DNA from: Butyrivibrio sp. AC2005
GTDB lineage: Bacteria; Bacillota; Clostridia; Lachnospirales; Lachnospiraceae
DNA length: 64,000 bases
Reading direction: 5' to 3'
NCBI RefSeq assembly: GCF_000424145.1
Contig: NZ_AUJI01000031.1
Location: forward strand, 1-64,000
Shown: positions 1-64,000 of the stretch, in pieces
Layout: each line of letters begins with the position of its first letter
Position numbering within the stretch: position 1 is the stretch's first letter
Notes under the pieces: model-generated
What the model saw: only the letters and a program-made list of their open reading frames with translations
Database searches by the model: none
Told to the model about the DNA's origin: nothing
Position numbers and translations under genes: made by a program

Positions 1-153
1 GAGAAAATAGACTTCAAGCTAGAAAGCGGCAGGCACCGCTCAACAAAGATGTGGTACTGCCGCCTCTATCACATCCTCATGTTACAACATTTGGATGCAT
101 GGGATCTGCCTTACGAATCCGCCCTGAGAAAGTTGGTTTGTAATGTAGCATGA
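1..153 (+). CDS. C-terminal 50 residues of an unidentified protein (partial)
   Basis: The window opens inside a reading frame that stays open from base 1 to a TGA at 151-153. The piece is basic and aromatic, with 'HRSTKMWYCRLYHILMLQHL' in its first half. I do not recognise the family with confidence. The basic, Trp/Tyr/His-rich composition would suit the end of a transposase or other DNA-processing enzyme, but that is a guess. About 200 bases without a clear gene separate it from the next CDS. Confidence 0.4.
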   Translation, partial: EKIDFKLESGRHRSTKMWYCRLYHILMLQHLDAWDLPYESALRKLVCNVA

Positions 154-354
154 TCTCGTAAATATCATACAGCATTCTCAGGCATAGCAACAGTGTTATG
201 TCTATTATTCATGCCCTGTTTTGCATCTTTTTTTCATCTTGGGTAATATTCACTTGTCAAAGTTCAATTGCCAGAATTTAGCTGGCATGATCACTCAAGA
301 TTCCGAGAGATCATATAAAAACACCATAAAACATGCACGAAAGAGACTATCCAT

Positions 355-981
355 ATGAATGTATATGACTTTGACGGCACAATTTATTATCCGAATTGTA
401 CGTTTGATTTTGCGATCTGGTGCATGATAAGACATCCAAAACTTTTAATCACATATTTTCCCAAGATTGCATGGAATGTGGTTTTATACAAGCTGGGAAA
501 GATTCCGCTACATCGTTTAATCAGGAAATTATATGAAAACATAGGAAAAATCGACGATTTCGAAAAGCAGGTAGAGCTGTTTTGGGATAAAAATGAAAAC
601 AAGGTAGCACAGTGGTATCTGGACCAGAAAAAGGATGATGACCTTATTATCAGTACTTCTGCTTCCTTTTTAATTGCACCAATAGCAAAGAGGCTTGGTG
701 TTGAGTATGTTGCGACAGAGGTTGATCCTGAGACAGGGGTATATGTCGATAATCTGATGTATGCCAAAGGTAAAGCCAGATACATCATTGACAGAGATTT
801 TCCTGTTATAGAGAATTTCTATTCAGACTCGTTGTCGGATACACCCATTGCTTTATGTGCCGATAATGCATACCTTGTTGTTAACAGAGCCAGAACAATC
901 GTAAACTGGCCGCACCTTGACGAGGCGACCATGAAAAAAGTGAAAAGCAAAATCATTACAGGCTGGACCATACATTTATGA
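355..981 (+). CDS. HAD-superfamily hydrolase (PSPase / PGP phosphatase-like)
   Basis: This is a 208-residue cytoplasmic phosphatase of the haloacid dehalogenase superfamily, subclass IB type. Motif I is 'DFDGT' at residues 5-9 (nucleophile Asp5, acid Asp7). Motif II is the Ser in 'STSAS' near 101-105. Motif IV is 'YSDSLSDTP' near 162-170, with the metal-binding Asp pair. The insert between motif I and II is mostly helical, as in phosphoserine-phosphatase-like and phosphatidylglycerophosphatase-C-like proteins. The substrate cannot be read from sequence. It is monocistronic and followed at once by a strong hairpin terminator. The start is the first ATG in frame, with only a weak purine-rich ribosome site (GAAAGAGA). 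Confidence 0.8.
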   Translation: MNVYDFDGTIYYPNCTFDFAIWCMIRHPKLLITYFPKIAWNVVLYKLGKIPLHRLIRKLYENIGKIDDFEKQVELFWDKNENKVAQWYLDQKKDDDLIISTSASFLIAPIAKRLGVEYVATEVDPETGVYVDNLMYAKGKARYIIDRDFPVIENFYSDSLSDTPIALCADNAYLVVNRARTIVNWPHLDEATMKKVKSKIITGWTIHL

Positions 982-992
982 GATATAGTAAT

Positions 993-1032
993 CGCCCCAA
1001 GTGCATCAACAACTGCACTTGGGGCGATTTTT
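993..1032 (+). terminator. Rho-independent terminator of the HAD gene
   Basis: A 13-bp perfect inverted repeat (993-1005 with 1014-1026, arms CGCCCCAAGTGCA/TGCACTTGGGGCG) encloses an 8-nt loop and is followed by ATTTTT. It lies 12 bases after the stop codon. Confidence 0.85.
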
Positions 1033-1111
1033 AGTCAGATTCTCCGCTAGCGTAGCCATATGAACATGCAAGCATGTCCGCCTGGCTTATCCTTTCGTTC
1101 GAATAATCCTA

Positions 1112-1885
1112 TTATTTAGCTGCTGCAAAGCCCTTCTCAAGGTCTGCAATTATATCATCAACATGCTCTGTTCCGATAGAAAGTCTGATGGTGCTCTGTG
1201 TGATGCCCTGATCAAGAAGCTCCTCATCAGAGAGCTGTGAGTGTGTTGTAGATGCAGGATGGATAACAAGGCTCTTAACATCTGCTACATTTGCAAGCAG
1301 TGAAAAGATCTCAAGGTTATCGATGAACTTCCATGCTGCCTCTTTTCCGCCCTTGATCTCAAAGGTGAAGATTGATGCACCTCCGTTAGGGAAGTATTTC
1401 TCATAAAGCGCGTGATCCGGGTGATCTGCAAGTGAAAGATGATTAACCTTCTCAACCTGAGGGTGTGAAGCAAGAAATTCCACAACCTTTTTGGTGTTCT
1501 CTGTATGTCTGTCGAGGCGAAGAGAAAGGGTTTCAACGCCCTGAAGAAGCATAAATGCATTGAATGGTGAAATTGATGCACCTGTATCTCTAAGAAGAAT
1601 AGCTCTGATATATGTAACAAAAGCTGTAGGACCTACTGCATCATAGAAGGATACCCCGTGATAGCTGGGGTTGGGAGCTGCGATCTGAGGATAGTTGCCG
1701 CTCTCCTTCCAGTTAAATTTTCCTGATTCAACGATAACACCGCCAAGAGTTGTGCCGTGACCGCCGATGAACTTGGTTGCTGAATGAACAACGATATCAG
1801 CGCCGTGCTCAATGGGTCTTATAAGATAAGGAGTTCCGAAAGTATTGTCAATTACAAGCGGAAGTCCGTGCTTGTGCTTATTATT
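1112..1885 (-). pseudogene. metY: O-acetylhomoserine sulfhydrylase (MetY), N-terminally truncated
   Basis: The frame encodes about 257 residues matching the C-terminal 60% of a PLP-dependent Cys/Met metabolism enzyme of about 425 residues (O-acetylhomoserine + sulfide -> homocysteine). The PLP-lysine motif '[12 protein letters not shown]' is read from around 1770-1800. The C-terminal end ('[20 protein letters not shown]') is intact. Family-like sequence runs up to '[12 protein letters not shown]' and stops near 1879. Upstream of that the frame meets a TAG at 1886-1888 and no start or ribosome site is visible. The N-terminal substrate-binding half is therefore missing. An ATG at 1552 gives a 146-residue ORF, but that would lack the active-site lysine. 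I read it as a dead fragment created by a rearrangement or an assembly join. Confidence 0.85.
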
Positions 1886-1953
1886 CTATTGTATGATTTT
1901 CAAGGGGATATATCATAAAAAAGCAGCGAACTGCAAGGGAGAATAGATATTTC

Positions 1954-2196
1954 ATGGAAATAAGGAACTTTTTATTGGGGCAGCTTGATAATATCGAATT
2001 TGTCGTAATCTTTACGAAGTACAATGATCAGTGGGTGCTATGCTGGCATAAACGCAGAGGAAGTTACGAAAATCCAGGAGGACACGTGGAAGCTGGTGAA
2101 ACAGCAATGCAAGCCGCTAGACGTGAGCTATATGAAGAGACAGGCATGCGTCCTGGTGAAGAGATTCATGGAACAGTATGCTACCATAGCCCCTGA
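1954..2196 (+). pseudogene. Nudix hydrolase, C-terminally truncated
   Basis: The frame opens with an ATG and encodes the N-terminal half of a Nudix hydrolase. The Nudix box is complete (G-x5-E-x7-REL-x-EE-x-G: 'GGHVEAGETAMQAARRELYE' followed by 'ETGM', residues about 43-66). After this box the family sequence ends and the frame stops within 16 residues. Nudix proteins of this type are usually 140-170 residues; 80 remain. From about 2168 the DNA encodes an esterase in another frame, so the gene was joined to foreign sequence right behind its catalytic motif. Confidence 0.75.
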
Positions 2197-2590
2197 AAGG
2201 ATATACATTTATGGCTACAGCGCGGGAGGCGTTGGATGTCTTGAGATATTAAAGTACCATTCTGAAATGTTTGCTGGTGCTGTTTCCATATGTGGGGCTA
2301 CGGGATTTAGAGACTTAAGCAATCTTCTGAAAACACCCATATGGCTTATCCATGCAGCTGACGACAATATTGTAAAAGCATCATACAGAGAAAATAGCGT
2401 AGTAAGTACTCATCTGGGTTCACGGGATATTTACGCAGAGCTAAAAGACAAACATCCGGATCTCCATTATACAGAATATGAAGCTGGTGATCTTAAGGAA
2501 AAGTACGGTATAAATCCTCACTGCAGCTGGGTTCTTGCAGGACGAGATGAACAGGTGAAAGAGTGGCTGTTTTCAAATGAAAGATGTTGA
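2168..2590 (+). pseudogene. Alpha/beta-hydrolase (esterase) C-terminal fragment
   Basis: From an ATG at 2168 the frame encodes 140 residues. They hold the three catalytic elements of an alpha/beta hydrolase in order: the nucleophile elbow 'GYSAGG', the acid Asp in 'AADDN', and the His in 'NPHCSW'. The strand and helices that should precede the elbow are reduced to about 12 residues ('EQYATIAPERIYIYGYSAGG'), so the N-terminal half is missing. The pattern resembles CE1/PHB-depolymerase-like peptidase-esterases. It is continuous with the Nudix fragment in a different frame. Expression is uncertain because no ribosome site precedes 2168. Confidence 0.7.
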
Positions 2591-2654
2591 TATAATTACC
2601 AAAATGTAGTAAATTATTTATTAGATTAGATAAATATTTTACAGAGGAGTCTTC

Positions 2655-3638
2655 ATGGCTACAATTAAGGAGATTGCCGAAATGGTCGGCGTATCCAGCG
2701 CAGCAGTATCCAGGGTTCTTAATTATGACGAAGGTATTTCTGTAAGCCCTGAAACTAAAGAAGCGATATTTGCCGCAGCAGAGAAGGTAGGCTATAAGAA
2801 AAAGGTTATTTATCCAAAGATAGAAAACGTGGTTCTTCTCTACTGGTGTGAAAAAATAGATGAACTTGAGGATATCTACTATCAGAATTTCAAAAAGGAA
2901 TTGATAAAGCAGGCGGCCAAGGTCAATATAGACATGACGATAGTAACAAGGGAAGATGGAATGACGGCTATTCCAAAAGGAACAATTGCTTTTATTGCTA
3001 TCGGATGGATGAACCGTAAGGAGATAAATGCACTCTATAAAATATGCAAAAAAGGCGTATTTATCGGGACATCGCCGGATGAAAAACTTTTTGATGCAGT
3101 AAGACCAAACCTTGATTCATTTGTTACTCAGATGGTCGATTACTTTATGGACAATGGCATTACTGATGTTGGATTCGTTGGAGGGACCGATAGAAATATC
3201 GATACCGGGGAACCATCCATGGATGTACGAGAGTGGTCCTTTAGACAGAGTATGCTTTATTATGGTCATCTTAATGAGAAGCATATACACATCACGGATT
3301 CATTTACTGTAGATGCAGGCTATAAGACAGGTCTTGAGATGGTTAAAAAAGGCGACCTACCGAAGGCAATCTGTGTAGCGTGTGATACATTGTCCGTCGG
3401 ATTATTACAGGCATTTAATGAAAAAGGTGTAAGCGTACCTGAAAATGTGAAAGTATTTAGCATAAATGATATAAATGTGGCAAGATACGTGTCTCCGCCG
3501 CTTACGACATTCCATGTTGATCATGAAGCAATCTGTGAAGCAGCATTGGATCTGCTCCGCAGCAAAGTACTTGGAGGGAGCAAAATCACTAAAACCGTGT
3601 TTGTTAACGGGCTTCCGGTAATGAGAAAAAGCACTTGA
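2655..3638 (+). CDS. LacI-family transcriptional regulator (likely galactan regulon)
   Basis: This 327-residue repressor has an N-terminal LacI helix-turn-helix ('TIKEIAEMVGVSSAAVSRVL', residues 3-22) and a periplasmic-binding-protein-like sensor domain (about 60-325). The sensor domain ends in the family's usual region, 'VSPPLTTFHVDHEAICEAAL'. The ribosome site GAGGAG (2643-2648) lies just before the ATG. It is followed by the galactanase operon in the same direction, so it probably controls that operon and perhaps itself. A perfect 14-bp palindrome precedes the lipoprotein gene (3795-3808), and a related TAGTAAAT half-site lies upstream of this gene at 2607-2614. The effector (galacto-oligosaccharide) is inferred from context only. 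Confidence 0.85.
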   Translation: MATIKEIAEMVGVSSAAVSRVLNYDEGISVSPETKEAIFAAAEKVGYKKKVIYPKIENVVLLYWCEKIDELEDIYYQNFKKELIKQAAKVNIDMTIVTREDGMTAIPKGTIAFIAIGWMNRKEINALYKICKKGVFIGTSPDEKLFDAVRPNLDSFVTQMVDYFMDNGITDVGFVGGTDRNIDTGEPSMDVREWSFRQSMLYYGHLNEKHIHITDSFTVDAGYKTGLEMVKKGDLPKAICVACDTLSVGLLQAFNEKGVSVPENVKVFSINDINVARYVSPPLTTFHVDHEAICEAALDLLRSKVLGGSKITKTVFVNGLPVMRKST

Positions 3639-3660
3639 AAATATAGAAAACATAATTGCT

Positions 3661-3687
3661 AAAAGCTGTCCTATGGGGCAGCTTTTG
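3661..3687 (+). terminator. Terminator after lacI-type gene
   Basis: An inverted repeat AAAAGCTGTCC / GGGGCAGCTTTT with a 3-nt loop lies 22 bases after the stop codon. The T-run is part of the stem, so its strength is moderate. Confidence 0.6.
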
Positions 3688-3794
3688 TGATTAATAAACA
3701 AAAATATACTTGAGCGTTTTAGCATTCCTACAAAACTTATTTACCTGGATTGAATTCTAAAAAGGGGAGTATTATAATTCAAAACAAGTAAAAC

Positions 3795-3808
3795 ATTTAC
3801 TAGTAAAT
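3795..3808. promoter_or_regulatory. Candidate LacI-type operator
   Basis: A perfect 14-bp palindrome, ATTTACTAGTAAAT, lies 29 bases before the lipoprotein start. The half TAGTAAAT recurs at 2607-2614 in front of the LacI gene. An even-symmetry, centrally palindromic site between a LacI regulator and a sugar operon fits an operator. The assignment is inference. Confidence 0.5.
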
Positions 3809-3836
3809 AAATAAATTATTTATCGAAGGATGACAT

Positions 3837-4394
3837 ATGAAAAGAAGGATGATCGCTTTAATGCTCACAACAATGGTTTTTGCATTACAGACAGGTTGCG
3901 GAAGCGCAAGTAAAGTAAGCGCAGCTAAGCCGGATGATAAAGGGAATTTTATTGTAAATGGAAGTTTTGAAAATCCTGAATTTGATCCCTGGGTAGTTAC
4001 AAATGTTGATAACGTGACAGAAGAACTTGATGTCTATGATAGGGATACGGATGCTTTTGAAGGTGTTCAGTCACTTCATTTCTATTCTGGTTCTTCTGAT
4101 GTTAACTTTACGGCAGAGCAGACCATAACAGGTCTTGAAAGTGGAAAGTACAAATTCACAGGACATATCCAGGGTGATAATGCCGGTGATACAGATGGAA
4201 CAGCCTGCTTCTACGTAGAAGTGGGTGGTGAGAGAACAGAGATACCAGTTTCACTTAATGGATATGTTGCATGGGATACACAGGAATTATCAGGAATAGA
4301 AGTTGATGGTCAGGATGTAAAAGTAGGCGTGAAGATTTCTCTTGCACCAGGTGCATGGGGAACAGTTGATGACCTGACACTTGTGAAGGAGTAA
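3837..4394 (+). CDS. Lipoprotein with carbohydrate-binding module (CBM61-like)
   Basis: This 185-residue protein begins with a lipoprotein signal peptide whose lipobox is 'LQTGC' (Cys20), so it should be anchored outside the membrane. The remainder (about 38-183) is a single beta-sandwich module opening with 'NGSFENPEFDPW' and closing with 'GAWGTVDDLTLV'. This pattern is typical of galactan-binding modules found attached to GH53 enzymes. It has no catalytic domain. The stop codon TAA shares its last base with the ATG of the GH53 gene, so the two are translationally coupled. It probably holds galactan at the cell surface. CBM61 is my best assignment; another CBM family is possible. Confidence 0.6.
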   Translation: MKRRMIALMLTTMVFALQTGCGSASKVSAAKPDDKGNFIVNGSFENPEFDPWVVTNVDNVTEELDVYDRDTDAFEGVQSLHFYSGSSDVNFTAEQTITGLESGKYKFTGHIQGDNAGDTDGTACFYVEVGGERTEIPVSLNGYVAWDTQELSGIEVDGQDVKVGVKISLAPGAWGTVDDLTLVKE

Positions 4395-5470
4395 TGATGC
4401 AGTTTATTAAGGGAATGGATGTCTCTATGATAAAAGAGCTCGAAAATCATGGGGCATGTTATTACTTAAAAGGGAATAAAGAAGATATATTCAGCATATT
4501 AAAAGAATGCTCAGTAAATATGATAAGGTTAAGACTTTGGAGAGATCCATATAGCAGCGATGGCGAAAGCTATGGCGGAGGAACCAATGATCTTGAAACT
4601 ACACTTGAACTTGCCAGACGTGCTAAAGAAAATGGTATGCAGGTACTTCTGGATATACATTACAGTGATTTTTGGGCAGATCCTGCAAAGCAGGTCAAAC
4701 CCAAGGCATGGTCAAAGATAAGCGGAGCAGAGCTTGAAGGAACAGTGTATGGTTATACGGCACTGGTTCTTAAGGAGTTTAAGAAGAACGATCTTATACC
4801 GGAGATGATACAGATCGGGAATGAGATAACAAAAGGACTTCTGTGGCCGGATGGACATATAGACAGGGTTTCCAATATGGCAAGACTTCTTAAAGCAGGA
4901 ATAAAAGCTGCAAGGCATGTCTGTCCTGAGAGCAAGATAGTATTACACCTCGATTTTGGGACAAATAATGAGCTCTACAGGGACTGGTTTAAGGCACTGG
5001 AACCTTATAATATAGACTATGATGTTATAGGAATGTCATATTATCCACACTGGAATGGAAGCATCAAAGAACTTGTTGATAATATGAATGACATAAGCAA
5101 AAGATATGATAAGGATGTAATCGTAGCAGAGACATCAATAGGCTATACTCTTGATGATCTTGGATGCAAAGGTATTGTTTACGGAGAGAACGAAGAGAAG
5201 GCTACAGGATATCCCGCATCACAAGAGGGGCAGGCAAAGTTCCTCAAAGATCTCTATGAAGCAGTAAGAGGAGTTAGTGACAATCATGGAATAGGAGTTT
5301 TTTACTGGGAACCGGAATGGCTTCCTATCCCTGATTGTACGTGGGGAAGTCCTAAAGGCTGTGATTACATGCATGATCCCGTGGAAGCAGGGAATGCAAT
5401 GGCTAATCAGGCATTGTTTGATAAAAACGGTAATGCTAATGAGGCACTGCTGGCACTTGCTGGTATGTGA
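4394..5470 (+). CDS. GH53 endo-beta-1,4-galactanase without signal peptide
   Basis: This 358-residue (beta/alpha)8 glycoside hydrolase cleaves beta-1,4-galactan side chains of pectin. Visible family marks are 'KGMDVSM' at the N-terminus, the acid/base Glu144 in 'IQIGNE', the nucleophile Glu246 in 'VIVAETS', and 'GVFYWEPEW' near the end. The length fits a bare catalytic domain. Most family members are exported, yet this one starts straight at the barrel. Either it works on imported oligosaccharides, or it was once fused to the lipoprotein upstream: the frames differ by one base. Two ATGs are in tandem (4394, 4397). AAGGAG at 4386-4391 favours the second. Confidence 0.85.
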   Translation: MMQFIKGMDVSMIKELENHGACYYLKGNKEDIFSILKECSVNMIRLRLWRDPYSSDGESYGGGTNDLETTLELARRAKENGMQVLLDIHYSDFWADPAKQVKPKAWSKISGAELEGTVYGYTALVLKEFKKNDLIPEMIQIGNEITKGLLWPDGHIDRVSNMARLLKAGIKAARHVCPESKIVLHLDFGTNNELYRDWFKALEPYNIDYDVIGMSYYPHWNGSIKELVDNMNDISKRYDKDVIVAETSIGYTLDDLGCKGIVYGENEEKATGYPASQEGQAKFLKDLYEAVRGVSDNHGIGVFYWEPEWLPIPDCTWGSPKGCDYMHDPVEAGNAMANQALFDKNGNANEALLALAGM

Positions 5471-5488
5471 TATTAAAGGAGCTTCAAA

Positions 5489-6418
5489 ATGAAATCATTA
5501 ATACTTTCGTTTTGTGTTTTAATAATTGGCTATTTAAGTTACGGAAAAATAGTTGAGAAGATTTTTGGCGTAGTACTGATAGTTATGGCTATTGGTATAT
5601 TAGGGGGAATCATTGTCGGGGGATATTCTGTCCCTGAGATTGAATTTAGGGATCTGCATCCGGATGGGCTTCCTATCTGACCGTATATGTTTATAACCGT
5701 GGTTTGTGGAGCTATATCCGGTTTTCATGCGACTCAATCTCCAATGATGTCAAAATGCATATCTTCCGAGCGGGAGGGAAGAAAAGTATTCTACGGTGCG
5801 ATGCTGACAGAATCTGTTATAGCATTGACCTGGGCGGCTGCAGGAGTTGCCTTCTATGGTGAAACGGGAGCCCTTAGTGAAGCTTTATCAGGACTTGGAC
5901 AATCAGGCGTAGTTTATGATATTTCAACCGGAATGCTTGGCACAGTTGGTGGTGTACTGGCAATAATAGGCGTTGTGGCATGCCCCATAACTTCTGGAGA
6001 TACTGCGTTTAGAAGCGCAAGGCTGATACTTGGCGAGATAACGGGCCTTGAACAAAAGCCAATAAAGAATCGTCTTTATATTACACTGCCGCTTCTGACT
6101 GTAGGAGCATTTCTTACGCAGTTGGATTTCAATGTTTTGTGGAGATATTTCTCATGGAGCAACCAGACACTGGCAATGGTAAGCCTTTGGGTTGCAACTG
6201 CATATTTTCTGAAAAAAGATAACAAGTGGTATCACAGCCTGATTACAGCATTTCCTGCAACCTTTATGTCAGCTGTCAGTTTGACATATATTTTAATGGC
6301 AAAAGAGGGATTTGGGCTCAGCAGTAGTATTGCGTATCCGGCTGGAATATTCTTTGCTGCAGCTTGCTTTGGAATATATGCATTTTTCATGAAGAAAGGT
6401 CGTAACTCCGGTAAATAA
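5489..6418 (+). pseudogene. cstA: Carbon-starvation/peptide transporter CstA, internally deleted with nonsense codon
   Basis: It starts with a good ribosome site (AAAGGAG) and the normal CstA N-terminus ('IIGYLSYGKIVEKIFG'), then jumps at about 5570 to a segment that belongs well over 100 residues further on ('MAIGILGGIIVGGYSVPEI'). The frame continues to 'LHPDGLPI', where a TGA (5678-5680) replaces the Trp expected before 'PYMFITVVCGAISGFHATQS'. Beyond it the same frame is open to 6418, with four to five further membrane segments. There are thus two lesions: an in-frame internal deletion and a point nonsense mutation. Neighbouring genes use TGG for Trp and TGA as stop, so recoding is unlikely. 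An uptake function for this copy is lost. Confidence 0.85.
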
Positions 6419-6830
6419 CGGTTGTATGACACATATTTGTGTTTATTACTTTGCCGATGGTGTTTAGCGCATTAACCCTATGTCTTACAGCTCCTATAAC
6501 AAGAGCAAGTAGCAGCACGATAAAGAGAACAACACCAATAAGACGTTTTCCCCTAAAAAAGCCTTTGTTTACAAGAAAATGAATAAGGGCGATAAAAATA
6601 AAAACACCAGCTACTATAACTAGTGCCGGAAGCAGGAGCTGCATAATTAAAGCCGCAATATGGAAATCCACTATGAAAAGTGCTCCTGCAGCCAGAATAA
6701 TGATAAGTCCTAGTGTTAGCAGAATTTGCACATACGGATTGCTCCATAGCTTTTTTTCAGTGAGAAATACAATGCAAATAAGTGGAAGAAAAACAAGACA
6801 TACATAAAACAACAGATTCAGTAGCTGCAT
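6387..6830 (-). CDS. Small four-helix membrane protein, unknown
   Basis: This 147-residue protein is almost wholly hydrophobic, with four predicted membrane helices (about 4-24, 33-55, 60-85, 95-113) and a basic loop 'NKGFFRGKRL' between helices 3 and 4. I do not recognise a family. It runs convergent to the cstA pseudogene, and its last 11 codons overlap it. Lack of a clear ribosome site before the ATG at 6830 lowers confidence. The long open frame and regular helix spacing favour a real gene. Confidence 0.5.
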   Translation of the reverse strand: MQLLNLLFYVCLVFLPLICIVFLTEKKLWSNPYVQILLTLGLIIILAAGALFIVDFHIAALIMQLLLPALVIVAGVFIFIALIHFLVNKGFFRGKRLIGVVLFIVLLLALVIGAVRHRVNALNTIGKVINTNMCHTTVIYRSYDLSS

Positions 6831-6990
6831 AAAGTATTATGTGACCGATTAACCCCAAATGATCACGTGCCCCCTTCGTTCTTTTCTCATAGTATAGACG
6901 TTATGAGAGGAAAAATAAAGAAATATGCCCTTTATTGTTAAGGATAGTGTATAGTATAGACATAATGACATTTTTGATTGGAGGTATAAG

Positions 6991-7515
6991 ATGGATTTAA
7001 TACCGAGTTTTTCAGTTGATCACACAAAAATAATCCCCGGGATTTTTATAAGCAGACAGGATGTGCTGGGGGACAAAATCATTACAACCTATGACGTAAG
7101 AGTTACAAAGCCCAATAAGGAGCCTGCAGTGGATGTGGCTGCAATGCATACACTGGAGCATCTCATTGCAACTTATCTTCGCAATGATCCTGATTGGAAG
7201 GATGAAGTAATCTATTGGGGACCTATGGGATGCCTTACAGGATTTTATCTTATTCTGAAGGGAAATCGTGCTCCCAAGGAGATTCATGATCTTCTTCTTA
7301 GAGCTTTCAAATCTGTAGCAGACGCAGACAGCGTTCCGGGCTCCAACGAGGAGAACTGTGGAAACTACCTTATGCATAACCTCTGGCTTGCGAAGTGGCA
7401 CGCTGAAAGGTTTGCTGACTACCTCGAGAAGAACGCAGATAATCAGGCTATATTTGAGTATCCTCAGTCAGACAGACTGGTTACCGATGATGGTCGTCAG
7501 TTCTTCGATTCATAA
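6991..7515 (+). CDS. luxS: S-ribosylhomocysteine lyase LuxS
   Basis: This 174-residue metalloenzyme splits S-ribosylhomocysteine into homocysteine and DPD, the precursor of AI-2, in the activated methyl cycle. The metal site is visible as 'HTLEH' (His53, His57) and Cys123 in 'NCGNY'; 'GPMGCLTGFYL' (77-87) includes the conserved Cys81. Ribosome site TTGGAGG and an ATG 7 bases later fix the start. It is monocistronic, with its own hairpin terminator, and no pfs or other cycle gene lies beside it. It is slightly longer at the C-terminus than the usual 150-160 residues. Confidence 0.95.
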   Translation: MDLIPSFSVDHTKIIPGIFISRQDVLGDKIITTYDVRVTKPNKEPAVDVAAMHTLEHLIATYLRNDPDWKDEVIYWGPMGCLTGFYLILKGNRAPKEIHDLLLRAFKSVADADSVPGSNEENCGNYLMHNLWLAKWHAERFADYLEKNADNQAIFEYPQSDRLVTDDGRQFFDS

Positions 7516-7550
7516 AAGTGAAGATGGAAATCCGATATGATGTGATTTAA

Positions 7551-7597
7551 AGGGGCTGTCGCTATAGATGATTAATCATCTAGGCGAAGCCTTTTTT
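7551..7597 (+). terminator. Terminator of luxS (recurring hairpin type)
   Basis: A long imperfect stem (GGGGCTGTCGCTATAGATGAT / ATCATCTAGGCGAAGCC) is followed by TTTTTT. A close relative sits after the secreted gene at 13606, so this terminator sequence is reused in the genome. Confidence 0.8.
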
Positions 7598-7599
7598 CG

Positions 7600-8472
7600 T
7601 TAATTACCAGCTATATGCTGACTTTCTTTAAGTCCAAGCTCTGATACAATATCACTTTTGTCTGTGAGACCTGTGTAGTATGCGGTTAAGCTGCTGACTT
7701 TGTTGGTGATTCTGTCATAATGATATTTTCCACTACGCCGGTCAGAGCAGGTATACATGATTTCGTTAGGATAATTACGCTCTATATATTGCAGGGCCTT
7801 TTTATCAATACTATAGTATTCGTCACATTGGTACAGGTCAGGTGCTCCAAAGGTGTGAAGCATCTCATGTGCATATACAGCAGGACAATTGGCCTCAACA
7901 TCGTCAATTGTAAAAAGATATACTACCTCATAGGGATATTTCATGCCCTCGTACCAGTCTCTTGTACTGGTGGTGGAGCGGTTTTTATAATCTGTGTTCA
8001 TGATATAGAAAAATATCAGGTTGTCAGCATCATATTTCTCCATCAAAGCATCTGTATCAATGTTTTTGTGAATATACTTCATGACAATATCGTCGCGCAT
8101 ATACTGATCGGACATATCGTAGTCAAGAGAAACCTGATAGCACAGATCCGGGTTCTCATAGAAATCTGTAATAAACTCCGATGATATATCATAGGCGGCT
8201 GCTGCATCTTCAATAAAATCACCTGCTATTTTTAAGTAGCGGTTTACTTTATCTTTTGTGTTCAGATCAATATCAGAATCAAAATCCCACGTATAGTCCT
8301 CATAATCTCCAAAGATGCTTACCACAATGGTTCTGCCTGCGGGAGTGTCAGCCGTTCCATGAGGAAATTGCAGAGAATATTTCATTGGGGGATTAAATAA
8401 ATCGAGAGCCGCAGTCAGCATGGTCAATAAAAACGATAACCATGCCAGGAAAACTCTAAAAGCTTGTAGCAT
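7600..8472 (-). CDS. Secreted or membrane-anchored zinc metalloprotease, unclassified
   Basis: This 290-residue protein begins with a hydrophobic signal/anchor (residues 5-24). The rest is soluble and acidic. The zinc motif 'HEMLHTFGAPDLY' (about 203-215) has the H-E-x-x-H core and a conserved Gly and Asp after it, as in metzincin-like and related extracellular proteases. The sequence before the motif ('YPYEVVYLFTIDD') is beta-rich. I cannot assign a named family. It converges with luxS, sharing the terminator region. No partner gene is near. The substrate is unknown; a surface or secreted role is inferred from the N-terminus. Confidence 0.7.
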   Translation of the reverse strand: MLQAFRVFLAWLSFLLTMLTAALDLFNPPMKYSLQFPHGTADTPAGRTIVVSIFGDYEDYTWDFDSDIDLNTKDKVNRYLKIAGDFIEDAAAAYDISSEFITDFYENPDLCYQVSLDYDMSDQYMRDDIVMKYIHKNIDTDALMEKYDADNLIFFYIMNTDYKNRSTTSTRDWYEGMKYPYEVVYLFTIDDVEANCPAVYAHEMLHTFGAPDLYQCDEYYSIDKKALQYIERNYPNEIMYTCSDRRSGKYHYDRITNKVSSLTAYYTGLTDKSDIVSELGLKESQHIAGN

Positions 8473-8760
8473 AAATCAGTACCTCTTTTTTTGATGCAGA
8501 GTATATGATACATCATTTTTGATGTGAGTGGTAGGTTTTTGGTCTTTGAGTGCCGGTAGGGGCTATATTATTACTTGTCCAATCATAAGTTTGCGAAAAT
8601 ATGAATATTAGTGCGCACAAATTATCGAAAGTTGGTGAATTGCTCAATATTATTGCGAATATTATGATAAAAACTGTAATCCTATAAAATGGCAATATAG
8701 ACGCTATTAAAGACATTATACTGAGTTTATATAATGCCTAAAAACCGCCATTTAAGCGGC

Positions 8761-8824
8761 TTGACAAATTTTTGATGGGTGATACAATCATAGTAGTCAC
8801 GAGGAAACGGTTACGGTAAACCGT
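8761..8824 (+). promoter_or_regulatory. Promoter plus 5' leader hairpin of secreted-family gene 1
   Basis: -35 TTGACA (8761-8766), 16-bp spacer, -10 TACAAT (8783-8788). TCACG (8797-8801) falls at the expected transcription start. A hairpin ACGGTT/AACCGT with a 6-nt loop (8807-8824) then begins about 10 bases into the RNA. The same arrangement precedes the genes at 11256 and 42351. Confidence 0.75.
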
Positions 8825-8854
8825 GTAAAGAATTTTTATGAAGGAGGCTTTTGT

Positions 8855-9976
8855 ATGAAGGGATTAAAACAATTTGGGGCAATGGCACTTGCTGCAGCGC
8901 TTACTGTTACGTTAGTAGCGCCTATCAGTGCAAATGCAGAGGTTATTTCAGAGTACGAATATGATGCTAATGGTAGGAAGACCAATACCAAGTATACGAA
9001 TGAAGATACTGGTGAGTCGATAAATACAAGGGATTACGATAAGTATGAGGGGCCGACTGCCTCTGCAGTAGCATCTGAGAGAACTGCTTTATCAATATGC
9101 ACAAATTCTTATACTGAATATCTTACATTTGCCACAACAACCGATGTTGCAAAGTTTACTAACTTTAAGTCCAATAAAAAAGCTCTTAAGGTTAAGGTGA
9201 TTAAGAAAGAGGAATATACGGATCCTTCCAATCCTAAGTCATCTTCGTGGGTAAATTATTTTGATAAAGATGGTAACGGCTATTACAGGAATGTAGATGG
9301 TAAGACTGTTAAGGTTGAAGCAGCAAAGCTTGCAACAGATATGCCTAAAGGATATGACTATGGTTCTTATAAAGTTAGATTCTTCACAAAGAAGGCAGGA
9401 AAATATAAGGTTACATACGATGCAGTTCTTAAGAATGGAACAACCGTAAAAAAGACATTAATGATTTATGCTAAAGAAAATGGTACAGCTATTAAGTCAG
9501 TTACATTTGCAGGGAAAGATATTTACACTTCACATGATGAAAAGGAAGCATCAAAGAATAATCTTTGGACAAAGGGTTCAGGTACCAATGTAACTACAGC
9601 TAAGTCCGGCAAGATTAAAGTTACCATGGCAAGCAAAGACTTTAAACTTAAGAAGATTGAGGTAGGTACACCTGTTGTTGATTCTGCTACAGATAAATAT
9701 GGTAATAAGTCCATATTTTATAAGAAGAATCCAGCATCCAGCCTTGACCCTGCTAATGGAGAAGGATATTATACATGGAAAAAGGTTAAGAATGGTAAGA
9801 AGATTAAGCTTAGTAAGGTAGATACTTCATCAGTAGGCGATAGTTATGATGCTAGTCATACAGTTTATGAATCAAAGGGAGTAATGACAGAGACAAAAAT
9901 AAGAATTACATATTATGATAAGAAGAATAAGACAACTCATAGACAAGTACTTACTCTCTATAGAATTCAGAAATAA
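8855..9976 (+). CDS. Secreted protein of a four-member, unrecognised family (copy 1)
   Basis: This 373-residue exported protein has a signal peptide ending in 'PISANA' before 'EVI'. The mature part is Lys-rich and beta-strand-like. Blocks shared with the other three copies are 'YTNEDT', 'NFKSNKKALKVKVIKKEEYT', 'KKAGKYKVTYDAVLKNGTTV', 'IKSVTFAG', 'DFKLKKIEVGTP', 'WKKVKNGKKIKLSKVD' and 'IRITYYDKKNKTT'. The alternation and the 'KAGKYKVTYDA' block recall bacterial Ig-like/Big domains. No catalytic residues, anchor motif or sortase signal are seen, so the protein may be released or wall-bound by charge. Ribosome site AAGGAGG precedes the ATG. Function unknown. Confidence 0.8.
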   Translation: MKGLKQFGAMALAAALTVTLVAPISANAEVISEYEYDANGRKTNTKYTNEDTGESINTRDYDKYEGPTASAVASERTALSICTNSYTEYLTFATTTDVAKFTNFKSNKKALKVKVIKKEEYTDPSNPKSSSWVNYFDKDGNGYYRNVDGKTVKVEAAKLATDMPKGYDYGSYKVRFFTKKAGKYKVTYDAVLKNGTTVKKTLMIYAKENGTAIKSVTFAGKDIYTSHDEKEASKNNLWTKGSGTNVTTAKSGKIKVTMASKDFKLKKIEVGTPVVDSATDKYGNKSIFYKKNPASSLDPANGEGYYTWKKVKNGKKIKLSKVDTSSVGDSYDASHTVYESKGVMTETKIRITYYDKKNKTTHRQVLTLYRIQK

Positions 9977-10068
9977 TCTGTTATAGTTTATATCAGGAAT
10001 ATATCATATTTTTATTTACGTTATAAGTAATTGTTTTGATTCGTGACAAAGTTAAATCTTTATACTAC

Positions 10069-10102
10069 AATCCCCGGAACATTATTGTTCCGGGGATTAT
10101 TA
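10069..10102 (+). terminator. Terminator after secreted-family gene 1
   Basis: A perfect 12-bp stem, AATCCCCGGAAC / GTTCCGGGGATT, encloses the loop ATTATT, with a weak T-rich tail. Confidence 0.75.
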
Positions 10103-10143
10103 TGTGCTTCATGAGCCGTGGTGCATGGCTATTTCATTTTTAT

Positions 10144-10563
10144 TCAATCATCAAATTCTACGCGATTCAGCAATTCTTCCGGAGTATATGCTGGAATTGG
10201 ACTCTTGATGAAGTCCTTTACATTTCTTGTGATAATAAAATCAGCTGTTATTCTTTTTGCAGTCTGAATCTGAACAGCATCTTCAAAATCTTTTAACTGC
10301 ATTTCAAGTGCATTTTTAACGTCTTCCTCTGTAAGATCTTCAAAAGTGAATATCAGAGAAAGTGCTTTGTAGATATTGTCTATCTTTTCAGGAGAAAGCT
10401 CTTTTCTCATGATATAAATCAAATTCATAAATGTAAGCACGGAAACATATCCGGTAACTTTTCCGGTTTCACATAGCTTCCATATAAGTGATGAATATTT
10501 ATAATGCGGCGCTCTTTTTTGAAGTACATCGAGCAGTATATTTGCATCAATCAGTAATTTCAT
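10144..10563 (-). CDS. VapC-type PIN-domain toxin (ribonuclease)
   Basis: This 139-residue PIN-domain protein has the first catalytic Asp in 'LLIDANILLDVLQ' (Asp6) and the central acidic 'DFEDAVQ' near residues 91-97. It ends with the characteristic 'FIITRNVKDF', which carries the last acidic residue. PIN toxins cut tRNA or rRNA in a metal-dependent way; the target here is unknown. It overlaps the upstream antitoxin by 17 bases, as is usual for a coupled pair, and stands between two secreted-family genes. Slightly longer C-terminus ('YTPEELLNRVEFDD') than many VapC. Confidence 0.85.
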   Translation of the reverse strand: MKLLIDANILLDVLQKRAPHYKYSSLIWKLCETGKVTGYVSVLTFMNLIYIMRKELSPEKIDNIYKALSLIFTFEDLTEEDVKNALEMQLKDFEDAVQIQTAKRITADFIITRNVKDFIKSPIPAYTPEELLNRVEFDD

Positions 10564-10789
10564 ATTTCTCTCTTAAAGCTTCCTCTCTGGCATCATTGTA
10601 GTCATAATTACCCTTAAGAATTCCTGTAAGAGAATCTGTAAGATATGATACGGTTTTAGCTTTAGGAATTAATCGACCTACTTCCTGACCGTTCTTTGTT
10701 ATGATAACTTCATTTCCATTTATGACCATCTGAAGATATTTTCCAAACTGATTTTTCATTTCTGTAGCAGTTGCTATTGCTTCGACCAT
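10547..10789 (-). CDS. Phd/YefM-type antitoxin
   Basis: This 80-residue protein has the N-terminal Phd/YefM DNA-binding fold ('VEAIATATEMKNQFGKYLQM', then 'NGNEVIITKNGQEVGRLIP') and a charged, probably disordered C-terminal tail that would bind the PIN toxin. The start is fixed by AAAGGAGG six bases ahead. It is first in the two-gene operon. Two palindromes sit over its promoter (10810-10819, 10834-10845), as expected for autorepression by the antitoxin-toxin complex. A PIN toxin with a Phd-fold antitoxin is a common pairing. Confidence 0.85.
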   Translation of the reverse strand: MVEAIATATEMKNQFGKYLQMVINGNEVIITKNGQEVGRLIPKAKTVSYLTDSLTGILKGNYDYNDAREEALREKYEITD

Positions 10790-10809
10790 AATAACAACCT
10801 CCTTTCATA

Positions 10810-10850
10810 TTAGCTAATTCGATTGTAACATATATTAGCTAATATTCAAT
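10810..10850 (-). promoter_or_regulatory. Toxin-antitoxin promoter with two operator palindromes
   Basis: On the minus strand, -35 TTGAAT (10850-10845) and -10 TACAAT (10828-10823) are 16 bp apart. Palindrome TATTAGCTAATA (10834-10845) fills the spacer and touches the -35. A second one, ATTAGCTAAT (10810-10819), lies at the transcription start. Centres are 25 bp apart. This is a textbook autorepression layout. Confidence 0.75.
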
Positions 10851-10862
10851 CATGTCGCTACT

Positions 10863-11091
10863 TTTTTCGGAATAGTTGTATATTGCTCATAGCTGCGATA
10901 ATTATTGTTTTCTCAATTGTAATGATTATCAACAACTATGACCCAGGCAAAGACAGTCAAACCATATAGATAAATGATGCTATATGAGGATCAATTAAGA
11001 AAAATTTAATATTATAAAATTTTTCTTTTGACAATCATAAATTGTTTGTATTGAATTGTGAAAAATTGTGTTTTTATCACGCTTTTATAAT
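10863..11091. other. AT-rich intergenic stretch, no gene seen
   Basis: The stretch between the antitoxin promoter and the upstream element of the next secreted gene is AT-rich and contains stops in all frames. I see no convincing gene or RNA. The part from about 11030 resembles the region ahead of the fourth family copy (about 42130), again AT-rich with a similar GTGAAAAA.. segment. Confidence 0.4.
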
Positions 11092-11219
11092 AAACGTAAT
11101 TATAAACATTTTATAAATAATATTAAAAGCCTTAATTATGGCGTAATAGCCGTGTTGACACGAAAAATCCATCCCGTAGAATAATAATTGTCACGTGGTG
11201 GCGTCAACGGAAAGACGTC
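11092..11219 (+). promoter_or_regulatory. Upstream element, promoter and leader hairpin of secreted-family gene 2
   Basis: A 26-bp sequence at 11092-11117 is identical to 42192-42217. Then come -35 TTGACA (11155-11160), 16-bp spacer, -10 TAGAAT (11177-11182) and TCACG (11191-11195). The leader hairpin (11200-11219) pairs GGCGTC with GACGTC through one G-U pair, so its sequence differs from copies 1 and 4 but the fold is kept. Confidence 0.7.
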
Positions 11220-11255
11220 AACATATCTTAATTCTTATGTTGGAGGTAATTTCAT

Positions 11256-12392
11256 ATGAGGAAAATTTCTAAACTCAGTGCTACTGCGCTCGCAATGGCA
11301 CTCTCAATCACTTTGATTGCGCCTTTAAGCGCAAATGCCCAGGTTATAAGAACTTGGGAAAATGATGATAAGGGTTTTCAAAAAGACACTTACACAAATG
11401 AGGATACAAAGAAGAGCCTTTCTGAAAAGGATGGATTCTATACTGCGAGACGTAATTACGATCCTCTCACAGGCGAAACAATCGATGGAATCAGATTTGC
11501 GCTTGAATCAGAATTGAAGACAAAGACAATAGCTACTAAGTCTTACAATGAGACGGAGCTTTTTGTTACATCAGCAGATACTGCAAAGTTGGAAAACTTT
11601 AAGTCAAATAAGAAGGGATTAAAAGTAAAAGTTATCAGCAAGTATGAATATACTGATCCATCAGAAATAAAGGCACCTTTTTATGATTATGTAGATAAAG
11701 AAGAACATGCATACTATAAAAATATAAACGGTGAAATAATACAAGATGGCAGCGAGGATCATAAGAGCTGCCCTAAAGGTGCTGATTTTGGCAGTTATAT
11801 TGTAAGATTTTATGCAAAGAAGGCTGGAACATATAAAGTTAGCTATGATGCAAAGCTTAAGGATGGAACAACTGTTAAAAAGAAATTTAAGGTTATTGCT
11901 AAGGAAGATGGTGCTGCTATCAAGAGTGTAACCTTTGGTGGACAGCTTTTAGATGTAACAGTTGATACAGACTCATTCGATAAATCTGACAGAGTATGGG
12001 CAAAAGGCTATGGTATTAATACGACTTCAAAGAAGTCCGGAAAGATCAGGGTTACAATGAATAAAGATTTCAAGCTTAAGAAGATTGAAATCGGAACACC
12101 TTCTATACAAAAGACAGAGGATATTGACAGAAAGATTGTCGGCTATACACCTGCAAATTCAGAAGTGGATATGGTAGACGGTGAGATTACATGCACTTGG
12201 AAGAAAGTAAAGAATGGTAAAAAGATTAAACTGAGCGAGGTTGATGAGGCAGAAGTAGGTGTTTATAGCAAGGACACTACTTTTTCAAAGAAGTCTACAG
12301 CGACAATTACATATATAAGAATTACTTATTACGATAAGAAAAATAAAGAGACTAAGAGAGCTTATCTTACAATTGAAAAGACTCAGAAGTGA
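11256..12392 (+). CDS. Secreted protein of the four-member family (copy 2)
   Basis: This 378-residue exported protein has a signal peptide ending 'PLSANA' followed by 'QVI'. It shares with copies 1, 3 and 4 the blocks 'YTNEDTKKS', 'ENFKSNKKGLKVKVISKYEY', 'YAKKAGTYKVSYDAKLKDGT', 'SAIKSVTF'-like, 'KKSGKIRVTMNKDFKLKKIE' and the C-terminal 'IRITYYDKKNKETKRAYLTI'. It is closest to copy 3, which follows 50 bases downstream with no promoter of its own; the two are a tandem duplication read as one operon. Between residues about 45 and 90 it has an insert absent from copy 4. Family function unknown. Confidence 0.8.
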   Translation: MRKISKLSATALAMALSITLIAPLSANAQVIRTWENDDKGFQKDTYTNEDTKKSLSEKDGFYTARRNYDPLTGETIDGIRFALESELKTKTIATKSYNETELFVTSADTAKLENFKSNKKGLKVKVISKYEYTDPSEIKAPFYDYVDKEEHAYYKNINGEIIQDGSEDHKSCPKGADFGSYIVRFYAKKAGTYKVSYDAKLKDGTTVKKKFKVIAKEDGAAIKSVTFGGQLLDVTVDTDSFDKSDRVWAKGYGINTTSKKSGKIRVTMNKDFKLKKIEIGTPSIQKTEDIDRKIVGYTPANSEVDMVDGEITCTWKKVKNGKKIKLSEVDEAEVGVYSKDTTFSKKSTATITYIRITYYDKKNKETKRAYLTIEKTQK

Positions 12393-12442
12393 TCAATAAA
12401 ACCATACAAAGTAAAAATGTCTTATGACGGAGGTAAATATAT

Positions 12443-13588
12443 ATGAGAAATATCGCAAAAATAGGTGCCAGTGCATTGGCAATGGCGCTTTCTATCACAA
12501 TGATTGCGCCAATCAGCGCAAATGCGGAAGTTATAGCAACATGGGAATATGATGAGAATGGGAAAGAGAAAAATTATACTTTTACCAACGAGGATACAAA
12601 GGTTAGTTATTCTGAGAAGGATGGATATAAAATTATTCAAGAGAGTGAGGAATGGGAATACATAGACTTTACTGAGTCATATGGGACTTGGGCAGATATT
12701 TATAAGTCAGAACTTAAGGTAAAGACAATATCGACGAAGTCTTATAATGAGACTGAGACGTTTACGACATCACTTGATGTGGCAAGATTTGAAAATTTTA
12801 AGTCTAATAAGGATGGGCTCAAGGTAAAAGTGATTTCTAGGCAGGAATATAATGATCCGACTCCGGTGGCAGAAAAAACATATATGTGCAATTTTATTGA
12901 TAAGGATGGTAATGCATATTATAGGAATGTTAATGGTGAGATAGTTAAGGTTGAAAAGAAGGATCTGGATACTAAATTACCTAAGGGAACCGATATAGCA
13001 ACATATGTAGTAAGATTTTATGCAAAGAAGGCTGGAACATATAAAGTAAGCTATGATGCAAAGCTTAAGGATGGAACAACTGTTAAAAAGACATTTAAGG
13101 TTATTGCCAAGGAAGATGGTTCTGCAATTAAGAGTGTGACCTTTGGGGGACAGCTTTTAGATGTAACAGTTGGTACTGATTCATTCGATAAATCTGACAG
13201 AGTATGGACAAAGGGCTATGGTATAAATACAACTTCAAAGAAGTCTGGAAAAATAAGGGTTACAATGAATAAAGACTTCAAGCTTAAAAAGATCGAGGTT
13301 GGAACGCCTGTTATGATTACTAAGGATGAGGATGGTTATCTTACAAGACGTCTGGCATATAAAACATCTACAATTCACGACGGTGTTTATACATGGAAGA
13401 AAGTTGAGAATGGAAAGAAGATTAAGCTTTCTAAGGTGGATACGTCTACACATAGTATTGACAAAAAGACGGAATCTATTCAGGAGAAACAGACGTTTAC
13501 AGTTACTCTTATCAGAATAACATATTATGATAAGAAGAATAAGACTACAGAGAGAGCATATATTCCGATTTCAAAAGTACAGAAGTAA
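12443..13588 (+). CDS. Secreted protein of the four-member family (copy 3)
   Basis: This 381-residue exported protein has a signal peptide ending in 'PISANA' before 'EVI'. The central blocks are nearly identical to copy 2 ('YDAKLKDGTTVKKTFKVIAK', 'FGGQLLDVTVGTDSFDKSDR', 'GYGINTTSKKSGKIRVTMNK'), while the segments between them differ. This suggests a fixed scaffold with variable loops. The ribosome site ACGGAGG sits nine bases before the ATG. It is transcribed from the copy 2 promoter and ends at the hairpin at 13606. No anchor or enzyme motif visible. Confidence 0.8.
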   Translation: MRNIAKIGASALAMALSITMIAPISANAEVIATWEYDENGKEKNYTFTNEDTKVSYSEKDGYKIIQESEEWEYIDFTESYGTWADIYKSELKVKTISTKSYNETETFTTSLDVARFENFKSNKDGLKVKVISRQEYNDPTPVAEKTYMCNFIDKDGNAYYRNVNGEIVKVEKKDLDTKLPKGTDIATYVVRFYAKKAGTYKVSYDAKLKDGTTVKKTFKVIAKEDGSAIKSVTFGGQLLDVTVGTDSFDKSDRVWTKGYGINTTSKKSGKIRVTMNKDFKLKKIEVGTPVMITKDEDGYLTRRLAYKTSTIHDGVYTWKKVENGKKIKLSKVDTSTHSIDKKTESIQEKQTFTVTLIRITYYDKKNKTTERAYIPISKVQK

Positions 13589-13605
13589 TTAGCGTTGCTT
13601 TGTCA

Positions 13606-13652
13606 GGGGCTGTCGCTCCGGATGATTGAACATCTGGGCGACGCCCTTTTTC
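13606..13652 (+). terminator. Terminator after secreted-family gene 3
   Basis: A stem GGGGCTGTCGCTCCGGATG / CATCTGGGCGACGCCC is followed by TTTTT. It is a sequence relative of the luxS terminator at 7551. Confidence 0.8.
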
Positions 13653-13660
13653 ATGCTTAT

Positions 13661-15934
13661 TTAATATTCATTCTTTTCAAAATAGTTGTATATTGCGCTG
13701 ATTCCAAAGCACAATATTCCGCTTACAAGGAAGCTAAGGGCGTGGCCAAGGGTGTTGGCATAACTGATATCTATCATGACGAACTTTGCAACGCAGATCA
13801 TAGATAGCACCAAACCATAAATACGAAGCTCTTTTGCGCCAAATTTTTTGCTGAATCCAACCACGATACAGATGATGGCAAATAACAGCATTACGACGCT
13901 TATAATGTAATGTTTAGCGTCATAGCTAAGAAGAGCAGCAAGGATGACTACTCCCAGCTTAATGCCGGCATAGAGCTTCTCCTGAGACTTACTGCCGAGG
14001 TGTCTGCGGACGTTTAGCATAGCGAGAGCTGCTGTGAAAGCCACACTTAGAGCGTGTGTCACAGGCGCTTTATCAAGATTAAACATGTTGAAAAGTGATA
14101 TTACAAGGAGCAGGCCGTTGATTATATCCAGTGTAAGTCTGATATTGGAGCTTTCATTGCCCTCCTTGTCTCTATACAGCTTTAGAATGACTGCCACTGC
14201 ATTAACAATACCAATTGGTATTATAATGAATTGAGCAAGCTCGGAGCCTGATTTTTCAAAGATTCCCTCAAATATTGCATATGACAGGTGACCAAGAGTA
14301 ACCAGACTGTAGAGGTGAGTAAAGATTTTTCGATCGCTTGATTTGCCGATAATGAAGCATTCTGTAAGGAAGCAAAGGAATGCAAAGCCAAAGGCTATCA
14401 GGCAGAAAATAAAGTTCGCTTTTCCCAAAAGCTCCAATACAGTCAGGGAAATTCCAATGGCCAATGCCTGATTCTTGAATAAGTCTTTCTCCTTAATTGT
14501 TCCATAGATGAATATAAGTGCTGCCACAATAAAGAATGCTCCGCTGTTATGGAGCTCAATAACCTTGACATAGGTATACATCTCTGTAATAAGCATGGAA
14601 AAGCTGATCCAGCCTACAGAAAATAGAACAGGAACCTGATCATTCTCTTTATTCAAGTTAATTATTAACGCTATTTCGCCCACAATGGTTATAAGGATCA
14701 GAACAACTACTGTAACAAATGCCTTCTGTGGCATGCTTATTCCAAATCCGATATGGGCAATCAGGATAAGAAATGCGGCCATGGGGGCATAATAATAGCT
14801 GCTTTTTTCAAAAGAAATAGTGCCTGCAAAAAGCAGAAAAATGTAGATCAGAGCTGAAAATGCCATTATGATAGCAAATGTTATTGCTGCTTGTGGCGTT
14901 TTTCCAAGGCTTCCCATGATTATCAGGGAGAAAACTAAGACAACCACCATGTTAACTATAATCTGTATATTTCGCTGGATTTTGTTGTGCCAAAAGGCAA
15001 ACTGGTGGGCAGCTGCGCTTATAAGTATATATCCGAGCATGGGAAGTAAGAGGTTTGCATCCTTAAGTCCGGCTGAAAGGCCTACAGCTATGACAAAGCC
15101 TGCATTTCCGATAGCTTGAGACAGCTTCTCACCTTTTCCGGGGATGAACAGAACAACTGCTGTCCAAATAAGTAAAAGCACATACATAACAAGGTCATTG
15201 AAGGCCTTGAAATAAATTCTTGTGACAAGTACCGAAAGATAGCAGCACCCAAAGCCGCATGCCAAAAGCGCCGTGTAAAAGGTGTTTTCCGGCTTCTTTT
15301 TGTGCATGATATAGGAAAATGCAGTAAGTGCTATGCTTACGCCAAACATAAACACAATTTTAAATGTAGTGCCAAGATATGGAATAATAAGGCTCGAAAA
15401 GAGAATAAGCGCGATAAAAATGAGAATGCTTGCGAACACTCCCATGAGATGCTTACCAATCCATGATTCATTGATACTTCCTGCATGTGGTTTTGATCCC
15501 GGACGATATGTTGGCGGATACCCAGGCTGATACGTTGGCTGAGCTCCCTGCTGATAGGTTCGTTGCGGTTGTGGAGCAATGTTTGGTATAGCAGAGCCAA
15601 CTTGCTGATTTAGAGGCTGCTGTTGTTCTACAGCCTGCTGATTTACCTGGGGCTGCGGGTTTGCAGTCTGTTGCTGATTTACCGGTTGTTGCTGCCATGC
15701 AGGCTGATAAGTAGGCGCGTATGCCGGCTTTGCCTGATTACTGTAGCCCGGCTGAGCGTATGTCTGATTATATACCGGCTGCTGCGCAGGTATGCTATTA
15801 CGATTTGCTTCGTTTATAATTGTAGCCTTGAGTTCTCTGACTGTGTCCTGTGCATGATCAAGGCCGTACTGTATATCTGCCACCTGGCGTCTAAGATCCG
15901 CCAGTTCCTGTTCTAATTCCTCAATTTTCCCCAT
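13661..15934 (-). CDS. DUF2339 polytopic membrane protein
   Basis: This 757-residue protein has three parts. An N-terminal coiled coil (residues 1-45, 'KIEELEQELADLRRQVADIQ') is followed by a Gln/Pro/Tyr-rich linker (about 52-150, repeats of the 'PTYQPGYPPTY' kind). A very long membrane domain of about 20 helices (165-750) opens with 'SWIGKHLMGVFASILIFIA'. This is the layout of the DUF2339 family, whose function is unknown; a cell-envelope role is usually supposed. The start is set by TGGAGGG before the ATG. It converges with the secreted-family operon and is divergent from the symporter gene, 128 bases apart. Confidence 0.8.
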   Translation of the reverse strand: MGKIEELEQELADLRRQVADIQYGLDHAQDTVRELKATIINEANRNSIPAQQPVYNQTYAQPGYSNQAKPAYAPTYQPAWQQQPVNQQQTANPQPQVNQQAVEQQQPLNQQVGSAIPNIAPQPQRTYQQGAQPTYQPGYPPTYRPGSKPHAGSINESWIGKHLMGVFASILIFIALILFSSLIIPYLGTTFKIVFMFGVSIALTAFSYIMHKKKPENTFYTALLACGFGCCYLSVLVTRIYFKAFNDLVMYVLLLIWTAVVLFIPGKGEKLSQAIGNAGFVIAVGLSAGLKDANLLLPMLGYILISAAAHQFAFWHNKIQRNIQIIVNMVVVLVFSLIIMGSLGKTPQAAITFAIIMAFSALIYIFLLFAGTISFEKSSYYYAPMAAFLILIAHIGFGISMPQKAFVTVVVLILITIVGEIALIINLNKENDQVPVLFSVGWISFSMLITEMYTYVKVIELHNSGAFFIVAALIFIYGTIKEKDLFKNQALAIGISLTVLELLGKANFIFCLIAFGFAFLCFLTECFIIGKSSDRKIFTHLYSLVTLGHLSYAIFEGIFEKSGSELAQFIIIPIGIVNAVAVILKLYRDKEGNESSNIRLTLDIINGLLLVISLFNMFNLDKAPVTHALSVAFTAALAMLNVRRHLGSKSQEKLYAGIKLGVVILAALLSYDAKHYIISVVMLLFAIICIVVGFSKKFGAKELRIYGLVLSMICVAKFVMIDISYANTLGHALSFLVSGILCFGISAIYNYFEKNEY

Positions 15935-16062
15935 GTTATTCCCTCCAACATTAAACAGTATAACACATGTAACGGAATGTTTATGCTTATTTAATTGTAA
16001 ATAGCATCACCAAATCGTAAAATTGTAGGTAATATGAAATAAATATAACCAGGGGTAGATAA

Positions 16063-17481
16063 ATGAGTATTGTGTCAGCAATAGAGCGCATTGATAGTTT
16101 TTTATGGGGGTGGCCGATGATTATCCTGTTATTGGGCACCCATTTTTTCATGACTTTTAAGACGGGATTCATACAAAAAGATATCTTTAAGGCAATAAAG
16201 CTTTCTGTAACAAAGGATCCGGAAGCACCAGGGGATGTATCCCAGTTTGGAGCGCTTACAACTGCGCTGGCGTCCACTGTTGGAACAGGAAACATTATAG
16301 GAGTGGGAACGGCCATTTCTCTGGGAGGCCCCGGGGCAGTGTTTTGGATGTGGCTTACAGGCATTTTTGGAATGGCCACAAAGTATGCAGAGACAATAAT
16401 TGCGCTGAAATATCGCGTAAAGAGTGAAGACGGAACCATGCTCGGCGGAGCAATGTATGCTTTGCATAGAGGACTTAAGCTAAAGTGGCTGGGAATAGTA
16501 TTTGCTTTGCTTGCATCTGTTTGCGGACTTGGTATAGGATGCTCTGTTCAGGCTAATGCTGTAGCTTCAAATGTAAGGCAGAATTTTGCTACGAATGAAG
16601 CTTCAGGGCGAATGCTTACGTATATTACAGCGGCGGTACTTTGCACATTAGTGGGAATTGTCATCATAGGTGGTGTAAAGTCCATTACAAAAGTATCTGA
16701 AAAGCTTGTTCCTTTTATGGCTGTGTTTTATGTTATTGGCTGTTTAATAATACTGGTAATAAATGCAGATGTTATGGATGATACAATTATCACTATAGTT
16801 TCCGCAGCATTTTCTACAAGAGCTGCAGGTGGCGGATTTATCGGAGGCAGCATAGCTACTGCATGCCGGTTTGGAATTGCAAGAGGGCTTTTTTCCAATG
16901 AATCCGGAATGGGTTCCGCACCACTCGTTGCAGCAGCCGCACAGACCAGAAATGCCAAGAGACAGGCGCTTGTTTCCATGACAGGAACCTTTTGGGATAC
17001 CGTTGTACTCTGTCTTATGACAGGGCTTGTGCTGGTCTCAAGTATCATCAAGCATCCATTTATAGATGGGGCAAGTGGTGATGGCTCTGAGCTGTCATCC
17101 CTGGCTTTTTCCATTATTCCGTATATAGGCAGGCCGGTACTTGTATTTGGGCTTATTACATTCACGTTTTCAACTATGCTGGGATGGTATTACTACGGCG
17201 AGCGATGTGCAGTGTATTTGTTTGGAGAGAAAAGTATTCCAGTATACAAAATTTTATGGATAGGTGGAATCCTTGTCGGGGCTTTAGTAGATCTTAATAC
17301 AATTTGGGGAGTGGCAGATATCCTGAACGGTCTTATGGCAGTCCCGAATATTGTGGCAGTTCTTCTACTTTCAGGAACAATAGCGCAAGAGACAAAAAAG
17401 TATACAGGAAAACATATTGATGATAAGGATGAATCAAAGGTTCCGATCATCAAAAATTCAAAGAAAGGAGTTCTTTTTTAG
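16063..17481 (+). CDS. Alanine/glycine:cation symporter (AGCS family)
   Basis: This 472-residue secondary transporter imports alanine or glycine with Na+ or H+. Family signatures are 'TTALASTVGTGNIIGVGTAI' (about 64-83) and 'GGPGAVFWMWLTGIFGMATK' (87-106), followed by ten or more membrane helices. 'FSNESGMGSAPLVAAAAQT' (about 278-296) is a further conserved loop. The C-terminus is a short charged tail. Single gene with a weak ribosome site (AGGGGTAG); no hairpin follows. It does not appear linked to neighbouring sugar genes. Confidence 0.9.
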   Translation: MSIVSAIERIDSFLWGWPMIILLLGTHFFMTFKTGFIQKDIFKAIKLSVTKDPEAPGDVSQFGALTTALASTVGTGNIIGVGTAISLGGPGAVFWMWLTGIFGMATKYAETIIALKYRVKSEDGTMLGGAMYALHRGLKLKWLGIVFALLASVCGLGIGCSVQANAVASNVRQNFATNEASGRMLTYITAAVLCTLVGIVIIGGVKSITKVSEKLVPFMAVFYVIGCLIILVINADVMDDTIITIVSAAFSTRAAGGGFIGGSIATACRFGIARGLFSNESGMGSAPLVAAAAQTRNAKRQALVSMTGTFWDTVVLCLMTGLVLVSSIIKHPFIDGASGDGSELSSLAFSIIPYIGRPVLVFGLITFTFSTMLGWYYYGERCAVYLFGEKSIPVYKILWIGGILVGALVDLNTIWGVADILNGLMAVPNIVAVLLLSGTIAQETKKYTGKHIDDKDESKVPIIKNSKKGVLF

Positions 17482-17593
17482 AGTAAAGGAAGAACTGGGA
17501 GAATGGCATGAAAAACGCGTGAAATATCTATTTTTAAGGATGAAGTCACACTATAATGAATAAATATCGACGAAAAAACGTTCTAAAATCTGC

Positions 17594-18349
17594 CTATGGC
17601 GTCCAGTCTATAGATTGATATTGCTTACGAAAAGCTGCGGGGGTGATACCTCGCAGTTTTTTAAATGCCTGCCCAAAATAACTTTGGGAAGGAAAATTAA
17701 CGTACTGCGCAATGCGTGACAGGCTTTCATCGGAGAAACGCAGAAGATTGGCGGCTCTGTCTACCCGTATTCGGACAAGATAATCCTGAATATTCTCTCC
17801 TGTTTCAGATTTAAATAGTCTCGATAAATAGCTGGGACTAATTCCTAAAAGCTCTGCGATCTCATCAAGATAGATTTTCTCTCTATAGTGTTTTTCTATA
17901 TAATCCATACATTGTCTGGTATAAATGGAATATTGTCTTGATTTTATACCATCAGAAACCAGATTCGTGAGATCTCTGATAGCATCATCGCGAAGTGTCA
18001 GCATTGATTCGGAATCGCTAAAGTGATCAGTACGGCGAATATAATAACCGCTTATTCTGAAAGCATCCTTTGGAGGAAGTCCACCTTCAATTGCTGCACG
18101 AGAACATAGTGAAATGCCTATTATGGCAACTTTTTTCCAGTGCTCAAGCTCATTTGTGGAGAGCCTGCCTGAGTCGTTATCCATAAGATGTGAGAGCTCA
18201 ATCGCGGTATCAGTGTGCCCCTCACGAACAGCATCCATAAGACTCTGCTCCTGATTATAAGTGTGTCTCCAGGTCTCTTCATAGTCATCGATTTCTTCCT
18301 CTGCAATAAGAAATCGGTTCATGTCTTTGCTGTTCCTGGATTTTGCCAT
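17594..18349 (-). CDS. AraC-family transcriptional regulator (glycoside cluster 1)
   Basis: I place the start at 18349, where GGAGGACTCCCT precedes an ATG ('MAKSRNSKDM'). An in-frame ATG at 18415 has no ribosome site. The 251-residue protein has a helical N-terminal sensor region rich in charged residues and a C-terminal AraC/XylS DNA-binding domain with both helix-turn-helix units ('YLDEIAELLGISPSYLSRLF' and 'ESLSRIAQYVNFPSQSYFGQ', then 'GITPAAFRKQY'). It is divergent from the esterase gene and probably activates the cluster 18543-24371. The inducer is not evident. Confidence 0.85.
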   Translation of the reverse strand: MAKSRNSKDMNRFLIAEEEIDDYEETWRHTYNQEQSLMDAVREGHTDTAIELSHLMDNDSGRLSTNELEHWKKVAIIGISLCSRAAIEGGLPPKDAFRISGYYIRRTDHFSDSESMLTLRDDAIRDLTNLVSDGIKSRQYSIYTRQCMDYIEKHYREKIYLDEIAELLGISPSYLSRLFKSETGENIQDYLVRIRVDRAANLLRFSDESLSRIAQYVNFPSQSYFGQAFKKLRGITPAAFRKQYQSIDWTP

Positions 18350-18542
18350 AGGGAGTCCTCCGCGATCATCTTCTGATAAAATCAAGATACCACAAAATAA
18401 ATACAAAAGATACAAAATTAGGATATTAGTGTATGCATTTATGAATTATACTTGGGTGAAAACAAGTTATTATCACATCGGATTATGAGTTAAAAAATAC
18501 AATTATAAAGTGGATACCCCGGCATTATTAAGGAGGGACAAG

Positions 18543-20015
18543 ATGCAGAAAAATATTATAACAACTACTTTGGGACAGGTTCAGGGATACGAGGAAAATG
18601 GAATTATCAGGTACCTGGGAATACCGTATGCTGAACCGCCTATTGGACAGCTTAGGTTTAAGAGAGCTGTCAAAAAGCAGCCATGGAAGGGTACTTTTTG
18701 TGCCAGGGAGTATGGTAATGCACCGATTCAATTGAACAATGGCCATGTAATGGGAGATGAGGACTGCCTGACTGTAAATGTGGAAAGACCGGTCGGCGGT
18801 GAAAAACTGCCTGTTTTCATATGGATTTATGGTGGTGGTTATAACACAGGCTATACCTCAGACCCTATGTACACAGGGGAGGCCTTTGCTAAAGACGGAA
18901 TATTGTTCTTCTCATTCAATTATAGGACTAACGTACTGGGATTCTATGATTTTACAACTTATCCCGGATGTGAGGATTTTGAATCAAACTGTGGCCTGTC
19001 AGATCAGATAATGGCTTTCAATTTTATATATGATAATGTTGAAGCTTTTGGCGGAGACCCTGAAAGAATAACTATTGCGGGTGAGTCTGCCGGCGGAGCT
19101 TCTGTTGTGAATATGCTTGCGTGCCCCGGAGTTAAGGGAAAGTTCACGCAGGCAATAGTTCAGAGCGGACTCCCTAATTGTGTGATGACGCATAATATGG
19201 CACGTGAAAACATCGATCTTTTTCTTGAAGGGATGCACTGGACAGAAAAGGACTTGGCAAAGCTTCGTACCGATGACCCAAGAATGTTTTTGTTTGGAAA
19301 TGAGTATGTCGCAGCAAAGCACCAGTATAAAAATCCCGGAATGTTCTTACCGGGGCCTGTACAGGATGATCTTATGCCGGTAAGACCTTTAGATGCCATT
19401 CGCGGAGGCTCTGCAGAAGGCGTAAAGCTGATAATAGGTACAAATAAAGATGAAGGAACCATGTTTGTACATCCTGAGAATACGGGTTTTCCCAACAGCT
19501 GGACGATGATCACGGAGATGCTTGAAAAAAATGCTAATATATCGTCATTACCTAAAATAGTGGATTATTATCATCCTTCCGAAGAGGATTCTTTTATACG
19601 TTTCGCAACTGACTATGCTTTTGAAGTGCCTTCTGTTAAGGTTGCCATGGCACAGAAAAAGTACACAGAGGATGTCTGGATGTACAGATATGAGCTGGTA
19701 ACAAAATCCGGAGAAGCTACAGGATGGAAAGCATCTCATGCCTTTGAACTTCCTGCGGTATTTGTAAAGCCTGAGCATGAATTTGCGAAATTTGTCTATG
19801 ATGGTGAAATAACAGGCGTTTTTGAACAGATTTCATCAGAAATGCACGGAGAATGGGTGAATTTTATAAAAAAAGGAAATCCTTCAGGAGAATGGGACAG
19901 ATTTGAAGGCGCAAAGTCTCCAGTGCGCATATATGACAGAAAGAGCAGAACAGAAATCCTTGACAGAACAGTTCTTATGAAGGTATGGGGTGACATGCGC
20001 TTTTATGAAGCATAA
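18543..20015 (+). CDS. Type-B carboxylesterase
   Basis: This serine esterase is taken from the ATG at 18543 (490 residues) because AAGGAGGGACAAG stands just before it. An upstream in-frame start at 18510 lacks this. Family marks are 'GIPYAEPPIGQLRFKRAV' at the N-terminus, 'EDCLTVNV', the oxyanion 'YGGGYNTG', and the nucleophile elbow 'GESAGGASV'. Glu in 'GTNKDEGTMF' and His in 'KASHAFELP' complete the triad. There is no signal peptide, so it should act on imported, acylated sugars or glycosides. First gene after the divergent AraC regulator; a GPH symporter follows. Confidence 0.85.
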   Translation: MQKNIITTTLGQVQGYEENGIIRYLGIPYAEPPIGQLRFKRAVKKQPWKGTFCAREYGNAPIQLNNGHVMGDEDCLTVNVERPVGGEKLPVFIWIYGGGYNTGYTSDPMYTGEAFAKDGILFFSFNYRTNVLGFYDFTTYPGCEDFESNCGLSDQIMAFNFIYDNVEAFGGDPERITIAGESAGGASVVNMLACPGVKGKFTQAIVQSGLPNCVMTHNMARENIDLFLEGMHWTEKDLAKLRTDDPRMFLFGNEYVAAKHQYKNPGMFLPGPVQDDLMPVRPLDAIRGGSAEGVKLIIGTNKDEGTMFVHPENTGFPNSWTMITEMLEKNANISSLPKIVDYYHPSEEDSFIRFATDYAFEVPSVKVAMAQKKYTEDVWMYRYELVTKSGEATGWKASHAFELPAVFVKPEHEFAKFVYDGEITGVFEQISSEMHGEWVNFIKKGNPSGEWDRFEGAKSPVRIYDRKSRTEILDRTVLMKVWGDMRFYEA

Positions 20016-20055
20016 ATCTTAGAATAGTTTTGTTTATCTTAGAATAGTATTGTTT
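20016..20055 (+). repeat. 20-bp tandem duplication
   Basis: Two adjacent 20-bp units (20016-20035 and 20036-20055) begin ATCTTAGAATAGT and differ at one position. They lie between the esterase stop codon and its terminator. Confidence 0.8.
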
Positions 20056-20061
20056 TTACGA

Positions 20062-20101
20062 TCTCTCTATTGTGGTGAATAACTGCGATAGAGAGTTTTT
20101 T
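20062..20101 (+). terminator. Terminator after esterase
   Basis: A stem CTCTCTAT / ATAGAGAG with a 17-nt loop is followed by TTTTTTATTT. Confidence 0.75.
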
Positions 20102-20243
20102 ATTTCATACGAGGAAATTCCTATGAGATAAAAAATGTCAAAATATGAACATAGAAAACAATATAAAGATATTTACATGGTCTGAAAAATTCTAAACTAC
20201 GACTATCAGATGAATTATGTTCAACATATATGGGAGGTAACTT

Positions 20244-21665
20244 ATGTTAGATTTAGCAACAAAACACAATGACCCGGATAAGGTTCTGGGATGGAATGAA
20301 AGAATAGGCTATGGAACTGCGGCCTTTGGCTGGAACATGATCAATGGTATTATAGGTACATTTCTGACAGTCTATTTTACCAATGTGGCATTTCTAAATG
20401 TGGCAATCATCTCTACGCTGATAGCGGTATCAAAGGTATTTGACGGAGTATCCGACCTGATTGTAGGAAGAATTGTTGATAAGACAAATTCAAGCCTCGG
20501 TAAGGCAAGAATATGGCTCCTTAGAATGTGCATTCCCTTTGGAATTTCTACAGTTCTTCTTTTTTCGGTACCGGCTTCTCTTCCTGAGGCAGTTAAGTAT
20601 GTATATGTTTTTATCATGTATAACATCGTTAATGCTGTGTGCCTTACTTTTATGCAGGTTCCTTTTTACTCACTCATATCTCTGCTTACAAGGAATGCAT
20701 ATGAGAGAGGCTTTTTGGGGAATATCCAGCAGATTTTCCAGACACTTGGCAATGTATTTGTAAATGCGGTTTTCACTGTAATGCTCACATATTTTTCAGG
20801 AGCTGTTGAGGTTCCGGGAACATATACTCAGGGGGCTTATACAATAACGGTTGGTATTCTATGCGCAATAATGGTAGTAGCAAGCATCATTACTGTATTT
20901 ACCACAAAAGAAAGAGTGAATGAAACACAAGCGCGCCACGAGGATAAAAAGACAGAAGATAGTGTCAGCACCTGGACTGCTATCAAAGCACTTTTATCCA
21001 ACAAGTATTGGGTCATGATGTTCTTTGCAATGCTTGTTATATTTTTTGTAATCATTTTTTATTCAATAGGTGGCGTTTACTATGCTATTTATGTATTTGG
21101 TGATATGGGCCAGATCTCATGGATGAATAATGCAATCTCAATAGCGCAGTTTGCGATAATGTTTGCAACACCATTTTTTATGAAAAAATTTGGAAAGCGT
21201 CCTATATATGCACTTGGAATGCTGCTTATGGCTATCGGATTTTTGGGATTTGGTTTTGTGGATACCAGCAAGCCTTTGATGATAGTTTGCAACGTACTTA
21301 AGGGAATAGGACTTGGAATGTCAGGTGGTATGGCCATGGGAATCGTTGCGGATGCTATTCTTTACGGACAGCTCAAGACCGGAATCAATGCTGTAGGAAT
21401 GGGTAATGCGGGTACATCAGCAGCACAGAAGCTGGGACTTGGTCTCGGACAGGCAATCTTCGGATGGGTCATGACTGCAGCGGGCTTTGATGCCACACTG
21501 GACGCGCAGGGACTTCCTCAGCCTGAGAGCTTTATAACAGCTATCAAGTTCATGTATAACTATATTCCAATGATAATGTGTGCTGTTATTTTCGTAATGA
21601 TAGCAGTGTTCTTTAATCTCGACAGGGATTTAAACAAACTTAAAGAGGAAAAAGGCATTGAATAA
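20244..21665 (+). CDS. GPH-family sugar/glycoside:cation symporter (cluster 1)
   Basis: This 473-residue transporter of the glycoside-pentoside-hexuronide (MelB-like) branch of the major facilitator superfamily has 12 membrane helices. Family marks are 'NERIGYGTAAFGWNMINGII' near the start and 'FDGVSDLIVGRIVDKTNSSL' in the loop after helix 2, the cation-binding Asp region. 'GIVADAILYGQLKTGINAVG' follows in the C-terminal half. The ribosome site GGGAGG precedes the ATG. Its stop overlaps the TTG start of the rhamnosidase gene, so import and hydrolysis are coupled. The likely cargo is a rhamnosyl glycoside or oligosaccharide, inferred from that partner. Confidence 0.9.
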   Translation: MLDLATKHNDPDKVLGWNERIGYGTAAFGWNMINGIIGTFLTVYFTNVAFLNVAIISTLIAVSKVFDGVSDLIVGRIVDKTNSSLGKARIWLLRMCIPFGISTVLLFSVPASLPEAVKYVYVFIMYNIVNAVCLTFMQVPFYSLISLLTRNAYERGFLGNIQQIFQTLGNVFVNAVFTVMLTYFSGAVEVPGTYTQGAYTITVGILCAIMVVASIITVFTTKERVNETQARHEDKKTEDSVSTWTAIKALLSNKYWVMMFFAMLVIFFVIIFYSIGGVYYAIYVFGDMGQISWMNNAISIAQFAIMFATPFFMKKFGKRPIYALGMLLMAIGFLGFGFVDTSKPLMIVCNVLKGIGLGMSGGMAMGIVADAILYGQLKTGINAVGMGNAGTSAAQKLGLGLGQAIFGWVMTAAGFDATLDAQGLPQPESFITAIKFMYNYIPMIMCAVIFVMIAVFFNLDRDLNKLKEEKGIE

Positions 21666-23955
21666 TTGGATCTGGAGCCAATCCTGGAAACATAAAGATA
21701 AGAAAAAAACCAGGCTGGTATATTTTAGAAGAACCTTTATTTTGAATGAAAAAGCAGTATCGGCGGAGATAAAAATCTCCGCTGATACCAGATATAAACT
21801 GTATGTAAACGGAAGACTTGCTGAAGTTGGTCCATCAAGGGGAGATAGAGAAGTGTGGTATTATGACACGATTGATATCGCTCCTTTTTTACAAATAGGC
21901 AAAAATGCTATATGTGTAATTGTACTCAGATATCCAATAGAAAGTAAGCTGGGGAATCATGGATTGTTCAGAAATGAGATCCCGGGGCTCTATTTTTCGG
22001 GAACAATCGCGGATAAAGACAGCAAGGAAATAAATTTAGATATATCCGCTGACAGCAACTGGAAATGCATGATTAACAGAGATATAAAGTTCCCTCCGGA
22101 AGAAGAAAGATTTGCTCCGCTTCTGATACATGAGGTTTCAAAAGGAGATGAAGCTCTTCATGGGTGGTTATTGCCTGATTACGATGATGGCTCTTGGGAA
22201 GAGGCAGCTTCTTACAAAAAGGGGATAATCGATGAAGCCATATCTCCCGGAAATATAAATCCCAGAACGATTCCATACATGTACAGAAAATCGCGGAATT
22301 TCACAGGACTTTTGGAAAATGAAACGGATAAATCCAATGAAGAATGGGAGTCTTTTTTAAACGGAAACGCCATAATATCGATTCCTTCGGATAGTAAGGT
22401 AAGAGTGGTCATTGATGCCGGTGAAGAGATGACAGGATATCTTCATCTTGAGGTTTATGGAGGCAAAAAGAGCTGTATATCCATACTGCAGTCTGAATGT
22501 TATGTTCAGGATGAAGTGTCACCTATAACCAAAGTACCGGTAAAAAAAGACAGACTTGATGTGAAAAATGGGCACCTTACGGGATATGTTGATGTTTATA
22601 AAGTAGGTGGGTTTGGGACAGCTGATAAACCGGAAGTTTATGATCCATATTTTTTCAGAACATTTCGTATGATTGAGCTTACAATTGAAACCTCAGATGA
22701 AGACTTGCACATAAAGGCCTTCAGTTACGAAGAGACCGGTTATCCGCTCGATGTAGTTACAAAGGTAGAAACTTCCGATAATGATTTTGCAGCTATCTGG
22801 AATATAAGCGAAAGAACCCTTAAGAGATGTATGCATGAATCCTATGAGGACTGCCCTTTTTATGAACAGCTTCAGTACGTGATGGATACACGAGCTCAGA
22901 TACTATATACTTATGCGGTTTCCGCGGATGACAGACTGGCAAGGAAAGCGATAGATGATTTTGCAAGAAGTCAGAGGTCTAACGGGCTTTTAAACAGCAG
23001 CTATCCCAATGTGAATGCAAATGTTATTCCGGGATTTTCCATATACTATATCCTGATACTTCATGATCATATGATGTATTTTGGAGATAAAAAGCTAATC
23101 AGGAGATACATTTTTGTAGTTGATAAGATTCTTGACTATTTTGACAGGCATTTGGATAAAAATGGTCTTGTCGAAAAGATAGGCGGAAAGTTGATGGAAG
23201 CACGGTACTGGTCATTTATTGACTGGGCGGTGGAGTGGAATCCTACAACAGGAATGCCCCCTGCAGGCCTTAACGGGCCCATAACAATGGAGAGCTTACT
23301 ATATGTGTTGGGGCTCCAAAAGGCTTCCGAGCTTATGGAATATATAGGAAGAATAGATACAGCGTCGGAATATTTGGATAGGGCTGATCGTATGAAAAAA
23401 GCAATCAGGCATAGCTGTATGAGAGAGGACGGAATGCTAGCTGATGGACCCGGTAGTAGCGATGCAAGTCAGCATGGGCAGGTATTTGGAGTTCTTACAG
23501 GGGTTCTGTCACAGGAGGAAGGCAGAAAGAATTTGCTACGTACCATAAAGGGATCCGGATTTGCACAGTGCACAGTTGCAATGAGATTTTATCTATTCAG
23601 AGCTTTGGAAGAATTAGAGCTTTACGAATATACCAGGGATTATTGGGACTCATGGAAGAACATGGTCAACTACAGATGTACTACCAGTATCGAATCAGAA
23701 GATTACTCCAGATCTGAGTGCCACGCGTGGGGAGCGCTTGCTCTATATGAGCTTCCGAGCGCAATACTTGGTGTAAGACCTATAGAGCCCGGATGTGGTA
23801 AGATTATTGTGAGGCCACATACAGAGTATCTTGAATGGGCCAGAGGTACTGTGAAGTTACCGGTAGGCGAAATCGAAGTGAGCTGGGAAAAATCACAGGA
23901 ATCAGAGGAATGCAACATATCAATAAAAGCACCGGAAGGAGTGAAAATAGTATGA
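21658..23955 (+). CDS. GH78-type alpha-L-rhamnosidase, intracellular
   Basis: This 765-residue protein starts at a TTG (21658) that overlaps the end of the symporter gene and is preceded by GAGGAAAAAGG. The order is an N-terminal jelly-roll ('FRRTFILNEKAVSAEIKISA', 'YKLYVNGRLAEVGPSRGDRE'), beta domains, then the (alpha/alpha)6 barrel from about residue 375. The family motif region reads 'DCPFYEQLQYVMDTR' (about 399-413), where the general-acid Glu is expected, and a C-terminal beta domain follows ('KIIVRPHTEYLEWARGTVKL'). No signal peptide. GH78 hydrolyses terminal L-rhamnose from pectin fragments or plant glycosides. It is the motif variant with Phe-Tyr-Glu rather than Gln-Arg-Glu. Confidence 0.8.
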   Translation: MNNWIWSQSWKHKDKKKTRLVYFRRTFILNEKAVSAEIKISADTRYKLYVNGRLAEVGPSRGDREVWYYDTIDIAPFLQIGKNAICVIVLRYPIESKLGNHGLFRNEIPGLYFSGTIADKDSKEINLDISADSNWKCMINRDIKFPPEEERFAPLLIHEVSKGDEALHGWLLPDYDDGSWEEAASYKKGIIDEAISPGNINPRTIPYMYRKSRNFTGLLENETDKSNEEWESFLNGNAIISIPSDSKVRVVIDAGEEMTGYLHLEVYGGKKSCISILQSECYVQDEVSPITKVPVKKDRLDVKNGHLTGYVDVYKVGGFGTADKPEVYDPYFFRTFRMIELTIETSDEDLHIKAFSYEETGYPLDVVTKVETSDNDFAAIWNISERTLKRCMHESYEDCPFYEQLQYVMDTRAQILYTYAVSADDRLARKAIDDFARSQRSNGLLNSSYPNVNANVIPGFSIYYILILHDHMMYFGDKKLIRRYIFVVDKILDYFDRHLDKNGLVEKIGGKLMEARYWSFIDWAVEWNPTTGMPPAGLNGPITMESLLYVLGLQKASELMEYIGRIDTASEYLDRADRMKKAIRHSCMREDGMLADGPGSSDASQHGQVFGVLTGVLSQEEGRKNLLRTIKGSGFAQCTVAMRFYLFRALEELELYEYTRDYWDSWKNMVNYRCTTSIESEDYSRSECHAWGALALYELPSAILGVRPIEPGCGKIIVRPHTEYLEWARGTVKLPVGEIEVSWEKSQESEECNISIKAPEGVKIV

Positions 23956-24371
23956 AAAAAAAAGAACCTATAATGGAGATTCATATTGACATGAATGGTC
24001 AGGCAGTGATGATGAAAAGTGACTGCGAGGAAGTACTGATGATACCTTTTAAAGGAACAGTTAAGAGTGACCTTTTGACAGGAATCGTCGAGCCATGTGG
24101 CGTTGACACACAGATAGTAAATGCTGCCGGGGTGCGTCATATGTCAGCAAGATATATGCTTACCGGAAAAGATGAAAATGGCAATGATGCACACATCTAT
24201 ATAGAAAATAACGGATGGTTTGATGATTCTAACAAAACGATGCCCTTCCATACAGTCCCTACTTTTATTACAGATAGTGATACTATAAAGGCCAGACTCT
24301 ACGGTAAGTGCTTTGAAGGAATCGGTGAGAACAGAGAAGACGGCCTGTGGATTAGTTTTTATGAAAAATAA
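23952..24371 (+). CDS. DUF3237-like protein of glycoside cluster 1
   Basis: I take the ATG at 23952, which overlaps the rhamnosidase stop as ATGA; the longer frame from 23835 lies inside that gene. The 139-residue product is a small beta-barrel-like protein. Its 'GTVKSDLLTGIVEPCGVDTQ', 'MSARYMLTGKDENGNDAHIY', 'VPTFITDSD' and 'GKCFEGIGENRE' follow the DUF3237 plan. The function of the family is unknown. As last gene of the operon it may process or bind a product of the rhamnosidase. There is no signal peptide. Confidence 0.65.
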   Translation: MKKKEPIMEIHIDMNGQAVMMKSDCEEVLMIPFKGTVKSDLLTGIVEPCGVDTQIVNAAGVRHMSARYMLTGKDENGNDAHIYIENNGWFDDSNKTMPFHTVPTFITDSDTIKARLYGKCFEGIGENREDGLWISFYEK

Positions 24372-24482
24372 ATGTAATGCCTGGTTAATATTTTTTTTAT
24401 TTGAAGCTATCTGAGCCATATAGCATAATCGAATTATAGGATAATTCTGCGTATTGTACGAAGTCTCTATTGGAGGTTTGCT

Positions 24483-24506
24483 ATGCATGAATATATGTTT
24501 ATGTAA
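24483..24506 (+). other. Seven-codon leader-like ORF with good ribosome site
   Basis: TTGGAGG stands 8 bases before an ATG that opens a 7-residue frame (MHEYMFM, stop TAA). A terminator-like hairpin follows at 24534. The arrangement resembles a leader peptide plus terminator, but a separate promoter for the next gene lies beyond the hairpin, so a role is uncertain. Confidence 0.25.
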
Positions 24507-24533
24507 ATTAGTTCAATTTGAATATTATATTGC

Positions 24534-24576
24534 TAAAGAAGTCTGAACTGAATGTGGTTTAGGCTTCTTTTTTGTA
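24534..24576 (+). terminator. Terminator upstream of DUF134-NifX gene
   Basis: Arms AAAGAAGTCTGAAC and GTTTAGGCTTCTTT (12 of 14 paired) enclose an 8-nt loop and are followed by TTTTTT. It insulates the DUF134 gene from the glycoside operon. Confidence 0.7.
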
Positions 24577-24589
24577 ATACGCGTGATTA

Positions 24590-24636
24590 TTGACATATGT
24601 CAATATCACTGATAGCATATATTCTGACATATGTCA
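24590..24636 (+). promoter_or_regulatory. Promoter with twin TGACATATGTCA operators
   Basis: The perfect 12-bp palindrome TGACATATGTCA occurs twice, at 24591-24602 and 24625-24636, with centres 34 bp apart. The first contains the -35 (TTGACA, 24590-24595). A -10 (TAGCAT, 24613-24618) is 17 bp on, and the second palindrome lies at the transcription start. DUF134 carries a helix-turn-helix, so self-regulation is plausible. Confidence 0.7.
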
Positions 24637-24649
24637 GAAAGGATGAACT

Positions 24650-25387
24650 ATGCCTAAGCTTACGAAATGCAGAAAAATAGCAGGTCTTCCCGGACAGTTT
24701 GGTTTTTGTCCGTCAGAGAACATTGAAGGAGACGCCATACAGCTAACCTTTGATGAGTTTGAAACAATGCGTTTGTTGGATAGGGAAGGAATGACCCAGG
24801 AACAGTGCGCCAGAGAAATGGGAGTTGCCAGGACAACTGTAACAGCCATGTATGAGAGCGCACGTAAAAAGATTGCTGAGATGTTGGTCGAAGGGCGGAG
24901 TCTTACAATTTCGGGCGGCAATGTCAGATTTAATATCATGCAGAGCGAGAATTTTAAGGGCATAAGAGAAAAAGGAGAAAACGACATGAGAATTGCAGTA
25001 ACATATGATAATGGAGAGATTTTTCAGCATTTTGGTCATACTGAGAAGTTTAAGGTTTATGACGTGGAAGATGGAAAGATTGTTAATGAAGTAATAGTAG
25101 ATACAAACGGACAGGGACATGGCGCCCTTGCAGGATTCCTTATGGGAGGTAAGGTTGATACGCTTATCTGTGGAGGAATTGGCGGTGGAGCGCAGGCAGC
25201 ACTTGGTGAAGCTGGAATTAAACTGTATGGAGGAGTATCAGGAGACGCAGACGGAGCAGTAAAGGCATTCCTTGACGGGGCACTGGATTATAATCCGGAA
25301 GTTAAGTGTAATCATCATGGGGAAGAACATACATGTGGTGATCATCATGATGAGGACCATCACTGCGGAGGTCATTGTGGTCATTGA
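24650..25387 (+). CDS. DUF134 DNA-binding domain fused to NifX/NifB-like domain with His-rich tail
   Basis: This 245-residue protein has two domains. Residues 1-95 are DUF134 ('GLPGQFGFCPSENIEGDAIQ', then the sigma-like helix-turn-helix 'MTQEQCAREMGVARTTVTAM'). Residues about 112-218 are a dinitrogenase iron-molybdenum cofactor (NifX) fold ('MRIAVTYDNGEIFQHFGHTE', 'GGIGGGAQAALGEAGIKLYG'). The tail (about 223-245) contains about ten His and three Cys and should bind metal. This fusion is known in anaerobes without nitrogenase; it may sense Fe-S or oxyanion metals. Twin palindromes overlie its promoter. The chromate transporter genes follow, overlapping it. Confidence 0.85.
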   Translation: MPKLTKCRKIAGLPGQFGFCPSENIEGDAIQLTFDEFETMRLLDREGMTQEQCAREMGVARTTVTAMYESARKKIAEMLVEGRSLTISGGNVRFNIMQSENFKGIREKGENDMRIAVTYDNGEIFQHFGHTEKFKVYDVEDGKIVNEVIVDTNGQGHGALAGFLMGGKVDTLICGGIGGGAQAALGEAGIKLYGGVSGDADGAVKAFLDGALDYNPEVKCNHHGEEHTCGDHHDEDHHCGGHCGH

Positions 25388-25946
25388 ACTTTTTTGCACA
25401 TTTTTCAGAATTGGACTATTTACTTTTGGTGGTGGCTATGCCATGATCTCGCTGATACAGGATATCTGCGTGGAAAAGAAAAAGTGGATCAGCCATGATG
25501 AGATGATGGATATTACAGTCATCGCTGAATCAACACCCGGTCCGATTGCGATAAACTGTGCTACTTATGTGGGATATAAAAAGCGTGGAATAGCAGGAGC
25601 AGTCGCAGCCACAGTAGGAGTAATCATTCCGTCATTTATTATCATCTATCTGATTTCGATGTTCCTTGACAGCTTTCTTGAAATAGCATGGATAGCCAGC
25701 GCATTTAAAGGAATAAAGATAGCAGTAGGTATACTGATATTGGACGCAGCTCTTAAGATGATAAGGAAAATGCCAAAGAAACCATTCCAGCTGTTTGTAT
25801 TAATAACTGTTTTTCTTATTATGATGGCAGTAAATCTTTTTTCCATAAAGATATCATCAATATCTTTAATGATTGCAGCAGGCCTATGCAGTCTTATGAT
25901 ATTTTGCGTCAGGACGAAAATAAAAGGGGAGGGACGAAGCATATGA
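25377..25946 (+). CDS. Chromate transporter, N-terminal-type subunit (ChrA half)
   Basis: This is one half of a split chromate/oxyanion transporter (CHR family). I choose the GTG at 25377, since GGAGG (25367-25371) lies five bases ahead and family proteins begin here ('IELFCTFFRIGLFTFGGGYA'). The longer frame runs through the His-tail codons of the previous gene. The 189-residue product has about six membrane helices. Conserved motifs are 'FGGGYAM' and 'STPGPIAINCATYVGYK'. It overlaps the preceding gene by 11 bases and the next by 4. Two half-size proteins together make a full transporter. Chromate is the named substrate; other oxyanions are possible. Confidence 0.8.
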   Translation: MVIELFCTFFRIGLFTFGGGYAMISLIQDICVEKKKWISHDEMMDITVIAESTPGPIAINCATYVGYKKRGIAGAVAATVGVIIPSFIIIYLISMFLDSFLEIAWIASAFKGIKIAVGILILDAALKMIRKMPKKPFQLFVLITVFLIMMAVNLFSIKISSISLMIAAGLCSLMIFCVRTKIKGEGRSI

Positions 25947-26500
25947 TATATATTGATCTCTTCCTTGGATTTCTGAAAGTCGGACTGTTTTCTTTTGGTG
26001 GAGCTTATGCAGCAATACCACTTATAAGGGATGTAGTCCTGTATTATGGATGGCTTGATGATGAAAAGCTCGCTTATATGATTGCTGTAAGCGAAAGCAC
26101 ACCCGGACCGATTATGGTAAACATGGCTACATATGTAGGTAGCATGACAGCAGGGATTCCCGGTGCTTTGATAGCAACATTTTCAGTTGTCCTTCCTGCG
26201 TTTGTAATCATTGTACTTATAATGATTCTGCTCAAGGGACTGTTAAAAAATCCTTATACACAAGCTGTGCTTAGGGGATTGAAACCGTGTATCATGGGTA
26301 TAATCCTGTCTATGGGTATCAGCATGATCTTGCATAACACTGTCATTAAGGGAACAAATCTTGCACCTGATTTAAAAGCAGTAGTAGTGTGCTCTGTTCT
26401 GGCTGCTGTTTACTTTGGTTCCAGAAAAATAATGAAATCAGGGATATCTCCCATAGTACTGATTTGCATTGCTGCAGTGATGGGAGTGGTTGTTTATTAA
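25943..26500 (+). CDS. Chromate transporter, second half-subunit
   Basis: The start at 25943 shares ATGA with the stop of the first half and follows a GGGAGGGACG ribosome site; a longer in-frame start at 25886 is rejected. The 185-residue membrane protein repeats the CHR pattern ('VGLFSFGGAYAAIPLIRDVV', 'SESTPGPIMVNMATYVGSMT'). It shows the inverted-pair organisation known for short-chain ChrA proteins. It forms one operon with the DUF134-NifX gene, which may regulate both. The gene is complete, but MATE-like sequence begins right behind its stop. Confidence 0.8.
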   Translation: MIYIDLFLGFLKVGLFSFGGAYAAIPLIRDVVLYYGWLDDEKLAYMIAVSESTPGPIMVNMATYVGSMTAGIPGALIATFSVVLPAFVIIVLIMILLKGLLKNPYTQAVLRGLKPCIMGIILSMGISMILHNTVIKGTNLAPDLKAVVVCSVLAAVYFGSRKIMKSGISPIVLICIAAVMGVVVY

Positions 26501-26706
26501 TTTTTCAATTTGTCATGCTTCAGGGCATTGTTGGAGCCTTCCTTGTGAGGATTCCCGTGTCATATCTAATGAGTAAGCAGGAGCCTGTATCGCTCTTTCA
26601 TATAGGACTGGCAACACCTTGCTCGACAATTACACAGATTACTATGTGCTTTATCTGTCTGTTTGTTTTGAAAAGGAAGCTGAGAAGTACTGGAAGATCA
26701 TCTTAA
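26501..26706 (+). pseudogene. MATE efflux transporter, C-terminal remnant
   Basis: From just after the chromate transporter stop, one frame stays open to 26706 and reads like the last two helices of a MATE multidrug efflux protein ('GIVGAFLVRIPVSYLMS', 'SLFHIGLATPCSTITQITMC', then a basic tail). About 66 of some 450 residues remain, and no start or ribosome site is present. It is a remnant, and marks a join next to the chromate operon. Confidence 0.7.
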
Positions 26707-26728
26707 GTCCTGAAAAAATATATAAAAT

Positions 26729-26935
26729 TTAGCTTTTTTTACTTAAGGGTGCTACCGAGCCTCTTTTTACCAGATAACCGTTTATATGGATATTGATAGG
26801 GAGATGATCGTACTTTGTTATGCGATCATATAAACGTTCGCAGGCCATACGCCCCATGTAGTTTCTTGGGATGTGGATCGTGGTAAGTGGTGGATCGACA
26901 TATATAGATGATGTAAAAGTGGATGGAACAATCGA
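26729..26935 (-). pseudogene. LacI-family regulator, C-terminal remnant
   Basis: The minus strand encodes the end of a LacI-type sensor domain ('SSIYVDPPLTTIHIPRNYMG', 'RMACERLYDRI', 'HINGYLVKRGS'), finishing at 26729. Family-like sequence can be followed back to about 26930. Beyond that the reverse of the GH78 gene takes over, although the frame stays open to 27043. The DNA-binding half is gone. It overlaps the first 20 codons of the GH78 frame on the other strand, so the join between the two lies near 26935. Confidence 0.7.
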
Positions 26936-29540
26936 GAAGTCATTTTTTGGAGAAGTGGAGTCTCCAAGAACCATTAATCCCCTTGGAGCAAATGATGTTA
27001 ATACATATCCGAGACTGAATGAAATAGGCTTTTTCGTTCCCAAGGGTCAGGAAGTAGAGATATCACTTGTTGAAATCAGAAATTTAAGAAAACCCTTTGC
27101 AGTTGTGTATAGCGATAGAGAAGGTTGTCGTTTTGATGCTGCGATTTCTTCTGACAGTAACTCCAAGGAAATAGCAGGAAGCATGGTATACAGTACCAGG
27201 GAATCTGATGCTTTGGTGACAAAAAATCCAAGTCACACCTCTATACCGATGCTGAGAAGAGAATTTAAGACTCTGGATAAAAAGATAAAAAAGGCCAGAC
27301 TCTATGCGACTGCCAGGGGTATTTATGAGTGCAGAATAAATGGAAATGAGATTACTGATACCTGGTTTAATCCCGGAAACACTCAGTATGACAGACATCT
27401 GATGTATCAGACCTTTGATATCACCGATTATATGATGGACGGAAATAATGCAATCGGTGTTATTCTCGCCTCTGGCTGGTGGAGTGATGCCCAGACCTTT
27501 GTGCTTGGTAATTTTAATTACTATGGTGACAGGGAGTCATTTCTTGGAAGAATAGAGATCACATATGAGGATGATTCTCTGCAGAATATTGTTACGGATA
27601 CAGCGAACTGGAAATATTTTGATGAGGGACCGTGGACTTATGCGGGCTTTTTCCATGGTGAGCATTTTGATGCTACAAGGCTTGATATTGTAGAGGGATT
27701 TTCTCAGGTGGGATACGACGATACGTCCTGGAAAAAGCCTTCTGAAATTGCTGTTACACAGATCAGAAGATCCGAAACTATGTCATCGGGGCCTGTTGCA
27801 TGGCCTGAAGTAAATGTGTCCGAGACTTCATTCATCGGGCAGAGAGGCGATGGAATAAAGATCGCATATGAGCTTACAGCAAAATCAGTAACAGAAATTT
27901 CTAAGGGTATTTATATCTATGACATGGGTGTAAATGTAGCCGGAGTTCCCAAGCTTCATATAAAGGGAAAGAAAGGGAATGTGGCAACACTCAGATATGC
28001 AGAGCTTTTATACCCTGACCTTGAAGAATTCAAAGGTAAGGCGGGCACGCTTATGGTTGAAAACCTGAGGGATGCTGACTGTACTGATTTCTATACCTTC
28101 AGAGGAGATGAGAATGGAGAGGACTATACACCAAGGTTTACCTTCAGAGGCTACAGATATATTGAAATTAGCGGAGTCAGCAAAAAACCGGAGTTGTCTG
28201 ATGTGAAAATGCTGGTTCTTTCCTCTGCTTACAACATGAACTCATCACTTGAAACCTCAGATGAACTTACAAACAAATTTATTCAGAATGTCAGAAGATC
28301 GCAGCAGTCCAATTTTATAGGTATTCCAACTGACTGTCCGCAGAGAAATGAACGTATGGGATGGGATGGCGATACCTCGATTTTTGCAAGAACAGCCACC
28401 TTCAATGCGGACACAAGGATGTTCTATGAAAATTGGCTTATGGACCTTAGGGATCTTCAGGAGGATAACGGAAAATATCCTGACATAGCGCCCATAGGTG
28501 GCGGCTTTGGAGGCTATACCTATGAGAGCAGCGGACTTCATGTAACCTGGGAACTATACCAGCAGTATGGGGATATTCAGGTAATAAAAGATAACTATGA
28601 GGCTATGACAAAGTTCATGGACTATTCTGCAGAGCTATGGAAAGGTAAGGATCTGGCGAGAGGCTTTACTCTTGGGGACTGGCTTGCGCCTGAAGAAACC
28701 GATATCGCTCTTATATGCCACGCTTTTTATGGATACAACGCTTATATAATGTCCAAAATGACAGCTGCCATCGGAGATGAGAAAAAGGCCGGTGAATACA
28801 AAGCTCTTTACGAGGAACTGAAGGCTGAATTTGCTGATACATATTTTGATAGTGAAACAGGGAAGACCAGGAATAATACTCAGTGCTCCTATGCACTTCC
28901 TCTTTCTTTCAAAATGGTAACAGAGGATCTTATTGATAAAGTTGGTGAGAGATTAAGAGATAAGACAAAAGACACAGGATACCTGGTTAAAACCGGATTT
29001 TTCGGAACTGCACCTCTAAATCCCACTCTGACTATGACAGGTCACAAAGAGGATGCATATCGCCTTATGACTCAGACTTTGTGTCCCTCATGGCTTTATC
29101 CTGTTACGCAGGGAGCTACAAGTATTTGGGAGAGATGGGATTCTTTCACGCTTGAAAATGGATTTGGTGGACATAATAGTATGAATTCATTTAACCATTA
29201 TTCTCTGGGGGCAGTACTTGAGTGGTTTTACATGTATGTACTGGGAATTCAGAGAGATGAAGATGTTCCGGGCTACAGGCACTTTTATGTGAGACCTTAT
29301 CCGGGAGCTGCATATAGCTTTGTGAAGGGACATTTTGAATCGCCCTATGGGGTAATACGTGCAGGATGGGAGCTTGCGGATAATGATAAAGCGGATGGAG
29401 ATGAAAATCTTCACCATTACAGATACACAATTGAGATACCTGCCGGCGCTACTGCAACTGTGCAGCTTAAGGGTAAGGATGATATTACCCTGGGCAGTGG
29501 AAGGCATGAATTATATTATTTGGGAGGCAGATTATCATGA
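26871..29540 (+). CDS. GH78 alpha-L-rhamnosidase, probably N-terminally truncated (cluster 2)
   Basis: This 889-residue frame contains a GH78 enzyme. After a beta-rich N-terminal segment ('VESPRTINPLGANDVNTYPR') comes the jelly-roll with 'GIYECRINGNEITDTWFNPG' and 'AIGVILASGWWSDAQTF'. The catalytic barrel carries the classic 'TDCPQRNERMGWDGDTS' (general-acid Glu in NERMGWDGD), and the protein ends with a C-terminal beta domain ('YRHFYVRPYPGAAYSFVKGH'). The first 20 or so codons lie antisense to a LacI fragment and do not look native, so the true beginning of the N-terminal domain is missing. The start at 26871 is only the first ATG. The catalytic part is intact. Its stop overlaps the next ATG as ATGA. 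Confidence 0.8.
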   Translation: MWIVVSGGSTYIDDVKVDGTIEKSFFGEVESPRTINPLGANDVNTYPRLNEIGFFVPKGQEVEISLVEIRNLRKPFAVVYSDREGCRFDAAISSDSNSKEIAGSMVYSTRESDALVTKNPSHTSIPMLRREFKTLDKKIKKARLYATARGIYECRINGNEITDTWFNPGNTQYDRHLMYQTFDITDYMMDGNNAIGVILASGWWSDAQTFVLGNFNYYGDRESFLGRIEITYEDDSLQNIVTDTANWKYFDEGPWTYAGFFHGEHFDATRLDIVEGFSQVGYDDTSWKKPSEIAVTQIRRSETMSSGPVAWPEVNVSETSFIGQRGDGIKIAYELTAKSVTEISKGIYIYDMGVNVAGVPKLHIKGKKGNVATLRYAELLYPDLEEFKGKAGTLMVENLRDADCTDFYTFRGDENGEDYTPRFTFRGYRYIEISGVSKKPELSDVKMLVLSSAYNMNSSLETSDELTNKFIQNVRRSQQSNFIGIPTDCPQRNERMGWDGDTSIFARTATFNADTRMFYENWLMDLRDLQEDNGKYPDIAPIGGGFGGYTYESSGLHVTWELYQQYGDIQVIKDNYEAMTKFMDYSAELWKGKDLARGFTLGDWLAPEETDIALICHAFYGYNAYIMSKMTAAIGDEKKAGEYKALYEELKAEFADTYFDSETGKTRNNTQCSYALPLSFKMVTEDLIDKVGERLRDKTKDTGYLVKTGFFGTAPLNPTLTMTGHKEDAYRLMTQTLCPSWLYPVTQGATSIWERWDSFTLENGFGGHNSMNSFNHYSLGAVLEWFYMYVLGIQRDEDVPGYRHFYVRPYPGAAYSFVKGHFESPYGVIRAGWELADNDKADGDENLHHYRYTIEIPAGATATVQLKGKDDITLGSGRHELYYLGGRLS

Positions 29541-31027
29541 AAATACGCACAATAATAACACAGGACGCAGAGGTGGATGATCAGAATTCCCTGCGACACT
29601 TTTTGTTTTATGCAAATGAAGTTGAGCTTCAGGGCATTGTGCAGACCTCATCAAAATTTCACTGGATAGGAATTCCCGGGGCAGTAAAGCCTGAGAAAAA
29701 AGCGATTGATGATTTCGATTCTGAGTTTGCTGAGATATCAGGACCTTTTGATGCACCCTACAGATGGCCGGGAACGGACTGGATGTGGGAGGTAATCGAT
29801 GATTATGAAAAAGATTATCCTAATCTTGTAAAGCACGCAGACGGGTATCCGACTCCAGACTATCTGCGGTCCATCACAAAAATCGGAAATATAGGTTATG
29901 AAGGCGAGATGGAGAAAGCATCCGAGGGCTCAGACCTCATAAAAAAGCACATTCTTGATGACGACGACAGAACCCTGTATTTACAGGTATGGGGCGGAAC
30001 AAATACCATTGCCAGAGCGCTCAGGGATATTCAGGAGGAATATGGGAATAAACCGGAGTGGAACGAGCTACATGAAAAGATCCAGAAAAAGGTTGTGATC
30101 ACGGCTTGTGGGGAGCAGGATGCTACCTATAGGGAATATGTAGCGGAGGAGTGGCCCGGCATTCAGTTTGTAAAGACCCTTCAGATGATGAGCTATGCAT
30201 ATCCCTGGTTTATTATGCCTGAGGGTGAGAGTAAGGATACGCTCAAAGCTGACTTTATGACAAATGAGATCCTTAATGGAAATAGTGCGCTTATTAAGGG
30301 CTATTGCACATGGCTTGACGGACACCGATATGAGGGAGAAGCGGAAGATGCCCAGTTTGGTTCTAATCCCAATATAAGGCAGGAATGGTTCGGTGCAAAG
30401 TTTATAAAGGCAGAGCCTGCAAAATACGATTTTCTTTCAGAAGGAGATTCTCCCACCTTTTTTGCACTTTTGCCCTGGGGGACAAGAACTCTTGAAGATT
30501 TTTCCTATGGCGGAATAGCGGGAAGATATCATAAAGTAGAAGACTACAGGAATTCCAAGGGCGAAGCCTGCAATGTATGGGATGTTTCCAAGGATATTTA
30601 TGTAGACCGCGACGGAAATGAATCGGAGCAGGAGTCAATGTGGCAGTATGTAGCTGATATTCAGAGGGACTTTGCTGCAAGAGCAGCATGGGCTGATGCT
30701 GAAAGCTATAAGGAAGGGGAGCATTCTCCAAAGCTTACAGTTAAAGAAGGGGTAGATATAACCTGCAATCCGGGCGATGAAATAACCCTCACTGCAATCG
30801 CAGAGAATCCGGATGGACTTGCTACGGACATAACCTTTAGAGTTTACAGGGAAGCAAGCTCCGATAGGGTAAAGGATGCTGTCCTTTCAGCAGATGACAC
30901 AGCTGCGAGGGTTACAATGCCGAAAAACGCTAAAAGCGGAGACAGACTGCATGTGTTGGTAAAGGCTACATCTCAGGGGCGCCATAAGCTTTTTGATTAC
31001 AAGCAGGTAATTGTTAATATTCTATAA
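29537..31027 (+). CDS. DUF1593 / nucleoside-hydrolase-like protein
   Basis: This 496-residue protein has an N-terminal nucleoside-hydrolase fold with the acidic metal site in 'TQDAEVDDQNSLRHFLFYAN' (residues 8-27). A long alpha/beta domain contains 'YLQVWGGTNTIARAL' and 'DSPTFFALLPWGTRTLEDFS'. A C-terminal beta-sandwich covers about 410-496. This matches the DUF1593 plan found in polysaccharide loci, where it is thought to cleave glycosidic or glycosyl-linked bonds; the substrate is unknown. No signal peptide. It is coupled to the GH78 gene by a 4-base overlap and converges with an AraC regulator whose end overlaps by 6 bases. Confidence 0.75.
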   Translation: MKIRTIITQDAEVDDQNSLRHFLFYANEVELQGIVQTSSKFHWIGIPGAVKPEKKAIDDFDSEFAEISGPFDAPYRWPGTDWMWEVIDDYEKDYPNLVKHADGYPTPDYLRSITKIGNIGYEGEMEKASEGSDLIKKHILDDDDRTLYLQVWGGTNTIARALRDIQEEYGNKPEWNELHEKIQKKVVITACGEQDATYREYVAEEWPGIQFVKTLQMMSYAYPWFIMPEGESKDTLKADFMTNEILNGNSALIKGYCTWLDGHRYEGEAEDAQFGSNPNIRQEWFGAKFIKAEPAKYDFLSEGDSPTFFALLPWGTRTLEDFSYGGIAGRYHKVEDYRNSKGEACNVWDVSKDIYVDRDGNESEQESMWQYVADIQRDFAARAAWADAESYKEGEHSPKLTVKEGVDITCNPGDEITLTAIAENPDGLATDITFRVYREASSDRVKDAVLSADDTAARVTMPKNAKSGDRLHVLVKATSQGRHKLFDYKQVIVNIL

Positions 31028-31924
31028 TATTTTTCCATACTTCTTTCTGTACTGAAGAGGGGTTATGCCTTCGAATTTATTGAACATATTTATAAGCCCT
31101 CTTGAGTCTGAAAAGCCGCAGTCCATTGCAATCTCAAGGACAGACTTTCCGGTTTGTACCAGGCTGTCCTTGGCAGCATTGACGCGCATTCTTGTCAGGA
31201 ATTCCTTATAGGTAATTCCCATATTTGATTTGAAGAATCTGGAAAAATAGCTGGCGGAATAACCGAAGGCATCAGCAACAGACATTTCGTTTATAGCGCC
31301 ATCATAATTTTCTTCAGTATATGAAATGATTTTTCTTAAGATATCAGAGTTTTTTCTGCTCTTTTCGGGCATCTCAGTGTCTTTCAGACTCAGATCGTCC
31401 TTGCAGATATAATATAAAAGCTCATGAACAAGACCTATAAGGCGCATGTTTTCATACTTGTTCAAGGTTTTGCCATCTGCGTATTGAGCGAGGTCCTTCA
31501 TTATCTCGGAGGGCCTTTTTTCATTGGGTCTAAAAACCGGAATAAAGTAAAGCGCATCGAAGTTTGGAACAAAATTGCGAAGGAAAGAGTCGCTTATCTG
31601 AAGTACAGTCGTAAGCGTCGGTGGAAGCTTCTCGTAAGGTGTTGTTCTGTTTGAGATTACTTTATGAATACTCTGGCTGTTAACGATGATGAAAATGTCT
31701 TCCTGCAGGTCATGAGCAATACCGTCTGTAAAATATTCTCCACCATTAGAGTACGAATAGACAATTTCAAGCTCATTATGCCAGTGATCAAGAATATCGC
31801 TGACAGCTGAAAAATCTTTATTTGGATATAAGTCCTCTTTGTGAATGTTTAATATCTTAAACGGCAGTTCCGTGTGGTAATGGACGACTTCATATGAGAT
31901 GTCCCTGGTGTTAAAATCTGGCAT
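31022..31924 (-). CDS. AraC-family regulator with cupin-type sensor (cluster 2)
   Basis: In this 300-residue regulator, residues about 30-120 form a cupin/AraC ligand domain ('ILDHWHNELEIVYSYSNGGE', 'IFIIVNSQSIHKVISN'). Residues 195-298 form the double helix-turn-helix ('INEMSVADAFGYSASYFSRF', 'SVLEIAMDCGFSDSRGLINM'), closing with 'GITPLQYRKKYGKIL'. A good ribosome site (AGAGGAAATATC) precedes the ATG. Located between the GH78/DUF1593 operon and the divergent GPH symporter gene, it probably controls both in response to a sugar. Confidence 0.85.
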   Translation of the reverse strand: MPDFNTRDISYEVVHYHTELPFKILNIHKEDLYPNKDFSAVSDILDHWHNELEIVYSYSNGGEYFTDGIAHDLQEDIFIIVNSQSIHKVISNRTTPYEKLPPTLTTVLQISDSFLRNFVPNFDALYFIPVFRPNEKRPSEIMKDLAQYADGKTLNKYENMRLIGLVHELLYYICKDDLSLKDTEMPEKSRKNSDILRKIISYTEENYDGAINEMSVADAFGYSASYFSRFFKSNMGITYKEFLTRMRVNAAKDSLVQTGKSVLEIAMDCGFSDSRGLINMFNKFEGITPLQYRKKYGKIL

Positions 31925-32100
31925 GATATTTCCTCTATGTTATAAAAATAGCAATTATTGGTCATTATAATGGATAAATCAAAAATGTCAAGAAAACGTA
32001 ATTTTTAGGCCAAAGAATGTAAAGAGTAACCGGCCATATTTTTATATATTAAGATACGTTGAACGGGATATGGGGTCCCGATAAAAGATTGGAGGTTACA

Positions 32101-33480
32101 ATGGAAGCAATAGTTTATGAACAACAGGAAGAAAAAAAGGGACGTCTCTCAGCCAGTGAGAAGTTCGCATATGGTATAGGAGATTGTGGAGCGAATGTAA
32201 TTGTAGCTCTGGCGTCATCATTTTTGACAGGATATTATACAGATACTGTTGGAATCGCTGCAGCAGCCATCGGAACAATGATGCTTCTTTGCAGAGTATT
32301 TGACGGAATAACGGATCTTATCATGGGTGCACTTGTTGATAAGACCAATACAAAATATGGTAAGGCAAGACCATGGCTTTTGTGGACAGCACCGCTTATG
32401 GGAATTTCACTTTTTATGATATTCAATGTACCGGCATCCCTGGGTGCAAGCGGCAAGCTGGTTTACATCTATCTTACCTACATTTTCCAGAACTGCATTA
32501 TCTATACAGCTAACAACCTGCCTTATAATGCACTTCTTAGCCGTATGACACTTGATGTACAGGACAGAGCTCAGACAGCATCTATCAGATTCGTAATGAC
32601 ACAGGTTACATCACTTATTACAAACGTTATTACAGCTAACCTTATTGCAAGTGTAGGCTGGAGATCAATCTCTGTAATATATGGGGCAATTGCCTGCGCA
32701 ATGTGTATTCTTTGCTTCCTTGGTGTCAGAGAGCATGTTGACGCAGAAGAGGACGGAACAGTTAAAGTAGAGCAGGTTCCTTTTTCCAAGGCACTTCCGG
32801 CACTCTTAAAGAATAAGTATTTCTTCATCCAGGCGCTTATGTTCATGTTCTTATACATCAACGTAGTTGCAACAGGTTCAATGACATACTACTTCTGCAA
32901 CAGCGTACTTGGTAACATCGCATTCCTTTCATGGACATCAGTTGCAGGAACAATACCTGCTATGATCGTAAACCTTGCTATGCCTAAACTCGTAGCAAAG
33001 TTTGGAAAAAGAAAACTTATGATCACAGGTGCTGTTATAATGGCTATCGGTTCAGTGATCATCGGCGCTGCAGGATCAAATCTTCCTCTTGTAGTTATCG
33101 GACTTATCGTTAAGGGATTCGGTACAGGCCCTATCATGTCAGGTATCTTCGCTACAACAGCTGACGTAGTTGACTATGGCGAGTGGAAGACAGGCGTTCG
33201 TTCTGAAGGTCTTGTAAACAGCTGCACAAGCTTTGGTATGAAGGTTGGTATCGGTCTTGGTTCTGCTATCTGCACATGGATTATCGCTATCGGTGGTTAT
33301 GTTGGAACAGCAGAGGTTCAGACAGAGGCTGCTCTTGCATCTATCCGTTTCGGATATGGATATTTTGGAGCAATCCTTTCTCTTGTAGTTCTGGCACTTT
33401 GCATCATCATGAACATTGATAAGCACATTGACCAGATTCAGACAGATCTTGAAGCAAAGAGATCAGTAGTAGAATTTTAA
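32101..33480 (+). CDS. GPH-family sugar:cation symporter (cluster 2)
   Basis: I choose ATG 32101, eight bases from TTGGAGG... (32091-32096); an upstream in-frame ATG at 32059 has no ribosome site. The 459-residue protein has 12 membrane helices. Signatures are 'SEKFAYGIGDCGANVIVALA', 'FDGITDLIMGALVDKTNTKY' and 'TADVVDYGEWKTGVRSEGLV'. It is a paralog of the symporter in cluster 1, with clearly different sequence. Codon choice in the second half leans more to C-ending codons than its neighbours, suggesting high expression. It is followed by an esterase gene 44 bases later. Confidence 0.9.
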   Translation: MEAIVYEQQEEKKGRLSASEKFAYGIGDCGANVIVALASSFLTGYYTDTVGIAAAAIGTMMLLCRVFDGITDLIMGALVDKTNTKYGKARPWLLWTAPLMGISLFMIFNVPASLGASGKLVYIYLTYIFQNCIIYTANNLPYNALLSRMTLDVQDRAQTASIRFVMTQVTSLITNVITANLIASVGWRSISVIYGAIACAMCILCFLGVREHVDAEEDGTVKVEQVPFSKALPALLKNKYFFIQALMFMFLYINVVATGSMTYYFCNSVLGNIAFLSWTSVAGTIPAMIVNLAMPKLVAKFGKRKLMITGAVIMAIGSVIIGAAGSNLPLVVIGLIVKGFGTGPIMSGIFATTADVVDYGEWKTGVRSEGLVNSCTSFGMKVGIGLGSAICTWIIAIGGYVGTAEVQTEAALASIRFGYGYFGAILSLVVLALCIIMNIDKHIDQIQTDLEAKRSVVEF

Positions 33481-33524
33481 AAAGTAAAGAATTAAGAATT
33501 TTTCGTGATAAAAGAGGTGTAAAA

Positions 33525-34427
33525 ATGTCAATAGCAAGTGATTTTATTAGAACAAATTTTGCTAAAGGTGATGCTATCAGAGATGAAGGACTTGAGATTC
33601 CTTCTGATGTAAAAAGATACAGTGACATCACGTATGGTGATAAGGGTGAACATCCGCAGTGGCAGATGCTTGATGTATACAGACCGGCAAATGTTCCGGA
33701 GGATAAAAAACTTCCTGTGATTGTAGTTATTCACGGCGGCGGCTGGGTATATGGAGATAAGGAAGTATACAAATATTATTCAGCATCACTTTGTCAGAGA
33801 GGATTCGCAGTAGTTTGTTATTCATACAGACTTGCGCCTGAATACACATTCCCTGCAAGCCTTGAAGACAGTGTTGCAGTAGCAAACTGGATAGTTGACA
33901 ATGAGGATAAATACGGATTTGACCTTAATAATATTTCTGGTGTAGGTGATTCTGCAGGCGGTACACTTATAGGTATTACAGCTGCTTTCCTTACAAACAA
34001 GGAATATGCTGACAAATTTGACTTTACAGTATCTGATAAGTTTAAATTCAAGAGTATTGCATTTAACTGTGCTGCATTTGAGATTAAATCTGTAAAGGAA
34101 TCAGATGAAAATATGGGATCTCTTATGGATGATCTTTTTGGTAAGAAGGTAACAGATGAAGATCTTGATGTTATGAATGCAGGCAACTATATAACAGAGG
34201 CATATCCCCCGTCATTCCTTATGTCTGCAACAGGAGACTTTTTAAAGGATGAGCTTCCCAAGATGGTAGAAGTAATGATAAAGAACTCTGTGCCATTTAC
34301 CAGCAAGTATTATACAAGTCCAAATGGGGATCTGGGACATGTATTCCATTGCAACTTAAGGCTCCCGGAGGCTGCACAGTGCAATGATGATGAGGTAGAG
34401 TTCTTTAGACAGTATGCATTGGCATAA
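33525..34427 (+). CDS. Alpha/beta-hydrolase esterase (CE10/HSL type)
   Basis: This 300-residue cytoplasmic esterase has the oxyanion motif 'HGGGWVYGDK' (about 73-82) and the nucleophile in 'GVGDSAGGTLIG' (Ser in GDSAG). An Asp follows in 'SATGDFLKDE' and a late His in 'GHVFHCNL'. It likely removes acetyl or other acyl groups from imported sugars. AGAGGTG... precedes the ATG. It sits in the same operon as the symporter, mirroring cluster 1, although the two esterases belong to different subfamilies. Its 3' end overlaps a decayed frame on the other strand. Confidence 0.85.
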   Translation: MSIASDFIRTNFAKGDAIRDEGLEIPSDVKRYSDITYGDKGEHPQWQMLDVYRPANVPEDKKLPVIVVIHGGGWVYGDKEVYKYYSASLCQRGFAVVCYSYRLAPEYTFPASLEDSVAVANWIVDNEDKYGFDLNNISGVGDSAGGTLIGITAAFLTNKEYADKFDFTVSDKFKFKSIAFNCAAFEIKSVKESDENMGSLMDDLFGKKVTDEDLDVMNAGNYITEAYPPSFLMSATGDFLKDELPKMVEVMIKNSVPFTSKYYTSPNGDLGHVFHCNLRLPEAAQCNDDEVEFFRQYALA

Positions 34428-34612
34428 CGCAGCTTCTGAAAAAATCAGCAGCACCGTCTTTTCCAAATACTTTCTCAAGAACGGATGATGAAGGATTACC
34501 TTCGGATATCATTCGGTCACTGAAAGAAGAAAGTCCTTTAAGGTTATCAATAGAAGCCTCAGCCTTTGATATTTCAAGGCTGTAGGCTTTTATTGATTCT
34601 ATCTGATTTAAT
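34405..34612 (-). pseudogene. Gene remnant behind nagA (possible phage-protein C-terminus)
   Basis: The minus strand between nagA and the esterase encodes an open frame without a start codon: 'SLEISKAEASIDNLKGLSSF', 'SVLEKVFGKDGAADFFRSC'. Codon use and amphipathic helices look like real protein. The closing 'VFGKDGAADFF' recalls small phage tail-assembly proteins, but I cannot confirm it. It begins inside the last codons of nagA in another frame, so it is a relic brought in by rearrangement. Confidence 0.35.
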
Positions 34613-35786
34613 AGTGTTTAGATCCATAGCTTCTCCCATGCCAAATTATATGGTTGATATTAAGCTCATCATCGACGAGGATAATGTTTGCATATTTACC
34701 GGTAGAAATGGAGCCGTAGTCTTTAAAAATTCCAATAGATTTTGCAGGATTTTCTGATGCTGCACGGATGGCTTTTTCGAGAGGAACACCCATTTCCTTT
34801 ACAGCCTTTTTCATGCATTCAAAAAGATTAGTAACGGAGCCTGCGATAGTTTCCGGATTGTCTGCAAGAACTGCAAGATTTCCCTTTACGTTCACTTTTT
34901 GACCTCCGAGCTGATATTCTCCGTCCGGGAGCCCGGTTGCCTCCATGCTGTCTGAGATCAGAATTACTTTATCTTCGCCAAATGTATTAAATACAAATCT
35001 GACCATCGCAGGATGAATATGGATTCCGTCAGCAATCAGTTCAACTTCGGCATTATTTTCAAGAGCGGCAATTATTGGCCCCGGATTTCTGTGATTAATG
35101 CCGGGCATTGCGTTGAATAAATGTGTCATATGACGGGCTCCTGAGCAAAAAGCGGTGGTTGCCGTATCGTAGTCACAGGATGTGTGAGCCAGAGAGACAG
35201 TAACTTCTTCGGATAATTCCCTGATAAACTCTATGCTTTTGTCCAGTTCCGGGGCAATATCGATAAGTTTTATGAGATTTCCGCTGGCTTTTTGAAGTCT
35301 GCGAAACATATTGACATCAGGAGCAGCCAGGTATTTGGGATTTTGTGCGCCGAGCTTATCTTTGCTTACGAAGGGGCCTTCCATGTTTATGCCAATAAAA
35401 TCTGCGATCATAGAAGAATTGCGTATGTTATTTATTGATTCTGAAATTAATAATTTTGATTCGGCGCTATATACCTGGGCTTTTTTGCATATATCTTCAA
35501 GTATCTCTTCGCTATAAGTCATGGTGGCAGGACATATTGCCAGTATTCCGTTTTGCGCTTCATATTCAGCTATTTTTCTAAGACCTTCTGAATCGGTATT
35601 ACAAAAATCATGGCCCATAGCACCATGAAAATGAATATCCACAAGACCCGGGATAGCAGTTAAACCTGAGGCATCAAAGTTTTCATCATCGGATGCTGTT
35701 TCGGCAATACGATCATTATCAATATATATAGTTTCATTTTTGAAAGTATGATCTTTTGAATAGACCTTAGCGCCAGATATTCTCAT
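34608..35786 (-). CDS. nagA: N-acetylglucosamine-6-phosphate deacetylase NagA
   Basis: This 392-residue amidohydrolase converts GlcNAc-6-P to GlcN-6-P plus acetate. The metal site 'GLVDIHFHGAMGHDF' is near residues 46-60. 'GINMEGPFVSKDKLGAQNP' holds the conserved Glu. 'SLAHTSCDY' and 'HLFNAMPGINHRNPG' carry His ligands, and 'ISDSMEATGLPDGEYQLGG' the catalytic Asp. The start is fixed by CGGAGG before the ATG. It is the second gene of a nagB-nagA operon, 37 bases after nagB. The extreme C-terminus ('WHGRSYGSKHY') is slightly unusual and next to a gene relic, but the domain is complete. Confidence 0.95.
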   Translation of the reverse strand: MRISGAKVYSKDHTFKNETIYIDNDRIAETASDDENFDASGLTAIPGLVDIHFHGAMGHDFCNTDSEGLRKIAEYEAQNGILAICPATMTYSEEILEDICKKAQVYSAESKLLISESINNIRNSSMIADFIGINMEGPFVSKDKLGAQNPKYLAAPDVNMFRRLQKASGNLIKLIDIAPELDKSIEFIRELSEEVTVSLAHTSCDYDTATTAFCSGARHMTHLFNAMPGINHRNPGPIIAALENNAEVELIADGIHIHPAMVRFVFNTFGEDKVILISDSMEATGLPDGEYQLGGQKVNVKGNLAVLADNPETIAGSVTNLFECMKKAVKEMGVPLEKAIRAASENPAKSIGIFKDYGSISTGKYANIILVDDELNINHIIWHGRSYGSKHY

Positions 35787-35823
35787 AATAATCCTCCGCA
35801 GATTTGGTAATGCTTCTTATTAT

Positions 35824-36549
35824 TTAAAGGCTTGAAAAGGCTTCTTCATCCCCAATCACGGTAAAATCAGGATGGAGCTGTAGTATTGATGCAGGAAGAG
35901 CCGGTGTAATACAGCCATAAAGAGCTTCTTTAAGGATATCAGCCTTATTTTTCCCATTTACTATCATTAAAATCTTCTTAGCCTGCATGATTGTTTTAAT
36001 ACCAACTGTAATGGCACTTTTAGGGACATCTTCTTCATCGGTGAAAAAGCGCGTATTGGATTTTATTGTGCTGTCAGTGAGGTTGACCACATGAGTCAGA
36101 GGTTCAAAGGCATCGCTTGGTTCGTTGAATCCAATGTGTCCGTCAGTCCCGATTCCCAGCAGCTGTAAATCAATACCACCGGTATCGCTTATCAGGGCAT
36201 CATAGTCTTTGCATTCCTTTTCCAGGTCCGTAGCTGTTCCATCAGGTAAGTGTATATTACCGGGCTTTATATTGATATGATCGAAAAAGTTTTCATGCAT
36301 GAAGTGATGATAGCTTTGCTCATGGGTACTGGAAAGACCGATATATTCATCCAGATTTATGGAAGTGACCTCTGAAAAATCTATGTCACCCTTTTCATAC
36401 CATTCGATTAGCTGCTTATATGTCCCAAGTGGGGTTGAACCTGTCGCAAGGCCCAGAACGGATGCCGGCTTTAGGATAACCTGCGCTGAGAGAATATTAG
36501 CGGCCATTCTGCTCATTTCATTGTAATTAGCGGCTTTATAGATTCTCAT
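35824..36549 (-). CDS. nagB: Glucosamine-6-phosphate deaminase NagB
   Basis: This 241-residue enzyme isomerises and deaminates GlcN-6-P to fructose-6-P and ammonia. Signatures are 'LGLATGSTPLGTYKQLI', 'INLDEYIGLSSTHEQSYHHF' (catalytic Asp and His) and 'GIGTDGHIGFNEPSD'. The start is placed at 36549, where GGAGGGCTATACAATT precedes the ATG. The longer frame to 36636 adds residues without family similarity. It is first in the nag operon and divergent from the GH20 gene, which would supply GlcNAc. Confidence 0.95.
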   Translation of the reverse strand: MRIYKAANYNEMSRMAANILSAQVILKPASVLGLATGSTPLGTYKQLIEWYEKGDIDFSEVTSINLDEYIGLSSTHEQSYHHFMHENFFDHINIKPGNIHLPDGTATDLEKECKDYDALISDTGGIDLQLLGIGTDGHIGFNEPSDAFEPLTHVVNLTDSTIKSNTRFFTDEEDVPKSAITVGIKTIMQAKKILMIVNGKNKADILKEALYGCITPALPASILQLHPDFTVIGDEEAFSSL

Positions 36550-36772
36550 AATTGTATAGCCCTCCTGCGCATATAGTGGTGGTCTAAATCCATCACGGTC
36601 CTGATTTATGTACATCTTGACTCGATTAGTCATCAATAGGGAACTTCAAAAAAAATAGACTTAAAAGCGATATTAAGTTATTTTTTTCATGGTATTCCAT
36701 TCTCATGTCCTTATGTTATGATAACCATATTGATAAGTCAAATTGGGTGTGATTCAAGTGGGAGGAAGAGTT

Positions 36773-38422
36773 TTGAGTATAGTAAAGCTTCGTGAACTTG
36801 GAGTTATGATAGACTGCTCAAGAAATGCTGTAGTAAAGCTTTCTGCGCTTAAAGAATTTATAAAGCTGTGTTCAAAGCTTGGATATGATTACGTAGGGCT
36901 CTATACAGAGGATACGATTGAAATCCCCGGAGAGCCTTATTTTGGTTATCAGAGAGGAAGATATACCCTTGATGAGATAAGGGAAGCTGATTCCTATGCC
37001 AGAGAGCTGGGAATGGAGCTGCGCCCATATGTTCAGACATTGGCGCATATCAACCAGATAGTTGACTATAAAGATTACAATAGCTGCATTGATGTCAATG
37101 ATATTCTGCTTATAGGAGATCCCGGAACAGAGAGGCTTATTGACAATCTGCTGAAATCCGTTTCAGAAGCATATACTTCGCGAAAAATAAATATAGGGAT
37201 GGATGAAGCTCATATGGTTGGGCTGGGAAAATATCTGGATAATAATGGCTATCATAATAGAGTTGAACTAATACTAAAGCACCTTGAAATGGTAGTAGGA
37301 CTTTGTAAAAAATACGGCCTGGAGCCACAGATGTGGAGTGATATGTTCTTCAGGCTTATGAGTGCAGGTGCTTATGGCTCTGAGGATGATGAAACGGCCG
37401 ATAAGCTTTCGGAGAAAATGGCAAAAGAGGTCAGGATACCTGACGGACTTGAGCTTGTTTACTGGGATTATTACAGCACTGACAAGGCGCATTATGAAAG
37501 AATCCTAAAACAGCACAAGGCATTGACCGATAACATCTCCTTTGCAGGTGGTGCATGGAGGTGGTTGGGACTTACTCCGTACAATGATTACAGTATTCAT
37601 GCAACAAGGGCTGCCATCAATGCCTGCCTGTCGCTGGATATAGATTCTGTTGTAATGACAATGTGGGGTGATGATGGCACGGAATGCAGCATTTTTTCGG
37701 TGCTTCCTGCATTATATGAAGCGGCAAGACTTGGCGGGAAACTGCCAAATGGAGATGCGGAGCCGGAATTGTTCTTTAGAGAAGTGACAGGCTATTTACT
37801 TGAAGAGTTCATGCTGCTTGATATAGCAAATCCCGGATGCAAGGGGGAAAAGAGAAACAATCTGTCCAAAATACTTCTGTTTAATGATCCGCTGCTAGGA
37901 ATATATGACAGCCTGGTTCCTGAAAAGGCAGCCGGGTATTTCAGAGATGCATCAGAAAGACTATTTAAAGTCATACGTGATAGAAAAAGGGCATATGATG
38001 TATTGTTTGAGATGCAGGGCAGACTATGCAAGGTTCTTGAGCTAAAAGCCGATTTGGGCGTGCGACTCAGAAAAGCCTACCAGAGTAAAGATATGGATAC
38101 ATTAGCTAAAATAAGGGATAAGGATTTACCGCTTCTTATAGAGTTATTGGATCAGTTTTATAACTCATTCAGAGCTCAGTGGATGAATGAGGCAAAATCT
38201 TATGGATTTGAGGTACAGACTATTCGTATTGGCGGATTAAAACAGCGTTTGAAGGATATCACATGCTATTTAAATGACTATATGAACGGACTGGTACCGA
38301 TGATTGAAGAACTTGAGACGCAGGGACTTCCTGTGGGATATTCTATGCATGGTGTATCTGATGAGGAGCCCGAGTATAACAGATACGAGAAGCTTGTGAC
38401 TACATCGAGACTCTCATGGTGA
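36773..38422 (+). CDS. GH20 beta-N-acetylhexosaminidase (GcnA-like), intracellular
   Basis: This 549-residue enzyme is taken from a TTG at 36773 because GGAGG lies at 36761-36765. An earlier TTG at 36743 has no such site. The (beta/alpha)8 barrel contains the GH20 Asp-Glu pair in 'INIGMDEAHMVGLGKYLD', and 'GGAWRWLGL' and 'MTMWGDDGTECS' line the pocket. A helical C-terminal domain follows (about 370-545). There is no signal peptide and no N-terminal zincin-like domain, as in GcnA-type enzymes acting on short GlcNAc/GalNAc-linked sugars. Divergent from nagB-nagA, with which it makes a complete GlcNAc release and catabolism set. Confidence 0.8.
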   Translation: MSIVKLRELGVMIDCSRNAVVKLSALKEFIKLCSKLGYDYVGLYTEDTIEIPGEPYFGYQRGRYTLDEIREADSYARELGMELRPYVQTLAHINQIVDYKDYNSCIDVNDILLIGDPGTERLIDNLLKSVSEAYTSRKINIGMDEAHMVGLGKYLDNNGYHNRVELILKHLEMVVGLCKKYGLEPQMWSDMFFRLMSAGAYGSEDDETADKLSEKMAKEVRIPDGLELVYWDYYSTDKAHYERILKQHKALTDNISFAGGAWRWLGLTPYNDYSIHATRAAINACLSLDIDSVVMTMWGDDGTECSIFSVLPALYEAARLGGKLPNGDAEPELFFREVTGYLLEEFMLLDIANPGCKGEKRNNLSKILLFNDPLLGIYDSLVPEKAAGYFRDASERLFKVIRDRKRAYDVLFEMQGRLCKVLELKADLGVRLRKAYQSKDMDTLAKIRDKDLPLLIELLDQFYNSFRAQWMNEAKSYGFEVQTIRIGGLKQRLKDITCYLNDYMNGLVPMIEELETQGLPVGYSMHGVSDEEPEYNRYEKLVTTSRLSW

Positions 38423-38423
38423 T

Positions 38424-38591
38424 TCAGATAAAGAAAAACTGTGCTGCTATAAAGACAACAGCTGTCAGGAGGATAGCGCCGGTAACTAATGCTTTTGTTC
38501 TCAGTACGGTTACATTGGTGTACTTTCCGTTATACTCCACAGTATCTATAATATTTGCTTTTTTCTTATCAAAAATACTCTTTTTCTCCAT
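38424..38591 (-). CDS. Small single-pass membrane protein (55 aa)
   Basis: A 55-residue frame starts at an ATG at 38591 and encodes a basic soluble N-terminal part ('MEKKSIFDKKKANIIDTVEY') and one C-terminal membrane helix ('ALVTGAILLTAVVFIAAQFF'), tail-anchor style. The ribosome site is modest (AAAGGT). It is convergent with the GH20 gene, ending one base beyond its stop. Family unknown. The sharp split between charged head and hydrophobic tail favours a real protein. Confidence 0.6.
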   Translation of the reverse strand: MEKKSIFDKKKANIIDTVEYNGKYTNVTVLRTKALVTGAILLTAVVFIAAQFFFI

Positions 38592-38779
38592 AGCATGATA
38601 CCTTTATGAATCCAAAGCAGCTTATAGTTTTTGTTTTACTAATCATAGTTCTTAAATGTGTTTAAACTGGGATAATTGCATTAAAGTATTCTAAAAAAGT
38701 CTTTATTTTCTATGAAAGAAATCTTTAGGAAATATTTGGGTGGGTTTTGAGGAGACCTGATACGGAAAGGAAAGAATAT

Positions 38780-39643
38780 ATGAAAACTTATGATGAGATG
38801 TATGATCTTATCCTGAAAACTGCAGTTGAGGATGAGCGAATACGTGCTGCTTCGATGGAAGGCTCCAATGTCACAAAGGGAGCCGTGCATGACAATTTTT
38901 CTGATTTTGATATCACATTTTTCGTGTCCGATATAAGGGAGTTTACCGCGGATCACGACTACATGAAGCGCTTTGGGGATATTCTTATAATGCAGACTCC
39001 AGATGACTACTACAATGAGCCTTATGACTACAATGGCAGGTCGCGCTATGCTTACCTTACACAGTACAAGGATGGCAACAGGATTGACCTGACCTTTATC
39101 GATGTTAGCGAGATCGGGAAGCAGACTGAGTTTCGTGAACCGCGTACAGTATTGGTAAATAAGGATAATTTCCCCGAGCTTGTGGATATAACTTCTAAAG
39201 AGTGCTTTTTTATTAAAAAGCCCGGCGAATTTGAGTTTTTTGGCACGGTAAATGAATTTCGATGGATCAGCAATTACGTGACCAAGGGACTTTGCAGGCA
39301 CGAGTTCTATTATGCCAGACGTATGATGGAAGAGTATATGATGGATATGTTCATCAAAATGATCAACTGGAAGATTGGAATAGATAATGACTTTCAGGTT
39401 ACAACAGGTGCATGCAGCAAGTATCTGAAGAATTATCTGACAGATTCAGAGATGTTGCGGTTTGAGGGGATTTTCCCCAGTGGAAACTACAAAGATATGT
39501 GGGAAAAGCTTTTTTTAATGTATGATTTTTTTGAAGAGCTTTCTATCTATGTTGCAGAAAAGCTGGGATTTCCGCTTGATCTTGAGGAATCACATAACGT
39601 GCGTGACTTTATGATACAGAGAAAGCGGCAAAGCAATTATTGA
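38780..39643 (+). CDS. Aminoglycoside 6-adenylyltransferase-like nucleotidyltransferase (AadE/ANT(6) family)
   Basis: This 287-residue enzyme is taken from ATG 38780 (GGAAAGGAAAGAATAT before it). The nucleotidyltransferase core is 'MEGSNVTKGAVHDNFSDFDI' (about 26-45), holding the Gly-Ser and the Asp pair that bind metal, with a third Asp in 'RIDLTFIDV' near 97-105. The helical C-terminal half matches ANT(6). Such proteins modify streptomycin, but many chromosomal copies have no tested resistance role, so activity is open. The 'GSN' in place of the usual 'GSR' is a variation in the motif. Single gene. Confidence 0.8.
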   Translation: MKTYDEMYDLILKTAVEDERIRAASMEGSNVTKGAVHDNFSDFDITFFVSDIREFTADHDYMKRFGDILIMQTPDDYYNEPYDYNGRSRYAYLTQYKDGNRIDLTFIDVSEIGKQTEFREPRTVLVNKDNFPELVDITSKECFFIKKPGEFEFFGTVNEFRWISNYVTKGLCRHEFYYARRMMEEYMMDMFIKMINWKIGIDNDFQVTTGACSKYLKNYLTDSEMLRFEGIFPSGNYKDMWEKLFLMYDFFEELSIYVAEKLGFPLDLEESHNVRDFMIQRKRQSNY

Positions 39644-39736
39644 GTATATTAAGATAGTCGAAAAATAATATAATAAATATATTGTAACTGAATAAACAGA
39701 AACGGTGTATGTTTCAGGAATGGGGGATAGTGAAAC

Positions 39737-40471
39737 ATGGAAAACAATTTAAAAATGGTACCTGCAAAATGTACTCAGTGTGGCGGTGTAGTTGAGGTTG
39801 ACGAGGCAAAAAAGACGGCAGAATGCCCTTTTTGCGGTATGACATTTGTGATTGAAGATGCGGTGAAGGATTACAATGTGAGCTTCAATGTTAACGATGC
39901 GGTCAAGGATGTACTGGATTTTGCCGGTGAACAGATGAAGGAGAACAGGCAAAGGAGGCAGGAAGAAAAGAAGGAATTCGAAAGTACCCAGAAAAACTTT
40001 TTCAAGGTATTTTTGATTATTTTTGCCATATCATGCGCGTTTAGCCTGATTATGTTTGTGATTATGCAGTTTGTTCCCGGGGCAGGTGATGATACCGGCG
40101 AGACTACGGCCACGGAAACAGCAGATTCTACCATTGATTGTTATATAAAGGACGGCTGCCTCTATACTGAGGTGAGAGGCGTGAATCTTGCGGTATGGAA
40201 ATATCAGGCATTTGATAGCATGGGGATAACCCTTCAATACGAAGAGAACAGTATAGACAGAGACAGCTACGAAAGCTGTGTGACTGCTGAAGAAAATGTA
40301 GATGAGGGAGTAAGATACGTTGTAACAGCGGCATATGAAGATGATTTTACCACTGAGAGTACGGATCCTCTGTACTATAGCGTAGTGAGAGTTGTTATCG
40401 AGAATTCAGAGATTGTGGAGGCATCAGAGCCTGCTATTGTTAATAGTCTTTCAGAGTATGATTTTGAGTGA
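39737..40471 (+). CDS. Zinc-ribbon membrane protein, unknown
   Basis: This 244-residue protein has an N-terminal zinc ribbon ('CTQCGGVVEVDEAKKTAECP' then 'FCG': two CxxC pairs, residues about 12-34), a charged coiled segment (55-85), one membrane helix (about 88-110), and an exported acidic domain of about 125 residues with Thr/Glu-rich linker. Such ribbon plus helix proteins are frequent in Firmicutes but have no assigned function. The start is supported by TGGGGGATAG. There is no clear operon partner. Confidence 0.7.
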   Translation: MENNLKMVPAKCTQCGGVVEVDEAKKTAECPFCGMTFVIEDAVKDYNVSFNVNDAVKDVLDFAGEQMKENRQRRQEEKKEFESTQKNFFKVFLIIFAISCAFSLIMFVIMQFVPGAGDDTGETTATETADSTIDCYIKDGCLYTEVRGVNLAVWKYQAFDSMGITLQYEENSIDRDSYESCVTAEENVDEGVRYVVTAAYEDDFTTESTDPLYYSVVRVVIENSEIVEASEPAIVNSLSEYDFE

Positions 40472-40531
40472 TGGCTGTGGTACAGTTCAGATTTCTGCTT
40501 CAGATTGTATGAAAACAGCAAGAATAATAAT

Positions 40532-40618
40532 ATTATATTTTTTATAGAAAATTATATTGAATTATATTATATTATAGTTAATTATAATATATTATAGTTT
40601 TTGACAACGAATTATATT
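40532..40618 (+). repeat. Helically phased ATTATA array before ATPase gene 1
   Basis: The motif ATTATA(T/G/A) starts at 40532, 40551, 40561, 40571, 40581, 40591 and 40611. Steps are 19, 10, 10, 10, 10 and 20 bp, so all seven face the same side of the helix. The last unit ends just before the AGAGG ribosome site. A matching array with another motif stands before the paralogous gene at 59447. Confidence 0.8.
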
Positions 40619-40631
40619 AGAGGTGTCCAGA

Positions 40632-41678
40632 ATGACAGAAAGAAATCCATACGCAATCAGTTTTGGTAGGATTCCTACTCAATATATCAGCAGAAATCTT
40701 CTTATTGATGATATAGTAGATACTCTCAATTCAGATGTGGTTGAAGAACAGGCATTTAAGTTGACTGGAATAAGAGGAACCGGAAAGACCGTTACTCTTA
40801 CAGCCATAGAAAAACAAATCAAAGAATATAATAACTGGATAGTGGTAGATTTAAAGTCAAACTCTGCGATTACAAATGATTTAGTTGCAAATCTTTACAC
40901 AAATGTCCCCTTTCTGACAAAATTTATAGATACGAACTTGAACCTTTCCGCTTTTGGAATAGGTATAAATATTAGCAAAAAAAGTCCGGCTGCCAGTATT
41001 GATGTTGCGTTAGAGCAGATTCTTACTGAAATTCGTAAAAAGAAAAAACGTGTTCTCATAGTTATTGATGAAGTCAGAAAGACGGATGCGCTTATTGATT
41101 TCATTCAGGAATTCCAGATACTGATAAGGAAGGATTTGCCAATCTACCTGATTGTAGCGGGACTTTACGAAGACGTTGAAAGTATAGAAAATACGGATGG
41201 TCTTACTTTCTTTTTAAGAGCAACCAAATGTGATATGACTCCTCTGAATATAGGCATAATACGAGAAGACTACAAAAAAACGCTTGGTCTTTCAGAGGAG
41301 GTTGCCTATGATTTGGCTGTAATGACAAAGGGTTATGCTTTTGCATACCAGGCTTTTGGCAAATACATGTGGGAATCAAAAGAAAAGAAAATAACTGGCA
41401 TGGTCCTTGCCCAGGTTGATGAGGCTTTGGCCCAAAAAGTGTATGACAAGATATGGAGTGAATTAAAGCCAAAAGACAGATGGTTTATGACTTTTATTGT
41501 ACAGAAAGACTCTATGAATGTTTCAGAACTTCTGGATATGACAAAGAAGAAACATAATGAATGGAGTGAACCTAGAAAGCGCCTTATCGATAAAGGTGTA
41601 ATTGATGGTTCGAACCGAGGGATGATTATACTTAGACTTCCCAGATTTAAAGAATATGTAGAAAATATGAATCTGTGA
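40632..41678 (+). CDS. P-loop ATPase with C-terminal winged helix (ORC/STAND-like), copy 1
   Basis: This 348-residue ATPase is taken from ATG 40632, eight bases after AGAGG; a GTG at 40623 is in the same frame. Walker A is 'GIRGTGKT' (46-53) and Walker B 'VLIVIDE' (141-147). A sensor-like 'LIVAGLYEDV' follows. The C-terminal about 60 residues ('SELLDMTKKKHNEWSEPRKR', 'LIDKGVIDGSNRGMIILRLP') resemble a winged helix. The layout is like archaeal-type ATPase_2 and Cdc6/ORC proteins, and could bind the phased repeats directly upstream. A paralog lies at 59447. Biological role unknown. Confidence 0.75.
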   Translation: MTERNPYAISFGRIPTQYISRNLLIDDIVDTLNSDVVEEQAFKLTGIRGTGKTVTLTAIEKQIKEYNNWIVVDLKSNSAITNDLVANLYTNVPFLTKFIDTNLNLSAFGIGINISKKSPAASIDVALEQILTEIRKKKKRVLIVIDEVRKTDALIDFIQEFQILIRKDLPIYLIVAGLYEDVESIENTDGLTFFLRATKCDMTPLNIGIIREDYKKTLGLSEEVAYDLAVMTKGYAFAYQAFGKYMWESKEKKITGMVLAQVDEALAQKVYDKIWSELKPKDRWFMTFIVQKDSMNVSELLDMTKKKHNEWSEPRKRLIDKGVIDGSNRGMIILRLPRFKEYVENMNL

Positions 41679-41801
41679 GTTGTATCTAAAGCTAATCCTG
41701 TTGATATAGGGATGTCTTCCGATGAGTCCTATGGATTATTTTACTTTCAGAATCTTGAAGGATTTCATGAAAGAATCCTTCATTCAATGGGAAAAATATA
41801 A
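41679..41801 (+). pseudogene. Possible C-terminal gene remnant
   Basis: A frame without start codon, ending at a TAA near 41799-41801, reads 'NPVDIGMSSDESYGLFYFQN' followed by 'LEGFHERILHSMGKI'. The amino-acid usage looks protein-like but no family is recognised. It lies between the ATPase and the 28-residue peptide gene. Confidence 0.25.
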
Positions 41802-41926
41802 GAAAAATGAAGCGTAAATTTGTATTAATTGTCATATTCGGGGAAGATTTGATTTCGGGTGTTATTGTTAATGACTTGGTATAGTATCCATGATATAAAT
41901 AATCACACAAAGAACGGAGGAATATC

Positions 41927-42013
41927 ATGGCTGAAGGAAACGATATGGCAATGCTTTCTCAGGAAGAGATAGACAAGCTCATCAAAAAGATGGAAGAGGA
42001 GAAAAACTCCTAA
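41927..42013 (+). CDS. 28-residue peptide carrying a FliM/FliY-type N-terminal motif
   Basis: ACGGAGG stands seven bases ahead of an ATG opening a 28-codon gene, MAEGNDMAMLSQEEIDKLIK followed by KMEEEKNS, closed by TAA. A strong terminator begins eight bases later, so this is a complete small transcription unit. The core 'LSQEEIDKLI' matches the N-terminal segment of the flagellar switch proteins FliM and FliY ('LSQxEIDxLL'), which binds phosphorylated CheY. Here it stands alone as a free, probably helical peptide. It could compete for CheY-P or another receiver, or be a relic of fliM; the intact ribosome site and terminator argue against a relic. Confidence 0.65.
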   Translation: MAEGNDMAMLSQEEIDKLIKKMEEEKNS

Positions 42014-42020
42014 CAAGATC

Positions 42021-42047
42021 TGGCGGCAGTAATGCCGCCATTTTTTT
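42021..42047 (+). terminator. Terminator of the 28-residue peptide gene
   Basis: A perfect 8-bp stem TGGCGGCA / TGCCGCCA with the loop GTAA is followed by seven T. Confidence 0.9.
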
Positions 42048-42191
42048 CTATTTATGAATGAGAATCACAGTGCTGTTTGCTTAGGTTACGTTATTAAAGA
42101 TATCATAATTATTAAATTTTGATTATTGACCATTTTAATATGATTGTGATTAAAATGTGAAAAAACTGTGTCCTTACTGAATTTGCGATAT

Positions 42192-42317
42192 AAACGTAAT
42201 TATAAACATTTTATAAAAAGTATAAAATCGCTCAACGGTGCGTGTTTACTGCCTTGACAATTTCGTATAGGGTGATAGAATCAAAAGTGTCACGAGAACA
42301 CGGTTACGTAAAACCGT
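42192..42317 (+). promoter_or_regulatory. Upstream element, promoter and leader hairpin of secreted-family gene 4
   Basis: The 26-bp element (42192-42217) is identical to 11092-11117. -35 TTGACA (42254-42259), 16-bp spacer, -10 TAGAAT (42276-42281) and TCACG (42290-42294) follow. Hairpin ACGGTT/AACCGT with a 6-nt loop (42300-42317) comes next. All distances equal those of copy 1. Confidence 0.75.
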
Positions 42318-42350
42318 AAATAAAAAATTTTTTATGAAGGAGGGTCTCTT

Positions 42351-43412
42351 ATGAAGGGATTAAAACAATTAGGAGCAATGGCACTTGCTGCAGCGCTTAC
42401 TATTACATTGGCAGCGCCACTTAGTGCAAATGCAGAGGTTATCACAAATTATGATGCGGATGGACATGCTGTATCATATACAAACGAGGATACAGGGAAG
42501 ACTTCAAAGTTTTATGATGAAGTGACTACTGAGGACAAAGCAATTACAATAGCAACTCAGAACTATGGTGCAGTTAAATATTTCCGTACTACAGCAGTTT
42601 ATGCTAAATTTGCGAACTTTAAGTCCAATAAGAAAGGATTGAAAGTAAAAGTCATTAAAAAGGACGAGTATACAGATCCCAATAAGGATACTCGTAGAGA
42701 CTATGATGATTGGGACGACGACAATTATTATTACAAGAATGCTAATGGTGATTGGATTACTGTTCCTAACAAAGATTGGGACAAATTACCTAAAGGAAAG
42801 GACTGGGGTGAATATACAGTAAGACTTTATGCCAAGAAGGCTGGAACATATAAGCTTAAATATGATGCTATCCTTAAGGACGGTACAACAGTTAAAAAGA
42901 CTCTTAAGGTCATTGCTAAGGCAGACGGTTCAGCAATTAAGAGTGTGACATTTGGTGGAAAAGTTATTGCTCAGACATTTAGTGATGACAAGATTGATCC
43001 AAATACACTTTGGACCAAGAATTGGGGCATGTATGTAACAACAGCTAAGTCAGGCAAGATTAGAGTCACAATGAACAAGGATTTCAAGCTTAAGAAAATC
43101 GAAGTTGGAACACCTATTTATAAGGAAATACCCGGAACTGCTGAAGATAATTTTACCAAGAGATATGAAGATGCAGCTTATGCATCATCATTAGAGAGAT
43201 ATAATGATATGACAATTTCTTGGAAGAAAGTAAAGAACGGCAAGAAGATTAAGCTGAATAAGGATGATTCATATGTTCATACTTATTTAAAGACTCATAA
43301 CTATATTGACAAGGAGACATCTACTTTTACTTATATCAGAATAACATATTATGATAAGAAGAATAAGGAAACAAGGAGAGAATATTTTGGACTTTACAAA
43401 GTTAATAAGTAA
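42351..43412 (+). CDS. Secreted protein of the four-member family (copy 4)
   Basis: This 353-residue exported protein has a signal peptide ending 'PLSANA' before 'EVI', nearly identical to copy 1 over the first 30 residues ('MKGLKQ.GAMALAAALT'). The mature protein is the shortest of the four; shared blocks are 'YTNEDTGKTSKF', 'NFKSNKKGLKVKVIKKDEYT', 'LYAKKAGTYKLKYDAILKDG' and 'KSGKIRVTMNKDFKLKKIEV', and it ends with 'IRITYYDKKNKETRREYFGL'. It lies 28 kb from the other three yet keeps the same promoter and leader. It has a more Asp-rich middle ('RRDYDDWDDDNYYYKN'). Ribosome site AAGGAGG. Function unknown. Confidence 0.8.
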   Translation: MKGLKQLGAMALAAALTITLAAPLSANAEVITNYDADGHAVSYTNEDTGKTSKFYDEVTTEDKAITIATQNYGAVKYFRTTAVYAKFANFKSNKKGLKVKVIKKDEYTDPNKDTRRDYDDWDDDNYYYKNANGDWITVPNKDWDKLPKGKDWGEYTVRLYAKKAGTYKLKYDAILKDGTTVKKTLKVIAKADGSAIKSVTFGGKVIAQTFSDDKIDPNTLWTKNWGMYVTTAKSGKIRVTMNKDFKLKKIEVGTPIYKEIPGTAEDNFTKRYEDAAYASSLERYNDMTISWKKVKNGKKIKLNKDDSYVHTYLKTHNYIDKETSTFTYIRITYYDKKNKETRREYFGLYKVNK

Positions 43413-43435
43413 TATGTTATGCCTTGAATAATATT

Positions 43436-43466
43436 ATCCCCTGGTCATCATGGCCAGGGGATTTTA
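43436..43466 (+). terminator. Terminator after secreted-family gene 4
   Basis: Stem ATCCCCTGG / CCAGGGGAT with a 9-nt loop. The same hairpin recurs at 48360 and 52299, behind unrelated genes. Confidence 0.7.
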
Positions 43467-43528
43467 TATGCCTTAAGCGCGCTCACCATACAAAAATGCA
43501 GACTATTAGAGCGTATAATACTATACAA

Positions 43529-43577
43529 AACAGCCCCGGGAACGAGTTGTTGATTGTTTCTGGGGCTGTAGCTTTCT
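43529..43577 (+). terminator. Orphan copy of the Rpn-unit terminator
   Basis: Arms ACAGCCCC (43530-43537) and GGGGCTGT (43562-43569). The DNA from about 43497 to 43550 is almost identical to 49955-50010, the end of the second nuclease unit. It is therefore the leftover 3' end of a further unit whose gene is gone. Confidence 0.65.
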
Positions 43578-43626
43578 TAAATAAGTCCGCCTGGACCAAA
43601 TATTTGCTCCAGGGGATATGTATTCT

Positions 43627-43905
43627 CTATTTTAGTTCACCAAACTGCTCGATATATTTTTGCAATAGTGCATCTTTCTCGGCGATGGTGTTATTTTTCT
43701 CAGCAATGGTGCTATCCTTCTTAGCAATTGTGTTATCTTTCTCCGCTATAGCTTGCTTGAGCTTTGCCATTTCCTTTTCACGAACTTCCTGTTCGAGATA
43801 AAAATCTTCCCTTTCTCGACATCTTTTTACAACATTTTTGTCAGCATTAGAGATAAATATGGATTCAGTAGTAGATTCAAATGAGGGATTATCTTTAGTG
43901 ATCAT
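43627..43905 (-). CDS. Stand-alone C-terminal Rpn peptide with coiled-coil repeats (RpnS-like candidate)
   Basis: A 92-residue frame begins at ATG 43905 ('MITKDNPSFESTTESIFISN'), preceded by GGAG with exactly 8 nt spacing. It ends with four heptads of the TIAEKDx type (residues 52-79) and 'LLQKYIEQFGELK'. In the intact paralog the same Met is internal and also preceded by GGGAGG at 8 nt. In E. coli, rpn genes have been reported to encode such an internal short protein that inhibits the long nuclease. Whether this peptide is made is untested. The insert ahead of it replaced the original ribosome site but supplied a new one. Confidence 0.5.
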   Translation of the reverse strand: MITKDNPSFESTTESIFISNADKNVVKRCREREDFYLEQEVREKEMAKLKQAIAEKDNTIAKKDSTIAEKNNTIAEKDALLQKYIEQFGELK

Positions 43906-43910
43906 CTTGA

Positions 43911-43968
43911 TGTCTCCGTTTCACTTCGGTCGGCGCTAAGCAGATATCCCCCGGATATCTAGCGCCAT
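43911..43968. mobile_element. Short palindromic insertion in the Rpn fragment
   Basis: Compared with the uninterrupted copies at 45655-45668 and 48634-48647, this copy has about 50 extra bases. They contain a strong hairpin: GGCGCT (43932-43937), bulge AAGC, AGATATCC (43942-43949), loop CCC, GGATATCT (43953-43960), AGCGCC (43961-43966). No gene is inside. This looks like a miniature palindromic (REP/MITE-like) element. Confidence 0.65.
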
Positions 43969-44234
43969 CCCATGTAGTTGCTTTAAACAGTTTTACCCAG
44001 GTGACCATTCCGGAGCGGATATCATCATCCGCTGCGATGTCTGTTCTATTTAATTCTACCACGTACAGATTGAAATTACTATCCGGTTGCATGCGTTGAG
44101 AAGGTATGATTATTGGACAGTAAAGAAAATATAATTAGTGTATGAAAATAAGTCTAAAGTTTTAAGAAAAATATTAAGAAGGATTCAAAGAATGAACTTA
44201 TTTTCAAGTATTGTAACATGGAGGACAAAGGACA

Positions 44235-45275
44235 ATGGGGATTAACCCAAGCAGTGAAGACTTGATTAAAAAAGCCCAGATGAGTGACCTGGATGCAGAG
44301 ACAAAGGAGAATATTTTAAAGATTATTAGCGGTGAGCGTCTAGCAAATCTTTATGATGATGCTATTGCTAAGAGGGCGTTTTCACCGGATGTTCATCCGG
44401 AAAGACTTGATTTTCTTTTACAGAGGACAATGGGAGAGTCATATGGAGCAGTTGAGAAATCAGCATCTAATGAAGGAATGACAATTAGTAAGTATTCTAA
44501 GGCGATTGTGACTGATGTGCCGGCATGGCTAAGAGATGGCAAGCGGCTTGATGTTGAATTTCAAGCTGTAGCACAGGACTATATATTTAATCGTGTGGAT
44601 ATATATGCATCAAATATGCTGATGATTCAATTCTCTGTAGAAGAGGGACAGAGTAGGAAGGATGTCGATTATGGGAATGTAAAGGGGGTTATCGTTATAG
44701 TCCTGATGGTTAAGAGTCCTAAAGTATTCAGGGAATTTAAGTCAGACCGTTATATCCACAGAGTGAAAAAGATTGTAACTGATACAGGAATGGAGTTTCC
44801 TGCTCTTAAGCAAATGGCGTTTGTGCAGCTGGACAAGGCACTTGAACTCTTTTTGTCTGATAGATACAATAAAGATGAAGATATCGGACTATTAAAATTG
44901 CTTGCTATGATTGCCGATATTAATAACGATAAGGTAAAGGAAATGACGCAGGGCGACGAGATGTATGATGACATCCGTAAGGAAGTAGATGCATTTTCAA
45001 AGGACAAGGAGGTGCAGGCTATGTTATTGGAAGAAGAGATGGCGCGAGCTGACTGGGTGACAGGTATAAATGCTGCCAGAAGGGAAGGTCATGCAGAAGG
45101 CCATGCGGAAGGACGAGCAGAGGAACATGTGGAAGTCCAAAATGTATATGCATGGCTCACAGGACAAAAAAGAATTGATGATATTTCAAAGGCAGCTACG
45201 GATGAAAAATACTATCTGAAGATGTTGGCTGAATATAAGAAAGCAAATGAACATACTAGCCCCGGAACGAGTTGA
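44235..45275 (+). CDS. PD-(D/E)XK nuclease family (Rpn/transposase-like) protein, copy A
   Basis: This 346-residue protein of the PD-(D/E)XK 'nuclease family transposase' type is common in Lachnospiraceae. Conserved parts are 'LIKKAQMSDLDAETKENILK', 'LANLYDDAIAKRAFSPDVHP' and the core around 'KRLDVEFQAVAQDYIFNRVD'. 'MVKSPKVFREF' and 'DRYIHRVKKI' follow. The C-terminus holds 4-residue repeats (GHAE GHAE GRAE, then EEHVE). An in-frame ATG at 45021 follows AAGGAGG by 8 nt and could give an 84-residue short form. Compared with copy B (48907) the last residues are replaced by read-through into the terminator ('NEHTSPGTS'), through a loss of about 50 bases. Ribosome site TGGAGG at 44219-44224. Confidence 0.75.
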   Translation: MGINPSSEDLIKKAQMSDLDAETKENILKIISGERLANLYDDAIAKRAFSPDVHPERLDFLLQRTMGESYGAVEKSASNEGMTISKYSKAIVTDVPAWLRDGKRLDVEFQAVAQDYIFNRVDIYASNMLMIQFSVEEGQSRKDVDYGNVKGVIVIVLMVKSPKVFREFKSDRYIHRVKKIVTDTGMEFPALKQMAFVQLDKALELFLSDRYNKDEDIGLLKLLAMIADINNDKVKEMTQGDEMYDDIRKEVDAFSKDKEVQAMLLEEEMARADWVTGINAARREGHAEGHAEGRAEEHVEVQNVYAWLTGQKRIDDISKAATDEKYYLKMLAEYKKANEHTSPGTS

Positions 45276-45302
45276 TAATCGTTTCCGGGGCTGTAGTTTT
45301 TT
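45258..45302 (+). terminator. Terminator of nuclease copy A
   Basis: Stem AGCCCCGGAA / TTCCGGGGCT (45258-45267, 45283-45292) is followed by a T-run. It overlaps the last codons of the gene. Confidence 0.75.
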
Positions 45303-45352
45303 AAAAATAAGTCCGCCTGGATCCAATATTCGCTCCAGTGGATATATATTCT

Positions 45353-46258
45353 CTATTTTAGTTCACCAAATTGCTCGATATATTTTTGCAATAGTGCATC
45401 TTTCTCAGCGATGGTGTTATTTTTCTCTGCAATAGTTTCATCTTTTTCGGCAATAGTGCTATTCTTCTTAGCAATTGTGCTATCTTTCTCGGCAATAGTC
45501 TGTTTTAGCTTTGCCATTTCTTTTTCACGAGCTTCCTGTTCGAGATAAAAATCTTCTCTTTCTCGACATCTTTTTACAACATTTTTGTCAGCATTAGAGA
45601 TAAATATGGATTCAGCAGTAGATTCAAATGAGGGATTATCTTTTGTGATCATTCTGATTTCCTCCCATGTAGTTGCTTTAAACAGTTTTACCCAGGTGAC
45701 CATTTCGGAACGGATATCATCATCTGTTGCGATGTCTGTACTATTTAATTCTATCACGTACAGATTAAAATTACTATTGTAGAGGTAGCCATCGAGCACA
45801 TTCCGCATTTGGTACTTTCCAAAGAATTCCGGATGATCTGAAAATAATCTGAAATCAATGAAGCTGACCTGATAAACAGGCTTTAGATTTTCATAAAGCT
45901 CACCATGGCTTAAACTGTCGAACTCCCTGCAAAGATATACCAGAGATCTGTTAGTCCAGTCACTGTAATTATTAATTTGCATTTCAATGTTTAGTGTGGC
46001 AGAGCTATTGAGAGTGACAAGGATATCCAATCGATATTCCTTATCTGACATGGCATCGCCAATAACTATGGGATTTTCAATCGTTACATCTTTAATGTCT
46101 TCTGTCTTAAAGTTCATGATAGAGGCGACAAGCCCTCTAAGGGTTCCTTTGTTGTTCTGTAAGACGGTCCTGAACATATAATCATTTGTCATGTTATAGC
46201 CGATTTTTCCTTTTGCTTTCATAAAAGCATAATTTTTGTGCATGTGAATATTTTTCAA
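45353..46258 (-). CDS. Rpn-family PD-(D/E)XK nuclease, full length
   Basis: This 301-residue protein starts 'MKNIHMHKNYAFMKAKGKIG' and has the PDDEXK_2 core: Asp78 in 'EYRLDILV' and the E-x-Q motif Glu92-Met-Gln94 in 'LNIEMQINNYSDW'. 'RSLVYLCREF' and 'YQVSFIDFRLF' follow. Rpn proteins are DNA nucleases linked to recombination and phage defence. Residues 254-288 are five coiled-coil heptads (TIAEKDS type). An in-frame ATG at 45652 (Met203) is preceded by GGGAGG at 8 nt and would encode a 99-residue short form (45353-45652). This is the only whole copy; truncated sisters lie at 43627 and 48395. Confidence 0.8.
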   Translation of the reverse strand: MKNIHMHKNYAFMKAKGKIGYNMTNDYMFRTVLQNNKGTLRGLVASIMNFKTEDIKDVTIENPIVIGDAMSDKEYRLDILVTLNSSATLNIEMQINNYSDWTNRSLVYLCREFDSLSHGELYENLKPVYQVSFIDFRLFSDHPEFFGKYQMRNVLDGYLYNSNFNLYVIELNSTDIATDDDIRSEMVTWVKLFKATTWEEIRMITKDNPSFESTAESIFISNADKNVVKRCREREDFYLEQEAREKEMAKLKQTIAEKDSTIAKKNSTIAEKDETIAEKNNTIAEKDALLQKYIEQFGELK

Positions 46259-46530
46259 GTAAACAATCCTCCTTGTTTATGGGGAAAAAATGGATTGCAA
46301 TAGAAATAAATAGGAAAAATGATTATGAATTGATAATTCATAACTGTTCGTGATATTGAACTTGTTAAAGTTAACATTAATTTATTGAATTTGTAAAGGG
46401 GATTTATATTAAAAGATTTTCTTAAATGTCGATATCGTTTCCGGGGTTGATTTTCGTAATATTATGTATTATTAAATGCTGAAAGCATAATTGCCAGGGG
46501 TAGGCTATGATTTTTGGGGCTCACTATACA

Positions 46531-46576
46531 CAAAAGTGGGAAGTGGGATTCCCACTTCCCACTTTTGTGATATAAT
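46531..46576 (+). promoter_or_regulatory. Perfect 18-bp inverted repeat over an extended -10 promoter
   Basis: Arms at 46531-46548 and 46550-46567 are perfect complements around a single central base; each arm holds GTGGGAAGTGGG. Four bases after the right arm comes TATAAT (46571-46576), in the extended form TGATATAAT, with no proper -35. The gene at 50152 has the same -10 context with an unrelated palindrome. Confidence 0.75.
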
Positions 46577-46596
46577 GTATGTATGGAGGGAAAATC

Positions 46597-48351
46597 ATGA
46601 CATCTAAAGAAGCTGCAGAAAAGTGGAATATTTCTAAAAGACAGGTAAATTCTTTGTGCTCTCAAGGGAAAATACCCGGTGCAAAACTTGTAAAAGGAAG
46701 ATGGGAAATACCTACTGATTACGTTTATAAGAATGGTTTTCAGTTAAAAACTCCAATGACTGCAAGTGGGCCAAGAAAATATATAAACATAGGGAATGAT
46801 GGCTTTAGGACTATACGCAATAGCGAATATATCGATAAGTCAGGGCTCATTTCTTTTATGAATTCATGCCTTTCAACGTCTCAAAAACTAGTATGTGTCA
46901 GTAGACCTCGGCGTTTTGGGAAATCCTTTGGCGCCAAAATGCTGTGTGCGTATTACTGCAAAGAGTGTAATTCGATGGATCTTTTTGAGGACTTAAATAT
47001 ATCCAAAGATAGTTCATTTAAAACGCATCTTAATAAGCATGATGTAGTTTATCTGGATATGACATTTTTTATTTCTACTTTAAAAAGTGGTGAAGATTTG
47101 ATTGATAAGATAGAAAAAGATGTTATAGATGATTTTTCAAATATCTTACCGGAAGTTACTAATGAAGCTAATCTTGTAGATGCTTTTAGTAAGTATGTTG
47201 CCATCAATGGTCAAAAACTTATTCTCATCATCGACGAATGGGATGCTCCTTTTAGAGAATTCAAAGGAAATGAGCAGATATTAGAAAAATACATCAATCT
47301 ACTCAGATCACTTTTTAAGAGCACATTTACAGATCGCCTTTTTGATGGTGTTTATATGACTGGTATCCTTCCTATTAAAAAATATGGTCATGAGTCTGCA
47401 ATGAGCGATTTTTACGAATACAGTATGGTGGAGCCAAGACCTCTGCAGGAATATATTGGATTTACAGAAGAGGAAGTGGCTGGTTTGTGCCATAAACACG
47501 GCATAAGCTTTGACGATTTGAAAGCCTGGTACGATGGATATCATGTAGCTGATGAACATCTTTTCAATCCTAAATCGGTAATGGAGTCAATACTTAGAAA
47601 GAAAATGAGTAATTACTGGGTTAAAACGGAAACCTATGAATCCTTACGCGATTATATAGACATGAACTTTGATGGTTTAAAAGATTCTGTAGTTGATATG
47701 ATTGGAGGATCAAAAGTCAAAGTAGATACCAATTCTTTTCAGAATGACCTTACTTCGATGGAAAGCAGGGATGATGTTTTAACGCTTTTGATTCATTTAG
47801 GTTATCTTGCTTATGATGAAAATGAAGAAAAAGTATCTATTCCAAATGATGAGATAAAAAGTGAATTTGTGAGAGCAGTAAAAAACGGAAACAAAAAAGA
47901 ACTTATTAAAGCTGTCCAGAAATCAGATAAGCTTCTTGAGGCAACTTGGAGGATGGACGAAGATACTGTAGCACAAATTATAGAAGAAATGCATTCAGAA
48001 ATAACTGCTCCAACATTTTATAATAACGAGCAGGCTCTCAGAAGTGTCATAAAAATGGCTTTTATAAGCAGTATTGATTATTATGCACGAATTGATGAGC
48101 TTCCAACAGGTAAAGGTTTTGCCGATATGGTATTTTGGCCAAAGAAAAATGCTTCATGCCCAGCACTTATTGTAGAACTAAAGTGGAATAAGAGCAGTTC
48201 AAAGGCAATTGAGCAAATTGATGAAAAACAATATTCAACTGTATTTAATGGATACACGGGCACAGTATTAAAGGTAGGTATTAATTATAGCGTTAAGGAT
48301 AAAAAGCATTCCTGTAAGATAGAAAAACTCGCAATATATGTTATGTCCTAA
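46597..48351 (+). CDS. HTH + AAA-ATPase-like/DUF1703 (PD-(D/E)XK) protein
   Basis: The start is the ATG at 46597, seven bases from GGAGGG; an earlier ATG (46579) lacks a site. The 584-residue protein combines an N-terminal excisionase-like helix-turn-helix ('SKEAAEKWNISKRQVNSLCS', then 'GKIPGAKLVKGRWEIP') with an AAA-ATPase-like domain. That domain carries 'VSRPRRFGKSFGAKML' as P-loop and 'LILIIDEWDAP' as Walker B. A C-terminal nuclease-like DUF1703 region follows ('GKGFADMVFWPKKN', 'ALIVELKWNKSS'). Such AAA/DUF1703 proteins are abundant in gut anaerobes and are of unknown, possibly defence or mobile-element, function. The fused HTH is unusual and may bind the palindrome upstream. Confidence 0.8.
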   Translation: MTSKEAAEKWNISKRQVNSLCSQGKIPGAKLVKGRWEIPTDYVYKNGFQLKTPMTASGPRKYINIGNDGFRTIRNSEYIDKSGLISFMNSCLSTSQKLVCVSRPRRFGKSFGAKMLCAYYCKECNSMDLFEDLNISKDSSFKTHLNKHDVVYLDMTFFISTLKSGEDLIDKIEKDVIDDFSNILPEVTNEANLVDAFSKYVAINGQKLILIIDEWDAPFREFKGNEQILEKYINLLRSLFKSTFTDRLFDGVYMTGILPIKKYGHESAMSDFYEYSMVEPRPLQEYIGFTEEEVAGLCHKHGISFDDLKAWYDGYHVADEHLFNPKSVMESILRKKMSNYWVKTETYESLRDYIDMNFDGLKDSVVDMIGGSKVKVDTNSFQNDLTSMESRDDVLTLLIHLGYLAYDENEEKVSIPNDEIKSEFVRAVKNGNKKELIKAVQKSDKLLEATWRMDEDTVAQIIEEMHSEITAPTFYNNEQALRSVIKMAFISSIDYYARIDELPTGKGFADMVFWPKKNASCPALIVELKWNKSSSKAIEQIDEKQYSTVFNGYTGTVLKVGINYSVKDKKHSCKIEKLAIYVMS

Positions 48352-48359
48352 ATAATATT

Positions 48360-48385
48360 ATCCCCTGGTCATCTGGCCAGGGGAT
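48360..48385 (+). terminator. Terminator after AAA/DUF1703 gene
   Basis: Stem ATCCCCTGG / CCAGGGGAT (48360-48368, 48377-48385), same family as the hairpins at 43436 and 52299. Confidence 0.7.
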
Positions 48386-48394
48386 ATGCATTCT

Positions 48395-48763
48395 CTATTT
48401 TAGTTCACCAAATTGTTCGATATATTTTTGCAATAGTGCATCTTTCTCAGCGATGGTGCTATTTTTCTCTGCAATAGTCTGTTTTAGCTTTGCCATTTCT
48501 TTTTCACGAGCTTCCTGTTCGAGATAAAAATCTTCCCTTTCTCGACATCTTTTTACAACATTTTTGTCAGCATTAGAGATAAATATGGATTCGGCAGTAG
48601 ATTCAAATGAGGGATTATCTTTTGTGATCATATCGATTTCCTCCCATGTAGTTGCTTTAAACAGTTTTACCCAGGTGACCATTCCGGAGCGGATATCATC
48701 ATCTGTTGCGATGTCTGTACTATTTAATTCTATCACGTATAGATTGAAATTGCTAGCATGCAT
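48395..48763 (-). pseudogene. Rpn-type nuclease, C-terminal fragment (with RpnS-like frame 48395-48631)
   Basis: A 122-residue frame equals the last part of the full nuclease at 45353 ('SNFNLYVIELNSTDIATDDD' onward) but carries only two heptads (48437-48478). The catalytic core is missing, and the break at about 48757 coincides with that of the fragment at 43627. The internal ATG at 48631 is preceded by GGGAGG at 8 nt and opens a 78-residue frame that would be the short protein. An ATG at 48763 ('MHASNF') gives the longer form but has no ribosome site. If anything is made, it is the short form. Confidence 0.7.
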
Positions 48764-48906
48764 GCGGTTGAGCAGGTATGATTATTGGACAGTAAAGAAA
48801 ATATAATTAGTGTATGAAAATAAGTCTAAAGTTTTAAGAAAAACATTAAGAAGGATTCAAAGAATGAACTTATTTTCAAGTATTGTAACATGGAGGACAA
48901 AGGACA

Positions 48907-49953
48907 ATGGGGATTAACCCAAGCAGTGAAGACTTGATTAAAAAAGCCCAGATGAGTGACCTGGATGCAGAGACAAAGGAGAATATTTTAAAGATTATTA
49001 GCGGTGAGCGTCTAGCAAATCTTTATGATGATGCTATTGCTAAGAGGGCGTTTTCACCGGATGTTCATCCGGAAAGACTTGATTTTCTTTTACAGAGGAC
49101 AATGGGAGAGTCATATGGAGCAGTTGAGAAATCAGCATCTAATGAAGGAATGACAATTAGTAAGTATTCTAAGGCGATTGTGACTGATGTGCCGGCATGG
49201 CTAAGAGATGGCAAGCGGCTTGATGTTGAATTTCAAGCTGTAGCACAGGACTATATATTTAATCGTGTGGATATATATGCATCAAATATGCTGATGATTC
49301 AATTCTCTGTAGAAGAGGGACAGAGTAGGAAGGATGTCGATTATGGGAATGTAAAGGGGGTTATCGTTATAGTCCTGATGGTTAAGAGTCCTAAAGTATT
49401 CAGGGAGTTTAAGTCAGATCGATATATTCACAGAGTGAAAAAGATTGTAACTGATACAGGAATGGAGTTTCCTGCTCTTAAGCAAATGGCGTTTGTGCAG
49501 CTGGACAAGGCACTTGAACTCTTTTTGTCTGATAGATACAATAAAGATGAAGATATCGGACTATTAAAATTGCTTGCTATGATTGCCGATATTAATAACG
49601 ATAAGGTAAAGGAAATGACGCAGGGCGACGAGATGTATGATGACATCCGTAAGGAAGTAGATGCATTTTCAAAAGACAAGGAGGTGCAGGCTATGTTATT
49701 GGAAGAAGAGATGGCGCGAGCTGACTGGGTGACAGGTATAAATGCTGCCAGAAGGGAAGGTCATGCAGAAGGCCATGCGGAAGGACGTGCAGAAGGACGA
49801 GCAGAGGAACATCTGGAAGTCCAAAATGTATATGCATGGCTCACAGGACAAAAAAGAATTGATGATATTTCAAAGGCAGCTACGGATGAAAAATACTATT
49901 CGAAGATGTTGGCTGAATATAAGAAAGCAAATGAGATAGTCGATGAGGAGTAA
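48907..49953 (+). CDS. PD-(D/E)XK nuclease family (Rpn/transposase-like) protein, copy B
   Basis: This 348-residue protein is nearly identical to copy A at 44235 in DNA and protein, with the same ribosome site and 130-base leader. Differences are a few silent changes, one extra GRAE unit in the repeat (GHAE GHAE GRAE GRAE) and an intact end ('KKANEIVDEE'). The internal ATG at 49693 again follows AAGGAGG by 8 nt. Near identity means recent duplication or gene conversion of the whole fragment-plus-gene unit (43620-45250 and 48395-49930). It is followed by its own terminator. Confidence 0.75.
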   Translation: MGINPSSEDLIKKAQMSDLDAETKENILKIISGERLANLYDDAIAKRAFSPDVHPERLDFLLQRTMGESYGAVEKSASNEGMTISKYSKAIVTDVPAWLRDGKRLDVEFQAVAQDYIFNRVDIYASNMLMIQFSVEEGQSRKDVDYGNVKGVIVIVLMVKSPKVFREFKSDRYIHRVKKIVTDTGMEFPALKQMAFVQLDKALELFLSDRYNKDEDIGLLKLLAMIADINNDKVKEMTQGDEMYDDIRKEVDAFSKDKEVQAMLLEEEMARADWVTGINAARREGHAEGHAEGRAEGRAEEHLEVQNVYAWLTGQKRIDDISKAATDEKYYSKMLAEYKKANEIVDEE

Positions 49954-49985
49954 TGTAGACTATTAAAGCGTATAATACTATACAA

Positions 49986-50034
49986 AACAGCCCCGGAACG
50001 AGTTTGATCGTCCCCCGGGGCTGTAGCTTTTTTA
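49986..50034 (+). terminator. Terminator of nuclease copy B
   Basis: Stem ACAGCCCCGG / CCGGGGCTGT (49987-49996, 50015-50024) then a T-run. Confidence 0.8.
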
Positions 50035-50086
50035 AGAGGTACCCATCAAGCGCATTCTTACTTGATAACGAAGTTCCAAAAGACTC

Positions 50087-50121
50087 GACGTAGCCTGCTA
50101 CGTCCACTTTTTTGATATAAT
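50087..50121 (+). promoter_or_regulatory. Promoter with palindrome before the M13 peptidase gene
   Basis: Arms GACGTAG (50087-50093) and CTACGTC (50098-50104) lie over the -35 position of an extended -10 (TGATATAAT, TATAAT 50116-50121). The run from CCAC through GTATG to GAGGG matches 46559-46590 closely, with the same 12-base step from CCAC to TATAAT. Confidence 0.6.
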
Positions 50122-50151
50122 GTATGCATAGAGGGACGAAAGGAGCATGTG

Positions 50152-52257
50152 ATGAGAAAAAAGTTATGCGGTTTACTGCTACTGGCTCTGCTTGGAACCA
50201 CTGCATGTTCAGGTGAAATGTCTGCCGGGCCAGCCCAGTCGGAAGAGCCTGCCGAGTCTGGCGGAGAAGAATTTGCTGAGGCTGCCAGCGAAGGAAAGAT
50301 TCTTGATGGGCGTTGGCTGAATCCGGACATTATCGGCAATGTTACGAAAGACACCCCTGCTGAATTAAAGGATAATTTCGCATTATATGTCAACAAAGAC
50401 TGGATACTGAACACGACTCCTTCGGACATGGTTGCTTCGCTTACTCCTTTGAGTGAAGCCGCACTGATCGTAAGTGACAGACAGATGAAGATGCTCACTG
50501 ATGATAGTCTGACAGGACATGATGCGGAACTTGTGCACAAACTCTATGCGCTTGTGACGGACTGGGATTATCGTGACGCTCAGGGCATTAGTCCTGCGGT
50601 ACCATATATGGATGCCATAAGGGACATAGACAGCCTTGACGAACTCTACAACTATCTGTGTTCGGAGGACAATCTGATGCAGCTGTATCCGTTCACGGTG
50701 AATGTGGATTCGGATCCGGTCGATTCTTTAGTTTATATAGCGTATATTGATCCGCCAAGCCTGACGCTCGGTATAGAGGAAGAGTACAGGAACCGGACCG
50801 ATGCCGGAGATCTGTTTTACAATGAGGCAAAGCAGGTAGCCGAGTATATGCTTGTAAGATTGGGATACAGTGAAGAAGAGGCTTCAAAAATGTTTGAGAA
50901 TTCGATTGCCTATGAAACTTTGCTGGCTGAAGCAATTCCTTCCGATAAACATGAGCGGGGGAAAAATTCCGATTCCGGTGATTGTTATACCTACGGGGAG
51001 TTTACAGAAATGGCAGAGGGCATTCCGGTTGATAAAATGCTGGAGGCGCAAGGATTTACCGGAGGAGATACTATTTGCATTACGGTTCCGGAGTACTTTT
51101 CCGCGCTGAAAGATATATATACAGAAGAAAACGTTCCACTGATCAAAGACTGGCTTGCTGTTAAAACTGCATCTGAACTGAATGATCTTTTGGATAAGGA
51201 GACGAGCAGAGCGGTTGCGAAATTATATGGCGCTATGTCAGGACTCGATGCAGAAGCAAATGATGATTTTATCGCACTTGCAACAATTAATGGTTACCTG
51301 CCCATCCCGATGGATAATCTGTATGTAAGGCAGTATTGCAACGAGCAACAAAGAGAAGATATAACCGGTATTGTTGAAGAATTCAAAAAATATTATCGGG
51401 AAATGCTTGAAAATGATGTCGACTGGCTGAGTGAAGAAACCAGGAAAGCGGCTATAGAAAAACTGGACAATATGCGTGTGAATGTTGTCTACCCGGACGA
51501 ACTGGAAGACTGGTCCGGGCTTGACTTTGCCGGACCTGACGAAGGAGGAAGCCTCCTGGAAGCTGTCAAGGCGATTACGAGATTCAAAACCGGGCTGAAA
51601 GCCAGCCTACTAGGGACAAAAGCCAATGTTTACAAATGGAATCAGTATGAGCTTCAGGCATCATCGGTCAATGCGACCTATACGGGATACAACAATAGCA
51701 TCAATATTCAGGCGGGAATTCTTGTCGGTGAGATCTACAATGAAGATATGAGCTTCGAGCAGAAAATGGGCGGAATCGGAATGATCATCGGCCATGAGAT
51801 ATCCCATGCATTTGATAGCAACGGAGCGGAGTATGACAAAGACGGTCACAAGAATAATTGGTGGACAGATGAGGACTATGCGGCGTTCCGGGATCGTGTC
51901 GCGAAACTTGTAACATGGTATGACGGATTTGTCCCGATGGAAGGCATAAAATATTCAGGTGACAGGGTCAAGACAGAGGCAATCGCCGATATGACGAGTA
52001 TGAAATGCCTTCTCTATATAGCAAAACAGACAGAGGGATTTGATTATGACACGTTTTTCAGACAGTACGCGAAATTGTGGCGCGATCAGTCAACGCCTGA
52101 AGCTGTAAAGGACCAGATCCTGACTGATGTGCATCCGGCACATTATCTGCGCATAAATGCAACCCTCGCCCAGTTTGATGATTTCTTAAGCTTCTACGGG
52201 ATTACTGAGGGAGATGGCATGTATATTGCTCCCGAAGACCGCGTGGCAGTTTGGTAA
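50152..52257 (+). CDS. M13-family (neprilysin/PepO-type) metallopeptidase lipoprotein
   Basis: This 701-residue protein is taken from the ATG at 50152 (AAGGAG ahead; a GTG directly before it is possible). A lipoprotein signal ends at 'LLGTTAC' (Cys about 19), then an acidic Gly/Ser/Glu linker (20-50), the helical M13 N-domain, and the catalytic domain. The zinc motif is 'IGHEISHAFDSNGAEYDKDG' (H-E-x-x-H at about 548) and the third ligand is in 'KTEAIADM'. Such enzymes cut peptides outside the membrane. GC content and codon use look higher than in the neighbouring repeat locus, suggesting separate acquisition. Confidence 0.9.
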   Translation: MRKKLCGLLLLALLGTTACSGEMSAGPAQSEEPAESGGEEFAEAASEGKILDGRWLNPDIIGNVTKDTPAELKDNFALYVNKDWILNTTPSDMVASLTPLSEAALIVSDRQMKMLTDDSLTGHDAELVHKLYALVTDWDYRDAQGISPAVPYMDAIRDIDSLDELYNYLCSEDNLMQLYPFTVNVDSDPVDSLVYIAYIDPPSLTLGIEEEYRNRTDAGDLFYNEAKQVAEYMLVRLGYSEEEASKMFENSIAYETLLAEAIPSDKHERGKNSDSGDCYTYGEFTEMAEGIPVDKMLEAQGFTGGDTICITVPEYFSALKDIYTEENVPLIKDWLAVKTASELNDLLDKETSRAVAKLYGAMSGLDAEANDDFIALATINGYLPIPMDNLYVRQYCNEQQREDITGIVEEFKKYYREMLENDVDWLSEETRKAAIEKLDNMRVNVVYPDELEDWSGLDFAGPDEGGSLLEAVKAITRFKTGLKASLLGTKANVYKWNQYELQASSVNATYTGYNNSINIQAGILVGEIYNEDMSFEQKMGGIGMIIGHEISHAFDSNGAEYDKDGHKNNWWTDEDYAAFRDRVAKLVTWYDGFVPMEGIKYSGDRVKTEAIADMTSMKCLLYIAKQTEGFDYDTFFRQYAKLWRDQSTPEAVKDQILTDVHPAHYLRINATLAQFDDFLSFYGITEGDGMYIAPEDRVAVW

Positions 52258-52298
52258 ACGGTATCTAAGAAATATTTTTTAATGTCATATATAAACCA

Positions 52299-52328
52299 AT
52301 CCCCTGGTCAGTCATGGCCAGGGGATTT
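52299..52328 (+). terminator. Terminator after M13 peptidase
   Basis: Stem ATCCCCTGG / CCAGGGGAT (52299-52307, 52318-52326), third copy of this hairpin in the window. Confidence 0.7.
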
Positions 52329-52342
52329 GCTTACCTTAAGAG

Positions 52343-53227
52343 TTATTTTGCGATTAAAGGATTTGTAAACATAGCGACATCAACAACTTTTCTGTCGTAA
52401 TCCTTTGCGTAGAACTGGATGCTGTCTGATACATAATAGCCTTTATCACAGTTATAATCATATGCTACGTCGATTACGTTGCCATATGAATCAAGAAGGA
52501 GAGTTGTTACGTATCCGGGTGTCATGTAGTCCTCAGATTTAACAGTATAGTCAATCTGGTAATATCCATTGATATCTGTGGAAAAAGACCAGTCACCTTC
52601 CCAATAAGTGCTTTCGCCATATGTTTTGGGTAATTCAATGCTATCCCAGTGAATCTCTCCGGTCGGTGTGTTGTCACAGTATATTGCTTTTGCGATTGTG
52701 TTACCGGGTCTTATTGCTTCCTCATAGAATGAAATATCTGCAATTTCCTGTCCGTTCTGTCCCTTGGCATATCCTGTTGCAGAGAAGGTTACATCCTCGT
52801 TATAGATATTTGTAATAGCTACTAAAAGATAAGGATATCTGCCTTCCTGATAAGGAGCTACGGAAATAATGATTCCATCCATTCCCTTAGGTGAATACTG
52901 TACACCCCAGTTAACCTTTGTGTAGTCGGTGTCAAGTTTATTAAGGATTGACTGCTGTTCTGTAGTGAGATAGGAGCTGCTGCTTAAAGTTGATTTTTCT
53001 TTTCCAATAAGAGCCTTATTTCCGGTAGTTGTCTTATTCTCAGTAGTTGTCTTGTTCCCGGTAGTTGAATTGTTTCCTGTGATTGTATTGCTCTCAGTAG
53101 TTGTCTTGGGCTGTGATGACGGGTAGAAGTAACCCGCTGCTGATACCTTAACATCACATGTTGTCATACTAAAAACTGTCATTGCCATACATAAAACACT
53201 CATAAGCTTTTTGTTCATTCTTTTCAT
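52343..53227 (-). CDS. Secreted protein with Thr/Asn-rich linker, unknown
   Basis: This 294-residue exported protein has a signal peptide ending near 'VSAAGYF' (about 31). A low-complexity stretch follows (about 40-72) built of 'TTGNK/TTENK'-like units, then two beta-rich domains ('DGIIISVAPYQEGRYPYLLV', 'AKAIYCDNTPTGEIHWDSIE'). A Cys at 24 sits in 'MTTCDVK', but the following residues do not make a good lipobox. No enzyme motif is seen. The Thr-rich linker is typical of cell-surface proteins. It converges with the M13 peptidase gene, which is possibly unrelated. Confidence 0.7.
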   Translation of the reverse strand: MKRMNKKLMSVLCMAMTVFSMTTCDVKVSAAGYFYPSSQPKTTTESNTITGNNSTTGNKTTTENKTTTGNKALIGKEKSTLSSSSYLTTEQQSILNKLDTDYTKVNWGVQYSPKGMDGIIISVAPYQEGRYPYLLVAITNIYNEDVTFSATGYAKGQNGQEIADISFYEEAIRPGNTIAKAIYCDNTPTGEIHWDSIELPKTYGESTYWEGDWSFSTDINGYYQIDYTVKSEDYMTPGYVTTLLLDSYGNVIDVAYDYNCDKGYYVSDSIQFYAKDYDRKVVDVAMFTNPLIAK

Positions 53228-53357
53228 ACCTTTTTCCCTCTTTTCTTCTTTCTTGTTTTTGTTTGTATTTAGCTGGTTTATTTGCGCTCTTACCTTATAT
53301 ACAAACGACGTAGGAAAAATGTTGCAAAGAATTAAAAAAATTTTTTAAAAATTTTTT

Positions 53358-53519
53358 TCAGCCGCCTTCTCCCTGAACAACGGTACCATTTCCATTTTCA
53401 TCATAGACAGTTCTTATAGGCTCTTCAAAGTTACAGCCGGGGTAGGCATCAGTTATTCTTATTACGTTTCCGGATATGAAAACAATCCGAAGAGTCTCAT
53501 AAATCTGTCTTTTTTGCAT
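53358..53519 (-). pseudogene. Short frame, probable C-terminal remnant (53 aa)
   Basis: A 53-codon frame (ATG at 53519) reads 'MQKRQIYETLRIVFISGNVI', 'RITDAYPGCNFEEPIRTVYD', 'ENGNGTVVQGEGG'. The composition is convincing protein, but there is no ribosome site. Its style resembles the end of an exported protein. Family unknown; either a relic or a small gene. The AT-rich tract at 53330-53357 separates it from the secreted protein's leader. Confidence 0.35.
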
Positions 53520-53593
53520 CTGATTAATGGTATTATTAGGAAAAGTGAACCTGATTTATTGTTTGTTATCGTTTCATCAAGGAGGTACATACA

Positions 53594-54172
53594 ATGAAGT
53601 TTTTGGAAGATAAGATTTTGTCGGATGGTAAGGTATATCCCGGCAACATTCTTAAAGTAGACAGCTTTTTAAATCACCAGATTGATGTCGGTATTCTTGC
53701 AGCTATTGGCGAAGCGTTTTATGAACAATATAAGAATAGGAATATAACAAAGATTCTTACGATAGAAGCTTCCGGAATAGCCATTGCCTGTGCTGTTGCA
53801 AATCATTTTGAGGTACCGGTTGTGTTTGCAAAGAAGTCGAAGAGCCTTAACCTGGGGGATGACGTGTATGTATCAAGAGTCAGTTCCTATACCTACGGAA
53901 AGGAATACGACGCAACCGTAGCAAGGGATTATCTGTCATCTGATGATCACGTGCTGATAGTTGATGATTTCATTGCAATAGGTAATGCCATGAAAGGCTT
54001 GATAGAGATCTGCGATCAGGCAGGGGCAAAGGTCGAGGGAATTGGCATCTGCATCGAAAAAGGCTTCCAGAATGGCGGGGATGACCTCAGGCAGATGGGA
54101 TATGATGTTACTTCGCTCGCAATAATAGATGAAATGGATAATGGAAGGATTGTATTCCGAAATCAGGAATGA
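53594..54172 (+). CDS. xpt: Xanthine phosphoribosyltransferase
   Basis: This 192-residue purine salvage enzyme makes XMP from xanthine and PRPP. The family N-terminus is 'MKFLEDKILSDGKVYPGNIL'. The PRPP-binding loop is 'VLIVDDFIAIGNAM' (about 122-135), and 'TIEASGIAIACAVA' and 'KKSKSLNLGDDVY' line the active site. The ribosome site AAGGAGG precedes the ATG. No purine riboswitch is visible in the short leader. A 40-residue membrane peptide gene follows 22 bases later. Confidence 0.95.
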   Translation: MKFLEDKILSDGKVYPGNILKVDSFLNHQIDVGILAAIGEAFYEQYKNRNITKILTIEASGIAIACAVANHFEVPVVFAKKSKSLNLGDDVYVSRVSSYTYGKEYDATVARDYLSSDDHVLIVDDFIAIGNAMKGLIEICDQAGAKVEGIGICIEKGFQNGGDDLRQMGYDVTSLAIIDEMDNGRIVFRNQE

Positions 54173-54194
54173 TTCCGACGGGAGGTAAAGGTTA

Positions 54195-54317
54195 ATGGCA
54201 TTTATAGGCATTCTGATAATAGATATAGTCCTGATCTGGATGCTGGCAGCTGTATTTGCTGTGATATTTGCGATTGTCAGGCTTATAGCCGGCAGAAAAA
54301 GGAAGAGAAAAGGCTGA
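54195..54317 (+). CDS. 40-residue single-pass membrane peptide
   Basis: GGGAGG lies ten bases before an ATG opening a 40-codon frame, 'MAFIGILIIDIVLIWMLAAV' then 'FAVIFAIVRLIAGRKRKRKG'. It is one long membrane helix with a strongly basic C-terminal tail, so the N-terminus should face outside. It is probably co-transcribed with xpt. No known family; the good ribosome site and clean topology support it. Confidence 0.6.
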   Translation: MAFIGILIIDIVLIWMLAAVFAVIFAIVRLIAGRKRKRKG

Positions 54318-54326
54318 AAATCTTAG

Positions 54327-54632
54327 CTAAAGCCGTATTTCTCTGATAGTATCGAAACTTATATCAGTAGTAACAACCGTGAGGTATCGGGCATCCTTTC
54401 TGATGCCCGATAATATTCCGGTCTTCTTTACATAGGCGCCGTAATCATAATAGATAACTGAGACCATATCGCCTACTTTAAGAGTAGAGAGCTGGTAATC
54501 AAGATAATCCAGTGCTTCATCTGACAGAACAGCTTTTTCTACTTCAATTCTCTCTTTTTCTCTGAGTGCCTCCTCAAACCCTTTTAATGCTGCAAAGGGC
54601 TGGAACTGGCTTGCTCTGTCTGTTCTGGGCAT
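54327..54632 (-). CDS. YolD-like protein
   Basis: The 101-residue protein is taken from ATG 54632, since AAAGGAGC precedes it; the upstream GTG frame would read through the ribosome site. It opens with the family mark 'MPRTDRASQFQPFAALKGFE' and has a small beta-barrel ('LKVGDMVSVIYYDYGAYVKK', 'YLTVVTTDISFDTIREI'). YolD-like proteins often accompany Y-family DNA polymerases and may modulate lesion bypass. No polymerase gene is next to it here, so it appears orphaned. Confidence 0.8.
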   Translation of the reverse strand: MPRTDRASQFQPFAALKGFEEALREKERIEVEKAVLSDEALDYLDYQLSTLKVGDMVSVIYYDYGAYVKKTGILSGIRKDARYLTVVTTDISFDTIREIRL

Positions 54633-54783
54633 AGGTGCTCCTTTCACATATGTATTCGTGCGATAACAGATGCGCTAATCGAACTGATGTTCTTTTATGA
54701 TATACCTTTATTTTTTCGGTTTCAAGAGCCTGTTTTATTAAATTTTTCTTGGAAAAAACAATAATCTACAGAAAGGAATTCTT

Positions 54784-55443
54784 ATGCCGGTTTATCGGAT
54801 TGATAATAAGAAAATAATGTTCCCGGATCCGCGCCTTGCTGAAGATGACGGGCTTTTGGCTATTGGGGGAGACCTTTGTGTTGACAGACTTGTTTTGGCC
54901 TATAGCAATGGAATATTTCCATGGTATGCAGATGGGGATCCGATTTTGTGGTGGGCACCAAAAGAGAGGTTCATAATCTGCCCATCTGAAATACATGTGT
55001 CACATTCGATGAGAAAATTTTTTAGGAAGCATGAAATATCTATAAGAATTAATAGGGATTTTGCGGATACCATGCATAGATGCCGGATGAAGCGTGAGAA
55101 TACGGAGGAAGGCACATGGATAAATGATGATATGGAAGCTGCTTATAAGAAACTCTGTGACAATGGGCTGGCTTTAAGCGTTGAATCATTTATTGATGGA
55201 CAGCTGGCAGGCGGACTCTATGGAGTCAGCCTTGGCAGATGCTTTTTTGGTGAGAGTATGTTTTCTGACATGGAAAATGGTTCAAAGGTGGCATTGATAT
55301 TGCTATCCAAAATACTGGAAGACAATGGATATGTAATGATTGATTGTCAATTTGAGACTGAGCATCTTAAGAGCATGGGAGGAAAAAAGATAAGCTTTGA
55401 AGAGTATAAGGCCCTTCTTGCCGAGGGATTGAATCATGCGTAA
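54784..55443 (+). CDS. aat: Leucyl/phenylalanyl-tRNA-protein transferase
   Basis: This 219-residue enzyme adds Leu or Phe from tRNA to N-terminal Arg/Lys, feeding ClpAP-type N-degron proteolysis. Motifs are 'FPDPRLAEDDGLLAIGGDLC', 'YSNGIFPWYADGDPILWWAP', 'TWINDDMEAAYKKLCDNGLA' and 'GGLYGVSLGRCFFGESMFS'. The length is normal. The ribosome site AGAAAGGAATTC precedes the ATG. Single gene with a strong terminator. In Firmicutes this gene is not universal, so it is a useful lineage mark. Confidence 0.95.
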   Translation: MPVYRIDNKKIMFPDPRLAEDDGLLAIGGDLCVDRLVLAYSNGIFPWYADGDPILWWAPKERFIICPSEIHVSHSMRKFFRKHEISIRINRDFADTMHRCRMKRENTEEGTWINDDMEAAYKKLCDNGLALSVESFIDGQLAGGLYGVSLGRCFFGESMFSDMENGSKVALILLSKILEDNGYVMIDCQFETEHLKSMGGKKISFEEYKALLAEGLNHA

Positions 55444-55460
55444 GATGACGCCTTTAAGAA

Positions 55461-55499
55461 ACCGCCACTATATTATACCGGTATAGTGGCGGCTTTTTA
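55461..55499 (+). terminator. Terminator of aat
   Basis: Perfect stem CCGCCACTATA / TATAGTGGCGG (55462-55472, 55482-55492) is followed by TTTTT. Confidence 0.9.
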
Positions 55500-55613
55500 C
55501 AATTTACTGGTATCAAAAAGTCATAGCTACAAATGGCGCAGATATGAAATAATATTTGCATAGGATTAAGAAGGTATTTTGGTAAATCATAAGATTTATT
55601 GGAAAGGAGAAAT

Positions 55614-56117
55614 ATGGGACTGTTTGATAAGTTTAAGAAGGAAGAAAAGGTGACGGTAGAGTTTCCGATAACGATGAAGGCTACAGCAGAAGGAGAATTA
55701 GTAGCGATGAAGGATATACCGGATCCGGTTTTTTCACAGGGTATGGTTGGTCCCTGCGTTGGGATAGAGCCTGCTAAAGGTACGGTTGCTGCTCCGTGTG
55801 ATGGCAAGATAGCAACTCTCTCCGACACACTCCATGCATTCGGAATGGAGGTACCCGGAGGAGTACAGCTCCTTGTGCATATCGGTATTGATACTGTCAA
55901 TATGAAGGGTGAAGGCTTTAAGGCATTTGTAAAGGCAGGTGATACTGTGAAGGCAGGCCAGCCTATTGTGGAGGTGGATCTTGATAAGGTAAGGGAAGCA
56001 GGCCATCCCACAGTGATCATGACAATAGTGCAAAATGCCGGCGAATTTAAAAACGTATCATTCAAGGAACAGGGACAGGTAGCTTTCTCTGATGACCTTA
56101 TCACGATTGAAAACTGA
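55614..56117 (+). CDS. PTS glucose-type EIIA component
   Basis: This 167-residue single-domain EIIA (Crr-like) is taken from ATG 55614, six bases after AAAGGAG; the frame from 55599 adds residues without similarity. It passes phosphate from HPr to an EIIB/EIIC. The beta-barrel holds the two active-site His: 'SDTLHAFGMEVPGG' and the phosphorylated one in 'LLVHIGIDTVNMKGEGF'. It stands alone without a transporter gene, so it may serve a distant permease or a regulatory role. A PtsI-like tail fragment lies just behind it. Confidence 0.9.
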   Translation: MGLFDKFKKEEKVTVEFPITMKATAEGELVAMKDIPDPVFSQGMVGPCVGIEPAKGTVAAPCDGKIATLSDTLHAFGMEVPGGVQLLVHIGIDTVNMKGEGFKAFVKAGDTVKAGQPIVEVDLDKVREAGHPTVIMTIVQNAGEFKNVSFKEQGQVAFSDDLITIEN

Positions 56118-56151
56118 TCAGTTTTTTAAACAGTAATATAGAAAGGCAATA

Positions 56152-56241
56152 CCTTTTGACAGTGATGTGAAGATTCTGTTTGGCGGTAACAGAGAGGGCA
56201 TTCCGGTAGGAATGTGTGGAGAAGCCGCTGCAATTGAATAA
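56152..56241 (+). pseudogene. Possible PtsI (PTS enzyme I) fragment
   Basis: A start-less frame reads 'VKILFGGNREGIPVGMCGEA' and ends in 'AAIE'. 'IPVGMCGEAA' matches the active-site Cys region of PTS enzyme I. About 30 residues remain, without the rest of the protein. Its position next to an EIIA gene may be chance. Confidence 0.3.
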
Positions 56242-56244
56242 AGC

Positions 56245-56805
56245 TCATGAGTAGAGTAGCTTCAGATCATATTGGGAATTACAATTGATCAATTCTTTTG
56301 CATTGCCATTAAACTCATAACGCTGGCAGGATAGCCTATCAAGAAAGGCTCTGACTGCCAGCTTTTTTGCGGTCAAGAGTTCTTTTAGAATTGACGTGGA
56401 ATCAGTTCTGTAAACAGCGATGAGAGGCTCATCCTTGCCATCATGGGACAATATAGTAGCATCATAGCCTCCGGAAAAATGCTTATCCAGAAGGCTATCC
56501 AGTGTTTTTGGTGATATAAGCGGCACATCAACGCTGAGCACAAGCGCGTTACTGCATTTACATTCCAAAAAGCAGGAATAGAGACCTCCAAGCGGCCCCA
56601 TGTCAGGTATTACATCCATTATGTGGTGGGCATATGGAATAGGTGAAGATTTACCTGAAACATAGACTCTGCCTGCGCCAAGGTCCCTGAGTTTATCTGC
56701 CTGTATCTGAAGGAAGGACTTTCCGTCAAAAACAATCTCCGACTTGTCCGTTCCCATTCTTTTACTTTTTCCCCCTGCTAAAACAATTCCGTCAAACTCA
56801 TTCAT
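56245..56805 (-). CDS. mobA: Molybdenum cofactor guanylyltransferase (MobA-like)
   Basis: This 186-residue nucleotidyltransferase attaches GMP to molybdopterin. The nucleotide-binding N-terminus is 'IVLAGGKSKRMGTDKSEIVF' (7-26). 'IMDVIPDMGPLGGLYSCF' and the metal-binding Asp in 'NALVLSVDVPLISPKTLD' follow. The length is normal. No other Mo-cofactor gene is close. The assignment is to the MobA family; related nucleotidyltransferases for other molecules share these motifs. Confidence 0.85.
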   Translation of the reverse strand: MNEFDGIVLAGGKSKRMGTDKSEIVFDGKSFLQIQADKLRDLGAGRVYVSGKSSPIPYAHHIMDVIPDMGPLGGLYSCFLECKCSNALVLSVDVPLISPKTLDSLLDKHFSGGYDATILSHDGKDEPLIAVYRTDSTSILKELLTAKKLAVRAFLDRLSCQRYEFNGNAKELINCNSQYDLKLLYS

Positions 56806-56969
56806 TTAAAACCTCAATACTCACTATATTTTTCATATTCAGATTATAATATATTGATAATATTTTGTTACAACAAAAAGTTGTATCATATTAGTACATA
56901 GGTGATAGGCATCGGAGAAAATATTTTGTATTGTTAAAAAAAGCTTATTTTTAGGAAGGAATATCATCA

Positions 56970-57149
56970 ATGGAAAGAAAATATCCTAATCTTTGTAAAA
57001 CAATCACATTAGGCCGCACTACTTTTCGAAACAGAATGTTCAGCGCACCTATGGGCGGTACTGATATAACAAACGATGGCTGTATCGGACCGAAATCAGC
57101 AGCCTTTTATGAACTTAGAGGAATGCGAAAGAAAAGCCTCACGGTATGA
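56970..57149 (+). pseudogene. Old-yellow-enzyme/2-enoate reductase, only the first ~53 residues
   Basis: A ribosome site AGGAAGGAAT precedes an ATG that opens a 59-codon frame matching the start of NADH:flavin oxidoreductases ('MERKYPNLCKTITLGRTTFR', 'NRMFSAPMGGTDITNDGCIG', 'PKSAAFYELRG'). It then runs straight into a terminator hairpin and stops. Normal proteins have 640-670 residues. The beginning is intact and the remainder has been cut away, leaving a mini-gene with its own start and terminator. Confidence 0.8.
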
Positions 57150-57170
57150 AAAGAAACCGTGAGGTTTTTT
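57131..57170 (+). terminator. Terminator fused to the truncated oxidoreductase gene
   Basis: Perfect stem CCTCACGGT / ACCGTGAGG (57137-57145, 57156-57164) then TTTTTT. The stop codon of the fragment lies inside the loop. Confidence 0.9.
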
Positions 57171-57306
57171 ATTTCATAGAAAATTCTTATGCAATAAAAA
57201 GATGTGAGTCCTGTCATATGGACATTTGTTGGACATACTATGGTATGCTGTATATGATAATGTTGAGAATCTAACTGATTTTTGATAACAAAGGAGAATT
57301 ATTCTT

Positions 57307-59319
57307 ATGAGGCTTTCTTTAAAAAGGATTATTACATGCGGGGTTATTTCAACCATTATGGTAGGGGTATTATTTTTCGCTAACTATGAAAATAGTAATG
57401 CTTCAGAACAAAAAGTTGATAGAGTTATTTCCAAAATGTCAATGGACGAAAAAATATCGCAGATGATAATTCCGGCTTTTCGCACCTGGAATGAGGAAAA
57501 TGTTACCGATCTGAATGAAGCTGTTGAAATTAGGGAAGCGCTTCAAAAGCATCAGTATGGAGGGGTTTTACTTTATGGTTCAAACATCACCGGTAATGAA
57601 CAGGTAACAAGACTTGTTCATGATCTTCAGGAAAACAATATGCAGATGGAAGGAGTGTCTACGCATATTCCTTATTTTATGCCTTTAGATGAAGAAGGAG
57701 GAATAGTTATTCGTCTTACTGCCGGAACCCGTATGACAGGCAACATGGCGATAGGTGCAACTAAAGATGCTACGGCTAACAGTGAAAAAACCGGCGAACT
57801 GCTTGGGGAAGAGCTCGCTGCCGCAGGTTTTAATGTGGATTATGCTCCTGTAATTGATGTAAACAATAACCCTGATAACCCTGTTATTGGAACAAGATCA
57901 TTTTCTGATAATCCCGAAAAGGTCATGGAGCTGGGAATAGCCTATGCTGATGGGCTTTCCAGGCATAATGTTATTGCAACTTATAAGCATTATCCGGGAC
58001 ATGGTGACACATGTACCGACAGTCATATAGGAACACCTTCAATAGAGAAGACATATGAAGAATTATCTGAAATGGAGCTAATTCCATTTAAAAAGGCAAT
58101 TGAGAGCGGAGCTGACATGATTATGACAGCTCATATAACATATCCCAAGATAGATGAGCAATATACTTTCGGGGATGGAAAAACAAAGGGATATTATCCT
58201 GCAACTATGTCTAAAAAGATGGTAACCGATATTTTGAGAACAGATCTTGGATTTGAAGGAGTGGTTGTTACAGACGCACTTGAAATGGATGCCATACGTA
58301 CGGCAGGACTTGTTCCCGGAGAAATGGATTCAGTAGAATACAGAGTGAACATTGCTGAAAAAGTAATAAATGCGGGTGTTGATATTCTGCTTTTGCCCGC
58401 TGATATGAATAGCCCGGAGATAGTAAAATTTTATGATGACTATATAGCCGGAATTGCTGAGAAAGTTAAAGATGGGGAGATTAGTGAAGAGAGAATAGAT
58501 GAGAGTGTAAAACGAATCCTTTTACTTAAAGAAAAATATGGAATATTTGATCCAAGTAGAAACAACAAGACTACTGATGACATAGATAGTCTGGTTGAGA
58601 AGAATAAAGCAATAATCGGGTCTGAGGAACATCACGAAATAGAGATGGATATGGCAAGAGAAGCCATAACTCTTGTTAAAAATGATAAAAGTATTCTTCC
58701 TCTTAAAAATGATAAAAAGAGCATTTTTGTATTAGGAAGGCTTGAAAATGATGAAAAAACCTTAAGCTATGTACTTAAGGAAATACAAAAAGATGGATAT
58801 ATTGATAAGCAATCCGATGTTAATATTGATTTTTACTATGATTCCTCAGCAGAAGAGAAGCTTCATTATACAGATGAAATGAGGGAAAAAATCAATTCGG
58901 CAGATGTGGTTTTAGGTTTTTCATATGCGTCGGGAAGCAGCGCACTTGATAAAGAAGAGGCACAGTATATCGCACTTAGCAGCGCGATTGACGATGTACA
59001 TAAGGCAGAGGGTAAATTTATTCTTATTAGTGAAAATCTTCCTTACGATGCAGCAATTTATCAGGACGCTGATGCAATAATTCTGGCATATATGGGCTCA
59101 GGACTTAGTATTGATCCTACTGACAGATTTAGTGATATAGGTACAACAGCCAGTAATGCCAATATAGAAGCTGCAATTGAAACAGTTTTTGGAAAAAATA
59201 GTCCTACAGGTACTCTTCCGGTAAATATTCCAAAGGTTGGAGAAGATAATAACGGTAAACTATATTACGAGAAAGATTACCTATACAATAGAGGGTTTAG
59301 ACTAAATTATTCAAGGTAG
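57307..59319 (+). CDS. GH3 beta-N-acetylhexosaminidase / glucosidase (NagZ-like), membrane-anchored
   Basis: This 670-residue protein has a hydrophobic N-terminal helix (about 8-27) acting as anchor or signal. The GH3 barrel (35-400) contains 'KHYPGHGDTCTDSH' (Lys227-His228 onward), the motif of NagZ-type N-acetylglucosaminidases with the catalytic His/Asp pair. The nucleophile Asp is in 'GVVVTDALEMDAI'. A second alpha/beta domain follows (about 440-665, 'MAREAITLVKNDKSILPLKN'). It probably releases GlcNAc from wall or glycan fragments outside the cell, which could feed the nag pathway at 34608-36549. Ribosome site AAAGGAG. Confidence 0.85.
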   Translation: MRLSLKRIITCGVISTIMVGVLFFANYENSNASEQKVDRVISKMSMDEKISQMIIPAFRTWNEENVTDLNEAVEIREALQKHQYGGVLLYGSNITGNEQVTRLVHDLQENNMQMEGVSTHIPYFMPLDEEGGIVIRLTAGTRMTGNMAIGATKDATANSEKTGELLGEELAAAGFNVDYAPVIDVNNNPDNPVIGTRSFSDNPEKVMELGIAYADGLSRHNVIATYKHYPGHGDTCTDSHIGTPSIEKTYEELSEMELIPFKKAIESGADMIMTAHITYPKIDEQYTFGDGKTKGYYPATMSKKMVTDILRTDLGFEGVVVTDALEMDAIRTAGLVPGEMDSVEYRVNIAEKVINAGVDILLLPADMNSPEIVKFYDDYIAGIAEKVKDGEISEERIDESVKRILLLKEKYGIFDPSRNNKTTDDIDSLVEKNKAIIGSEEHHEIEMDMAREAITLVKNDKSILPLKNDKKSIFVLGRLENDEKTLSYVLKEIQKDGYIDKQSDVNIDFYYDSSAEEKLHYTDEMREKINSADVVLGFSYASGSSALDKEEAQYIALSSAIDDVHKAEGKFILISENLPYDAAIYQDADAIILAYMGSGLSIDPTDRFSDIGTTASNANIEAAIETVFGKNSPTGTLPVNIPKVGEDNNGKLYYEKDYLYNRGFRLNYSR

Positions 59320-59346
59320 TTTTTTCCTAATTAAGGTTGCCCTAAA

Positions 59347-59431
59347 GTATATAAGAGTATATACTCAAAGAAAAAGTATATAGGAGTATATAGAAGTATA
59401 TATAAATTTCAAAAGTATATAAGAGTATATA
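59347..59431 (+). repeat. Helically phased GTATATA array before ATPase gene 2
   Basis: GTATATA starts at 59347, 59357, 59376, 59386, 59396, 59415 and 59425. Steps are 10, 19, 10, 10, 19 and 10 bp. Most are preceded by AA or GA. Seven units span 78 bp and the last one starts 22 bases before the GTG. The array before gene 1 has seven units over 79 bp, with the last one 21 bases before its ATG. Confidence 0.85.
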
Positions 59432-59446
59432 AGAAGGGAATGTGTT

Positions 59447-60493
59447 GTGAGCAAGAATCCTTTTGTTCTAAACTTTGGTAAAGTTCCTACTCAATATATA
59501 AGCAGGGAACTTATAATTGATGAAATTGTACAGGAAATGACTGATGAAGACACTCAGAATAATTGTTTTATGCTTACTGGTACAAGAGGAAGCGGCAAGA
59601 CTGTTACTATGACAGAAGTTGAGCAGAAAATATTGGAATCTGATGATTGGATAGTTATCAGACTGAATGCTGAACGAAACATGCTTGAGAGTCTTACAGG
59701 AAAACTCTATGACAGTAGAGAATTTATGACGAAATTTGTTGATGCAAATCTTAATCTATCAAAGTTTGGCATTGGCTTAAACATCGCTGCCAAGTCGCCG
59801 GTAGCTGATATTGAGTCTGCATTGGAAACAATGCTAAAAGAACTTCAGAGAAAGAAGAAAAAACTACTTATCTCAGTCGATGAAGCATCTAATACTCCTT
59901 CAATGCGAGAGTTTGCCAGCAGCTTTCAGATTCTGCTTAGGGAAAACCTTCCGATTTTTCTTCTTATGGCTGGACTTTATGAAAATATCAGTGACTTGAA
60001 GAACGAAAAAAATCTGACATTCTTATATCGTACACCGCAGTATGAGATGGAACCGCTTAATCTTACCCTGATTGCTGACAGATATTCTAAGCTGTTTGAT
60101 ATAGATAACGGTAAAGCTATGAACATGGCTATAGTTACTAAGGGTTATCCCTTTGCATATCAGGCCATGGGAAAGTATGTATGGGAAGATGAAAATCATG
60201 AAATGACAGAATCTGTACTGATAAAATTCGATGAAGCTTTGAGCCACTATGTCTATAAGAAAATGTGGTCCGAGCTTTCAGAAAAAGACAAATGGTTCAT
60301 GTCTTATATAGTCCAAAAAGATGCCATGCCTGTTGCTGAACTTCTTGAAATGACCAAGCAGAAAAAGAATGAGTTCTCTCAATATAGAGAAAGATTAAGG
60401 GATAAAGGACTTATAGACGTATCAGACCGTGGACTTATTAAAACCAAGTTACCACGATTTGATATCTTTGTAAAAAATGAGAGGCTGAGATAA
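59447..60493 (+). CDS. P-loop ATPase with C-terminal winged helix (ORC/STAND-like), copy 2
   Basis: This 348-residue paralog of the gene at 40632 shares the same plan over its whole length. It opens 'MSKNPFVLNFGKVPTQYISR'. Walker A is 'GTRGSGKT' (45-52) and Walker B 'LLISVDE' near 140. 'GIGLNIAAKSPVADIESALE' and the terminal winged-helix-like 'ELLEMTKQKKNEFSQYRERL' follow. It begins with GTG at 59447, eight bases after AAGGG. An overlapping ATG is out of frame. The phased GTATATA array directly upstream suggests that the protein binds there and controls itself. Role unknown. Confidence 0.75.
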   Translation: MSKNPFVLNFGKVPTQYISRELIIDEIVQEMTDEDTQNNCFMLTGTRGSGKTVTMTEVEQKILESDDWIVIRLNAERNMLESLTGKLYDSREFMTKFVDANLNLSKFGIGLNIAAKSPVADIESALETMLKELQRKKKKLLISVDEASNTPSMREFASSFQILLRENLPIFLLMAGLYENISDLKNEKNLTFLYRTPQYEMEPLNLTLIADRYSKLFDIDNGKAMNMAIVTKGYPFAYQAMGKYVWEDENHEMTESVLIKFDEALSHYVYKKMWSELSEKDKWFMSYIVQKDAMPVAELLEMTKQKKNEFSQYRERLRDKGLIDVSDRGLIKTKLPRFDIFVKNERLR

Positions 60494-60516
60494 TAATAGA
60501 ATAAATGAATATGTGA

Positions 60517-60603
60517 CCTTTTATTGCAGATGAACTTGAGATGAATGTATCATGGCTTTCTACTGTTTTTGCAAGAGAGGTCGGGTCATCAGTATCAGAC
60601 TAA
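60517..60603 (+). pseudogene. AraC-type helix-turn-helix remnant
   Basis: A start-less stretch reads 'PFIADELEMNVSWLSTVFAR' then 'EVGSSVSD' before a stop. It matches the first helix-turn-helix of AraC regulators ('IAxxLxMNxSYLSxLFKxxx G'). About 28 residues remain. It sits between the ATPase gene and the aldo/keto reductase gene. Confidence 0.6.
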
Positions 60604-60632
60604 TTATCTGATAAGTTTAGAAAGGAAAAGTT

Positions 60633-61772
60633 ATGAATTTTAAGCCTGCAAAAAAGCTGGGGTTTGGACTTATGCGAATGCCCCTCAACGACACTCATAA
60701 TGATGCGGATGTTGATATCGAACAGGTATGTAAGATGGTGGATATGTTCCTTGAGAGGGGCTTTACCTACTTTGACACAGCCCTTATGTATCACTCCTGC
60801 CAAAGTGAAAGCATAGTGAAGAAAGCTCTTGTGGACAGACATCCCAGAGAGACCTATACGCTTGCAACCAAACTTCATAGTGCATTTTTTAATTCAATCG
60901 AGGAGAGAGACAAGGTTTTCGAGCAGCAGCTTGAGAAGACCGGAGCCGGGTATTTTGACTACTATCTGATACATGGCATAGAGGGAGAAATGCTCGACAA
61001 ATATGAAAAGCTGGACTGCTTTAATTTTATCCTTGAAAAGAAACAGGAAGGTCTTATAAAACATGTGGGTTTCTCATTCCACGACACCCCGGAGCTTCTC
61101 GACAAGATTTTGACAGAGCATCCGGAGATGGAGTTTGTTCAGCTTCAGATCAATTATATGGACTGGAACAGCGAGTGGATCCAGTCAAAAGCATGCTATG
61201 ACGTTGCTGTAAAACATGGCAAACCTGTAATTGTCATGGAACCTGTAAAAGGCGGTACACTTGCAAATAAGATGCCAGATGAAGCAGTGGCTCTTTTTAC
61301 CGAACATGATGCATCAATGAGCATCCCAAGCTGGGCTATAAGATTTGTGGCAAGCCTCGATAACGTGATGATGGTTCTATCAGGCATGAGCAGCCTTGAG
61401 CAGATGGAAGACAACACAAGCTACATGCAGGATTTTGTGCCTCTTTCCCAGGAGGAAAAAGACCTCTGTCTCAGGGCAGGAGAGATTATCAATAGCCAGA
61501 TTGCAATCCCCTGCACAGCCTGCTCGTATTGCACAGGCGGTTGTCCCATGAACATCTGCATTCCGAAGTATTTCAGCCTTTACAATGCAGACATGCGCGA
61601 TGACTTAGAGCGCAAGGGGTGGACTATTAATTTCTCCACTTACAACACTCTCGGAAAGAATTTTGGCAAAGCAAGCGACTGTATAGCCTGCGGTCAGTGT
61701 GAGGGAGTATGCCCTCAGCACCTGCCTATCATCGATAATCTTAAGAAAGTCGCAACGCTGTACGAGCACTGA
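60633..61772 (+). CDS. Aldo/keto reductase with C-terminal 4Fe-4S domain
   Basis: This 379-residue cytoplasmic oxidoreductase has an aldo/keto reductase barrel (about 1-280; 'LGFGLMRMPL' start, catalytic Asp/Tyr in 'FTYFDTALMYHSCQSE', Lys in 'TLATKLHS', 'HVGFSFHD'). A ferredoxin-like domain with two cysteine clusters follows: 'CTACSYCTGGCPMNICIP' (about 294-311) and 'CIACGQCEGVCPQHLPI' (about 350-366). This fused type is common in anaerobes and probably links reductions to ferredoxin-type electron flow; substrate unknown. AGAAAGGAAAAG precedes the ATG. Confidence 0.9.
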   Translation: MNFKPAKKLGFGLMRMPLNDTHNDADVDIEQVCKMVDMFLERGFTYFDTALMYHSCQSESIVKKALVDRHPRETYTLATKLHSAFFNSIEERDKVFEQQLEKTGAGYFDYYLIHGIEGEMLDKYEKLDCFNFILEKKQEGLIKHVGFSFHDTPELLDKILTEHPEMEFVQLQINYMDWNSEWIQSKACYDVAVKHGKPVIVMEPVKGGTLANKMPDEAVALFTEHDASMSIPSWAIRFVASLDNVMMVLSGMSSLEQMEDNTSYMQDFVPLSQEEKDLCLRAGEIINSQIAIPCTACSYCTGGCPMNICIPKYFSLYNADMRDDLERKGWTINFSTYNTLGKNFGKASDCIACGQCEGVCPQHLPIIDNLKKVATLYEH

Positions 61773-61852
61773 TTAGCTGTAATTGCCATATTTATTGAGA
61801 TAGCAGCTATTTTGATAGGTATGTTTTTTATATATTGCCAATTAATGAGGGA

Positions 61853-61885
61853 AGGCTGGCACCTTGTCACGGGAGTTGCCAGCCT
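61853..61885 (+). terminator. Hairpin after aldo/keto reductase
   Basis: A perfect 9-bp stem, AGGCTGGCA / TGCCAGCCT, encloses a 15-nt loop. There is no direct T-run (TTTTTTTCT comes about 20 bases later), so terminator function is only likely. Confidence 0.45.
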
Positions 61886-62023
61886 ATGTGTTAGAAGAAA
61901 AGTTTTTTTCTTATGAGGGAGTAAGAGAGGTAACTCTCTTAATTGAGTATTATAATAACTCCCAAATCGTAAAAGAAAGTGACCACTTTGTGTAGATATT
62001 GTGAATTCATATGCCAAGAATAA

Positions 62024-62830
62024 AGCTATGGCCTTGAAAACAAAGTAAAGCTTCTTGCCGTAACGAGTAATGTAATGGGCAATGAAGATGCAATAGCAGG
62101 GATGCTTACAAAAGAAGGATATGGCAATGTTCCTGTTGGAGTTAGTCCGTACTCGAACGATACGGCTTATCCGGAATATTGGGATAAATTTTCTGAAACA
62201 GTGGCAAACAATGAAAAGATAGATGCCATTAAGTTACTAAGAAGGACACTTGCTGAATCCAAAGAGCCTGTATCTATTGTTACCACGGGGTATTTGACTA
62301 ATATATATGGTCTAATGATTTCACAGGGAGATGAATACAGTCCGCTTAATGGAATGGATCTGATAAGAGAAAAGGTAAAAGAAATGCATGTAACGGGTGG
62401 TGTTTATCCTTCCGGAATGGATTTCAATTATGCCTATGTGCCATTTGCGCCTTTAAGTGCCAGATATGTATTTGAGAACTGGGAAAGCGCTGTGCCGCTT
62501 TATATATACACATATGATCTTGGCGGTCCGCTTATGTGCGGAGGCAACCTTCAAAACATGTCTGAAACCGACTATCTTGCGTGGGCATTGAAGAAAAGAG
62601 GGGTCGAAAGCGGAACACCGTCCTGGGATGCTTTTACTGTATTTGTTTTTGCAAATATTAAGGCTTCCGAAAACCATGGAATAACCACTGAAAAATGCAA
62701 TATGGCAATTGACTCTGAAGGAGTTAATATTATAGAGGATTGTCCAGATGGAAAATTCTTCAGAATTATAAAAAGCAGGGACAATGAATATTATAGAGAT
62801 CTTATAAATGCAGATCTTATTCTACCGTAA
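62024..62830 (+). pseudogene. Nucleoside hydrolase, N-terminally truncated
   Basis: From a stop at 62021 the frame is open for 268 codons and matches a nucleoside-hydrolase-type protein from its second strand on ('LLAVTSNVMGNEDAIAGM', 'VSIVTTGYLTNIYGLM', 'GGVYPSGMDFNYAYVP'). The first 40 or so residues, with the Asp cluster that holds the catalytic Ca2+ (D-x-D-x-x-x-D-D), are missing, so it cannot be active. An ATG at 62075 gives a 251-residue ORF without that site. The C-terminal part is complete and ends at 62830. It belongs to the series of truncated genes in this window. Confidence 0.7.
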
Positions 62831-63075
62831 ATCATAGAATCAGTTGATGTATTGATGTATTGATGTAATGATGTATCAATTATCAAATCTTTCGCCATTT
62901 ATATTCAACACATAAATGACAAAGTGTAAGAATCCCACAGCAAGTGGAATCTGGTTTACATACGGAGAAAAGGATGTCTATGTACCATCTGGAGTAACAG
63001 TAACATTTTGAGAGGACTAATATGCCAGATGAGGGCTACATCAGGTGATTGTGCACATAATGGATATACAGTATA

Positions 63076-63087
63076 ATGTATATACAT
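63076..63087. promoter_or_regulatory. Palindrome before mazEF, likely operator
   Basis: ATGTATATACAT is a perfect 12-bp palindrome 17 bases ahead of the antitoxin start and just before AAGGAGG. A related GTATATATAC palindrome follows the pair near 63706. Autorepression by the MazEF complex is the expected role. Confidence 0.5.
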
Positions 63088-63104
63088 TCGAAGGAGGTAA
63101 TCAC

Positions 63105-63347
63105 ATGGAACAGGTTGCAATAAGGGCCTGGGGTAATAGCCAGGGAATTCGAATTCCTAAGGATATATTAGAAAAACTGAACCTAAAGGTTTCTGATGTG
63201 TTGGATATAGAAATAGAAAACGATAGTATCGTGCTTAGAAAACAGTTTGTTCATAAAACTTTCGAAGAAAGACTTGCAGAGTTTAACGGTGAAATATCAG
63301 TTTGTGATTTTGACTGGGGCGAACCGGTAGGGAGAGAGATTTTATGA
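63105..63347 (+). CDS. MazE-type (AbrB-fold) antitoxin
   Basis: This 80-residue protein is taken from ATG 63105, eight bases after AAGGAGG; a longer frame from 63045 has no support. The N-terminal swapped-hairpin AbrB fold is clear ('VAIRAWGNSQGIRIPKDILE', 'SDVLDIEIENDSIVLRK'). The C-terminal tail ('EERLAEFNGEISVCDFDWGE') would wrap the toxin. Its stop overlaps the MazF start by ATGA. The palindrome in the promoter suggests self-repression. Confidence 0.9.
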   Translation: MEQVAIRAWGNSQGIRIPKDILEKLNLKVSDVLDIEIENDSIVLRKQFVHKTFEERLAEFNGEISVCDFDWGEPVGREIL

Positions 63348-63655
63348 GTGAGTTTAATCAGGGGGATATTATAAGGATTACAGGTTTCAAAAGACAGTTG
63401 TTCGTTATAGTTAGTAAAAATGCTTTTATAAAGGCAACTGGCATATTTCATGTATGTCCTATGCTTTCTAATATTCCGGCGGGGCCTATACATATCCCAG
63501 TGTGTGGGAAAAAGGGCGAATCCGGGACTGCGATTTGCGAGCAGATTAAAGCAATAGATCCTAGGGCAAGAGGGTGTAATAGAGTCGATTTTCTTGCATA
63601 TGAGGACATTATGAATGTATCAGATGCGGTGCAGGGAATTTTTGAGTACGATTGA
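63344..63655 (+). CDS. MazF-type endoribonuclease toxin
   Basis: This 103-residue PemK/MazF fold opens 'FNQGDIIRITGFKRQLFVIV'. The conserved Arg that belongs to the catalytic site is not as obvious as in E. coli MazF, but Thr in 'GTAICEQIKAIDPRARG' sits where the RNA-cutting Thr/Ser is expected, with 'QIKAIDPRAR' as the family consensus. MazF cuts mRNA at short motifs; the motif here cannot be predicted. It is second in the mazEF operon with a 4-base overlap. Confidence 0.88.
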   Translation: MSEFNQGDIIRITGFKRQLFVIVSKNAFIKATGIFHVCPMLSNIPAGPIHIPVCGKKGESGTAICEQIKAIDPRARGCNRVDFLAYEDIMNVSDAVQGIFEYD

Positions 63656-63802
63656 TAGTACATTTTATTTTTGAAGTTAAGAAAAGACTAGGAAAAAATG
63701 TTATTGTATATATACATATTCTATTTTAATTAGGATTATCTATTTCATCTTTTTGCTGCTGTTGTATCATATATAGCACAGCAAAAATATCAGGAGGCAT
63801 AA

Positions 63803-64000
63803 ATGCTACATATTATAATTCTCAGCAAGGGTTATTTCCCTGAAAAATTAAACACAAAGGATACTGCAAAAGACAGGGTTATTGTCATAGCTTCAGCGAA
63901 CGATTCCATACCGGTGTCTGCATATCAGAATGAGATGTTAAGGAATATGGAGGTGAAGCTCCTTCCGGAGATAAAGGATACTTCTGCAGAAGGAAAGAAT
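63803..64000 (+). CDS. Start of an unidentified protein (cut by window end)
   Basis: AGGAGG (63792-63797) stands six bases before an ATG that opens a frame running off the window: 'MLHIIILSKGYFPEKLNTKD', 'TAKDRVIVIASANDSIPVSA', then a charged stretch. Sixty-six residues are visible. No family is recognised. A GTATATATAC palindrome lies about 90 bases upstream, similar to the mazEF operator. Confidence 0.6.
   Translation, partial: MLHIIILSKGYFPEKLNTKDTAKDRVIVIASANDSIPVSAYQNEMLRNMEVKLLPEIKDTSAEGKN

Follow-up and report, generated by a model that had tools for sequence, protein, structure and literature searches.

Organization of the locus

The window analysed here, 64,000 nucleotides of contig NZ_AUJI01000031.1 from Butyrivibrio sp. 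AC2005, harbors an array of PD-(D/E)XK nuclease-like genes, namely, one full-length type-1 gene (T1), two T1 copies that lack the nuclease core (frag1 and frag2) and two type-2 genes (T2a and T2b; Table 1). A preliminary description had proposed an internal start in each of the five, and all of them are present, in frame and located 8 nt downstream of a Shine-Dalgarno (SD) motif: GGGAGG-8-ATG at 45652(-) and 48631(-), GGAG-8-ATG at 43905(-), and AAGGAGG-8-ATG at 45021(+) and 49693(+). Their independent origin is ruled out by the 91% identity of the segments that carry frag1 with T2a and frag2 with T2b. Because both segments represent one segmental duplication, the five starts amount to a single independent site for each of the two gene types.

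Table 1. Genes, internal sites and duplicated segments of the array (positions within the window).
Feature	Position	Strand	Details
T1 (type 1) long nuclease, 301 aa	45353..46258	-	TTG start, AAGGAGG 9 nt upstream; PF12784 3.4e-30
T1 intragenic extended -10 element TGATAGAAT	45748..45756	-	
T1 internal SD GGGAGG	45661..45666	-	8 nt before ATG 45652
T1 short form, 99 aa	45353..45652	-	one helix and a 73-residue helix with 7-aa repeats (predicted model)
frag2 (core-less T1 copy) short ORF, 78 aa	48395..48631	-	
frag2 SD GGGAGG	48640..48645	-	
frag2 extended -10 TGATAGAAT	48727..48735	-	
frag1 (core-less T1 copy) short ORF, 92 aa	43627..43905	-	
frag1, part of the insert	43911..43966	-	matches a genomic repeat; supplies GGAG at 43914-43917
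frag1 extended -10 TGGTAGAAT	44053..44061	-	shifted 52 nt from the start by the insert
T2a (type 2, copy a) nuclease, 346 aa	44235..45275	+	PF12784 6.7e-11
T2a internal SD AAGGAGG	45006..45012	+	
T2a short form, 84 aa	45021..45275	+	4-aa repeats
T2a candidate intragenic promoter TTGAAC-17-TACAAT	44842..44870	+	suggestive only
T2b (type 2, copy b) nuclease, 348 aa	48907..49953	+	
T2b internal SD AAGGAGG	49678..49684	+	
T2b short form, 86 aa	49693..49953	+	long helix and two short helices (predicted)
T2b candidate intragenic promoter	49514..49542	+	same sequence as in T2a
Duplicated segment, copy 1 (frag1 and T2a)	43609..45250	.	
Duplicated segment, copy 2 (frag2 and T2b)	48377..49934	.	91% identical to copy 1

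The two core-less copies share a common truncation junction. A 52-nt insert in frag1, a member of a repeat with six further matches in the genome, took the place of the homologous site and broke the reading frame upstream; the GGAG of frag1 derives from this repeat and was rejected as a homologous site. The copy frag2 is 98% identical to the intact gene. The three T1 short forms (99, 92 and 78 aa) differ in the number of their 7-aa repeats (heptads), and T2b contains one 4-aa repeat more than T2a.

Family membership and predicted structure

The two gene types had been described as members of two different PD-(D/E)XK families, but both match a single Pfam family, PF12784 (PDDEXK_2), with scores of 105.9 for T1 and 42.8 for T2 (cut-off 27.4). 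T1 also passes TIGR01784 ("Rpn family recombination-promoting nuclease/putative transposase"; 58.2, cut-off 52.1), where T2 is not filed because its scores of 24.8-26.2 are below the cut-off. D78, E92 and Q94 of T1 are invariant among 60 aligned sequences, as are D94 and Q110 of T2b among 28, with E108 conserved at 90% or more; we take these to be PD-(D/E)XK-type active-site residues. PF04754 (Transposase_31, the E. coli-type Rpn) had no match at E<=0.001, and a search of six sequences from E. coli with the T1 profile gave none at E<=10.

The C-terminal tails are predicted to be helical (H209-223 and H225-297 in the T1 model; H258-314, H318-326 and H328-341 in the T2b model). In nine of 93 T1 sequences the identity at the best repeat lag is 35% or higher, and this lag is seven residues in every one of them. 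A fold search with the full-length T1 and T2b models returned no PDB match at E<=0.001, and the weak top matches include McrBC and restriction enzymes; a sequence search of solved structures at E<=10 yielded a single weak match for T1 (E 0.48) and nothing for T2. PADLOC did not recognize the submitted T1, T2a, frag2 and AAA-ATPase/PDDEXK_9 proteins, and the search for viral contigs carrying T2 found none.

Codon-level constraint on the type-1 internal start

Two sets of T1 homologs were compared, whose counts cover the fetched loci among the matches listed (in one search, 80 of 234 were kept). The first set consists of 96 ORFs, including those of the window and further copies in the same genome, with matches of 60 bits or more after removal of exact duplicates and of L046. 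Six without the needed W, E or letters were left out of the codon count, which comprises 54 sequences with an internal Met (M-type, counting the window copies; 36 of them have at least 220 aa) and 36 without (non-M). The second set contains the 73 ORFs that remained of 87 matches after removal of 14 that were identical to a first-set ORF in the entire protein or in the last 120 residues; 71 have the Met, and 70 of these extend over enough upstream codons for the promoter and SD test. Clustering the M-type sequences of both sets at 80% protein identity gave 83 groups, and no group mixes the two sets. The phylogenetic tree was based on 68 sequences of 250 aa or more.

The Glu codon that forms the GGGAGG motif is GAG in 54/54 M-type sequences of the first set, compared with 9/36 non-M sequences, the remaining 27 of which use GAA (Fisher 1.4e-15; GAG background 0.30). 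The second set shows the same pattern, with GAG in 71/71 M-type sequences and GGGAGG-8-ATG in 70/70 of those tested. The adjacent Glu codon is split evenly there (35 GAG, 35 GAA) and has no GAG bias in the first set either. Among the 35 M-type genes of the tree the SD codon has undergone no third-position change; this codon and three promoter codons rank below all others among the 93 columns (median 10). One second-set gene (L281) has its start and SD displaced together by one codon. Two genes of this set without Met at the start place also have GAG, one of which (L249) lacks a strong start there.

As a control, we scanned 293 ORFs outside the Rpn family, each at least 150 aa long, that came from the window and from the loci retrieved up to that point. 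None of their 1621 internal ATGs belongs to an [AG]GGAGG-8-ATG motif, and a single ORF has the motif if GTG and TTG are allowed; a looser pattern (GGAGG or AGGAG, 5-10 nt) was found at 20 of the 1621 ATGs and, with any start codon, in 31 ORFs. A similar but slightly looser scan detected an SD-preceded internal start in all five rpn genes of E. coli K-12 and recovered M244 of rpnA, the internal start mutated in the E. coli study (PMC10327210). The preliminary description had named homologs with the same protein motif but unconstrained GGAGG codons as evidence that would speak against it; the SD codon proved to be constrained. This codon-level constraint supports the view that selection acts on the internal start.

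A predicted intragenic promoter and a relocated start

About 100 nt upstream of the internal start, an extended -10 element is embedded in the codons of 79 of the 90 first-set sequences with letters at this column, compared with 0.67 expected. The predicted promoter consists of a -35 element near [CG]TGACA, an 18-nt spacer and TGn followed by TAnnAT; its three codons show one, one and two third-position changes on the tree of M-type genes. TGnTAnnnT is present in 67/70 sequences of the second set (1.38 expected), with a perfect extended -10 in 18 only and TGnTAGACT or TGnTAAACT in most others. A TATACT at about -129 nt was considered as the -10 element. It is less likely, because the third base of its Tyr codon varies (five changes), whereas ACT and GAC, which belong to the CTGACA element, and the codon GTG change only once, twice and once. 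The conservation of its codons thus documents the extended -10 promoter of T1 at the sequence level. No extended -10 of the tested form was found in E. coli rpnA, rpnB or rpnE; rpnC has one far from the start and rpnD three.

The non-M sister subfamily has kept the extended -10, and its start lies 14 codons later. AGGAGG-8-(ATG or TTG) is located at +49 codons in 25 of 33 genes; among the eight without it, six have no site that we could find. Two promoter codons show no change on the tree of these 33 genes, and the relocated SD codon, with two changes, is the fourth lowest of 96 columns (median 9); the third lowest is an unrelated Glu at +29 with one change. Neither the promoter nor this second start position had been noticed in the preliminary description.

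The internal start of type 2

The K-E codons are AAG GAG in all eight sequences that carry KE[VA]Q.M (backgrounds 0.42 and 0.28). A column test of 13 sequences did not single out the SD, whose Glu column missed the inclusion rule. The SD is lost or weakened in three relatives, and many distant T2-like paralogs lack a strong internal site. The candidate promoter codons CTT GAA ... TAY AAT agree in close relatives and one stand-alone gene and differ in L115; the 13-sequence column test gives no support for them, and an intragenic promoter of T2 is suggested by this agreement.

Core-less copies

Among the fetched loci we found 25 core-less T1 copies (27 rows minus one N-terminal fragment, with frag1 counted once; L108 ends at a contig end). 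The perfect extended -10 is kept in 21 of them, and in 23 none of the in-frame starts further upstream that could give a longer product is preceded by an SD. For 14 of the 25, the first-quartile match start falls 35-50 codons ahead of the Met, either on the -10 or slightly upstream of it. The core-less copies hence retain the parts needed for the short protein, in agreement with the earlier observation that the short frame persists in window copies without the nuclease core; the short ORFs of frag1 and frag2 differ by eight synonymous and three nonsynonymous codons.

Comparison with known systems

Intragenic antitoxins have been demonstrated in E. coli, and a short form is also made from one C. 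difficile rpn gene (PMC10327210). According to this source, the RpnL/RpnS pairs of E. coli K-12 (rpnA-E) share with the present genes a long PD-(D/E)XK protein with an SD-led in-frame internal start, a variable repeat-bearing helical tail, stand-alone tail copies and arrays that arose by duplication; they have an internal transcription start, where a promoter is predicted here. A conserved SD-led internal start opening the tail was found in T1 and the close relatives of T2, and the 25 core-less T1 copies correspond to putative stand-alone short-form genes. The tail of RpnL/RpnS has four-residue repeats; T2b exceeds T2a by a single 4-aa repeat, and T1 has 7-aa repeats. The T1 short form is modelled as one long heptad helix, unlike the three-helix bundle with a long first helix in the solved structure of RpnA_S, and the T2b model has a long and two short helices. 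Further differences from the E. coli genes are the lack of detectable similarity to the T1 profile, the T1 promoter written in conserved codons, the start position that varies between T1 subfamilies, and the spacing of 8 nt instead of 6-7 nt. The literature search returned no report of an internal cistron in PF12784 among the matches listed.

McrB-L/McrB-S of E. coli likewise uses an internal translation start for a C-terminal product that damps a defence nuclease; the protein is unrelated, and McrB-S comprises the GTPase part and withdraws McrC (PMC12707154). Cas10d/Cas11d also derive two in-frame products from one gene, but these are described as cooperating (PMC10327210), whereas we infer antagonism here.

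Proposed function and alternative explanations

We consider it likely that the array is made up of Rpn-like PD-(D/E)XK nucleases (PF12784) and that every gene encloses a second one for an intragenic antitoxin. The full frame would encode the nuclease with its helical tail, and the in-frame cistron, with its extended -10 (only suggested in T2), strong SD and start 8 nt downstream, would provide the tail alone. Expression of the short form is strongly supported by the sequence constraints. The site, the constraint on its codons and on the promoter, the relocation of the start and the retention in core-less copies were computed directly. By analogy with E. coli RpnL/RpnS, from which inhibition, dimerisation and phage defence are inferred, the short protein probably restrains the nuclease: the tail would dimerise via its repeat helix, bind the corresponding helix of the long protein and hold the nuclease inactive until it is released by a trigger, for instance infection by a phage, and repeat number would decide which tail fits which nuclease. 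Having lost the core and kept promoter, SD and short frame, frag1 and frag2 should make the short protein only.

Codon usage and the protein motif (WEEI / KEV) might have produced the SD-like sequence as a side effect, with no internal initiation; this reading is already contradicted by the sequence data and exceedingly improbable. The peptide WEE[IVL]xM is conserved in its own right, looser SD-start pairs arise by chance in control ORFs, and the two Met-less genes of the second set also use GAG; but the W-E peptide without Met mostly has GAA in the first set, the adjacent Glu shows no bias, the SD codon is unchanged on the tree, and start and SD relocate together in both the sister subfamily and L281. 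The GAG counts, control ORFs, tree and second set rule out chance as well. It is very unlikely that TGnTAnnAT, instead of being a promoter, functions as a recombination site in the DNA or as a site for the nuclease. E. coli Rpn proteins are reported to promote recombination (PMC5350276) and the breakpoints of core-less copies cluster near this element, but its layout is that of a sigma-70 promoter, about 100 nt before a conserved start, and an internal transcription start exists in E. coli rpn genes (PMC10327210).

The short form could also be made and act as a partner subunit, as Cas11d does for Cas10d (PMC10327210). Inhibition is argued here by analogy and the modelled T1 tail is unlike the RpnA_S bundle, but tail-only copies retained with few amino-acid changes in the window fit an inhibitor or decoy better than a subunit whose enzyme is missing, and inhibition has been demonstrated for E. 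coli Rpn (PMC10327210); we regard a partner subunit as unlikely. Somewhat less unlikely, though still doubtful, is that frag1 and frag2 are ordinary decaying pseudogenes whose short frame is simply the part still left. This would accord with the insert, frameshift and enlarged promoter-start distance of frag1, with a possible conversion of frag2 by the intact gene, and with the N-terminal piece just upstream of some core-less copies elsewhere (L096, L027), which could be recently split genes. Against decay stand the clustering of match starts at the -10, the widely kept promoter, and the differences of frag1, eight synonymous versus 2-3 nonsynonymous codons.

Under the preferred reading of an intragenic antitoxin, codon-level and tree-aware tests indicate that selection maintains such a logic in a branch whose sequences have no detectable similarity to E. 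coli Rpn. An internal promoter is predicted within the codons, and the start site has relocated along with its SD, making this a clean case of genes within genes detectable from sequence alone. The immunity through fragments envisaged earlier is uncertain in view of the differing repeat numbers. In E. coli RpnC, neutralisation was lost on addition of one repeat (PMC10327210), and frag1 and frag2 may accordingly not protect against the neighbouring nuclease. As a tentative extension, the promoter-SD-tail unit inside the Rpn-like nucleases of Lachnospiraceae might form a self-contained cistron for the antitoxin, which is duplicated and retained on its own, so that orphan collections with repeat-coded specificity could confer immunity to the nucleases of neighbours or incoming elements, T2a and T2b possibly being orthogonal already. 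The near-identical copies that differ by whole repeats offer a ready test of repeat-coded toxin-antitoxin specificity and of the role of orphan antitoxins.

Internal start sites and the type-1 and type-2 nucleases

All five internal starts claimed in the preliminary description are present, in frame and exactly 8 nt downstream of a stretch resembling a Shine-Dalgarno (SD) sequence. They do not reflect five independent events, because the duplicated segments (frag1 with T2a, frag2 with T2b) are copies with 91% identity and the tail of the full T1 gene is common to both fragments; only two sites remain, one per gene type. The start of frag1 has GGAG at 8 nt from its ATG, but homology to the T1 site had to be abandoned: a 52-nt insert breaks the homologous WEE codons and shifts the frame, and the GGAG is part of this insert. 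The insert belongs to a repeat, partly palindromic by eye, for which the genome has six further hits; it took the place of an SD, yet supplied GGAG at the same spacing. Strong internal sites are rare outside Rpn genes: 293 non-Rpn ORFs, taken as longest non-overlapping frames and not as curated genes, contain 1621 internal ATGs, of which none has [AG]GGAGG-8-ATG and 20 have looser forms.

Features of the Rpn-like array and its surroundings
Feature	Position	Strand	Internal ATG	Description
	40623-41678	+		351-aa protein upstream of the array
	43532			recurrence of the GC-rich stretch at the T2a end
Segment 1	43609-45250			frag1 and T2a
frag1	43627-43905	-	43905	core-less T1 copy with short ORF
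frag1 insert	43911-43966			repeat member
T2a	44235-45275	+	45021	type-2 copy; end (45250-45275) differs from T2b
T1	45353-46258	-	45652	type-1 Rpn-like nuclease
	46579-48351	+		gene between the duplicated segments
Segment 2	48377-49934			frag2 and T2b
frag2	48395-48631	-	48631	core-less T1 copy with short ORF
T2b	48907-49953	+	49693	type-2 copy; end (49934-49953) differs from T2a
	49989			recurrence of the GC-rich stretch at the T2a end

The assignment of T1 and T2 to two different PD-(D/E)XK families did not hold, since T1 and both T2 copies pass the cut-off of a single Pfam model (PF12784, PD-(D/E)XK nuclease family transposase). T1 also passes the Rpn family model TIGR01784, whose cut-off T2 does not reach. 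The closest named relatives among the matches listed (80 of 234) are from Butyrivibrio and other Lachnospiraceae. Across 60 aligned sequences the T1 residues D78, E92 and Q94 do not vary; nor do D94 and Q110 of T2b across 28, where E108 is conserved at 90% or more. In the AlphaFold2 model of T1 (mean pLDDT 93.9) the strands fall within residues 58-170; Met203 sits in helix 198-205, after which come helix 209-223 and a single helix of 73 residues. In the T2b model (pLDDT 85.8) the long helix 258-314 contains Met263, and two short ones come after it. The short forms thus leave out the D-E-Q residues and correspond to the helical tail.

Codon constraint on the internal SD

A search for T1 over 194 genomes, its own included, gave a match in at least 107; from the loci fetched, the 96 ORFs that scored at least 60 bits were aligned as a first set. 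Unconstrained SD codons in homologs had been named as an argument against internal initiation; the Glu codon within GGGAGG proved to be constrained. It is GAG in 54 of 54 genes with the internal Met preceded by W and E (M-type), compared with 9 GAG and 27 GAA in the 36 genes lacking this Met (Fisher, 1.4e-15). The neighbouring codon of the Met group is GAA in 45, GAT in 6 and GAG in 3 cases, and GAG makes up 30% of the Glu codons in these genes. On a tree of full-length genes the third position of the SD codon shows 0 changes among the 35 M-type genes, where the 93 conserved columns have a median of 10. Peptide patterns located a second set, 73 ORFs in named genomes, which provided GAG in 71 of 71 M-type genes and GGGAGG exactly 8 nt before the ATG in all 70 tested, the next Glu codon being evenly split (35 GAG, 35 GAA; n=70). 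Clustering of the 54 and 71 M-type proteins gives 83 groups at 80% identity and 43 at 70%, and no group contains members of both sets. GAG is also found in the two second-set genes without Met here (loci L249 and L281), which counts against the SD-codon reading; no start of such strength was found in L249, and in L281 the start lies one codon later with AGGAGG 8 nt upstream.

In the non-M subfamily of the first set, 25 of 33 genes have AGGAGG-8-(ATG or TTG) 14 codons further on; 31 of the 33 use GAG for the relocated SD codon, which changes twice on the tree. When the start shifts position, the SD shifts too. The eight exceptions are loci L026 (second ORF), L059, L063, L079, L081, L088, L089 and L090; L079 and L090 have other sites instead, and the site search in the remaining ones found none.

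For T2, the peptide KE[VA]Q.M is encoded by AAG GAG in 8 of 8 distinct sequences (backgrounds 0.42 and 0.28). Counter-cases are a stand-alone copy with AAG AAG, locus L114 with only GAGG and locus L115, where the site is lost. The column test on 13 diverged T2 relatives did not single out the site (Lys came 28th of 111, and Glu fell outside the inclusion rule), and a strong internal site was not found in many T2-like paralogs. Other lineages carry GGAGG/AGGAGG-8-ATG at different peptides. A candidate internal T2 promoter, TTGAAC-17-TACAAT, is only suggestive.

A predicted promoter inside the T1 gene

The tree test revealed further near-invariant synonymous codons in M-type genes, 35-42 codons before the start, to which usage-based ranking adds a Leu at -32. 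As DNA, they read CTGACA, 18 nt, TGnTAnnAT: a predicted promoter inside the gene with a -35 and an extended -10 element. This DNA is kept while the protein varies (VIEL, GTGATAGAATTA; VLQL, GTGCTACAATTA; VLSL, GTGTTATCATTA). TGnTAnnAT occurs in 79 of 90 sequences, where drawing the codons anew from their usage gives an expectation of 0.67. At the -35, 29 of 51 M-type rows read CTGACA; the element is weaker among the 39 non-M rows (12 CTGATA, 10 CTAAAA), as it is in the T1 copy of the window itself (ATAGTA). Of 70 second-set genes, 18 show the perfect -10 form, 67 show TGnTAnnnT (1.38 expected) and 51 have GTGACA, CTGACA or ATGACA as their -35 hexamer. PMC10327210 reports an internal transcription start for E. 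coli rpn genes; an extended -10 of the TGnTAnnAT form was not found in E. coli rpnA, rpnB and rpnE.

Core-less copies

That copies without the nuclease core keep the short frame is supported by 25 core-less T1 reading frames among the fetched loci, including frag1 and frag2. In 23 of them (one, L108, cut by the contig end) none of the in-frame starts further upstream is preceded by an SD at least as strong as AAGG/AGGA. In 20 of 25 the distance from TGnTAnnAT to the internal ATG is 104 or 102 nt; frag1 keeps the element 52 nt further away, it is absent from the expected place in L035, L107 and L110, and L108 is cut. The core-less copy L101 retains the promoter though its frame is closed downstream of it. 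In 14 of 25 copies the match begins, by its first quartile, 35-50 codons ahead of the Met, which places it at the -10 or slightly upstream; 8 keep more and 3 less (one cut by the contig end), and single weaker matches extend further. Loci L096 and L027 have an N-terminal piece directly upstream of the core-less copy. In L096 (ORFs at 1261 and 1500, +) an N-terminal T1 fragment precedes a core-less tail with promoter and SD, possibly a stage in the formation of stand-alone tails. Genome G062 is orphan-only: among the matches listed at E<=0.001 there are two, C7:309822-310166 and 373234-373617 (L097, L095), each a tail without the core, and a complete T1 nuclease is not among them.

The truncation junction is common to frag1 and frag2; their differences therefore post-date the truncation, unless the intact gene has converted a copy, as it may have done with frag2 (98% identity to T1). 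Counted without non-aligning repeats, frag1 differs from frag2 by 8 synonymous and 3 nonsynonymous codons and from intact T1 by 8 and 2, a comparison of few sites that favours selection on the short frame.

Possible role and relation to known systems

According to PMC10327210, E. coli translates RpnS tails as separate proteins, RpnA_L can no longer cleave DNA once RpnA_S is bound to it, the growth inhibition or SOS induction caused by long forms is eased by the short ones, and stand-alone rpnS genes are known. Given the same anatomy here, inhibition would be the likeliest role of the short forms. The immunity proposed for the fragments is another matter: one extra four-residue repeat in RpnC abolishes the match (PMC10327210), the window's T1 tails measure 99, 92 and 78 aa in steps of seven residues, and T2a and T2b are one four-residue repeat apart. 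If the E. coli rule holds, frag1 and frag2 would not neutralise the neighbouring T1 nuclease, nor would T2a and T2b cross-neutralise; immunity by the fragments is therefore uncertain. No SD of 4 nt or more was found at the candidate main starts in 46 of the 68 long genes. A long product scarcer than the short one would fit this, but the T1 gene of the window itself carries a strong SD at its main start.

The kind of system is already known as RpnL/RpnS from PMC10327210, beyond which no work on RpnL/RpnS itself was among the papers listed; review PMC12707154 counts rpn among the toxin-antitoxin systems and refers to that study in its published version. New relative to this literature are the PF12784 branch, the codon-written promoter, a start that takes either of two positions and a tail formed by a heptad helix.

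The gene between the duplicated segments encodes a further PD-(D/E)XK protein of the array, in which a helix-turn-helix (HTH_17) at the N terminus is combined with AAA-ATPase_like and PDDEXK_9 domains. T2a ends by running into a GC-rich stretch that looks by eye like a hairpin. The 351-aa protein upstream has weak PADLOC matches to PDC-S01 and PDC-S20.
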